Assembly: GCA_003216035.1 (NCBI GenBank)
Contig: QCJM01000014.1
Span: 1 to 34,766 of the forward strand
Length of the DNA stretch: 34,766 nt
Reading direction: 5' to 3'
Source of the DNA: Prochlorococcus sp. AG-409-B13
GTDB taxonomy: Bacteria > Cyanobacteriota > Cyanobacteriia > PCC-6307 > Cyanobiaceae
The notes under the pieces are model-generated. The model searched no databases. It saw nothing but the letters and a program-made list of their open reading frames with translations, and was not told the DNA's origin. Shown in pieces: positions 1 to 34,766 of this stretch. Each line of letters opens with the position of its first letter. The stretch's first letter is position 1. Made by a program: the position numbers and the translations under genes.

Positions 1-1
1 A

Positions 2-160
2 GTACATGCCACAAAACAGGGTGGCACAATTCATAAATATGAACTTACTGGCGGCAAAAGATCATTTCTTCGTTATCTAGGCTGCTATTTAGGCTCATGT
101 AAATTCTGTAATGACATAGAAGAAGCCTCTGAATATTTAAAAAATTTAGAAGATAATTAA
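2..160 (+). CDS. 3' end of an unrecognised gene (5' end outside the window)
   Basis: An open frame runs from base 2 to a TAA at 158-160 and gives about 52 C-terminal residues, with no stop back to the window edge. The visible part is hydrophilic and carries a cysteine cluster (CYLGSC followed by KFC), then a short acidic helix-like tail ending LEDN. The clustered cysteines could bind a metal, but I do not recognise the family. It converges on the ABC-2 exporter operon that ends at 275, with about 115 bases of AT-rich spacer. Frame and stop are seen directly; identity is unknown. Confidence 0.55.
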   Translation, partial: VHATKQGGTIHKYELTGGKRSFLRYLGCYLGSCKFCNDIEEASEYLKNLEDN

Positions 161-274
161 ACAAGAAACACGATAAACATAAAGCAGCAACCTTCGCCCA
201 AACCATTCATACTTTATGTATGAATGTAAATTCCCACTACACAGAAATAAATTCTGAAAACCTAATAAACTTAT

Positions 275-1084
275 TCAACTTGAAGCAGAAGTATAAAAAC
301 GCAATGCATACCTCCACAAATTAATACTGCAGAAAAGAGAAAACAAGGTTATTGATAAAGCCCCAATTATCCAATCAATGGAAGCAATGCCTAATATTCC
401 TTGTGCTGGTATGGTAGTTAGGAATGCTATTGGTAATACAAATGTAAAAATTACACGCAGGATTGGAGGATATGCAGATATTGGGTAACGACCAGCGACA
501 AGTGTAGAGCGAAGCACCTCATTTACATTCCAAACTTTAACGAACCAAATGCTTGTCGTTGCCAACATAAACCAAATATTATAAAGAATAATTAAACTAG
601 AAAATACTAATAGAGAACTAATTAAGAAACTTGAAGAAAAGAATTGAGTTTCATTTTTAATAGAACCGTAAATAATTAAACAAACGCCGCACAACAATGA
701 TGGAAATCCCCATGGAGAAAATAAACGAAAAGAAAGCCATAACTGACTACTCACTGGCTTTAAAAGAACAAAATCTAAAGTCCCATTTTGAACATGTCTT
801 ACGATTCTACTTAGATTTGGTTGTAAGAAAATAGTTGTAAAGCCCTCAAGAATTGTATACATACCTAATACAACCAATGCAGAAGACCAGGTCCACCCTC
901 CGAGAGTATGTCCATCATTGTAAAATAAAGACAATATAAAAATACTTCCAATTAAATTACCAATGGTGGAAATCAGTTCAATAAGAAAATTAAGTTTATA
1001 TTCGAACTCTGTAGCAAGGCTAGTGGACCAGAAAGAAAGAATAGTCCTTACAAGTCTACTCATTTCAGAAGCATTGAGTAACAT
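275..1084 (-). CDS. ABC-2 type transporter permease (COG3694-like)
   Basis: This 269-residue integral membrane protein has about six hydrophobic segments, the first near residues 35-55 and the last near 235-255. It resembles the COG3694 half of cyanobacterial ABC-2 exporters. Its first codon directly follows the stop of the upstream permease, so it is the last gene of a three-gene minus-strand operon (ATPase, permease, permease). In Synechocystis a comparable three-component system has been linked to viologen export; applying that substrate here is inference. A second in-frame Met at residue 8 (MSRLV) is an alternative start. It probably forms a heterodimeric channel with the neighbouring permease. 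Confidence 0.8.
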   Translation of the reverse strand: MLLNASEMSRLVRTILSFWSTSLATEFEYKLNFLIELISTIGNLIGSIFILSLFYNDGHTLGGWTWSSALVVLGMYTILEGFTTIFLQPNLSRIVRHVQNGTLDFVLLKPVSSQLWLSFRLFSPWGFPSLLCGVCLIIYGSIKNETQFFSSSFLISSLLVFSSLIILYNIWFMLATTSIWFVKVWNVNEVLRSTLVAGRYPISAYPPILRVIFTFVLPIAFLTTIPAQGILGIASIDWIIGALSITLFSLFCSINLWRYALRFYTSASS

Positions 1085-1909
1085 CTATGTACCCATACCG
1101 GAATAATGCTTTACACCTATCTTCCAAGCCATTATTGAAATAACTATAAGGCTAAAGAGCCATATAGAAATTGAAGTAAAACCAGAACTTATATTAATAT
1201 TCTGGCCTGATATTACTTTAGATGGAAAATCTACTAAGTATGGATATGGTGTATGGTATGCAAATTTCCTAATAGCAGTTGGGTATATATCCAATGGAGC
1301 CACTAATCCAGATAAAAAAGTATATGGAATTAGCAGTAAACGTTCAATAGCACTTGCTCGGTCAGACCAAAAACATACCATGGCGAAAATCCAATGTATT
1401 AAAAATCGCAAGAGAAAAGCAAAAAAAATAGATATTAAACCAAGAACAATGGAATATATACCAAAGTCTAAATGTAAACCTGGGTTAATTAGATAAAAAA
1501 CAAATAGTATAAAAATAACGAAAGGTATACGTGTCATTTGTTCTGCGATATGCGAACTAAAATACCTCCAAAATGGAGTCAATGGTTGTAGGAGAAATGG
1601 TGATAATTTACCTTCCAAGTTGTCCTGTTCAAATGTGATCATCACCCAAACAGCTGTAAACTGTCTAACAATAAATGCAGACAGGAAATATTGGACAAGC
1701 ATCCTATTATTCCAACCTATAGATGTAATAATATAAGACTGACTCCAAATAGATAGCATAATCAAAGGAAGAAGTCCTGAGATGACCCAAAGTGCTATTT
1801 CAGCACGGTATTCAAGCATTAATGCATATTGAGTAAATAACAATACTTTGTAAACTAAACACTTTCTTTTTAAATTATTTAATAAAGCATTAGGAGTAAA
1901 GTAGTTCAT
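1085..1909 (-). CDS. ABC-2 type transporter permease (COG4587-like)
   Basis: A 274-residue membrane protein with an N-terminal amphipathic segment and about six hydrophobic stretches. The LEYRAEIALWVISG segment after residue 30 and the loop containing LEGKLSPFLLQPL are typical of the COG4587 permease family. Its ATG overlaps the stop of the ATPase gene by four bases (1906-1909), a sign of translational coupling, and its own stop abuts the next permease. This tight packing supports one transporter made of one ATPase type and two different permeases in the cytoplasmic membrane. The substrate cannot be read from sequence; the viologen/daunorubicin-type exporter label is only a family analogy. 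Confidence 0.8.
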   Translation of the reverse strand: MNYFTPNALLNNLKRKCLVYKVLLFTQYALMLEYRAEIALWVISGLLPLIMLSIWSQSYIITSIGWNNRMLVQYFLSAFIVRQFTAVWVMITFEQDNLEGKLSPFLLQPLTPFWRYFSSHIAEQMTRIPFVIFILFVFYLINPGLHLDFGIYSIVLGLISIFFAFLLRFLIHWIFAMVCFWSDRASAIERLLLIPYTFLSGLVAPLDIYPTAIRKFAYHTPYPYLVDFPSKVISGQNINISSGFTSISIWLFSLIVISIMAWKIGVKHYSGMGT

Positions 1910-2892
1910 AATGGAGTCTGTCCAGACTTGAATAAATCTCCTATTAACTTTTCTATGGGTGGATCGCTAACCTCTAGATCTTTTACTGAGCATGAGTTTA
2001 TTAATGTTGCTAGTGATGATGTCAATTTTGCTCTAGGAATTAAGAGCCTTACCAAATATTTCTGGTGGTGAACAACTTCACCAAACGGTAGGAATCGCTC
2101 TACAGGTTGAGGCTCGGTTAACTCAAGACGAACAGAACGACATGGTGACAACTTTGTAATTAAATCCTCTAACATTCCATCATAAAATAGTGTTCCATCA
2201 TGAATGAGTATTACTCTTTTGCATAGAGAAGTAATATCCCCCATATAATGACTTGTTAATAGTATAGTAGCACCAAAAGAATTGTTATAATTGCTTATAA
2301 ATTCCCTAACACGAACTTGAGCATTAACATCTAGACCTAGAGTAGGTTCATCTAGAAATAAAATAGAAGGTCTATGTAAAAGTGATGCCAGTAATTCTGC
2401 TTTCATACGTTGTCCTAAAGATAACTTTCTAACAGGGCAGGTAAGTTCATCTCCAAGATCCAACATTTCAGAAAGTTCTTCAATTCTCCTTTGTGCCTCT
2501 TCGTTTGACAATCCATAGACAGCTGCATTTACTTTAAGGGAATCTAACGGAGGAAGATCCCAAATCAATTGCTGTTTCTGTCCCATTACCAACGTAATTT
2601 TCTTAAGAAAATCATGTTGACGTCTTTGTGGTACATATCCAGCCACATTCAAATGACCATTAGTGGGATGGATTAACCCACAAAGCATTTTCAAAGTTGT
2701 AGTCTTACCAGCCCCATTAGGACCTATAAAGCCAACCATTTCGCCTTGATCAATTTCAATGGAAATATTGTTAACAGCATTAATTAATCTAGTTTTCCTT
2801 GAAACAAAATGCTTAAGAGTGCCCTTTAGACCGGGCCTTTTATCACCAACCAAAAAACTCTTTGAAAGATTCTGAGTTGTTATAAGAGGCAT
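1906..2892 (-). CDS. ABC exporter ATP-binding protein (COG4586-like)
   Basis: A 328-residue nucleotide-binding subunit. Visible motifs are Walker A GPNGAGKT (57-64), a Q-loop region around MGQKQQ (103-108), the signature LSLGQ (157-161), Walker B ILFLDEP (177-183) and the H-loop His215. An N-terminal extension of about 40 residues precedes the canonical fold, and a C-terminal domain of about 90 residues follows it, as in COG4586 proteins. It is the first gene of the operon with the two ABC-2 permeases downstream and energises export. The signature has Leu in place of the second residue of LSGGQ, which is common in this subfamily. Confidence 0.88.
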   Translation of the reverse strand: MPLITTQNLSKSFLVGDKRPGLKGTLKHFVSRKTRLINAVNNISIEIDQGEMVGFIGPNGAGKTTTLKMLCGLIHPTNGHLNVAGYVPQRRQHDFLKKITLVMGQKQQLIWDLPPLDSLKVNAAVYGLSNEEAQRRIEELSEMLDLGDELTCPVRKLSLGQRMKAELLASLLHRPSILFLDEPTLGLDVNAQVRVREFISNYNNSFGATILLTSHYMGDITSLCKRVILIHDGTLFYDGMLEDLITKLSPCRSVRLELTEPQPVERFLPFGEVVHHQKYLVRLLIPRAKLTSSLATLINSCSVKDLEVSDPPIEKLIGDLFKSGQTPL

Positions 2893-3041
2893 CGTAAATT
2901 CTTAACCACAAAAGAAGGTTATACAGGCATACGAACAAAAGGAGGAATAAATACTTACATCACAAACCAAAAAGGGCAAGAAAACAACCCATACACAAAA
3001 CGCGCCAATCAAAGCAAAAGGGCATTATATTGTAACTTTTC

Positions 3042-3152
3042 TTAATTTAAAATAGTAATGTTTGGAATCATTGCGAGAGAGGCCTCTATCACCTCGATTT
3101 CTGTTGTAAGAGGTTGAGTTGTACCTGCATGAACTAGTATATGGTTTGACAT
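3042..3152 (-). CDS. possible 36-residue small protein upstream of the exporter operon
   Basis: An ATG-initiated minus-strand frame of 36 codons ends in TAA at 3042-3044. The peptide begins MSNHILVHAGTTQ and contains an acidic stretch EIEVIEA. It lies in the roughly 300-base gap between the divergent exporter operon and the Rieske gene, in the same direction as the exporter and about 150 bases before its ATPase. Length alone does not exclude chance in this AT-rich DNA. I do not recognise the sequence. The rest of the gap shows only a short AGAGGCCTCT palindrome at 3078-3087. Confidence 0.25.
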   Translation of the reverse strand: MSNHILVHAGTTQPLTTEIEVIEASLAMIPNITILN

Positions 3153-3190
3153 TTCCCCGCTTTTTGCCACATTAATATCGCAAAATAATC

Positions 3191-4525
3191 ATGAGCGAAG
3201 ATGGAATCAATCAATTTAATACTTTTAGGTTGACTGATGAGTCTGCTACTGATTCATCTGTGGATGAAATAACAACAGAAAGTCCACAAGAAAAACCAGC
3301 TCTAAAGCCAGCGAATCAACTGTCTAGCGGGCTTTTGGGTTGGTATGCAGCATGTAGCAGCCAATCTCTAAAAGAAGGTAATCCTTACTTCTTTTCAATG
3401 TATAATGAGCCATTAATTTTATATAGAGATAAAGACTCTAATCCCAAGTGTATAAAAGATCTATGTCCACATAGGGGAGCATCATTTCGTGGCGGAAAAT
3501 TAAAGGATGGTCAACTTACTTGTCCATATCATGGAGCAAGGTTCGCTTCGTCAGGGGAGTGCTTAAATATTGATAGAATAACCTGCCAACATATTGTTGA
3601 CACTAACTATAAAAACTATGCAAAGAAGATACACTTATATCAATATCCATGCATAGAGTCAGATGGATATATTTATATATACTATACAGGTAAAGCAAGT
3701 ACAAACATACAAGACTTTGAGATAAAAACCTCACTAGATGATCTAAAGGCTAATTCCTATGGGTTTAAAATTCCTGAATATGAATATGAAGAAGTATGCG
3801 TCGATTTTAAATGCGACTGGGCAAGAATAATTGAAAATCACCTAGATATATTACATATATTCTGGGTACATGGAGAAACCATCCCAGACAAAGATGTCAG
3901 CAGAAAAGCAATCACTAGCTTTAATCAAACCATCACTAGAGACAAAAGAGAAATAGAAAGTAAATATAATCATAAACAAAAAGAAAAAGGTGAGTTTATA
4001 AGTATCAAATTTATTCCACCGGGGAGAATTATCATCTATAAAGGGACTCCAGAAACAGCCAGATATGTACAAGTATTAGACCATATACCACTTAACAATA
4101 ACAGAGCACGTGTAATTGTAAGACATTACAGGAAATTTCTTAAAAACAAATTCCTAACTAACATTATACTTTTCAAATATCTTCAGCAACGAATTTTCTA
4201 TAAAGTTTTCTCAGAAGACTACATGATATTAAAAACACAAACCTTTAACCAACAAATGGGATTCATAGAAAAAGATAACATCAAGTTGCTTGGTGAGGAT
4301 AAAATGGTTCAATATTATTGGGATTGGCTTAACGATGCATTAGCAAAAGATAAACCCTGGGAGCTGCATCCAATTACATCGAATACAAATACGGTGCATT
4401 TAGATATGCCAATGCTTTATCCTCCTGAGAATACAAGACTTTCAGATTTAAATGATAGAAACCTAATCATCCAACTAATTATTCGTTCACTAATTCCTAT
4501 TGCCTTATTATTATTAATATTTTAA
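3191..4525 (+). CDS. Rieske [2Fe-2S] oxygenase, PaO/LLS1-like
   Basis: This 444-residue protein has the layout of the pheophorbide a oxygenase/LLS1/PTC52 family. A low-complexity N-terminus (1-45) precedes a Rieske domain with ligands Cys92, His94, Cys111 and His114 (CPH and CPYHGARF). A mononuclear-iron domain follows, with NHLDILH and a second His (Asp219, His222, His227) and a likely third ligand in SEDYMILKTQ (Asp343). A hydrophobic C-terminal anchor spans about 425-444. Family members oxidise chlorophyll derivatives or related substrates at the membrane using ferredoxin; the substrate here is inferred only. The ATG at 3191 gives the expected length. It is divergent from the exporter operon. 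Confidence 0.85.
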   Translation: MSEDGINQFNTFRLTDESATDSSVDEITTESPQEKPALKPANQLSSGLLGWYAACSSQSLKEGNPYFFSMYNEPLILYRDKDSNPKCIKDLCPHRGASFRGGKLKDGQLTCPYHGARFASSGECLNIDRITCQHIVDTNYKNYAKKIHLYQYPCIESDGYIYIYYTGKASTNIQDFEIKTSLDDLKANSYGFKIPEYEYEEVCVDFKCDWARIIENHLDILHIFWVHGETIPDKDVSRKAITSFNQTITRDKREIESKYNHKQKEKGEFISIKFIPPGRIIIYKGTPETARYVQVLDHIPLNNNRARVIVRHYRKFLKNKFLTNIILFKYLQQRIFYKVFSEDYMILKTQTFNQQMGFIEKDNIKLLGEDKMVQYYWDWLNDALAKDKPWELHPITSNTNTVHLDMPMLYPPENTRLSDLNDRNLIIQLIIRSLIPIALLLLIF

Positions 4526-4636
4526 TATCTATATAGAAAAATTATGACAAAACCCACTGTAAATTATTTAAAAATCATTTGAAAGCTGACAAAAGTTATA
4601 GGGACAAATATAATTGATATATTATCAGTACCCTAT

Positions 4637-4747
4637 ATGGCAAATAATCAAGGGAGAGCAGCATGGGTTAACTGGGCCTTCCTTGCGATATTTATTTGGT
4701 CTAGTTGGCAGTTATATGCTTTTTGGAGTTATCGTTTAGGTATTTAG
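4637..4747 (+). CDS. 36-residue single-pass membrane protein
   Basis: A short ATG-initiated frame of 36 codons ends in TAG at 4745-4747. The product starts MANNQGRAAWVNW and then forms one hydrophobic, Trp-rich helix (FLAIFIWSSWQLYAFW) with a short basic tail. The composition looks like a small thylakoid or plasma-membrane protein, for example a photosystem or cytochrome-complex accessory subunit, but it is not PsbT, PetL, PetM or an Hli protein as far as I can judge. The Hli motif ExxNGRxAMxG is absent. It sits alone between the Rieske gene and the ModF-like ATPase and is followed by an AT-rich palindrome. Confidence 0.6.
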   Translation: MANNQGRAAWVNWAFLAIFIWSSWQLYAFWSYRLGI

Positions 4748-4775
4748 TAGATGAAGAATGAATAATCATTAAGGC

Positions 4776-4797
4776 AATTCTAATTAAAATTAGAATT
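4776..4797. terminator. AT-rich perfect palindrome downstream of the small membrane gene
   Basis: Two 10-base arms, AATTCTAATT and AATTAGAATT, are separated by two A residues, about 30 bases after the small gene's stop. It could end transcription of the Rieske and small-protein genes. It lacks a GC-rich stem, so the terminator role is tentative. Confidence 0.35.
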
Positions 4798-4885
4798 CGA
4801 TTAGCAAATATAATAGCTAATAAAAAGAGATACAGTGTAAGTGTTTATAATTTGAAGAGATCAATAAGTCATTAAGAAGAAATCA

Positions 4886-5677
4886 ATGGTACAAGAATCT
4901 CCTTGGCTAGAATTTTGTAATGTTGAAGCATGGTCTAAAGACCACAAAATATTCTCTTCGCTTAATCTAAAATTATATTTAAATGAACAAACTGTTATTC
5001 TAGGCCCCAATGGGTCAGGTAAAAGTTCACTAATTAAGCTTATCAATAGAAGTCTCTATCCAATTGTAAAAGAAAATAGTTCTCTTAAATTATTTAACAG
5101 CGAAACCATAAATATAATGGATATTCGCTCTAGAGTTGGATTTGTATCAGCAGAAATTGAAGAGCGCATTAAACCAGGAACAAAGGCATGGGAAGTTATA
5201 TATTCAGGCTACCTTGGATCAATTGGACTAGGTATATGTAATATTGTGGATAAAGATTTAAAAGAAAATACTTTAAAATTAATGAACTTTCTAAATTTAG
5301 AATCAATAAAAGATATGAACTTTGAATACCTATCTGAAGGTCAAAAAAGATATGTAATAATAGCAAGATCCTTAATAAATAATCCAGAGATATTAATATT
5401 TGATGAGCCAACTATAAAACTTGATATTAAAGCCAAGTATCAACTCCTAAATATATTAAATAAACTTAGTGAAGCAGGTAAGACGATTGTTCAAGTTACA
5501 CACCAAATAGATACAATTACTAAAGGTAGTACGCGTATTATTTTCCTAAAAAAAGGATGTATTATTGATGATGGGCCTGTTAATGTCATGTTAACTTCTG
5601 AGAAATTAAGCAAACTTTATGATTTACCTTTAAAACTTATTAACTCAAATACTTGTTGGCAAATTATAAATGTATGA
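4886..5677 (+). CDS. stand-alone ABC ATPase, ModF-like (COG1119)
   Basis: A 263-residue soluble ABC ATPase. Motifs are Walker A GPNGSGKSS (40-48), signature LSEGQ (149-153), Walker B ILIFDEP (169-175) and H-loop His206. The stretch VIYSGYLGSIGLG (104-116) matches the SG-FGSIGL motif I associate with the COG1119 ModF/PhrA group. No permease or binding protein is next to it, so it may pair with distant membrane subunits or act as a non-transport ATPase. The ATG at 4886 begins 8 residues before the first beta-strand. It converges on the zinc-ribbon gene at 5773. The ModF label is family resemblance; molybdenum is not implied. Confidence 0.75.
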   Translation: MVQESPWLEFCNVEAWSKDHKIFSSLNLKLYLNEQTVILGPNGSGKSSLIKLINRSLYPIVKENSSLKLFNSETINIMDIRSRVGFVSAEIEERIKPGTKAWEVIYSGYLGSIGLGICNIVDKDLKENTLKLMNFLNLESIKDMNFEYLSEGQKRYVIIARSLINNPEILIFDEPTIKLDIKAKYQLLNILNKLSEAGKTIVQVTHQIDTITKGSTRIIFLKKGCIIDDGPVNVMLTSEKLSKLYDLPLKLINSNTCWQIINV

Positions 5678-5772
5678 TTCATATATATTTAAGATTTAAT
5701 ATGCTAGAAAATAAGTTATATAAAGTGTTTTTAATCAAGTTAATTTTTCTATAAAAAATTTAAATTAAGTTC

Positions 5773-5991
5773 TTATGCTATAGCTAACATGATAGCAACA
5801 ATTAGTACAACCACTACAATGAAATAGAATTTTATTTTTCGAGATGATTTTAAACGGTATTTTCTTCTATTAATAGTTTTTATTGCTAAATCTGCAGGCC
5901 TACCACATTTGATACAAATCAATCTTCCTGCCAAGGCTCTATCAGCCCTGAATTGATTACAGCCGCACATCTGGCAGGTTTTAGATGACAT
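5773..5991 (-). CDS. small zinc-ribbon protein with C-terminal membrane anchor
   Basis: This 72-residue protein has two CxxC knuckles: CQMC, preceded by Cys6 and followed by Cys11, and CIKC near residues 26-29. The pattern fits a four-Cys zinc ribbon. A basic linker (about 38-52, rich in Arg and Lys) is followed by one hydrophobic helix (FYFIVVVVLIVAIMLAIA) to the end. The product is therefore probably a tail-anchored membrane protein with the zinc ribbon in the cytoplasm. I do not recognise a named family. It is convergent with the ModF-like ATPase and may share a transcript with the AhpC/TSA-like gene upstream (66-base gap). Confidence 0.7.
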   Translation of the reverse strand: MSSKTCQMCGCNQFRADRALAGRLICIKCGRPADLAIKTINRRKYRLKSSRKIKFYFIVVVVLIVAIMLAIA

Positions 5992-6057
5992 AAATCCTCC
6001 ATCAAAGTTTTGTAAAAGGAAAGTAAAGGATTAAAAGCCTAAGGCATTTGACTTAGG

Positions 6058-6789
6058 CTAAAGGTAATGTTTAATAAAATCTAATGGATCTCTCATATTT
6101 TGTGCATATAAAAGAAGGCTAATAGGTTTATATAAATAAATAATACTATTATCTTCCCCTAAAAAAAACGTAGCTCCTCTGCGAGTTAAATATTCATTGT
6201 TTGGGAAGTATATTTTTCTATTTCCTAGTATTTCTATCATATTTGTTAATCGTAAACTTGCCAGTTCAAAAGGTCTTAAAAAACCTTGTCCAAAGACATT
6301 ACTAAAAAGCACACTATTGAACCTAGGGATTATTTTAAAGTCTATGTAATCATCATCTTCATAAATATTTGATGATCTCAAATCACCTATGTATCCTCTG
6401 ATTACTTCTCTAAGTGTACCAGGAGAACCTATTCCCATGCACATTAGTAATAACCTAATATACTGTGGTAGATCGAAGACTATTCCATTCGAAAGTTCTA
6501 ACTGTGTATGAATAAGGTCATCCTTAACAACTTCCAAAATATCAGGAGAAATTCCTATGAATTTGCAAAATTTAGCTTTTGTTTCTTCTGTCCCAATGCC
6601 TATAATGGACAATTCAATATTTGCTTCTCTTAAAATTTTTATTTTGTTCACCAAATATTGAACATATTCAAAGCTGTCAAAGTCTCCTAAAGGACCAAGG
6701 AAAATTATAAGTCTTTTCTTTCCAGGCCTCATTGAGGGAATGTTTTGAATAAATTTTAATAATACTAATGGACATAATAATTTACACAT
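6058..6789 (-). CDS. AhpC/TSA-type thioredoxin-fold protein (PRXL2-like, no peroxidatic Cys)
   Basis: A 243-residue protein with motifs I associate with the AhpC-TSA_2/PRXL2 family: a beta-strand then FGPLGDFDSFEY-like sequence (here FLGPLGDFDSFEY), IGIGTEE, and LLMCMGIGSPGTLREVIRGY in the middle. Where redox-active members carry a CxxC, this protein has GDFDS, so a peroxidase role is doubtful. The first 19 residues may be an over-extended start; the Met before RPGKKRL is an alternative. It is transcribed away from ferritin 1 across a 193-base gap that holds a Fur-like palindrome, so the two genes could share regulation. Family assignment is moderate; function is inferred. Confidence 0.6.
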   Translation of the reverse strand: MCKLLCPLVLLKFIQNIPSMRPGKKRLIIFLGPLGDFDSFEYVQYLVNKIKILREANIELSIIGIGTEETKAKFCKFIGISPDILEVVKDDLIHTQLELSNGIVFDLPQYIRLLLMCMGIGSPGTLREVIRGYIGDLRSSNIYEDDDYIDFKIIPRFNSVLFSNVFGQGFLRPFELASLRLTNMIEILGNRKIYFPNNEYLTRRGATFFLGEDNSIIYLYKPISLLLYAQNMRDPLDFIKHYL

Positions 6790-6847
6790 TTCTAGTCCTT
6801 TTGTTTGACTGATATCATATTATATATATATTTGCTGTGAATAGAAA

Positions 6848-6864
6848 TATTCATACTATGAATA
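6848..6864. promoter_or_regulatory. Fur-family-like operator between the AhpC/TSA-like gene and ferritin 1
   Basis: TATTCATACTATGAATA is a perfect 8-1-8 inverted repeat. It overlaps a second one, TGAATA-N4-TATTCA (6838-6853), so three TGAATA half-sites alternate in direction within 27 bases. The odd-centred layout contains the 7-1-7 arrangement of Fur/PerR/Zur boxes. It lies 119 bases before ferritin 1 and 59 bases before the divergent gene. The binding protein is inferred. Confidence 0.45.
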
Positions 6865-6982
6865 AGATTAAATTAAGTATTTAGCTTGATTAAGTATAGA
6901 TATGAAAACAAGTAAACTAAAACTTTTAAAAGTATGTCGTATGATGAAAAAGAACTATATTTTGGGAAACCGTTGAAATTAA

Positions 6983-7504
6983 ATGCAAGATCTAGCTAAA
7001 GCTATAAACAATCACCTGTCATGTGAATTCCAGGCAAGTCATACGTATCTTGCTATGTCAATTTGGTTACGTGAAAAAGATCTCGCTGGATTCTCAACTT
7101 ATATGCAAAGTAAAAGTCAAGAAGAAAGGGGTCATGCAGATAGGCTAATAGCATATTTGGTTGATAGCGATGAGCAGGTAGAGTTGCCAAGCGTAGACGC
7201 ACCACAAAGAAGCTGGACATCAACACAAACTCTGTTTGATCAAGTCTATGAAATGGAACAAGCGGTTACTGCTTCTATAAATCGTATTTATTCTATTGCC
7301 GAGCAAGCTGGGGAAAGGAGTGCAACAGCAATGCTGGATTGGTTTGTTGCTGAACAGCTTCAGGAAGAAGCAGAAGCTAGATTTGTACGTAAAAGATTAA
7401 GGTTAGCTGGAGATAATAGTGCTGCATTACTTCTTTTAGACCAACAGTTTCTTGATGGAACAGCATTATCGACTGTAAAAGGAAAACCTAGTGCATTAGC
7501 CTGA
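6983..7504 (+). CDS. ferritin 1 (complete ferroxidase site)
   Basis: A 173-residue four-helix-bundle ferritin that oxidises Fe(II) and stores Fe(III) in a 24-subunit cage. By alignment to E. coli FtnA the ligands are present: Glu15, Glu48 and His51 (EERGH), Glu92 (EMEQ), Gln125 and Glu128 (AEQLQEE), plus the nearby Tyr22. The length is normal for bacterial non-haem ferritins. The ATG at 6983 begins directly before the first helix. It lies downstream of the Fur-like palindrome and upstream of the Crp/NtcA-type regulator gene (257-base gap). This copy looks fully active, in contrast with ferritin 2 at 8665-9231. Confidence 0.93.
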   Translation: MQDLAKAINNHLSCEFQASHTYLAMSIWLREKDLAGFSTYMQSKSQEERGHADRLIAYLVDSDEQVELPSVDAPQRSWTSTQTLFDQVYEMEQAVTASINRIYSIAEQAGERSATAMLDWFVAEQLQEEAEARFVRKRLRLAGDNSAALLLLDQQFLDGTALSTVKGKPSALA

Positions 7505-7665
7505 TTTGATTAGGTTTTAACAACATTTAGTGAGTTCAATTACATTTCTTTTCTTTGAAAAAACATAGCGATCAAAAAAAATCTAGTCAGCACAAAATAA
7601 AAATTGCGAATTTCAAGACAATAGTTAGTTTGTCAACCGCACCAATGGATCCGAAGCAATCAACA

Positions 7666-7770
7666 CTCGCAAAAAGCTTTTGCTATTGAGAATCGCTTGC
7701 AAAAAGCAGCCCTATGGGGTTAGGTTGAGAAGAGTTCGCAAAAAGCTTCTTTTTTTTCGCAATGAGCTTC
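7666..7770 (+). repeat. four in-phase copies of a GCAAAAAGC repeat leading into the regulator start
   Basis: GCAAAAAGC occurs at 7669, 7699 and 7738, and a variant GCAATGAGC at 7759. Spacings are 30, 39 and 21 bases, all multiples of three, and all copies are in frame with the regulator ATG at 7762. The last two copies match over 15 bases (TTCGCAAAAAGCTTC against TTCGCAATGAGCTTC, 13 of 15), so the start codon sits inside the fourth copy. In-frame TGA stops at 7687 and 7726 prevent one long upstream frame. Confidence 0.7.
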
Positions 7771-8355
7771 AGATTTTTACCTGATACCCCTGTTGCAGCA
7801 GTACGTGTGCCCACTGGCCAGTCAGTGTTGATAGACCCATCTTCTAGATCAGGCAGTACCTGCCTAGAAGTAATTGAAGGTGTTGCACGTGTATATTGCC
7901 CCTGCGAAGAAACCGAAGGCATGACTCTCGCGTTTCTTCAAGAGGGTGATCAATTACGAACTGATCGCCTTTGCAGTGAAGGAGTTTGCCTGGAAGCTCT
8001 GACTCCTGTTTGCTTTCGGAGTGATGCGGAAGTTACAGACTCTAATGGTTTTGACGCAGTTAACGAATGGACATTGCAATTGCTGAGAATTCGACATTTA
8101 GGAAGTGCTGAGCAAAGGTTGCAAGCCCTATTGGCACTTTTAGTAAATAGGTTGGGGAGAAGATGTGGAGATTGGTGTCAACTTCCATTTAGGCTTACGC
8201 ATGAAAGGATTGGCGAATTAATTGGTTCAACTCGTGTTACTTCTACGCGATTAATATCTAGATTACGAACTGCAGATCTCCTACATGTTCCTCCGGGTGA
8301 ACCTACTCTTAAATTGTCCCCTAATTTTATTGAGTCAGCTCCTCTAGCAGCCTGA
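7762..8355 (+). CDS. Crp/NtcA-family transcriptional regulator, cysteine-rich
   Basis: A 197-residue regulator with a beta-rich sensor domain (1-95), a dimerisation helix (about 100-130) and a C-terminal HTH (145-175). The recognition helix GSTRVTSTRL resembles NtcA (RVTxTR) more than E. coli CRP (RETxGR). The cAMP phosphate cassette (GE...RSA) is not visible, so it is probably not a cAMP sensor. It has eight Cys (34, 46, 48, 71, 76, 84, 135, 139), including a CPC pair, which could bind iron, an Fe-S cluster or act in redox sensing (inference). It sits between two ferritins; the following small gene starts 7 bases after it. Confidence 0.85.
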   Translation: MSFRFLPDTPVAAVRVPTGQSVLIDPSSRSGSTCLEVIEGVARVYCPCEETEGMTLAFLQEGDQLRTDRLCSEGVCLEALTPVCFRSDAEVTDSNGFDAVNEWTLQLLRIRHLGSAEQRLQALLALLVNRLGRRCGDWCQLPFRLTHERIGELIGSTRVTSTRLISRLRTADLLHVPPGEPTLKLSPNFIESAPLAA

Positions 8356-8361
8356 AAAAGA

Positions 8362-8646
8362 ATGAGCACACAAATACACTTTTCAGATTCTTTGGTTGGA
8401 AGTCTTTGTAGAGAAGTAGACACCATTAGAAACAGACACTCTTATATAAATAGACAGTTAAGCCTTTGCATAGATGGCACACTATTAATAAGACTAGAGA
8501 ATGAAAAAAATACTCTTATAAATAGGCAGAAAGAAATTCTAATTATAGCAAAGTCAATTAATATAAATCTTCATCAAGACAATATTTCTGTTAAATTACT
8601 AATAGAGATGTCTCAGAGATCATTAAATACATCAAATAAAAATTAA
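8362..8646 (+). CDS. small helical protein, probably co-transcribed with the regulator
   Basis: A 94-residue protein with no recognised family. Most of it looks like two amphipathic helices, with NRHSYINRQLSL and NEKNTLINRQKEIL repeating a similar N-R-x-hydrophobic pattern, so a helical hairpin or coiled coil is likely. There is no signal peptide or membrane segment. It starts 7 bases after the regulator stop, so the two are probably one transcript, and it converges on ferritin 2 with an 18-base gap. Context suggests a link to iron or redox control, but nothing in the sequence proves it. Confidence 0.6.
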   Translation: MSTQIHFSDSLVGSLCREVDTIRNRHSYINRQLSLCIDGTLLIRLENEKNTLINRQKEILIIAKSININLHQDNISVKLLIEMSQRSLNTSNKN

Positions 8647-8664
8647 ATTATAGAGAAACTAAAA

Positions 8665-9231
8665 TTATTTCTGTAAATTACCGCCTCTTAACTCACCATC
8701 TATAATCAACATTGCTGAAGGATTATTCTGAGCGAACCTTACCCGACCTAAAAGATATGCAAACTCATCTTCAGAATTAACCTGAGCTTCTATTGTTGGG
8801 TCAAGAAAAACAGTTGTTCGAGTATCAGAGGAACGTTCGGCCATTGAATAGAGCTGATGCAATGAAGATGTTACATCTGCTTCCATTTGGAAAGAGACTG
8901 CAAGGATTTCCTCTGGTGAATCAAAATTCTGTCTTGGTGAGGGTACATCTTGGAGAACTACATTTTGACCTCGAGCAATAAGGTATTCAGCGAATTTTGA
9001 AGCATGTTCATGCTCGCTAAGGCATTCTTGCTTGAAGAATTCTGAAAAACCTCTTAGTTCCCTTTCTGCGAACCAAATTGATATAGCGAAATAAAATGCA
9101 CTAGCATTTCTCTCCATGGTCAAATGCTGATGAAGCGATTCAACTAAACCTGCCTCCATCGGTTGGGCCATTGCTCGACCTGATGGACCAACTGCAACGT
9201 TGAATGATGAATTGGTAGAAATCGCTGTCAT
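8665..9231 (-). CDS. ferritin 2 with altered ferroxidase ligand
   Basis: A 188-residue ferritin with an N-terminal extension of about 25 residues. Aligned to FtnA, it keeps Glu40, Glu73 and His76 (in SEHEH), Glu117 (QMEADV), Tyr47 and Gln150, but the residue matching FtnA Glu130 is Ser153, with Glu one position later. The helix before it also differs: FLDPTIEAQ replaces the usual FxxWFVxEQ type. The third iron site or turnover may therefore differ from ferritin 1, or the subunits may form mixed cages (inference). It is convergent with the regulator's downstream gene and is preceded by a TGTR-N8-YACA site at 9285. Confidence 0.88.
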   Translation of the reverse strand: MTAISTNSSFNVAVGPSGRAMAQPMEAGLVESLHQHLTMERNASAFYFAISIWFAERELRGFSEFFKQECLSEHEHASKFAEYLIARGQNVVLQDVPSPRQNFDSPEEILAVSFQMEADVTSSLHQLYSMAERSSDTRTTVFLDPTIEAQVNSEDEFAYLLGRVRFAQNNPSAMLIIDGELRGGNLQK

Positions 9232-9284
9232 GACAATGAATAGCTAACTGTGGTAAGGAAAGGTTTGAGCTGGCCTTTAACTCA

Positions 9285-9300
9285 TGTGACAAATGATACA
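9285..9300. promoter_or_regulatory. candidate Crp/NtcA-type site upstream of ferritin 2
   Basis: TGTGACAAATGATACA fits TGTR-N8-YACA and lies 54 bases before the ferritin 2 start. It matches the core of the palindrome at 10849-10864 at 12 of 16 positions. The NtcA consensus is GTA-N8-TAC, one mismatch away. The motif alone is not rare in AT-rich DNA, so the call rests on position and similarity. Confidence 0.4.
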
Positions 9301-9391
9301 CCCATTAAAGTTAAGTAAAAACATCCAAATAAAAACAACAAACAAATAGTATAATGAAAATCAATCTCAATTACGAGTTCAAGCAAGGTAG

Positions 9392-9526
9392 ATGATTGCT
9401 CCAATAGGAAAAGATACTAGCGAAAATTCTCTTCGGAGAGGCCCAGAAATGAGTAAGAAAAAGCGTTGCAAAAGACAAAAATGCTCAAATTGGAAAGGTG
9501 GCAAATGCCAATGTGGTAAAAAATAA
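9392..9526 (+). CDS. 44-residue Cys/Lys-rich small protein
   Basis: An ATG frame of 44 codons ends in TAA at 9524-9526. A second Met at residue 20 could be the true start, giving a 25-residue product. The C-terminal half is very basic and carries four cysteines in the pattern CKRQKC then CQC after a WKGG turn (residues 26, 31, 40, 42), suggesting a tiny metal-binding or nucleic-acid-binding knuckle. It sits between ferritin 2 and the FutC-like gene, so a metal-related role is possible. The opposite-strand frame here looks like a shadow. Family unknown to me; its reality rests on the ordered Cys pattern. Confidence 0.5.
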   Translation: MIAPIGKDTSENSLRRGPEMSKKKRCKRQKCSNWKGGKCQCGKK

Positions 9527-9580
9527 ATTAACTGTTTCAAAATGAGAATAGTATAGGAGGAAATACTAACTAGATTGTTA

Positions 9581-10639
9581 TCAAAATTCAAATTTAAAAG
9601 ATCCAGGAAAAAGTATTCCAGTTTTACCTTGCCTAAAGCCTATACAACATTTTTCTCCAGGACTAGGGGGGTTAAGTATAGGGTGCCATACTCTAACAAT
9701 ATGAGAATTAAGTTTAACCCTAATCAACCAATGACTACCTAAGAATTCTCTTCCTTGTATTGTGCCATTTCCGAATTCATCAGGAGTGATCTCAAGGGAA
9801 TACTCATCAAGCATTAACAACATTGAATCAGAGATTTCGAAAGAATTAGGTCTAGGTATTTTTCCAACGGGTGTTATTAAATAGTCTTGGTCATTGATAA
9901 CAGGAAGAACATTACGTTGAAGGACAAAACGGCCAACAAAAGGAGTAGCTGGATCATCTACTAAATCACTAGGAGAGGAACATTGATGCAGTTGGCCTTG
10001 CTTCATAACAGCAACACGATCACAAATAGCCAAAGCCTCTTGAGGATCATGAGTCACTAAGAGGCCACTGGCAGAACAAGAGTTCAAAACACTAGATAAT
10101 TCACTCCTTAAAAGTAGACGTACTTCAACATCAAGATTAGAGAAAGGTTCATCTAATACAACTAAAGAACTTCCAGGGGCTAGTGCACGAGCCAAAGCTA
10201 AACGTTGCCTTTGTCCACCAGACAATTCATGAGGATATCTACTACGGAGTTCAGTTAAACCAAGCAATTCAAGCAACCACCTAGCTCTACTTTTATCCAT
10301 TCCATTTTTTAGGCCAAAGCAAACATTACGCCAAGCATCAAGATGAGGAAATAGTGCATAATCTTGAAAAACCATGCCAATACCTCGCCTTTCTGGGGGT
10401 AAAGAGTAATTGGGAGTAGCTATTATTTGATTGTTAAGTGCAATTTCACCTTTGCAAGGCTTCTCAAAACCAGCAATTAAACGCAGTAAAGTTGTTTTAC
10501 CGCAACCAGAAGGACCAAGTAATCCGACAAGTTCGCCTTTTTTTAGGTTTAAATTAATTGACTCCAAAGACCAGCCATTTTTAAGTTGATGACCATAATG
10601 ATGCCAAAGGCCCTTGATCTGTAGATGTGTATTATTCAA
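9581..10639 (-). CDS. futC: Fe(III) ABC importer ATP-binding protein, FutC/FbpC-like
   Basis: A 352-residue importer ATPase of the COG3842 group. Motifs are Walker A GPSGCGKTT (42-50), Q-loop VFQDYALFPH, signature LSGGQRQRLALARAL, Walker B VVLDEPFSNLD and H-loop VTHD. A C-terminal regulatory domain of about 110 residues, TOBE-like, follows. The FutC/FbpC label rests on overall similarity and the neighbouring ferritins; polyamine or sulfate importer ATPases are the main alternatives. No permease or binding protein is adjacent, as in cyanobacteria where fut genes are scattered. Two palindromes lie about 200 bases upstream in the long gap before it. It converges on the small Cys/Lys-rich gene. 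Confidence 0.8.
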   Translation of the reverse strand: MNNTHLQIKGLWHHYGHQLKNGWSLESINLNLKKGELVGLLGPSGCGKTTLLRLIAGFEKPCKGEIALNNQIIATPNYSLPPERRGIGMVFQDYALFPHLDAWRNVCFGLKNGMDKSRARWLLELLGLTELRSRYPHELSGGQRQRLALARALAPGSSLVVLDEPFSNLDVEVRLLLRSELSSVLNSCSASGLLVTHDPQEALAICDRVAVMKQGQLHQCSSPSDLVDDPATPFVGRFVLQRNVLPVINDQDYLITPVGKIPRPNSFEISDSMLLMLDEYSLEITPDEFGNGTIQGREFLGSHWLIRVKLNSHIVRVWHPILNPPSPGEKCCIGFRQGKTGILFPGSFKFEF

Positions 10640-10843
10640 AACTAACTAGTTAGAAAGATGATTAAATTTTGTGGATTTGAATGGGCAGAGAATTTATGTG
10701 TAGAAAATCTAATAATGAACATTATGCCATAAGCTAGAAAAAAAATTATGCTCCTCAACCTTATTAGTCAAATAAAATTTTATGTTAGCCGTTAAGGCTC
10801 AAACCACCTGACCAAGCAAAGAATTTATGTAAAAAGAATACCT

Positions 10844-10869
10844 CTAGGTGTAACATATGTCACACCTAG
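10844..10869. promoter_or_regulatory. 26-base near-perfect palindrome, Crp/NtcA-type operator candidate
   Basis: Starting CTAGGTGT and ending ACACCTAG, the 26 bases are an inverted repeat with a single mismatched pair. The core TGTAACATATGTCACA fits both TGTNA-N6-TNACA (Crp/Fnr) and GTA-N8-TAC with one mismatch (NtcA). It lies in the 447-base gap between the divergent FutC-like gene and VTT gene, 205 bases from the former. The regulator at 7762-8355 is a natural candidate ligand (inference). Confidence 0.55.
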
Positions 10870-10888
10870 GCATGAACTGGGTTTGCCC

Positions 10889-10908
10889 ATGTACAAAGCA
10901 ATGTACAT
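10889..10908. promoter_or_regulatory. second palindrome, ATGTACA-N6-TGTACAT
   Basis: A perfect 7-base inverted repeat with a 6-base spacer. Its centre is 42 bases from the centre of the previous palindrome, about four helical turns, so both could be bound on one DNA face. Half-site spacing differs from the Crp type. I see no gene in the rest of 10640-11086, which is AT-rich. Confidence 0.45.
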
Positions 10909-11086
10909 TGAGATCAAATTACCTAAAATTAATTTTTATTGTATATATAAAAAAATAACCCAATATTACAATTTAACAATCAATACGATAAATCATTTCT
11001 ATTACGCAAATTCATGATGAAGAATGAGATAATATCAGCATATATTTTTTTTAGGCAAATCAAAAGAAACAACGAATCCCAACAAA

Positions 11087-11740
11087 GTGAAACGAGTTCA
11101 GAATAATCAAAGAAGAATTCTTAAGGGAATAGTTTTCCTAATACTAATCACATTTACAACTTATTTAATTAGTAAATATGGCATAGAAAAATTGAAAAGT
11201 GTCGTAGAGATTATGGGCCCATGGGCACCAATAGGGATATTCACTTTAAGATTCAGTAGTGTAGTTATTCCAGCATTACCAGGGACTGCATATTCCCTAT
11301 TGGCCGGTGCTCTCCTGGGTTTCAAAAAAGGTCTTTTGATAATATGCTTATCTGATTTAGCATCTTGCTCAATTAGCTTTTTTATATCAAGAAGGTATGG
11401 CAAGAAAGTAGTCAATCAACTGGTGGGGCCTAAATTTATCCAACGTGTTGAAACACTCAGTAGAAAACACCTGGAAACAAACTTCTTTTTGATGACAGGA
11501 TTTCTAATGACTGGTTTCTTTGATTTTATTAGTTATGGCTTAGGATTAACAAAAGTAAAATGGGTAAAATTCATACCAGCATTATCTCTAAGTATAATTA
11601 TTTCTAATCCTCCTGTTGTAGCTTTAGGTTCTGGTCTTTTAGATGGTGGCAAGAAAATTGTTTTTATAGCTCTTGGCTTTATATTTTTGTTGGCATTATT
11701 AACCAATAAACTAAGAGCCTATGCTCCTGAGATAAAGTAA
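11087..11740 (+). CDS. VTT/TVP38-TMEM64 (DedA-related) membrane protein
   Basis: A 217-residue membrane protein with about five hydrophobic segments: an N-terminal helix (about 10-25), a re-entrant region with FTLRFSSVVIPALPGTAYSLLAGALLG-type sequence, then LLIICLSDLASCSISFFISRRYGKK, which is typical of VTT-domain proteins. Family members are linked to lipid scrambling or membrane homeostasis; the exact role here is unknown. The start is a GTG at 11087, because no ATG occurs early in the frame. It is probably co-transcribed with nth, which begins 20 bases later. It is divergent from the FutC-like gene across the palindrome-bearing gap. Confidence 0.8.
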   Translation: MKRVQNNQRRILKGIVFLILITFTTYLISKYGIEKLKSVVEIMGPWAPIGIFTLRFSSVVIPALPGTAYSLLAGALLGFKKGLLIICLSDLASCSISFFISRRYGKKVVNQLVGPKFIQRVETLSRKHLETNFFLMTGFLMTGFFDFISYGLGLTKVKWVKFIPALSLSIIISNPPVVALGSGLLDGGKKIVFIALGFIFLLALLTNKLRAYAPEIK

Positions 11741-11760
11741 AAAAACCATTTCCTCATACT

Positions 11761-12417
11761 ATGCTTAAACAGAAAGAAAGAGTTGAAATAATAACAAAAA
11801 GATTAAATGAAATCTTTCCAAAACCACCAATTCCCCTAATTCACAATGATGAGTTTACACTCCTAATAGCTGTACTCCTAAGCGCACAATCAACAGATAA
11901 GAAAGTGAATGAACTATCCCCAGCCCTTTTTAAAATAGCTAATACTCCTGAATCAATGGTTGCATTCGGTGAAAAAAATATCTATAATAAAATTAAACAA
12001 CTGGGACTGTCAAAAACGAAAGCCAAAAACATATATAATTTATCAATAATAATTCTTAATCAATTTTGTGGTCAAGTACCTAAAAGCCTAGACGAATTGG
12101 AATCATTGCCAGGCGTGGGGCATAAAACAGCAAGTGTAGTCATGGCACAAGCATTTGATGTTCCAACATTTCCTGTAGATACTCATATTCACCGATTAGC
12201 TCAAAGGTGGGGGTTAACCAATGGTCAAAGTGTTAAGCAAACGGAAAAAGATCTTAAAAGACATTTCCCTAGAAATTGTTGGAATAAGCTACATTTACAG
12301 ATAATTTATTATGGAAGAGAATTTTGTACAGCTAGAGGTTGTGATGGAACAGTCTGCGATATCTGCAAAGAACTTTATCCGAATAGAACACAAGCAGTCA
12401 AATATAAGAAGGCCTAA
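11761..12417 (+). CDS. nth: endonuclease III (base excision repair glycosylase/AP lyase)
   Basis: A 218-residue HhH-GPD glycosylase that removes oxidised pyrimidines and cleaves AP sites. The hairpin LPGVGHKTA carries catalytic Lys122, and FPVDTHIHR carries catalytic Asp140. The C-terminal iron-sulfur loop has Cys189, Cys194, Cys199 and Cys202, a C-x4-C-x4-C-x2-C spacing rather than the C-x6-C-x2-C-x5-C of E. coli Nth, so the cluster may be atypical or lost. Length is normal. It follows the VTT gene by 20 bases and is likely in one transcript with it. Confidence 0.93.
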   Translation: MLKQKERVEIITKRLNEIFPKPPIPLIHNDEFTLLIAVLLSAQSTDKKVNELSPALFKIANTPESMVAFGEKNIYNKIKQLGLSKTKAKNIYNLSIIILNQFCGQVPKSLDELESLPGVGHKTASVVMAQAFDVPTFPVDTHIHRLAQRWGLTNGQSVKQTEKDLKRHFPRNCWNKLHLQIIYYGREFCTARGCDGTVCDICKELYPNRTQAVKYKKA

Positions 12418-12604
12418 TAAGAAATAAATAGCCAGTTAATAGCCATTTAAAAACTATAAAGTGATTACTGTTATTACAATTCAGAAAAGATTAAAAGAAC
12501 CAACTTCTGAAACAGCTCCTATTGAAAGCCTAAAGAATGAGTATTAATTACGAGAGCTAAGAACAAAAAGTTAGCGTTAATAGATTTGTATTGCTGATTA
12601 AGCA

Positions 12605-12838
12605 TTGCTAATTATCCGTTCCACCATCTCACCTTGGGTAAATGCTGATAAAGCGAGTAAGCGTCTTGGATTCAGTGAGGCCAGCCTTAAGTGTTGGAGG
12701 GATTGTGGCTATCTGAAGGCAGGAAAGCATTGGCGCTACAAAGTTTCATGTGGAGTCAGCACTGTGCTCTATAACCTTGACCTTTGTGAAAAAGAGATGC
12801 ATGAGTGGTGGGGACGGAATGCTCTAATTGGACCTTGA
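12605..12838 (+). CDS. small HTH-like DNA-binding protein (TTG start)
   Basis: A 77-residue protein. An in-frame TAA at 12599-12601 and no early ATG force a TTG start at 12605. The core NADKASKRLGFSEASLKCWRDCGYLKAGKHWRYK looks like a MerR/excisionase-type winged helix-turn-helix in which HWRYK forms the wing. Here the sequence is divided for reading: ASKRLGF is the first helix and SEASLKCWRDCG the second. The tail KEMHEWWGRN is aromatic. I believe similar short proteins recur in marine picocyanobacteria but cannot name a target. It stands alone between nth and the SDR gene; the preceding 187 bases show nothing clear. Confidence 0.55.
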   Translation: MLIIRSTISPWVNADKASKRLGFSEASLKCWRDCGYLKAGKHWRYKVSCGVSTVLYNLDLCEKEMHEWWGRNALIGP

Positions 12839-12917
12839 CATAGATTCCGAGAAATAAACAACCAAGCAATACCAATTTTGCTAAATATCAGTAATCTCAG
12901 AAAAAGACCCATTAATC

Positions 12918-13595
12918 ATGAAGTTGGCAATTAGCGGTGCTTCTGGAAAAACTGGTTTCCGGATTGCCGAAGAATCCTTAAAAGCCGGGCATCAGGTATT
13001 ACTTCTTCTAAGGAAAGGTTCTATCGTTCCAGAAACTCTTAAATCCTGTGATCAAAAAATCATCGATCTTAGTGAAGATAAAGGAATTGATAATGCCCTT
13101 AGGGGTTATGAAGCACTAATCATTGCGACAGGAGCTAGGCCATCAATTGACCTCACAGGTCCAGCAAGAGTTGATGCTTTTGGAGTAAAAAAACAAGTAG
13201 CAAGCTGCCAAAGAATGGGAGTTAAAAGATTGGTATTAGTAAGCTCACTATGTGCTGGCAGGTTCCTACATCCTCTAAATTTATTTGGTCTTATTCTAAT
13301 TTGGAAACGTATCGGGGAAAATGCATTAGAAACTAGTGGACTTGACTGGACCGTAATTCGTCCAGGAGGCCTAACAGAGAAAGAGGATGGTTTAAGCCAA
13401 GAAGCTATCTTTTACACTGGTCCCGACGAGCAGGAAGAGGCTTATATCCCTCGTAGACTTGTCGCCCGTGCATGTGTAGAGGCACTAAATACGCAAAGCT
13501 CTATAGGTAAAATCATTGAAATAACAAGCAGCCCTGATACCTCACCTACAACTATGAAGAAGGCAATTGAAGACTTTGTACAAAAGCCGTCATAG
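12918..13595 (+). CDS. atypical SDR / NAD(P)-binding protein (NmrA/Ycf39-like)
   Basis: A 225-residue Rossmann-fold protein with the dinucleotide motif GASGKTG (7-13), an acidic LRKGS turn after the second strand, IIATGARPS at the fourth strand, VLVSSLCAG, and WTVIRPGGLT near 150. This layout matches atypical short-chain dehydrogenases of plants and cyanobacteria related to NmrA, Ycf39 and Tic62. There is no YxxxK catalytic pair, so it may bind NAD(P)H as a chaperone or sensor rather than as an enzyme. Substrate unknown. A 61-residue gene follows after 26 bases in the same direction. Confidence 0.8.
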   Translation: MKLAISGASGKTGFRIAEESLKAGHQVLLLLRKGSIVPETLKSCDQKIIDLSEDKGIDNALRGYEALIIATGARPSIDLTGPARVDAFGVKKQVASCQRMGVKRLVLVSSLCAGRFLHPLNLFGLILIWKRIGENALETSGLDWTVIRPGGLTEKEDGLSQEAIFYTGPDEQEEAYIPRRLVARACVEALNTQSSIGKIIEITSSPDTSPTTMKKAIEDFVQKPS

Positions 13596-13621
13596 GCTGG
13601 TCATAGTGTGAAAGCAAATTT

Positions 13622-13807
13622 ATGAATACCAACGCCAAAATTGATGCGTTGCAACTGATGCTGACTGACTTACGAACTCGAAATGAACCAATTCGTCATA
13701 AGGCCGCGTTCCGGGGTTGCCAACCTGAATTTCAGACCTTAGTAACAAGACTGATACAACAACTAGAATCAGAGTTACTTGCAGAAAAACAAGCTTTAAG
13801 AAATTAA
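13622..13807 (+). CDS. small conserved-looking helical protein
   Basis: A 61-residue soluble protein, mostly alpha-helical by appearance, with a charged middle (RTRNEPIRHKAAFRGC) and a C-terminal helix LIQQLESELLAEKQALR. It has one Cys and no membrane segment or signal peptide. It starts 26 bases after the SDR gene in the same direction, so the two may be co-transcribed. I do not recognise the family. Its even codon use and full open frame without an opposing candidate support a real gene. Confidence 0.6.
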   Translation: MNTNAKIDALQLMLTDLRTRNEPIRHKAAFRGCQPEFQTLVTRLIQQLESELLAEKQALRN

Positions 13808-13903
13808 TATAATTTCAATTGGCTTAAACATTAGTTATGCAAAAATAAATTCTAACATTTAATACATTAAAGTATTTGTCTTATATAAATTGATAAGAAT
13901 ATT

Positions 13904-14806
13904 TCATCCTAATTCAAGGCAAGCTAATCCGTATATTTCGTCCATAGAAATTGGTGGTTGTTCTCCTCGATACATGCGAACAGTTTGAGAGATAACTTTA
14001 AAACCAAGTTTATTTAATAACCCTCCAACATGCGGGTTTTTTCCAGGTGTATCAATCAAAACGATGCCAGGATGTCGTTTGACAAGACGCCTAAGTAAAC
14101 ATTCAGCCAAATGAGAATTATCAGCAAGTAATGGCCCTATTCTCCAACCCTCCCCATGCTGTAATAAACAGGGCCTAATTCGGCCAAAACCATGGCAGGA
14201 ACCATTATCGTCAATAAGGGCTAAAACTGTCCCGGCTGGATGTTTCAACCAATCGGACAAAAAGTGAGGCCTTGGGCTAGGTTCTCTTTTTGCGTCATAA
14301 GCCTGAACAATCCTTGAAGGGATTTCATTGCCTTCAAGGATTGTTAATTGATCAATTTGATGATTTTCATTATTCGTTTCCTCAAGTAATTCGCCATTTC
14401 CTTCCCACTGCCAACGAGTCGTTGGCGAAGAAACTTCAAAGCCCCAACTTCCGTAATCTTGAATTCGGTCTAACGCTGCCTCAAGTCCGATACATGGAAT
14501 ATCTGTAAGATGATCAAGGGCATGCTTCCAAAGTTGTACCCCATAACCATTTCCTCTCATGGAAGGAATAACTAGAAATAAACCAATAAAGCCATAATTT
14601 TGATTATAACGAATTCCAGCAATACAACCAATAGGTTCATTACCTAACCACCCTAACCAAAGTCCCTGATGATCTGTATGCCGATAAATCGCAACATCAC
14701 CAGCACCTGGCGTAAATCCCTCAACCCTGGACCATTTGGTAACTAGAGGAATATCTTTAGGCTTAAGTGGCCTAATCTTTAGTAAAGAAGAAATTGACTC
14801 TACCAT
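13904..14806 (-). CDS. two-domain GNAT acetyltransferase
   Basis: The first domain (about 10-105 of a 300-residue product) is a GNAT fold: IRPLKPKDIPLV, LGWLGNEPIGCIAGIRY, and the acetyl-CoA loop VIPSMRGNGYGVQLW. The second half (about 160-300) resembles the YitH/HolE acetyltransferase C-terminal domain, with GFGRIRP and a tail GFKVISQTVRMYRG. I chose the ATG at 14806; the open frame extends 12 residues further to a TTG at 14842, which is less likely. The acceptor substrate is unknown. It stands between convergent and tandem neighbours with no clear operon. Confidence 0.8.
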   Translation of the reverse strand: MVESISSLLKIRPLKPKDIPLVTKWSRVEGFTPGAGDVAIYRHTDHQGLWLGWLGNEPIGCIAGIRYNQNYGFIGLFLVIPSMRGNGYGVQLWKHALDHLTDIPCIGLEAALDRIQDYGSWGFEVSSPTTRWQWEGNGELLEETNNENHQIDQLTILEGNEIPSRIVQAYDAKREPSPRPHFLSDWLKHPAGTVLALIDDNGSCHGFGRIRPCLLQHGEGWRIGPLLADNSHLAECLLRRLVKRHPGIVLIDTPGKNPHVGGLLNKLGFKVISQTVRMYRGEQPPISMDEIYGLACLELG

Positions 14807-14890
14807 AATTATTATTGTGCCTAGAGGGAGCAGAATTCTCAATTCTGCCTGAAATTCTGATTAAAAGAGCAAAAAGTCCTGTTTTAAACA

Positions 14891-14917
14891 TTTGTAATCC
14901 TAAATGGTGATTACAAA
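14891..14917. terminator. hairpin TTTGTAATC-N9-GATTACAAA
   Basis: Two perfect 9-base arms with a 9-base loop sit in the gap between the DUF6737 gene and the GNAT gene, downstream of the DUF6737/PPC-glutaredoxin operon on the minus strand. There is no clear T-run on either side. A terminator role is tentative. Confidence 0.35.
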
Positions 14918-14995
14918 AAGCCTTCAACAATCTAAATATACAAATACAAAGTAAATCTAGTTTGCCTCATAAGCCAGGGGGGTCGAATTAATACT

Positions 14996-15014
14996 GAACT
15001 TGAAGTTCGAACTT
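14996..15014. repeat. overlapping palindromes GAACTTGAAGTTC and AAGTTCGAACTT
   Basis: Three alternating GAACTT/AAGTTC half-sites are packed into 19 bases just past the DUF6737 stop. The layout resembles an operator or a small terminator hairpin. I cannot tell which. Confidence 0.3.
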
Positions 15015-15030
15015 AATACTTCATTTAAAA

Positions 15031-15261
15031 CTAGTTTTCCAAATCCTTATATGCAGAGTAATTGGCAGGTGCAATTATTAAGAATAAAACCCACCACAAA
15101 GTAATTATAAATACCAAAAAGCATGTAAAAAAAATACTTTTCAAGAAAAACCAACTAGAGGCAAGAAGTATTATTCCAAATAAGATTATTGTCCAGGGTT
15201 GGCACCATAAAGGCTTTTTTGACCAAAATTCAATGTCATTTTCATTTGACGAAAATATCAT
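15031..15261 (-). CDS. DUF6737-like small membrane protein
   Basis: A 76-residue protein with two hydrophobic helices (about 24-42 and 46-66). The sequence KPLWCQPWTIILFGI before the first helix and WWVLFLIIAP-NY after the second match the DUF6737 pattern I know from cyanobacteria. It is probably a two-pass membrane protein of unknown function. It starts four bases after the PPC-glutaredoxin gene ends, so the two are almost certainly one transcript. The plus-strand frame over the same DNA is a shadow. Confidence 0.75.
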   Translation of the reverse strand: MIFSSNENDIEFWSKKPLWCQPWTIILFGIILLASSWFFLKSIFFTCFLVFIITLWWVLFLIIAPANYSAYKDLEN

Positions 15262-15265
15262 GGCT

Positions 15266-15883
15266 TTAATCTATATTTTTGAGTTTGCCAGACTGATGCA
15301 ACTCTGCAAGTTCAGAATAACCTCCAATTAAATCTCCATCAATAAAGATTTGAGGAAATGTTGAGCTTTTACTTCTTTGAGAAAATTTTTCAAAGGCAAG
15401 TTCACTATCAATTTCTTGTACATTATGTGAAAGGTCAAGCGATTTCAGAAGACGAATCGCTCGCGCGGACCAAGGACAACCTGGTAAAACAAAAACTTCT
15501 ATTCGAGGTTTTAATGAATTTACTGATTTCTTTGAGCGAGGATGATTTTGAAGATCTTCATCTATTAATCCAACCAAAATATCAGCTCCCTTCAGGACAA
15601 TGGTCCCTGGTTCAAGATGGCCGCCCCATACCTGACAATCTGCGTCAGAAAGGCTTAAGTGTAAATGTACATTCACTGGTGTAAAAAATCCATTCAGTGT
15701 AATTATTTCAAGATTTCCTTCGAGGACAGTGGGCTCAGACCTCCCTGGGCATTGAAAAGCTGCACTTGAAAGATTCCCTACAACACCGAGGACAAATCCA
15801 GAAGAGTTTTGATCGCGACCTAGTTGCTCAATAGTTAGGCGTAGGTCGCTACCAGGTTCTAGCTTTAATGGCAACGAACGCAT
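15266..15883 (-). CDS. PPC (DUF296) domain fused to a glutaredoxin domain
   Basis: The first 115 residues form a PPC/PCC (DUF296) domain: RLTIEQLG, GVVGNLSSAAFQCPG, LEIITLNG, the HLHLSL metal-site motif (His73, His75) and GGHL (87-90). Residues 127-205 are a glutaredoxin: IEVFVLPGCPWSA with active Cys136 and Ser139 in place of the second Cys (monothiol-like CPWS), TFPQIFIDG and IGGYSEL. Each domain is usually separate, so the fusion suggests a thiol-linked or metal-linked regulator (inference). There is no AT-hook. It is the first gene of a two-gene operon with the DUF6737-like gene. Confidence 0.85.
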   Translation of the reverse strand: MRSLPLKLEPGSDLRLTIEQLGRDQNSSGFVLGVVGNLSSAAFQCPGRSEPTVLEGNLEIITLNGFFTPVNVHLHLSLSDADCQVWGGHLEPGTIVLKGADILVGLIDEDLQNHPRSKKSVNSLKPRIEVFVLPGCPWSARAIRLLKSLDLSHNVQEIDSELAFEKFSQRSKSSTFPQIFIDGDLIGGYSELAELHQSGKLKNID

Positions 15884-16033
15884 AGGAAGCCTCTGTTGAA
15901 TGGTCTGAGCTTACGAGATCAGGTTCAAGATATGGCAGGGTAAGCTGATTAAGTATATTGTTTTGTTGGAAAGTAAGTACTGTAATTTTGTGGATATCAT
16001 TTAGAATAATAATAATAAATATCCATCATTGAC

Positions 16034-16579
16034 TTGAAATACCAATTAAGGAGTCTTAGTGGGTGTAAATTAACTATAGGTAATTACCCTACATTCAACT
16101 ACAACGCTAGTGGTGGTGGTGGTTTTGCTGTTATCACAGCAAAGGAGAGAAGTGAGGTACTAAGTTTAGAGTTCAATCCAAAAGAATTAATAATCCCACC
16201 ATTAAACTGGAGAACCACTAAGTTCCTTGGTTTACCTTTGCCTCCAGGAATACAAATATCTATTCAAACTGAAAAATTAGCTGGAACAATTAGTACTCTA
16301 ACTGGTATTGTTTCTCTACATTTTATTGCCAGATTTAGCTTTACGATTGGCAAAGCTATCAAAGCACCTGATCTAATTGTTCAGACAATTCTTAAAACAA
16401 GCGAAGTAGGCAGTAAGGGATTTGATTTGAATGGCAAATCCCTTAAGAATAACGGTAGAATCACTTTGATGGGTTTAGCAAATATACCTATAACCGGAAA
16501 TAAACTCATGGATTATTTTCTTAACCTGCCGAATGATGCATTAGCTTCATTAGAATGTGAGCTTATTGAAAAGGAGTAA
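16034..16579 (+). CDS. conserved cyanobacterial hypothetical protein
   Basis: A 181-residue protein predicted from a TTG at 16034, since no early ATG is in frame. It has a beta-rich look with a GGGGF turn near residue 27, then ELIIPPLNWRTTKFLGLPLPPG, a motif rich in Pro and aromatic residues. It has no transmembrane helix and no signal peptide. I believe homologues are limited to cyanobacteria, but function is unknown; a lipid- or pigment-binding fold is only a guess. It stands alone between the PPC-glutaredoxin gene (divergent) and a long gap. Confidence 0.6.
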   Translation: MKYQLRSLSGCKLTIGNYPTFNYNASGGGGFAVITAKERSEVLSLEFNPKELIIPPLNWRTTKFLGLPLPPGIQISIQTEKLAGTISTLTGIVSLHFIARFSFTIGKAIKAPDLIVQTILKTSEVGSKGFDLNGKSLKNNGRITLMGLANIPITGNKLMDYFLNLPNDALASLECELIEKE

Positions 16580-16632
16580 AGATAAGAAGGTATAAAGTAA
16601 ATTTAATAATATTAAAATGAATTAAATAAAAG

Positions 16633-16713
16633 CTATTTTTGTTCAAGCTTTCGTACAATATATGCCATGGTCATCAAAGAGCCAAGAAGTACAAGAAGCA
16701 AAAAAGTAGTCAT
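16633..16713 (-). CDS. possible 26-residue membrane peptide
   Basis: A minus-strand ATG frame encodes 26 residues: a hydrophobic stretch (TTFLLLVLLGSLMTMAYIV) ending in RKLEQK. The shape resembles tiny photosystem or cytochrome b6f subunits, but the sequence matches none I know. It lies in the 359-base gap 16580-16938, which otherwise shows nothing clear. A chance frame is possible. Confidence 0.4.
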   Translation of the reverse strand: MTTFLLLVLLGSLMTMAYIVRKLEQK

Positions 16714-16938
16714 TTTAAAATTCAGAAGAATTAGCTTAAAGCGATATTGATATTATAGCAAACTCTACAAAAAACCAAGGTTTAGAGATCTTGCAATTAC
16801 CAGGAAGTTTGTCAATTCATTTGCTAAATATAGCATTTATCTCTTATCCAACCTAAAAATAAGCATAAGAATGGTATAAATGTATGAACAGTAAAAAATC
16901 CTTAGCATTTTATTCAAATGACATTCTAGAAATTAACC

Positions 16939-17499
16939 ATGACCTCTAAAGCTAGTTCTACAAAGAAGATTTTCATAAAAAACTTGGCTAATGCCTTAAC
17001 TATTTTTAGGGCTTTAGCAGGTTTCCCCTTAATAATTGCTCTTTGCTATGAGAATCTCTCAGCTGCATGGATATTACTATTTATAGCCGGTTTAACTGAC
17101 ATTGCCGACGGATGGTTGGCCAGAAAAGCTGGTACTAGCTCTAAATGGGGAGCTCGTTTAGATCCTCTTGCTGACAAAATTCTCCTTTCAGCACCATTGA
17201 TTTGGTTAGTAAAAACAACAGGTCTACCAGCATGGTCAGTCTGGTTACTCTTGGCAAGAGAATTATTTATTTCTGAATGGAGGTCACATGATTCAAGTGG
17301 AGGGCCAGCCTCTACAGAAGGTAAGATTAAGACCCTTATGTTATTTACTAGTATTCATTTGATGATATGGCCCCAATCTTGGGGAGGAGTGAATCTCATT
17401 AGAAACCTAAATAATATAGGTTTTTATCTCTATTGGCCCATGTTGCTAATAGCATTCTATTCAGCAATAAAATATATCAAGATATCAAACCGAAATTAA
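16939..17499 (+). CDS. pgsA: CDP-diacylglycerol-glycerol-3-phosphate phosphatidyltransferase
   Basis: This 186-residue integral membrane enzyme makes phosphatidylglycerol phosphate, the precursor of the thylakoid lipid phosphatidylglycerol. The CDP-alcohol phosphotransferase motif D-G-x2-A-R-x8-G-x3-D-x3-D is complete (Asp57, Gly58, Ala61, Arg62, Gly71, Asp75, Asp79). About five hydrophobic segments are visible. Length matches the family. Its stop overlaps the stop of the convergent CSP41-like gene by 15 bases (17485-17499). Other CDP-alcohol transferases share the motif, but size and context favour PgsA. Confidence 0.88.
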   Translation: MTSKASSTKKIFIKNLANALTIFRALAGFPLIIALCYENLSAAWILLFIAGLTDIADGWLARKAGTSSKWGARLDPLADKILLSAPLIWLVKTTGLPAWSVWLLLARELFISEWRSHDSSGGPASTEGKIKTLMLFTSIHLMIWPQSWGGVNLIRNLNNIGFYLYWPMLLIAFYSAIKYIKISNRN

Positions 17500-18405
17500 A
17501 TCATTATCCTTACTGAAATCTGGATTATTGGATGGATTTAAAACATAATCCCTTTTAAAACTATCTAAAAGGCCGTTTGTTAAATCAAAATTTGGTTTCC
17601 AATTTAGATCCTGTTCTAACCTAGAGATGTCTGTAAAGAAATGCCCTATTCTTAATGGGAAGGACTTACGAGCCTTTGAATCAAGATAAGAAGGATCAAA
17701 ATAAAAAGTTCGAACATTTTCAGGCTTTTTACCACATGCAATAGCGGCACAAGCAACGAGGCCATTAAATGTAATTCCTTGCTTACCAGAACAATTATAT
17801 ATTCTATTTTTAGCGCACTCATATTTCAAACAAAGACTCATTGCTTCAGCCAGATCATCAACATGACCTAATTGAGTAATAGTATTCCCATTTGATGGAA
17901 TAGGAATTGGTTGATCATGAATAATTCTGTCGAAAAACCATCTTTCAATTGGGTTGTAATTACCAGGGCCATAAATATAAGTTGGCCTAAAGCTTGTAAA
18001 TGGAATAGATTCTTTTATAAGCCAATTTTCTGTATCAGCTTTACCAGAATGTCTACTATGAGGGTCTAATTCAGACTTTTCATCAACAGGAATAAGGTTC
18101 GAATCAGCATATACCCCAGCAGAGCTAACATACAATAAACGAAAATTAGGAGAAGATGTATATTCTAAAATTGATCTAGTATCTTCGAGTTTCCTCCCAG
18201 AACTATCTACAATCACATCAAAACTTCTATCTTTTAAAATTGTCAAATCCTTCTTACTAGTACGATCTCCTAAAAGATGTTCTACATTACTTGGGACTGG
18301 ATTTCTTCCGCGTGTGAACAAGGTCAATTCGTGTCCTTGAGAGCAGAGCTTTGATACCAAGGCCTTCCCAACAAATCTGGTCCCTCCCATTACAAGAATT
18401 TTCAC
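17485..18405 (-). CDS. CSP41-like NAD(P)-dependent epimerase family protein
   Basis: A 306-residue extended-SDR protein when started at the GTG at 18405 (VKILVMGGTRFVG), which gives the Rossmann motif GGTRFVG at residues 7-13 and the usual family length. The open frame runs 39 residues further, into the start of the divergent hisA gene, and that extension is probably not translated. Features are YVSSAGVYAD and FRPTYIYGPGNYNPIERWFFDR. Plant CSP41b homologues bind and cleave chloroplast RNA and have lost the YxxxK pair; a similar RNA role here is inference. It is convergent with pgsA. Confidence 0.85.
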   Translation of the reverse strand: MKILVMGGTRFVGKALVSKLCSQGHELTLFTRGRNPVPSNVEHLLGDRTSKKDLTILKDRSFDVIVDSSGRKLEDTRSILEYTSSPNFRLLYVSSAGVYADSNLIPVDEKSELDPHSRHSGKADTENWLIKESIPFTSFRPTYIYGPGNYNPIERWFFDRIIHDQPIPIPSNGNTITQLGHVDDLAEAMSLCLKYECAKNRIYNCSGKQGITFNGLVACAAIACGKKPENVRTFYFDPSYLDSKARKSFPLRIGHFFTDISRLEQDLNWKPNFDLTNGLLDSFKRDYVLNPSNNPDFSKDNDLISV

Positions 18406-18502
18406 AGCTCTAAAAAAAAAAGCCCTTCTATTCAAGCGTGTAACCAAGCAGCAGAAAATCCCTTCAAGTAGGAGGATAGGTAAGCACGGTACTAGCCAAC
18501 CT

Positions 18503-19270
18503 ATGGAAATAATCCCAGCCATCGATCTGCTGGAGGGTACTTGTGTCCGACTTCATCAAGGAAATTACGACAAAGTTACTCGTTTCAACTCAAACCCTGT
18601 AGAACAAGCCCTTGATTGGCAAAGTCAAGGCGCTAGCCGTATACATCTAGTAGATCTAGACGGTGCAAAAACAGGTCTGCCTATTAATGATGAAAGTATT
18701 AAAGCCATCACAGAAGCAATTGACATTCCTGTGCAAATAGGAGGCGGAATACGTACTCCAGAACGAGCGGAAGCCTTACTAAGTTATGGAATTGATCGAG
18801 TAATTCTTGGTACAATTGCAATAGAGAAGCCGGAACTTGTAAAAAGGCTTGCCAAAGTACATCCGAAAAAAATAATAATCGGTATAGACGCTAAAGATGG
18901 CAAGGTTGCCACTAGAGGCTGGATAAAACAAAGCAAAGTTTCTGCCACTGACCTCGCAAAAACGTTTATAGGTTCAGGAATAGCAGCAATTATTTGCACA
19001 GATATCGCAACTGATGGAACATTAAAAGGACCAAATATCGAAGCGATGAGAATTATGGCCTCTGTAAGTGACATTCCTGTAATTGCCTCGGGAGGAATAG
19101 GATCTATAGCTGACTTACTTTCTCTAATGCCGCTTGAAGAGGATGGAGTTACAGGTGTAATCGTTGGTAGAGCTCTTTACGATAATGCTATTGATCTTCG
19201 AGAAGCCATTCTAGCTATGCACAATAGAAATCTTATAGACCCCCTTTCGCAGGAGAAGCATCTTGCATAG
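18503..19270 (+). CDS. hisA: HisA, phosphoribosylformimino-5-aminoimidazole carboxamide ribotide isomerase
   Basis: A 255-residue TIM barrel for the fourth step of histidine synthesis, an Amadori rearrangement. Catalytic Asp8 (IPAIDLL) and Asp129 (IGIDAKDG) are present, with the phosphate-binding IGGGIR (79-84) and ASGGIG at the last strands. It starts 97 bases from the divergent CSP41-like gene. The 232-base gap after it shows no further gene that I can support. Confidence 0.95.
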   Translation: MEIIPAIDLLEGTCVRLHQGNYDKVTRFNSNPVEQALDWQSQGASRIHLVDLDGAKTGLPINDESIKAITEAIDIPVQIGGGIRTPERAEALLSYGIDRVILGTIAIEKPELVKRLAKVHPKKIIIGIDAKDGKVATRGWIKQSKVSATDLAKTFIGSGIAAIICTDIATDGTLKGPNIEAMRIMASVSDIPVIASGGIGSIADLLSLMPLEEDGVTGVIVGRALYDNAIDLREAILAMHNRNLIDPLSQEKHLA

Positions 19271-19502
19271 ATGTTAACCAATAACTTAAAAATGCCTGTT
19301 GTCAAGTCTGAGCATGTCTACTCAAAGAGTTAGTCCAAAACCTCAAGCTAACTAAGTTAAGTGCCAGGAAAGCTATAGCAAGAAAATCAGTAAGCACATT
19401 AAAAATACATATCCAAAAAAAAGAGATGTCCAATTTAAGTCTTAACCAACATCATGGGCTGGAGTATTTGCCTATCACTAGTTATCTTTAGAGCAGAAGA
19501 CA

Positions 19503-21170
19503 TTGGATGTGACTGATTTGGCTGAGAGATCAACAACTCAGATACTCTTGTTAGCGCCCAATCTGCTTGGAGAGTCTCTAGCCCTACAACTATCAAAAGC
19601 AAAGCCAGAGCTAGAGGTTTTTACAAAGAGCGTAGAGATGACTAGTCATCCATCTCTTGTTATCTGGGCAATTGAGAATCTCGATCTCCCCAGTGCAATT
19701 CAGATAGAAGTACGGAAACTTCAAGAGAGATGGCAACCATCCCCGATACTGCTCGTTTTACCTGCAAAAATAACGGTAACAACAAATCAGTTACTTCAGT
19801 TTGGTTGTCCAGGTTTACTTCAAGATCCTGATTTTAAAATTTTAGTAGAAGCGATAGACACTTTAGTTGGAGGTGGAAGAGTTGTACGATTGAAAGAACA
19901 AAATAGAGATCAAGACATTACACATCAAAAAACCTTAGGCCTTGGGCAATGGCTTCTTGTAAGCGGAATACAGCAAATTAATAATGATCTTATAAGCCTA
20001 GATATTCTCCTAAGTGAAACGAATGATAATCTCATTGTTGAACTAATGCTAAGGGGTAGGGAAAGAGAACTTAAAAGTGCAAAAGAATTTTTATTATGGT
20101 TGTGGGGGCCATTACAAGTTTCTGTAGATACAATGATAGATACGAGAGATAAGCAGACAAATCACTGGAGTTCTAATAGTCTAATAACTAACCTTAATAA
20201 AGGAACAAATATAAGCCTGAATTCCAGAAATTCAATAGAGGTATGGAATTTACTTAGTGAGCGGCTTGAAAAAGCAGTTAAGTATGGATTGATTAACTCT
20301 ACCGGCAGTCTATTAGCTCTTGAGGCCTTAAATCCTAGTCGTAAAACAGACCTTTTAGTTGCATTAGTTAAACAATTAGACCAAGTGATGGCAAGGTTAC
20401 GCAAAAACGACTTTTCAGAAGTTTCATGCCTAAAGATATGGAAAGAACTTCAACAAGAGCTTAGGTGCCAAGCTCTAAGAACAATGACTGGAAATTATGT
20501 AAGGCTCCCACTTAAAGAGGAACAGACCCCTGTAGTCGATCACTTACTAAAAATTACTGATTTATCAGAAGACGATGAGGATCTCCCAAGCCCAGAACTC
20601 ATGCTAGAACCATTGTTAGTCGATAGGCCTACGCAAGTAGATGGACAACTATTACCTTCAGATGATCCAAGAGCATTAATGCAGCTAGAAACACTATTTA
20701 GTAATTGGCTTATCAGAACAGCAGAGATTGTAAGTTCCGAGATATTGGGTGCTTGTGCAGAATGGCCTGAATTACGACAATACATGCTTGAATCAAGATT
20801 AGTTTCTACAAGAGAATTAGAGCGTCTACGTAATCAACTAAATAGTCAAAATAGATGGCAAAATCTAATCCAACGTCCGATCCAACTATATGAAAGCAAA
20901 AGACTATTTTATAAGTTAAGTCAAGGGTACATTCAACCAGTACTCATTACAGAGCCAAGAGATGAAGAGCTACGGCAACTGGGATGGATTCAGCAACAAG
21001 TTGCCCTTTTGGTAGAAGCAAGAGATGCCCTTGCTCCACAGTTGCAAGAACTTGTTAAACGTATTGGGGACCTAATGGTCGTATTACTAACAAAAGTTCT
21101 TGGGCGAGCGATAGGACTTGTTGGTAGGGGTATTGCCCAAGGCATGGGACGAAGCCTTGGGAGAGGCTAA
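19503..21170 (+). CDS. DUF3685 protein (Ycf55-related)
   Basis: This 555-residue protein has an N-terminal response-regulator-like domain without the phospho-acceptor pocket (ILLLAPNLLGESLALQL, then VIWAIENLD), a linker and a C-terminal Ycf55/DUF3685 region. The end is Gly-rich (RAIGLVGRGIAQGMGRSLGRG, residues about 535-555) and is preceded by a hydrophobic stretch. Ycf55 is a plastid reading frame in red algae of unknown role. The start is TTG 19503 or GTG 19509; I cannot decide. Shadow frames on the minus strand are ignored. Confidence 0.75.
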   Translation: MDVTDLAERSTTQILLLAPNLLGESLALQLSKAKPELEVFTKSVEMTSHPSLVIWAIENLDLPSAIQIEVRKLQERWQPSPILLVLPAKITVTTNQLLQFGCPGLLQDPDFKILVEAIDTLVGGGRVVRLKEQNRDQDITHQKTLGLGQWLLVSGIQQINNDLISLDILLSETNDNLIVELMLRGRERELKSAKEFLLWLWGPLQVSVDTMIDTRDKQTNHWSSNSLITNLNKGTNISLNSRNSIEVWNLLSERLEKAVKYGLINSTGSLLALEALNPSRKTDLLVALVKQLDQVMARLRKNDFSEVSCLKIWKELQQELRCQALRTMTGNYVRLPLKEEQTPVVDHLLKITDLSEDDEDLPSPELMLEPLLVDRPTQVDGQLLPSDDPRALMQLETLFSNWLIRTAEIVSSEILGACAEWPELRQYMLESRLVSTRELERLRNQLNSQNRWQNLIQRPIQLYESKRLFYKLSQGYIQPVLITEPRDEELRQLGWIQQQVALLVEARDALAPQLQELVKRIGDLMVVLLTKVLGRAIGLVGRGIAQGMGRSLGRG

Positions 21171-21204
21171 ATCACACAGCCGTGTTTGAATATGAATAAA
21201 AATT

Positions 21205-21777
21205 GTGGATTATTCGATGTCCATAGCTCATATGCGAAATGCAATCCTGAGCATTGGTTTAGCCATTTTTCTCTTAGTAGCACCAGTCAATGCAGCTAGA
21301 GATACAAATAGCTATGACGGAAATATTTATCCTATCTACGCTGGTAATGGATCATTAGTCCCTCCATCAACAACCCTCTCGGAAGCATTAAGAAACCAAC
21401 GCACAAGCGTTATTGTTTACTATTTAGATGACAGTGCAACGAGCAAAGCTTTTGCTCCTGTAGTGTCAGGCTTAAAGCTAATTTGGGCTTCATCAATAGA
21501 TTTGATTCCGTTAACAACTGACGAGTTACAAGCAAGACCGAGCGAAGACCCTACAAATCCATCAACTTATTGGCATGGGAGCATCCCCCAAATTGTAGTT
21601 ATCGATGGTAATGGCACCGTCGTTTTAGACCAAGAAGGGCAAGTACCCCTAGAAATTATCAATAAAGCCATAAGCACAGCCACAGGTCTACCTGAGCCCG
21701 CTTACAACATCACAATAAAGAGTTTCAACGAATACAACAGTGAACCAGCCAAAGATGGTTATACCGATCCTCGTTAA
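21205..21777 (+). CDS. exported thylakoid-lumen thioredoxin-like protein, possible photosystem I accumulation factor
   Basis: A signal peptide is clear: a short N-region, hydrophobic AILSIGLAIFLLVA, then cleavage near VNA-AR. The mature part has a thioredoxin-like outline (VIVYYLDDSATSKAF, IPLTTDEL, IPQIVVIDGNGTVVLDQEG) but no Cys, so it is not a redox enzyme. I associate this family with the cyanobacterial thylakoid photosystem I accumulation factor, with moderate certainty. Possible starts are GTG 21205, ATG 21217 and ATG 21232; the last two give more normal signal peptides. It follows the DUF3685 gene by 34 bases. Confidence 0.65.
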   Translation: MDYSMSIAHMRNAILSIGLAIFLLVAPVNAARDTNSYDGNIYPIYAGNGSLVPPSTTLSEALRNQRTSVIVYYLDDSATSKAFAPVVSGLKLIWASSIDLIPLTTDELQARPSEDPTNPSTYWHGSIPQIVVIDGNGTVVLDQEGQVPLEIINKAISTATGLPEPAYNITIKSFNEYNSEPAKDGYTDPR

Positions 21778-21897
21778 TCAAGGAATCACGAAGGAGTAGG
21801 GGCTAATACATATAAATCCTTCTTTAGGTGGGCTCATCAGCTTATTGCAATTACGCTTCAGACCTGGCTACAAGGCCGTAAAAGGCCTGAGAAATCT

Positions 21898-23064
21898 ATG
21901 CCCTACTCCTTTGTGCTTATTTTAGGCTTTATCCTTTGTTTCATTTGGATCGAACTTAGCCATCGACTAAAGCAATCTTCACCCCTTGAATTGAAAAGTT
22001 CAGATTGGATGTTGAAAGATACCGATTCAGGACTAGAAGTAACTGGTTGGATAGAAATAAGTAACCATCATTCTAAGACTGAAGTAATGGTACCTGACTT
22101 CACTATCAAGCCAATTATGTTAGGAAGACGTGAGATAAAAGACATAAAGATTCAAACAATTATTGCAGCCGATCATCCAGACGAAGAGACACGTTCAGAT
22201 GGCTATTGGGCTGCATATATAGTTAAAAGCAAGAAAAAAACCAAAGTAAACGTCAAACTAATCCTTGAGAACACTGAAATAGGAGGCAAAATAACTGCAC
22301 CAGAATGCATATGGCTAAATATAAACTGGGTAAATTATGGGCCATTTGGTCTTATAAATAGAAGGGATGGGCATATAATTCCAATTCGTATACCTGGACC
22401 ACTAAAAATCTCTGAGGCTTATTTTACTAAGAACGAAGGCTGTTTATGCCTCCCTATCAAAACACATATATTGGGCTCAACAGATAAAATTATAGACGTA
22501 CTTAAATATTACACTGCTCATCTGATTAAACCTGGAGATATAGTCACAATTGGCGAATCTCCACTTGCAATAATGCAAGGAAGATATTTAGATCCGAGCT
22601 CTATTAAACCTGGGTTGATTGCATTTTTATTATGTCGTTCATTTCATCCAACAAGTAGCCTTGCAACAGCTTGTGGACTTCAAGTTCTTATTAATCAGGT
22701 TGGACCAACTAGAGTAATTATTTCTTGGGCATTTGGTGTGGCTTTTAAGCTAGTAGGAATAAAGGGTATGTTTTATAGATTGGCTGGCGAACAAGCAAGG
22801 TTGATTGACGACATAACAGGAACAACTCCTCCATATGACAAGACAATCGTTCTCGGACCTTGCAATTCGCAGAGAATTTGCGAGGAAGCCTCAGCAGAAC
22901 TAGGAGTAGCTGTTGCAATTGCAGATGTAAACGATCTTGGTCGTGTGAAAATAATCTCAGCAAGCAAGCATTGCGACAAGAATCTTTTGAGAAGAGCTCT
23001 AAAAGGGAATCCAGCCGGCAACTCTAATGAACAAACACCTCTAGTTCTAGTGAGGCCTTCCTAA
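21898..23064 (+). CDS. F420-0:gamma-glutamyl ligase-like (CofE-like) membrane-anchored protein
   Basis: A 388-residue protein with an N-terminal membrane helix (4-18, FVLILGFILCFIWIE) and a large domain that resembles the CofE/F420-0:gamma-glutamyl ligase fold. Features are LKPGDIVTIGESPLAIMQGR (about 210-232), TSSLATACGLQ and LGPCNSQRICEEAS near the C-terminus. Cyanobacterial relatives are annotated this way although cofactor F420 has not been shown in most of them, so the real substrate may be another amide-bond acceptor. It starts at the ATG at 21898 after a 120-base gap and precedes the gene at 23124. Confidence 0.75.
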   Translation: MPYSFVLILGFILCFIWIELSHRLKQSSPLELKSSDWMLKDTDSGLEVTGWIEISNHHSKTEVMVPDFTIKPIMLGRREIKDIKIQTIIAADHPDEETRSDGYWAAYIVKSKKKTKVNVKLILENTEIGGKITAPECIWLNINWVNYGPFGLINRRDGHIIPIRIPGPLKISEAYFTKNEGCLCLPIKTHILGSTDKIIDVLKYYTAHLIKPGDIVTIGESPLAIMQGRYLDPSSIKPGLIAFLLCRSFHPTSSLATACGLQVLINQVGPTRVIISWAFGVAFKLVGIKGMFYRLAGEQARLIDDITGTTPPYDKTIVLGPCNSQRICEEASAELGVAVAIADVNDLGRVKIISASKHCDKNLLRRALKGNPAGNSNEQTPLVLVRPS

Positions 23065-23123
23065 AAACTTGGAGCATAATATGAACATACAGATAGATTT
23101 ATGCTGAGAAGCGTGGAATTAGC

Positions 23124-24170
23124 GTGATCGAGGAATACATCAGCCCTCTTCGCGTGGAATCGCTAAAAGCGAGCCACTTATCCAAGCTTGTAGTAAGCAA
23201 GCAATATAAACATGTAGCCTCTCTGCGTAAATTATTATTTAAAAGCTGGATTGCAAAGGCAGAAAATCAACTTCCAACTTTATTTCCTGCAAGGAATTCT
23301 CATTGTCAAGTAGCAATAGAGAATGAGGACATAAAGGCATTAGCATTAATTCAGCCCTTCAATAGGCGTGGAAGTTGCTGGTCAATAATTCTTCCCGGGC
23401 TAATATCTGAACCAGGAAAATACAGTTTAAATTCTATACGTCAGGAACTTATTGAAAGTGCCTTACAACTCAAAAGTAATCGTATACAAAGTTGGATAAT
23501 GCGTTGCCATGCATCAGATAGAGATTTAATTTCCTTAGCAAGAGAGTTTGGGTTTCAACCTCTCAAGTTGTTTAAAGTCTGGTCTCCTAAATCAACTCTA
23601 AGAAATGCAGCGAATGATGGTCTTGAAAGTCTATCAGTAGAAATTGAATGGCAAAAAATAAATCAATCGAATGCTCCACTTCTTTGGTCTTTAGTGAAAG
23701 TAAATGAGTCTAGCCATCTAAGACAAATACTAGATCGAAAATGGGCTGATCTCCTTTACCAAAATACTTTTGGGAGTGGAGTCCTAATTCAAAAGGCAGG
23801 AAAAAACAACACTGCAATTGCTGGATTCGTAGGACGTATTGGGTCAGAAGGGCAACAAGTACTCGAACTCTTAAAAGATCTGGCATGGGACACAAGACTC
23901 CAAACTGCGCTACCAAAAGTGCTAAATATTATAAGTAGAACATCAAAGGTTTCTTACATAGAAACAGCTAGTGAGGATGATTATCTTACAAATTTTCTTT
24001 TAGGTATAAAATGGGAACAAGTAGGTGAAGAAGTAATTCTAGGGAGAAGTCTTTGGAAACGTAAATTAAACTCGAAAGTGATTCCAGGTACTAAGCAATT
24101 AGAGACAATGTTAGGCCAGTTGCAACCTCAACGCCCCCCACTTCCAACACCAACACTTCATCCTCGTTAA
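23124..24170 (+). CDS. GNAT-like conserved protein upstream of yqgF
   Basis: A 348-residue protein that starts at GTG 23124. It looks like two GNAT-type halves: an N-terminal domain with IKALALIQPFNRRGSCWSIILPGL and a C-terminal one with IAGFVGRIGSEGQQVLELL and EVILGRSLWKRK. No canonical acetyl-CoA loop is obvious, so activity is uncertain. The tail is Pro-rich. Its TAA overlaps the yqgF ATG by one base (TAATG at 24168-24172), so the two are translationally coupled. I do not know a specific function. Confidence 0.6.
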   Translation: MIEEYISPLRVESLKASHLSKLVVSKQYKHVASLRKLLFKSWIAKAENQLPTLFPARNSHCQVAIENEDIKALALIQPFNRRGSCWSIILPGLISEPGKYSLNSIRQELIESALQLKSNRIQSWIMRCHASDRDLISLAREFGFQPLKLFKVWSPKSTLRNAANDGLESLSVEIEWQKINQSNAPLLWSLVKVNESSHLRQILDRKWADLLYQNTFGSGVLIQKAGKNNTAIAGFVGRIGSEGQQVLELLKDLAWDTRLQTALPKVLNIISRTSKVSYIETASEDDYLTNFLLGIKWEQVGEEVILGRSLWKRKLNSKVIPGTKQLETMLGQLQPQRPPLPTPTLHPR

Positions 24171-24625
24171 TGAAAACCACCAAACCAAAACCAACTTCAA
24201 TTATAAGTTTTGACATTGGTCGTAAACGAATAGGTCTAGCAGGATGTGATCCAATGGGTATATCTATTACCTCTCTACCATCCATCAACCGTGGGAAATT
24301 TATTGATGATCTAAAAACTCTAGAATTTATCTGTCTACAAAGAAAAGTTAAGGGGCTTGTTTTTGGTCTACCCCTCGATGAAGAAGGGATGCACACTACA
24401 CAATCCAAATATTGTGAAAAATATGGTCAGAAAATGGGCAAGGCTCTTGGCTTACCAATCGCTTGGGTAAACGAACACAGCAGCACCTGGGCAGCCTCAG
24501 AACAACATCAACTGCATTCAGATCGCACTGGGCGACTTGATAGTGAATGTGCTGCGCTTCTACTAGAGCAATGGTTAAGAGAAGGCCCTGAACTTAAACC
24601 GGTCCACATGGCGTCCTTTCCCTAA
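24170..24625 (+). CDS. yqgF: YqgF/RuvX-type RNase H-fold nuclease
   Basis: A 151-residue RNase H-like protein. Catalytic-type Asp15 is in SFDIGRKRIGLAG, Glu occurs in VNEHSST, and the last Asp is in DSECAALLLEQWL. GLPLDEEG is the family's loop. Members process pre-16S rRNA 5' ends or act as Holliday-junction resolvases; which applies here cannot be told. It overlaps the preceding GNAT-like gene by one base and is followed after 51 bases by the DUF3727 gene, all on one strand. Confidence 0.88.
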   Translation: MKTTKPKPTSIISFDIGRKRIGLAGCDPMGISITSLPSINRGKFIDDLKTLEFICLQRKVKGLVFGLPLDEEGMHTTQSKYCEKYGQKMGKALGLPIAWVNEHSSTWAASEQHQLHSDRTGRLDSECAALLLEQWLREGPELKPVHMASFP

Positions 24626-24676
24626 AGCCAATTGGAATGCAATGCTGGATCCTAATCAAGACAAACGACAACTCTT

Positions 24677-25216
24677 ATGTCTGTCACAGGTCCAAGTAAC
24701 AATGGCGAAGTACCAACAGTTCTTGTAAAAGATATTCAAGGGAGTTCTCTGCTCTGCTTCCTTGAGCAACTCATCTCCATTGATGAGAAGGACTACGCAC
24801 TTCTAACACCCGTAGACACACCAGTCTCATTATTTCGATTAGTTGATGGAGCAGATCCTGAACTAATAGAAAAAATTAGTAGCAGCGAACCGATTCTGAG
24901 TGTGGCAGATGTAGTTTTACAAGAACACGATTTAACTTTGGTTCGATCAGCTGTAACGCTAACCGTGACAGGTGAACTCGACGAACCCGACCCAGAGGAA
25001 CTTGAAGAGGAAGATCAAAATGATGATGATTCAGAAACTTATGAACTTTTGGTTAGTTTTAGAGTTGAAGATAATGAATATGGGCTATATATTCCATTAG
25101 ATCCATTTTTTGTTGTCGCCAAATTAGAGGGTGGACAAGCATCCTTGGTTGAAGGAGAAGAATTCGACCAAGTTCAACAGCTAATAGAAAAAGAGTTAGA
25201 CGAAAGGGAGATTTAA
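24677..25216 (+). CDS. DUF3727 (DUF1292-containing) acidic protein
   Basis: This 179-residue protein is very acidic, with a Glu/Asp-rich linker (about 105-120, PDPEELEEEDQNDDDSE) between two small domains. The N-terminal part fits DUF1292/DUF3727 of cyanobacteria and plastids (ISIDEKDYALLTPVDTPVSLF), and the second repeats the pattern (YELLVSFRVEDNEYGLYIPLD). Function is unknown. It lies six bases before the YqeG-type gene in the same direction, so it is probably part of the yqgF-yqeG-proB transcript. Confidence 0.8.
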   Translation: MSVTGPSNNGEVPTVLVKDIQGSSLLCFLEQLISIDEKDYALLTPVDTPVSLFRLVDGADPELIEKISSSEPILSVADVVLQEHDLTLVRSAVTLTVTGELDEPDPEELEEEDQNDDDSETYELLVSFRVEDNEYGLYIPLDPFFVVAKLEGGQASLVEGEEFDQVQQLIEKELDEREI

Positions 25217-25221
25217 AACAA

Positions 25222-25731
25222 ATGAGCCATCATTGGCTTATACCTGACTGGGAACCAGGACTAAGTCTTCCTCATCTTTCTCATAAACATTTGTTAGATA
25301 GAGAGATAAAAGCTATCGTGTTAGATGTTGATAGAACAATCCTGCCAGGGAAAGATCTAATACTTCATGATTCGATAAAAGAATGGGTAAATAAAGCACG
25401 AAAAGATTTAACACTGCATCTTCTTAGTAACAACCCATCAAAAAAACGTATAGAGAATGTAGCCAATCAATTAGAGTTAACTTTTACAAGCGGAGCTGCA
25501 AAGCCTCGAAGAGGTGCTCTACTTAAAGTCTTAAACCAATTAGATCAAAAGCCAACTTCAACTGCAATAATTGGGGATCGTATTTTTACAGATGTATTAG
25601 TTGGCAATAGATTAGGCCTATATACAGTTCTAGTGCTCCCATTAGGAAAAGATGGCAAACCAAGCAGAAATGACAACTTGCAACGGATAGAGAAAATGCT
25701 TGCATCTTTCTTAGGAGTCCGCAAAAGATGA
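25222..25731 (+). CDS. yqeG: YqeG-family HAD IIIA phosphatase
   Basis: A 169-residue HAD hydrolase with motif [11 protein letters not shown] (Asp35, Asp37), motif II around LHLLSNN, Lys in SGAAKPRRG and motif [16 protein letters not shown]. The plant relative, PGPMT/PTPMT-type PGP phosphatase, and the bacterial YqeG relatives are linked to phosphatidylglycerophosphate dephosphorylation, which would partner with pgsA in this window; that link is inferred. Its last codon overlaps the proB start by four bases (25728-25731), so expression is coupled to proB. Confidence 0.85.
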
Positions 25732-26822
25732 ATCTTTGGGTATTAAAAATAGGAACTAGCCTCTTAAGAGGCAACAAACTCCTATCTACAGCTTCTGTAA
25801 TTGAGAGTTTTGCCTCTTGCATTGCTGACAGTAAAAGCAGAGGCGATCAAATAGTTCTTGTGACTAGTGGTGCAGTAGGACTTGGCTGTAGGCGCCTAGG
25901 TCTTGAAAAACGTCCTAAAGATATGGTTAGCCTTCAGGCAGTTGCAGCAATTGGGCAAGGACATCTAATGGCTCTTTATGAAAGTGCAATGTCTAAATAT
26001 CATTACAAAGTAGCTCAAGTCTTATTAACACGTGCAGATCTTGGATCAAAAAATAGCTTCCGAAATGCCTCCAAAACTCTTCACCAACTACTCGACTGGG
26101 GAGTCTTACCAATCGTTAACGAAAACGACACTCTGTCTGCAGAAGAGTTGCGTTATGGGGACAATGACACTTTATCAGCGCTTGTTGCAACAGCTGTAGA
26201 TGCTGATCAATTGATTCTGTTAACAGATGTAGATCGACTCTATTCTTCTAATCCAAAAATTGATAGTAAGGCAAAACCAATCACTGAAATTCACCACCCA
26301 AACGAATTAAAAACCTTGGAAGCCTCTCAATCAAGTATTAGTGAGTGGGGAACAGGGGGAATTCAAACAAAATTAGCAGCCGCTCGCATTGCAACAGCAA
26401 GTGGAATCAAAGTTCAGCTTGCCGATGGTCGCGATCCCAAGATGCTGGGAGCCTTATTAAAAGGATCACGAGGGGGAACAATTTTTCATCCCCACCCTCA
26501 ACCGTTAGCAAGTCGCAAGAGTTGGTTAGCACACGCAATAGTACCAGTAGGAAGCGTTTTAATAGATAGTGGTGCGTGTATTGCGCTTCAAAAGAAAGGT
26601 GCCTCATTATTACAAGTTGGGATACAAAATGTTGAAGGCAACTTTGAAGCCAATCAGCCGGTAAAGATACTAAACAAAAAGGGAGAAGAGCTGGCAAGAG
26701 GAATTAGTTCTTTAAGTAGTAAGGAAATTCAAAACTCATTACTAAACCCTCCCAATTTAAGATGCTCTCCTGTAGTAATCCATAGGGATGTGCTAGTTCT
26801 AACTGCCAACAGTCTGGACTGA
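25728..26822 (+). CDS. proB: glutamate 5-kinase
   Basis: A 364-residue kinase that phosphorylates glutamate in the first step of proline synthesis. The amino acid kinase domain has KIGTSLL (7-13), [16 protein letters not shown] and [12 protein letters not shown], then [12 protein letters not shown]. The C-terminal third (about 275-360) is the PUA domain usual for ProB. Length is right. It overlaps yqeG by four bases, so it is translationally coupled, and precedes lpxD by 39 bases. Confidence 0.95.
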
Positions 26823-26861
26823 TCAATTCATTAAAAATACTTTTCGCTGAAAAACAAATCC

Positions 26862-27905
26862 ATGCGCTTCAACCAATTAATCTCATTACTAAAGCAAGGA
26901 CAAGCAGGCCTTCTGTCTTATCAGATTGGCAAGGATCCAGAGATCCTTAGCGGTGCTTCCCTTGAAAAGGCGAACATTGATCAAATTAGTTTTCTTGAGA
27001 AGGGAAACTCTTTATCAAAAAAACTAAATTCGTGTAATGCAGGCGCTGTTATTCTTCCAATCCAAGAAGACTTATCTGAAATTGCGAAAAGCAAAGGCCT
27101 TCCCTGGGCTGTTGTAAAGGATCCAAGAATAGCCTTTGCAGAAGTACTTGAAACTCTTAATCCAGCAAGCAAAAAAATACCTGAGATACATCCCACAGCA
27201 GTAATCGGGGACAGGGTAACAATTGGAGAGAAAGTATCAATTGGACCTCATGTATGCATTGGTGATGACTGCGAAGTTGGAGAGGATAGTATTATCCATG
27301 CAGGAGTTGTCATCTATTCAAATGTTGTAATTGGATCAGGTAATGAACTCCATGCTAATTGTGTAATACATCCTGGTTCGAAAACAGGAAAAAACTGCAT
27401 TATCCACTCAAGCACAGTTATAGGTTCAGAAGGTTTTGGTTTTATACCAACTAGAAAAGGATGGAGAAAAATGCCGCAAACTGGCATCGTAATTATTGAA
27501 GACAACGTAGAAATTGGTTGCAATTCAGCAATTGACAGGCCAGCAGTCGGAGAAACAAGAATCGGTAATGGCACCAAAATCGATAATCTTGTTCAGATAG
27601 CTCATGGCGTTATCACAGGCAAGGACTGTGCCATGGCGTCACAAGTGGGCATAGCTGGGGGAGCTGTAATTGGCAACGGAGTAATCCTTGCTGGGCAAGT
27701 TGGAGTAACTAATCGTGTCAAGGTAGGAGATGGCGTGATTGCTAGTTCTAAATGCGGAATACATACTGATATAGACCCAGGGGCAGTAATTAGCGGTTTC
27801 CCTGCAATTCCAAATCGACTTTGGCTTCGATGTTCTGCAAATTTCAAAAGATTGCCAGATTTAACAAAAGCAATCAAAGAAATCTCAAAGTCTCTGCCTA
27901 GGTAA
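26862..27905 (+). CDS. lpxD: UDP-3-O-acylglucosamine N-acyltransferase
   Basis: A 347-residue enzyme of lipid A synthesis with an N-terminal uridine-binding domain (1-105) and a left-handed beta-helix of hexapeptide repeats (about 108-315), seen as IGxxVxIG-type units. The catalytic His248 lies in VQIAHGV. A C-terminal helix ([12 protein letters not shown]) caps the fold. Its presence fits a lipid A-bearing outer membrane. It stands between proB and leuB on the same strand. Confidence 0.95.
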
Positions 27906-27942
27906 CCTCACATTCAGAAAAATAATCATTCAGGAGTAATTA

Positions 27943-29016
27943 ATGCGAGCGCACCACATAGTCTTATTGCCAGGAGATGGTATTGGTCCAGAAATCACCA
28001 TGGTGACAAGAAGGCTATTAGAAGCCGTTAGTAAAAAGCTTGATTTTGAACTTTTTTTTGAAGAACAACTAATTGGCGGTCAAGCCATTGAGTCCAAAGG
28101 GGTTCCTCTACCCGAAGAGACGCTGAAATCTTGTCAAAGCAGTGATGCTGTACTTATGGCTGCAATAGGAGACCCTCGCTATGACGAAATTCCAAGAGAG
28201 ATAAGACCTGAGTCAGGATTATTAAGTTTGCGAGAAGGTATGAACCTATTTGCAAATATTAGGCCAGTCAAAATCATTCCTGCCCTAATTAATGCAAGCA
28301 GTCTTAAGCCAGAAATAATAAATGGTGTGGATTTAATAGTTGTAAGAGAACTAACTGGTGGAATTTATTTTGGCAAGCCAAAAGGCAGAATTAAGACAGA
28401 AAATGGCGAAAGAGCTTTCAATACAATGACCTATTCAAGTGAGGAGATAAAGCAAATTGCCGAAGTATCTTTTGAAATTGCGAGAACAAGAAATAAAAAG
28501 ATCTGTTCCGTAGACAAAGCCAATGTTCTTGACGTCAGTCAACTTTGGAGAGATCAAATAAGTAAGCTTTCAGAGGAATATACAGATATTGAATTGAGTC
28601 ACATGTATATAGATAACGCGGCAATGCAATTAGTTAGAAACCCCCGCCAATTTGATGTTTTACTAACAAGCAACCTATTTGGCGACATCCTCAGCGATGA
28701 GGCAGCAATGCTCACAGGCTCAATCGGTATGCTTCCATCTGCCTCACTAAGCATCGATGGACCAGGACTATTTGAACCTGTTCATGGTTCAGCTCCAGAC
28801 ATAGCAGGCACAAACAAGGCCAATCCAATCGCAATGGTCCTATCAGCCGCAATGATGTTGAAGATTGGGCTGAAAGAAACTGCCGCTGCTGAGATTCTTG
28901 AGAAATGCGTGGACAAAGTGCTTCAGTCTGGTTATCGCACAGTTGACATAATGAGTGAATCTTGTGTTCAGCTTGGATGCAACGAGATGGGTGAAGAGCT
29001 TTTAAAGGAAATTTGA
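27943..29016 (+). CDS. leuB: 3-isopropylmalate dehydrogenase
   Basis: A 357-residue NAD-dependent decarboxylating dehydrogenase of leucine synthesis. Signatures are the GDGIGPE start (about 10-16), VVRELTGGIYFG, metal ligands in NLFGDILSDEA and the NAD site GSAPDIAGTNKANP. Length is typical. Isocitrate and homoisocitrate dehydrogenases are related, but the GIYFG loop favours LeuB. A 93-base gap precedes prk. Confidence 0.95.
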   Translation: MRAHHIVLLPGDGIGPEITMVTRRLLEAVSKKLDFELFFEEQLIGGQAIESKGVPLPEETLKSCQSSDAVLMAAIGDPRYDEIPREIRPESGLLSLREGMNLFANIRPVKIIPALINASSLKPEIINGVDLIVVRELTGGIYFGKPKGRIKTENGERAFNTMTYSSEEIKQIAEVSFEIARTRNKKICSVDKANVLDVSQLWRDQISKLSEEYTDIELSHMYIDNAAMQLVRNPRQFDVLLTSNLFGDILSDEAAMLTGSIGMLPSASLSIDGPGLFEPVHGSAPDIAGTNKANPIAMVLSAAMMLKIGLKETAAAEILEKCVDKVLQSGYRTVDIMSESCVQLGCNEMGEELLKEI

Positions 29017-29109
29017 CCCAAAAAATCAAAAATCAACTGGTTCAGGCAAGAAAAGAATTAGTTGGCCAGACGACCTGCCAAAATCTTTAAATATTTAATC
29101 TAAGCATCG

Positions 29110-30012
29110 ATGTCGAAGCGTCACCCGGTTGTCGCCGTCACTGGTTCCTCTGGAGCAGGAACCAGCACAGTCAAAAGAGCCTTCGAGCATATCTTCGCCA
29201 GGGAAAAAATCATTCCCGCTGTAGTGGAGGGCGACAGTTATCACCGTTTTGAGCGGATGCCAATGAAAAAAGCCATGGCTGATGCTTTAGCAAAAGGTGA
29301 AAACTTTTCCCATTTCGGCCCTGAAGCGAACTTATTTGACAAGCTCGAAGAACTCTTCAAAACATATGGACAAACAGGTGGAGGCGAAAAGCGTTATTAC
29401 CTCCATAGCCCTGAGGAGGCTGAAGAGCACAATGCCAGGCTAGGAACAAAACTTTCACCAGGGCAATTCACACCTTGGGAAGAGATCCCAAGTGGTACTG
29501 ACCTACTTTTCTATGAGGGCCTTCATGGTGGTGTTGTTGGCGAGAACTATGACGTAGCCGCTGTAGCTGATCTACTTGTAGGCGTTGTTCCAATTACAAA
29601 CTTAGAATGGATACAAAAAATCCATAGGGACAATGCTGAAAGAGGTTACTCAGCGGAAACAATTGTGGACACAATTCTTAGGAGGATGCCTGATTACATA
29701 AACCATATCTGTCCTCAATTTAGCAAGACAGATATCAACTTCCAAAGGATCCCAACAGTAGATACATCAAACCCATTTATTTGCAGGAATATTCCTACCC
29801 CTGATGAAAGCTTTGTAATTATCCATTTTAGAAAAGGGTCTAGAGAAAAATGGGGAATCGATTTCAGCTATCTATTGGGAATGATTCACGACTCCTTTAT
29901 GTCAAGCCCAACAAGTTTGGTCGTAAACGGAGGAAAGATGGGATTTGCAATGGAATTAATTCTTACTCCAATTATCCATCGAATGATCGAGGAAAAAGGT
30001 CTGTCCAGCTAA
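29110..30012 (+). CDS. prk: phosphoribulokinase, short proteobacterial-type form
   Basis: A 300-residue enzyme that makes ribulose 1,5-bisphosphate from ribulose 5-phosphate and ATP in the Calvin cycle. The P-loop is GSSGAGTST (12-20), with the ribulose-phosphate site around VVEGDSYHRF and YEGLHGG. It has no Cys in the P-loop or near residue 55, where plant and most cyanobacterial PRK hold a thioredoxin-controlled pair; only two Cys occur, both in the second half (HICPQ, FICRN). This fits the proteobacterial, allosteric class, which suits the alpha-cyanobacterial carbon-fixation gene set. Light-redox control through that pair is therefore not expected. Confidence 0.93.
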   Translation: MSKRHPVVAVTGSSGAGTSTVKRAFEHIFAREKIIPAVVEGDSYHRFERMPMKKAMADALAKGENFSHFGPEANLFDKLEELFKTYGQTGGGEKRYYLHSPEEAEEHNARLGTKLSPGQFTPWEEIPSGTDLLFYEGLHGGVVGENYDVAAVADLLVGVVPITNLEWIQKIHRDNAERGYSAETIVDTILRRMPDYINHICPQFSKTDINFQRIPTVDTSNPFICRNIPTPDESFVIIHFRKGSREKWGIDFSYLLGMIHDSFMSSPTSLVVNGGKMGFAMELILTPIIHRMIEEKGLSS

Positions 30013-30044
30013 ATCTAACTAATAAATCATAAATAGCACTATAA

Positions 30045-30386
30045 TGGATCAATGAACGAATAGGTGACCAAATCACCCCAGAAAGACCCTCTTTTATAAT
30101 AAATGGGCTCCAGGAGAAAAAAGCCCATTATTTTCCCTGGGATAAATTTAATAGTAAATATATAATCAACAAAGCACGTCATATTTTTTATCAGCACCTC
30201 TCTGAAGAGAATTCTAATACTTACCAAGCTTTAGGTATCGTTATTAATACGAAAACCGGCAATGGAAGCGTTGCATTTGAGTCTCCAATACTTTTACCTA
30301 ATGAACATTTTCTAAGTCTCAAAGATTTAAACTTAAACTTTAATAAGAAATCCTTTAAAAAAAGTTCGGCTTCAAAGCCAAAATGA
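30045..30386 (+). pseudogene. 113-codon open frame without a usable start, between prk and accD
   Basis: After a TAA at 30042-30044, 113 stop-free codons run to a TGA at 30384-30386, with no ATG, GTG or TTG. ATG GAT CAA TGA sits in another frame at 30044-30055, and a +1 slip at that TGA (or a single-base change) would join it to this frame. The predicted protein is soluble and mixed, with PWDKFNSKYIINKARHIFYQH and YQALGIVINTKTGNGSVAF as notable stretches. It has no family I know. A hairpin AATGGGCT/AGCCCATT (30102-30129) lies inside it and could instead be a prk terminator. Likely a decayed or frameshifted gene. Confidence 0.45.
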
Positions 30387-30656
30387 ATTCTAATCGGTCA
30401 GTAGCTTAAAATAATAATCTAAATATTCAACATTAGTTCTTAATAGAAACAAGACAAATATTAAGCCGATGATTTCCAAGAGGAATCGTTTGATAAGTTC
30501 CTTTTGAAGAAATCTTAAAAACACTACTGACCACTGAAATCGATCTTCTCAAGAAAATATCAGTATGAATCGTGTGGCAATTTTGGAAAAATTATTCTTG
30601 AAAACAACTAGATAGCCTTTAGAGTATTAAATGGTAATGAAGAGTCTTTAAATCCT
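30387..30656. other. intergenic gap before accD
   Basis: About 270 bases of AT-rich DNA. A minus-strand stretch of about 50 open codons exists, with a possible TTG start, but no good gene model. It probably holds the accD promoter; I could not place it. Confidence 0.4.
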
Positions 30657-31532
30657 GTGTCGCTTTTCGACTGGTTTGCTGATCGTCGCAAAGGTCAGTT
30701 TGTAGGGAAGGTAAACCAAGAGCTTGATGAAAGTGATGGACTGTGGAGCAAGTGCCCTGAATGTGGTCAAGTTGTGTATAGAAAGGATTTAATCGCCAAC
30801 TCGAATGTATGCAGCAATTGCGGCCATCATTTCCGGATTTATAGCGAGGAACGAATTCGTCAGATAGCAGACAATGGGACATTTCAACCATTTGACAGAG
30901 ACCTTAGTCCTACTGACCCACTAGGTTTCAAGGATCGAAGGGCCTATGCCGATCGACTTAGAGAAAGTCAAATGAATACAGGGATGAAAGATGGAGTTGT
31001 GACAGGAGTATGCAAAGTCAAATCGATACCACTTGCTTTAGCAGTGATGGACTTCAGGTTCATGGGGGGGTCAATGGGATCAGTAGTTGGAGAAAAAATC
31101 ACACGCCTAATCGAGCATGCAACTTCTGACAACCTGCCACTTTTGATAGTTTGTGCATCTGGTGGTGCTCGAATGCAAGAAGGAATGCTTAGCCTCATGC
31201 AAATGGCAAAGATTTCAGGGGCTCTGGAAAGACATAGAGAAAAAGAGTTGCTATATATGCCACTACTTACCCATCCAACAACTGGTGGAGTTACAGCAAG
31301 TTTCGCAATGCTTGGTGACTTAATTCTTGCTGAACCAAAAGCATTAATTGGTTTCGCTGGTAGACGAGTAATTGAACAAACATTGCGAGAAAAACTACCA
31401 GAAAATTTTCAAACAGCTGAATACCTTCAAGAACATGGTTTTGTGGATACGATCGTTCCCAGGACTCAACTCCGTAACACCCTAAGCACTCTATTATCCC
31501 TACATGGGAACTCTCCTAACAAAAGCTACTAA
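30657..31532 (+). CDS. accD: acetyl-CoA carboxylase carboxyltransferase beta subunit
   Basis: A 291-residue subunit that transfers carboxyl from biotin to acetyl-CoA in the first step of fatty acid synthesis; it pairs with AccA. The N-terminal four-Cys zinc finger is clear (Cys33, Cys36, Cys52, Cys55: CPEC, CSNC), and the crotonase-like core has [24 protein letters not shown] and [11 protein letters not shown]. It starts at a GTG at 30657. A small exported protein gene follows after 9 bases. Confidence 0.95.
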
Positions 31533-31541
31533 AAAAAGTAA

Positions 31542-31955
31542 ATGATTAGGCTGTCAAGATTAACGACTAAAGTAATAGTATTTTTTCTAATTTTAATGTG
31601 TTTCTACACATTAAATATATTTCCAACAAATGCTACAGAGCTCAATTGGCAGGAAGTTTCTACAAAAATGTTAGGTAGACAATGGTGGGATAGAGGAAGC
31701 CTTAAAAAATTCCAAGATGGGCACCTTCTGGTTAGAAGTAAATACAGCCCAGCCATAGATAAGAACCAACCGGAAGAGATTAGTTATATTTACGATATGG
31801 AAATTGACTGTGATAGTAATTTATTTAAAGATATCGCAACAAATAATCGAAGTGATCCAAATAGTGCCTGGAGATCTCCAGATGGAGATGAACTAATCGA
31901 ACAATTAATTCATGATGTATGTATTGTATCAAAAGATCTTTTATTTTCTGAATAA
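31542..31955 (+). CDS. small exported protein of unknown function
   Basis: A 137-residue protein with a signal peptide (basic MIRLSRLTTK, hydrophobic VIVFFLILMCFYTLNIF, cleavage near TNA-TE). The mature part is about 105 residues, hydrophilic, with a WQEVSTKMLGRQWWDRGSL stretch and two Cys (in EIDCDSN and HDVCIVS) that may pair in the periplasm or lumen. I do not recognise the family. It follows accD by 9 bases and precedes the oxidoreductase by four, so it is likely part of one transcript with accD. Confidence 0.7.
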   Translation: MIRLSRLTTKVIVFFLILMCFYTLNIFPTNATELNWQEVSTKMLGRQWWDRGSLKKFQDGHLLVRSKYSPAIDKNQPEEISYIYDMEIDCDSNLFKDIATNNRSDPNSAWRSPDGDELIEQLIHDVCIVSKDLLFSE

Positions 31956-31959
31956 ACAC

Positions 31960-33057
31960 ATGATTAATCCCCCCATAGGCGTAGCAATTGCAGGGTTAGG
32001 CTTTGGTGAGTCCGTTCACCTACCAGCACTTTCCACTAATAAAGACCTTACTGCTTTATCACTTTGGCACCCTCAAAAAGAAAAACTAGAAAGTGCATGT
32101 AAAAAACATAATTTATCGGGACAAACTAGTTGGGCAGAACTTCTTAAAGACCCTCAGATTGATGCAATTATCCTTGCCACCCCACCAGCTCCCCGTTTTG
32201 AATTAGCTCTTCAGGCCTTAAAAGCAAAAAAGCATTTGCTATTAGAAAAACCAGTAGCCTTAAATGCTGAACAAGTAGCAGAACTTCAAAAATTAGCAAT
32301 TAATCAACAATTAAGTGTCGCAGTTGATTTTGAATATCGTGCTGTTCCTCATTTTATGCAGGCAAAAAGAATTATTTCAAGTGGAGCAATAGGTACTCCT
32401 TGGTTAATAAAATTTGATTGGTTAATGGGCAGCAGATCAAATCCATCTAGATGTTGGGACTGGTATTCACAAGAAGAAAAGGGAGGTGGAGTAATCGGCG
32501 CACTAGGCACTCACGCATTTGACATATTGCATTGGTTTTTTGGACCTACAAATAGCATTAGCAGCCTACTCTCAACATCAATTACAAAACGTACTGATAA
32601 AGAAGATAATATTCAAAGGGAGGTGACAAGTGAAGATGTCACAATGGCACAATTACAACTTTCCTCTTATGAAAATGAATCTTTAATACCTGCACAAGTA
32701 ACTCTTTCTGCGGTAGCAAGGGAAGGCCGAGGTTGCTGGCTAGAGGTATATGGGAGCCAAGGCACACTTTTATTGGGTAGTGATAATCAAAAAGATTATG
32801 TTCACGGCTTTGGTCTGTGGGTTTCCCAGGTGGGAGAGCAATTACGCAGTATTAGCCCTGACAAAGATCTTGCATTTTCAACTACATGGTCTGATGGACG
32901 CATTGCCCCAGTAGCAAGGTTACAAGGCTTGTGGGCAGAAAGTATTAGAACTAGAAAACCAATGATTCCTGGCCTTGCTGAAGGATGGTTCAGTCAAAAA
33001 GTTTGTGACAAAGCAAAAGAGTCATCATCTTCTGGACAGAGGCTCTACCTTGATTAA
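31960..33057 (+). CDS. Gfo/Idh/MocA-type NAD(P)-dependent oxidoreductase
   Basis: A 365-residue protein starting at the ATG at 31960 (MINPPIGVAIAGLGFG), four bases after the previous stop; the open frame extends 16 residues further but would overlap it. The Rossmann motif is GLGFGE, the EKP motif is LLLEKPVAL, and GGGVIGALGTHAFDILHWF carries the conserved catalytic His region. Members oxidise sugars, inositol or biliverdin-type substrates; which one is unknown. It is separated by 117 bases from fbaA. Confidence 0.85.
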   Translation: MINPPIGVAIAGLGFGESVHLPALSTNKDLTALSLWHPQKEKLESACKKHNLSGQTSWAELLKDPQIDAIILATPPAPRFELALQALKAKKHLLLEKPVALNAEQVAELQKLAINQQLSVAVDFEYRAVPHFMQAKRIISSGAIGTPWLIKFDWLMGSRSNPSRCWDWYSQEEKGGGVIGALGTHAFDILHWFFGPTNSISSLLSTSITKRTDKEDNIQREVTSEDVTMAQLQLSSYENESLIPAQVTLSAVAREGRGCWLEVYGSQGTLLLGSDNQKDYVHGFGLWVSQVGEQLRSISPDKDLAFSTTWSDGRIAPVARLQGLWAESIRTRKPMIPGLAEGWFSQKVCDKAKESSSSGQRLYLD

Positions 33058-33109
33058 TCAAGGCAAGATGCAGTAACAGGTCTTGTTCATTTTCGCTTCA
33101 TCTTTTAAA

Positions 33110-33132
33110 GTCCTGGGCCCCCGGTCCCGGAC
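33110..33132 (+). promoter_or_regulatory. GC-rich hairpin upstream of fbaA
   Basis: A 23-base imperfect hairpin starts GTCCTGGGCC and ends GGTCCCGGAC, with a CCC loop, one mismatch and one G-T pair. It stands out as GC-rich in AT-rich DNA, 43 bases before the fbaA start. There is no T-run after it, so a 5' leader structure or operator seems more likely than a terminator. Confidence 0.4.
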
Positions 33133-33174
33133 TTCTAATCAGAACTGGGTCCTCAAGACACTTCGGAGACATCG

Positions 33175-34248
33175 ATGGCCCTTGTTCCTCTAAGGCTTCT
33201 ACTCGACCATGCTGCAGAAAACGGCTATGGCATTCCTGCTTTTAACGTAAATAATCTAGAGCAGGTTCAGGCCATCATGGAAGCAGCAGCTGAGACAGAT
33301 AGCCCAGTCATTCTTCAGGCTTCTAGAGGTGCCAGAAGCTATGCGGGTGAGATCTTTCTTAGACACTTAATCATTGCCGCGACAGAAACCTATCCGAACA
33401 TCCCTGTTGTGATGCACCAGGATCATGGCAACGAACCTTCAACTTGCTACTCAGCAGCCATTAATGGATTTACTTCTGTGATGATGGATGGATCATTAGA
33501 AGCAGATGCCAAGACACCAGCTAGCTATGACTACAACGTAAACGTCACTAAAACTGTAGTTGATTTTGCCCACTCTGTAGGAGTAAGCGTAGAAGGAGAG
33601 CTTGGATGTCTAGGTTCACTAGAGACCGGAAAAGGCGAAGCAGAAGATGGCCATGGATTTGAAGGTGAACTTTCTAAAGACATGCTTCTAACTGATCCAG
33701 CGGAAGCAGCAGATTTTGTAGCTAAAACAAAAGTAGATGCTCTAGCTATAGCTATTGGTACCAGTCATGGTGCTTACAAGTTCACCAGAAAACCAACCGG
33801 AGAAGTACTTGCAATAAGTCGAATAGCAGAAATCCACAAAGCTCTACCAAATACTCATCTTGTAATGCATGGCTCTAGCTCAGTTCCTCAAGAATGGCTG
33901 GACATGATTAATAAGTTCGGTGGTGCAATTCCTGAAACCTATGGTGTCCCTGTTGAAGAAATTCAAGAAGGGATTCGCAATGGTGTGCGAAAGGTAAACA
34001 TTGACACGGATAATCGTCTTGCATTCACAGCTGCTGTCCGTGAGGCGGCCTCTGCCGACCCAACTAATTTTGATCCAAGACACTTCAACAAACCAGCTCG
34101 TAAGTATATGAAGCAAGTTTGTTTAGACAGATATCAGCAATTCTGGTGTGCAGGTCAAGCAAGCAAAATAAAGCAACAAAGTACCAACTACTACGCAGGC
34201 CTCTACTCGAAAGGACAACTCGATCCAAAAACTGCAGTAACCGTCTAA
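33175..34248 (+). CDS. fbaA: fructose-bisphosphate aldolase, class II
   Basis: A 357-residue zinc-dependent aldolase used in the Calvin cycle and gluconeogenesis (also sedoheptulose bisphosphate). Asp83 and zinc ligand His84 are in [10 protein letters not shown], further His ligands lie in HGAYKF and VMHGSSS, and [17 protein letters not shown] is the family signature. Length fits the Calvin-type class II group (cbbA/fda). A GC-rich hairpin lies before it and a symmetric terminator after it. Confidence 0.95.
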
Positions 34249-34260
34249 ATTACTACTAAC

Positions 34261-34316
34261 AAATTAATTAAAAGGTGGTTCGGTAATTCTTTAACTGACC
34301 ATCTTTTAATTAATTT
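34261..34316. terminator. bidirectional terminator between fbaA and purQ
   Basis: A 19-base-pair stem joins 34261-34279 with 34298-34316, with one G-T pair and an 18-base loop. The outer half is A/T only, so either strand reads a U-rich tail, and the genes on both sides converge on it. A shared terminator is the simplest reading. Confidence 0.75.
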
Positions 34317-34321
34317 GAAAA

Positions 34322-34766
34322 TCAATCAAGTAACCCCTTCATAATTGATATACCATCAATCCCTCCAGTCAATGGATCACAGGCACGTTCTGGATGTGGC
34401 ATTAAGCCTAAAACATTACCTTTACGATTAGTGATCCCTGCTATATCAGCAATAGACCCATTGGGATTATTCATATAACGAAGGGCAATAGAGTCTTGAT
34501 CTTCAAGCAAATGAAGAGTATCAATACTGCATTGATAGCGACCCTCTCCATGAGCAATTGGTAGAGAAAGGATATCCCCAGTTTGGAATCTCTGAAACCA
34601 ATTAGTTCTGCCACTGACTACAGTTAATTTAGTTGTTTCACAAACAAAGCGAAGATCTCTATTTCTTGTAAGCACTCCAGGCAAGAGTCCTAACTCAGTA
34701 AGAATTTGAAAGCCATTACATATCCCTAATACATTTCCACCTTGATTCACAAATTCAACTAATGAC
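34322..34766 (-). CDS. purQ: PurQ, phosphoribosylformylglycinamidine synthase glutaminase subunit (partial)
   Basis: The frame is open to the right window edge, so the N-terminal third is missing. The class I glutaminase nucleophile lies in GICNGFQIL, with its catalytic His and Glu in MPHPERA. PurQ supplies ammonia to PurL for purine synthesis. A GTG at 34750 is an internal codon rather than the start, because the frame continues upstream as [10 protein letters not shown]. It converges on fbaA across the terminator. Confidence 0.93.

Follow-up and report, generated by a model that had tools for sequence, protein, structure and literature searches.

A four-cysteine Crp/Fnr-type regulator beside ferritin genes, a probable metal sensor of picocyanobacteria

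Iron is often limiting for Prochlorococcus and Synechococcus, whose genomes retain few regulators, and the literature searched gave no account of how the unusual ferritin SynFtn is controlled. In a 34,766-nucleotide stretch of the Prochlorococcus sp. AG-409-B13 genome (contig QCJM01000014.1; hereafter the window), ferritin genes lie on either side of a gene for a Crp-type regulator, as the initial annotation had claimed. What does this protein sense, and which genes does it control? The protein is probably a metal or iron-sulfur sensor not described before, most likely one that responds to an Fe-S cluster or to iron and regulates iron storage and uptake; the metal, the DNA binding and the sign of the regulation we infer. 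If true, this would be a new way of placing a metal centre in the Crp fold. No description of the regulator was found in the literature searched, which was open-access. Transcriptome tables have probably listed the gene before, and Thompson et al. are said to have studied the iron transcriptome of Prochlorococcus in 2011.

A Crp-type protein with a divergent sensor domain

The host genome is picocyanobacterial (1.45 Mb, 72% complete), and the closest relatives of the protein come from Prochlorococcus single-cell genomes. Its start, MSFRFLP, is kept in orthologues at 75-89% identity. Translation of the open reading frame confirmed the eight cysteines of the initial annotation, at residues 34, 46, 48, 71, 76, 84, 135 and 139, with a CPC pair at 46-48. 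The gene and the parts of it discussed below are as follows.

7762..8355, + strand: four-cysteine Crp-type regulator gene, 197 codons plus stop, 197 aa
7897..7905, + strand: codons of C46-P47-C48, first half of the four-cysteine set, invariant in 129/129 four-cysteine members
7972..7989, + strand: codons of C71-x4-C76, second half of the set (from conservation), at the place of the phosphate-binding cassette (from a hand alignment to CRP/NtcA)
8191..8265, + strand: helix-turn-helix, codons of residues 144-168, with an NtcA-like recognition helix STRVTSTRLISRL (Pfam, comparison with the genome's own NtcA)

Pfam profiles matched the C-terminal helix-turn-helix only. Both HTH_Crp_2 (PF13545; E 3.7e-8, 33.6 bits against a cut-off of 27) and Crp (PF00325; E 3.8e-5, 23.8 bits against a cut-off of 21) passed their thresholds, which identifies a Crp-type helix-turn-helix. 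The likeness of the recognition helix to NtcA was borne out as well, the DNA-reading helix sharing 49% identity over 39 residues with the NtcA of the same genome. The sensor side behaved differently. No cyclic-nucleotide domain was detected in the regulator with Pfam at E<=1, in agreement with the cAMP cassette having been reported as not visible. The sensor domain alone gave no Pfam match at E<=10 and no Crp-type PDB chain by sequence, and PF00027 was absent at E<=10 from all 14 sensor domains searched. The same profile found NtcA (5e-16) and a PtrA-like protein (5e-6) of this genome; the NtcA match indicates that the method is able to detect such domains. NCBIfam models matched in the HTH region only, all far under their cut-offs: PtrA at 41.6 of 300 bits, NtcA at 30.1 of 244.95, FNR at 21.5 of 228 and CRP at 13.8 of 266. 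The N-terminal cysteine cluster that binds [4Fe-4S] in E. coli-type FNR was not found, the first cysteine of the regulator being the variable residue 34.

Structure prediction, which had been proposed as a check, returned a Crp/NtcA-like fold. The AlphaFold model (19-row alignment; pLDDT 85.7, pTM 0.83) has a beta-barrel sensor followed by a long dimer helix, as in the Crp/Fnr superfamily, and its best PDB fold matches in Foldseek were NtcA (E 9e-12), then CprK and CRP. A weak hmmsearch match to 1i6x (E 0.013) anchors residue 37 of the query to residue 42 of CRP. The hand alignment with CRP puts C46 and C48 in the beta4-beta5 flap, while C71 and C76 map to a shortened phosphate-binding cassette and the stretch that follows it. 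In CRP, this flap and this cassette surround the cAMP site, and the four sulfurs are predicted to lie close in space. A hand alignment with NtcA (automatic alignments span the HTH region only) places E73, D98 and W103 at the positions of NtcA R88, R129 and E134, so that, judging from sequence, the 2-oxoglutarate residues of NtcA appear to be replaced. We file the protein as a variant of the Crp/Fnr superfamily distinct from FNR, CRP, NtcA and PtrA.

Conservation of the cysteines and distribution of the regulator

Residues were read at the eight cysteine positions in 162 distinct full-length homologues. C46, C48, C71 and C76 behave as an all-or-none set: all four occur in 129 of the 162 homologues and none in 31, while the two partial cases are a protein with two of the cysteines from a 62% complete MAG and a distant protein with one. 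These counts refer to related sequences rather than independent events, but the set hardly ever loses just one of its members. Among the 129 four-cysteine members, the remaining positions hold cysteine less strictly (C34 in 103, C84 in 82, C135 in 125 and C139 in 124), and all four drift in the 16 members that have diverged furthest (from 53% identity upward). In those 16 proteins, 12 sensor-domain residues are invariant (G40, R43, C46, C48, A57, F58, D63, C71, C76, E78, A79 and T81), four of which are the cysteines of the set. The alignment of homologues proposed as a check on the eight cysteines thus upheld C46, C48, C71 and C76 and showed C34, C84, C135 and C139 to vary. Homologues lacking the cysteines form separate clades in the tree, the deepest forks of which are moderately supported. 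In many loci, cysteine-less Crp-type paralogues (L139:8802-9584 on the - strand, L143, L148 and others) adjoin a ferric-type ABC ATPase gene; these are possibly a second iron regulator with a different signal.

The regulator occurs in nearly all marine and freshwater picocyanobacteria. A match was retrieved in 299 out of 300 genomes of the picocyanobacterial family, some of them covering only the HTH of NtcA or PtrA, and most genomes carry full-length orthologues. Beyond the family, only short or weak matches turned up in a single phylum-wide sample of 386 genomes, the one contig-level scan covering its best 80 loci, and no phage or viral copies were found. Some freshwater Synechococcus/Cyanobium hold two near-identical copies (L050, L051; G089, G234, G197, G285); in BO 8801 (L050/L051), one lies by a ferritin gene and the other by FutA/FutB. 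Such near-identical repeats probably break assemblies. An apparent loss of the regulator in large freshwater genomes (genus g6) is best read as breaks at contig edges instead, and these genomes were therefore omitted from the co-absence count below. Four genomes (G005, G256, G174 and G273) have cut copies that run out at a contig start, close to one, or beside FTN2, and three more (G216, G225 and G291), in which no fragment was seen, were classed with them by analogy.

Iron genes and DNA sites around the regulator

The neighbourhood in the window includes the following genes.

6983..7504, + strand: ferritin FTN1, 5' of the regulator, variable association
8362..8646, + strand: small gene directly 3' of the regulator, 94 aa, 32-44% identity in many loci, no family above cut-off
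8665..9231, - strand: ferritin FTN2, orthologue of SynFtn of Synechococcus CC9311 (PDB 7pf7/5ouw, E 9e-64 to 4e-63; synteny)
9581..10639, - strand: ABC transporter ATP-binding protein, ferric/phosphonate type, a conserved neighbour and probably FutC-like

The order regulator, small gene and convergent FTN2 recurs in most Prochlorococcus and many Synechococcus/Cyanobium loci, followed in Prochlorococcus by the ferric/phosphonate-type ABC ATPase. Other Synechococcus copies adjoin FutA (PDB 8c4y, E 3e-100) and a binding-protein-dependent permease, FutB. A Fur-family gene also stands beside the regulator in WH 5701, and FutA, the regulator and FTN2 lie inside about 2.6 kb in one genome (G180). Three further features of the region were recorded: an AhpC/TSA-like antioxidant protein beside FTN1 (6058-6789, - strand; PF13911, E 2.7e-6), kept in many Prochlorococcus loci; a Rieske oxygenase of the pheophorbide a oxygenase/VanA type (3191-4525, + strand), a conserved neighbour in Prochlorococcus; and a cysteine-rich open reading frame of 44 residues divergent from FTN2 (9392-9526, + strand; MIAPIGKDTSENSLRRGPEMSKKKRCKRQKCSNWKGGKCQCGKK), with similar Lys/Cys-rich coding sequence in other loci.

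The link to FTN2 extends to shared absence. Eleven near-complete genomes lack the regulator, their best matches being only HTH-type or other Crp-type proteins, and an FTN2 match (E<=0.001) was found in 0/11 of them; as a positive control, the same query matched 177 out of 223 near-complete genomes. The 11 absences are spread over five genera, mostly two marine Synechococcus-like genera, and thus represent few independent losses. Several genomes hold the regulator without FTN2 (e.g. G061, G083 and G194), which indicates that FTN2 is not its sole target. This one-way co-absence suggests that the ferritin needs the regulator and that the regulator has other work too. Being near-universal, equipped with a fixed four-cysteine sensor and absent only where the SynFtn-type ferritin is absent as well, the protein is a direct candidate for the control of SynFtn. 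A simple story in which it replaces SufR was rejected, most tested genomes holding both; a SufR match was missing in G000 (72% complete), G094, G010 and G055, and most other tested picocyanobacteria have SufR.

Four candidate sites were located in the intergenic DNA of the window.

7686..7702, + strand: near-invariant promoter box TTGAGAATCGCTTGCAA, Fur-like, overlapping a -35-like TTGCAA; 0.04 matches expected in the window
7725..7741, + strand: palindrome TTGMGA-N5-TCKCAA just 3' of a -10-like element, Fur-like or autoregulatory
9285..9300, - strand: Crp/NtcA-type palindrome TGTATCATTTGTCACA upstream of FTN2
10849..10864, + strand: second Crp/NtcA-type palindrome TGTAACATATGTCACA, between the ABC ATPase gene and a VTT-domain gene

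The palindrome TGTRNC-N4-GNYACA lies 5' of FTN2 in many Prochlorococcus. Scanning within 160 bp of the start, we found it with at most one mismatch in 24 out of 61 distinct FTN2 upstream sequences (ten of them perfect), compared to 0.7% of Markov controls, and the window holds two occurrences where 0.07 are expected. Its likeness to NtcA's GTA-N8-TAC is expected, since the recognition helix is shared; given this likeness, the site could also be bound by NtcA or by a different Crp-type protein. The site is degenerate in several regulator-bearing lineages (AG-402-like Prochlorococcus and several Cyanobium). It overlaps a -10-like TATCAT, a placement that, at a guess, would suit repression. The promoter of the regulator itself carries two TTGMGA-N5-TYKCAA boxes, one of them near-invariant across the family, that score 13/18 against a Fur-type consensus, and control of the gene by Fur is plausible. 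A further Fur-like box, ATTGAGATTGATTTTCATT, lies between FTN2 and the divergent small open reading frame and scores 15/18. Fur boxes at futA were set aside because the scan was unreliable there, its matches not beginning at the protein start, and an automatic sigma-70 scan returned sites no more numerous than in shuffled sequence.

Proposed mechanism, alternatives and known relatives

Crp/Fnr members are known to swap the ligand of their sensor domain, which may be cAMP, 2-oxoglutarate, heme or an Fe-S cluster. Given such a family, an all-or-none set of four cysteines in the signal-receiving part and a neighbourhood of iron genes, a metal centre is the best explanation: on balance, we consider it probable, if only just, that the protein is a Crp/Fnr switch with a four-cysteine metal centre acting on the SynFtn-type ferritin and iron-uptake genes. 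It would be a one-component transcription factor whose ligand-binding barrel has been rebuilt around C46, C48, C71 and C76. Together, these residues probably coordinate a single metal centre in each subunit, at or close to the position of cAMP in CRP; an Fe-S cluster or iron is the likeliest centre. As the centre is loaded or lost, the barrel would shift against the long dimer helix, and DNA binding by the NtcA-like helix would thereby be switched. Likely targets would be the SynFtn-type ferritin gene, through the TGTRNC-N4-GNYACA palindrome, and iron-uptake genes, and iron storage would then follow Fe/Fe-S status or oxidative and copper damage. We infer that the four cysteines meet in space, and likewise which metal is bound, which protein recognises the palindrome and whether regulation is positive or negative. 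The Crp-type metal or Fe-S sensor proposed in the initial annotation is therefore supported in part, by the inheritance of the four cysteines as a block, the lack of a cAMP domain in the sequence and the strong linkage to iron genes.

An Fe-S cluster is favoured because of the iron context and because SynFtn of CC9311 was reported to rise under elevated copper (PMC7762939), which damages such clusters. The narrower reading, in which all four ligands of an Fe-S sensor lie inside the barrel where the cyclic-nucleotide cassette would otherwise be and the protein governs iron storage in Prochlorococcus and Synechococcus, is put forward as tentative, a fair way short of probable. The same copper induction (PMC7762939) would suit a Cu(I) sensor, whose CPC and C-x4-C thiolates would bind Cu(I) and turn on SynFtn and other stress genes under excess copper. 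Four thiolates with a CPC pair fit that metal, yet the known neighbours are Fur genes and genes of iron storage and uptake, among which no copper gene was seen, and we rate this sensor as distinctly unlikely. Since copper also destroys Fe-S clusters, its inducing effect cannot separate the two.

The dullest alternative, unlikely but the least so of those weighed against a sensory metal centre, is a structural zinc that stiffens the barrel, the signal coming instead from a different ligand, from a partner protein or from regulator levels that Fur sets. Cys4 sites often hold zinc, and with Fur-like boxes in its promoter, the regulator may carry the iron signal in its amount. However, the four cysteines occupy the place at which the signal is bound in sister regulators, and there are sister clades that lack them. 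A metal-free thiol-disulfide switch resembling CprK, suggested by the pairing of the cysteines and by CprK being among the best fold matches, seems improbable to us: a disulfide needs two cysteines, yet four are kept all-or-none. Least credible, and very improbable, is an ordinary NtcA-like or cAMP-responsive regulator with incidental cysteines. Its HTH and fold are indeed closest to NtcA, but the profile search found no cyclic-nucleotide domain, the hand alignment places E73, D98 and W103 at the NtcA ligand positions, the cut-offs for NtcA, PtrA, CRP and FNR are far from reached, and the four cysteines are among the most conserved residues.

Compared with known systems, the regulator that we favour as a metal-centre switch resembles NtcA in fold, recognition helix and, probably, a GTA-N8-TAC-like DNA site. 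NtcA, however, has a recognisable cyclic-nucleotide-type domain and 2-oxoglutarate residues; by alignment, the regulator appears to lack both and has the four cysteines instead. PtrA, from the same organisms, is its closest NCBIfam model by score, through the HTH, but the regulator stays far under the cut-off and the four-cysteine set is missing from this genome's own PtrA-like protein. With FNR, it shares the superfamily and, as proposed, control of a Crp-type dimer through a metal centre. The ligands of E. coli-type FNR are an N-terminal cysteine cluster plus one barrel cysteine, and those of the Bacillus type a C-terminal cluster plus Asp, whereas the four cysteines of the regulator are all mid-barrel and none precedes residue 34. 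CprK matches in fold and has known redox-active cysteines, but it binds a chlorinated aromatic and its cysteines lie elsewhere. CooA, a weak sequence match, is also a Crp-type protein sensing through a metal cofactor, in its case heme with other ligands. A 2026 review of cyanobacterial redox regulators names SufR and ChlR as Fe-S sensors, and looking in it for 'Crp' gave no hits (PMC13421787). The proposed sensing principle would be common to these two cyanobacterial Fe-S regulators and to the regulator described here, while the protein families differ.
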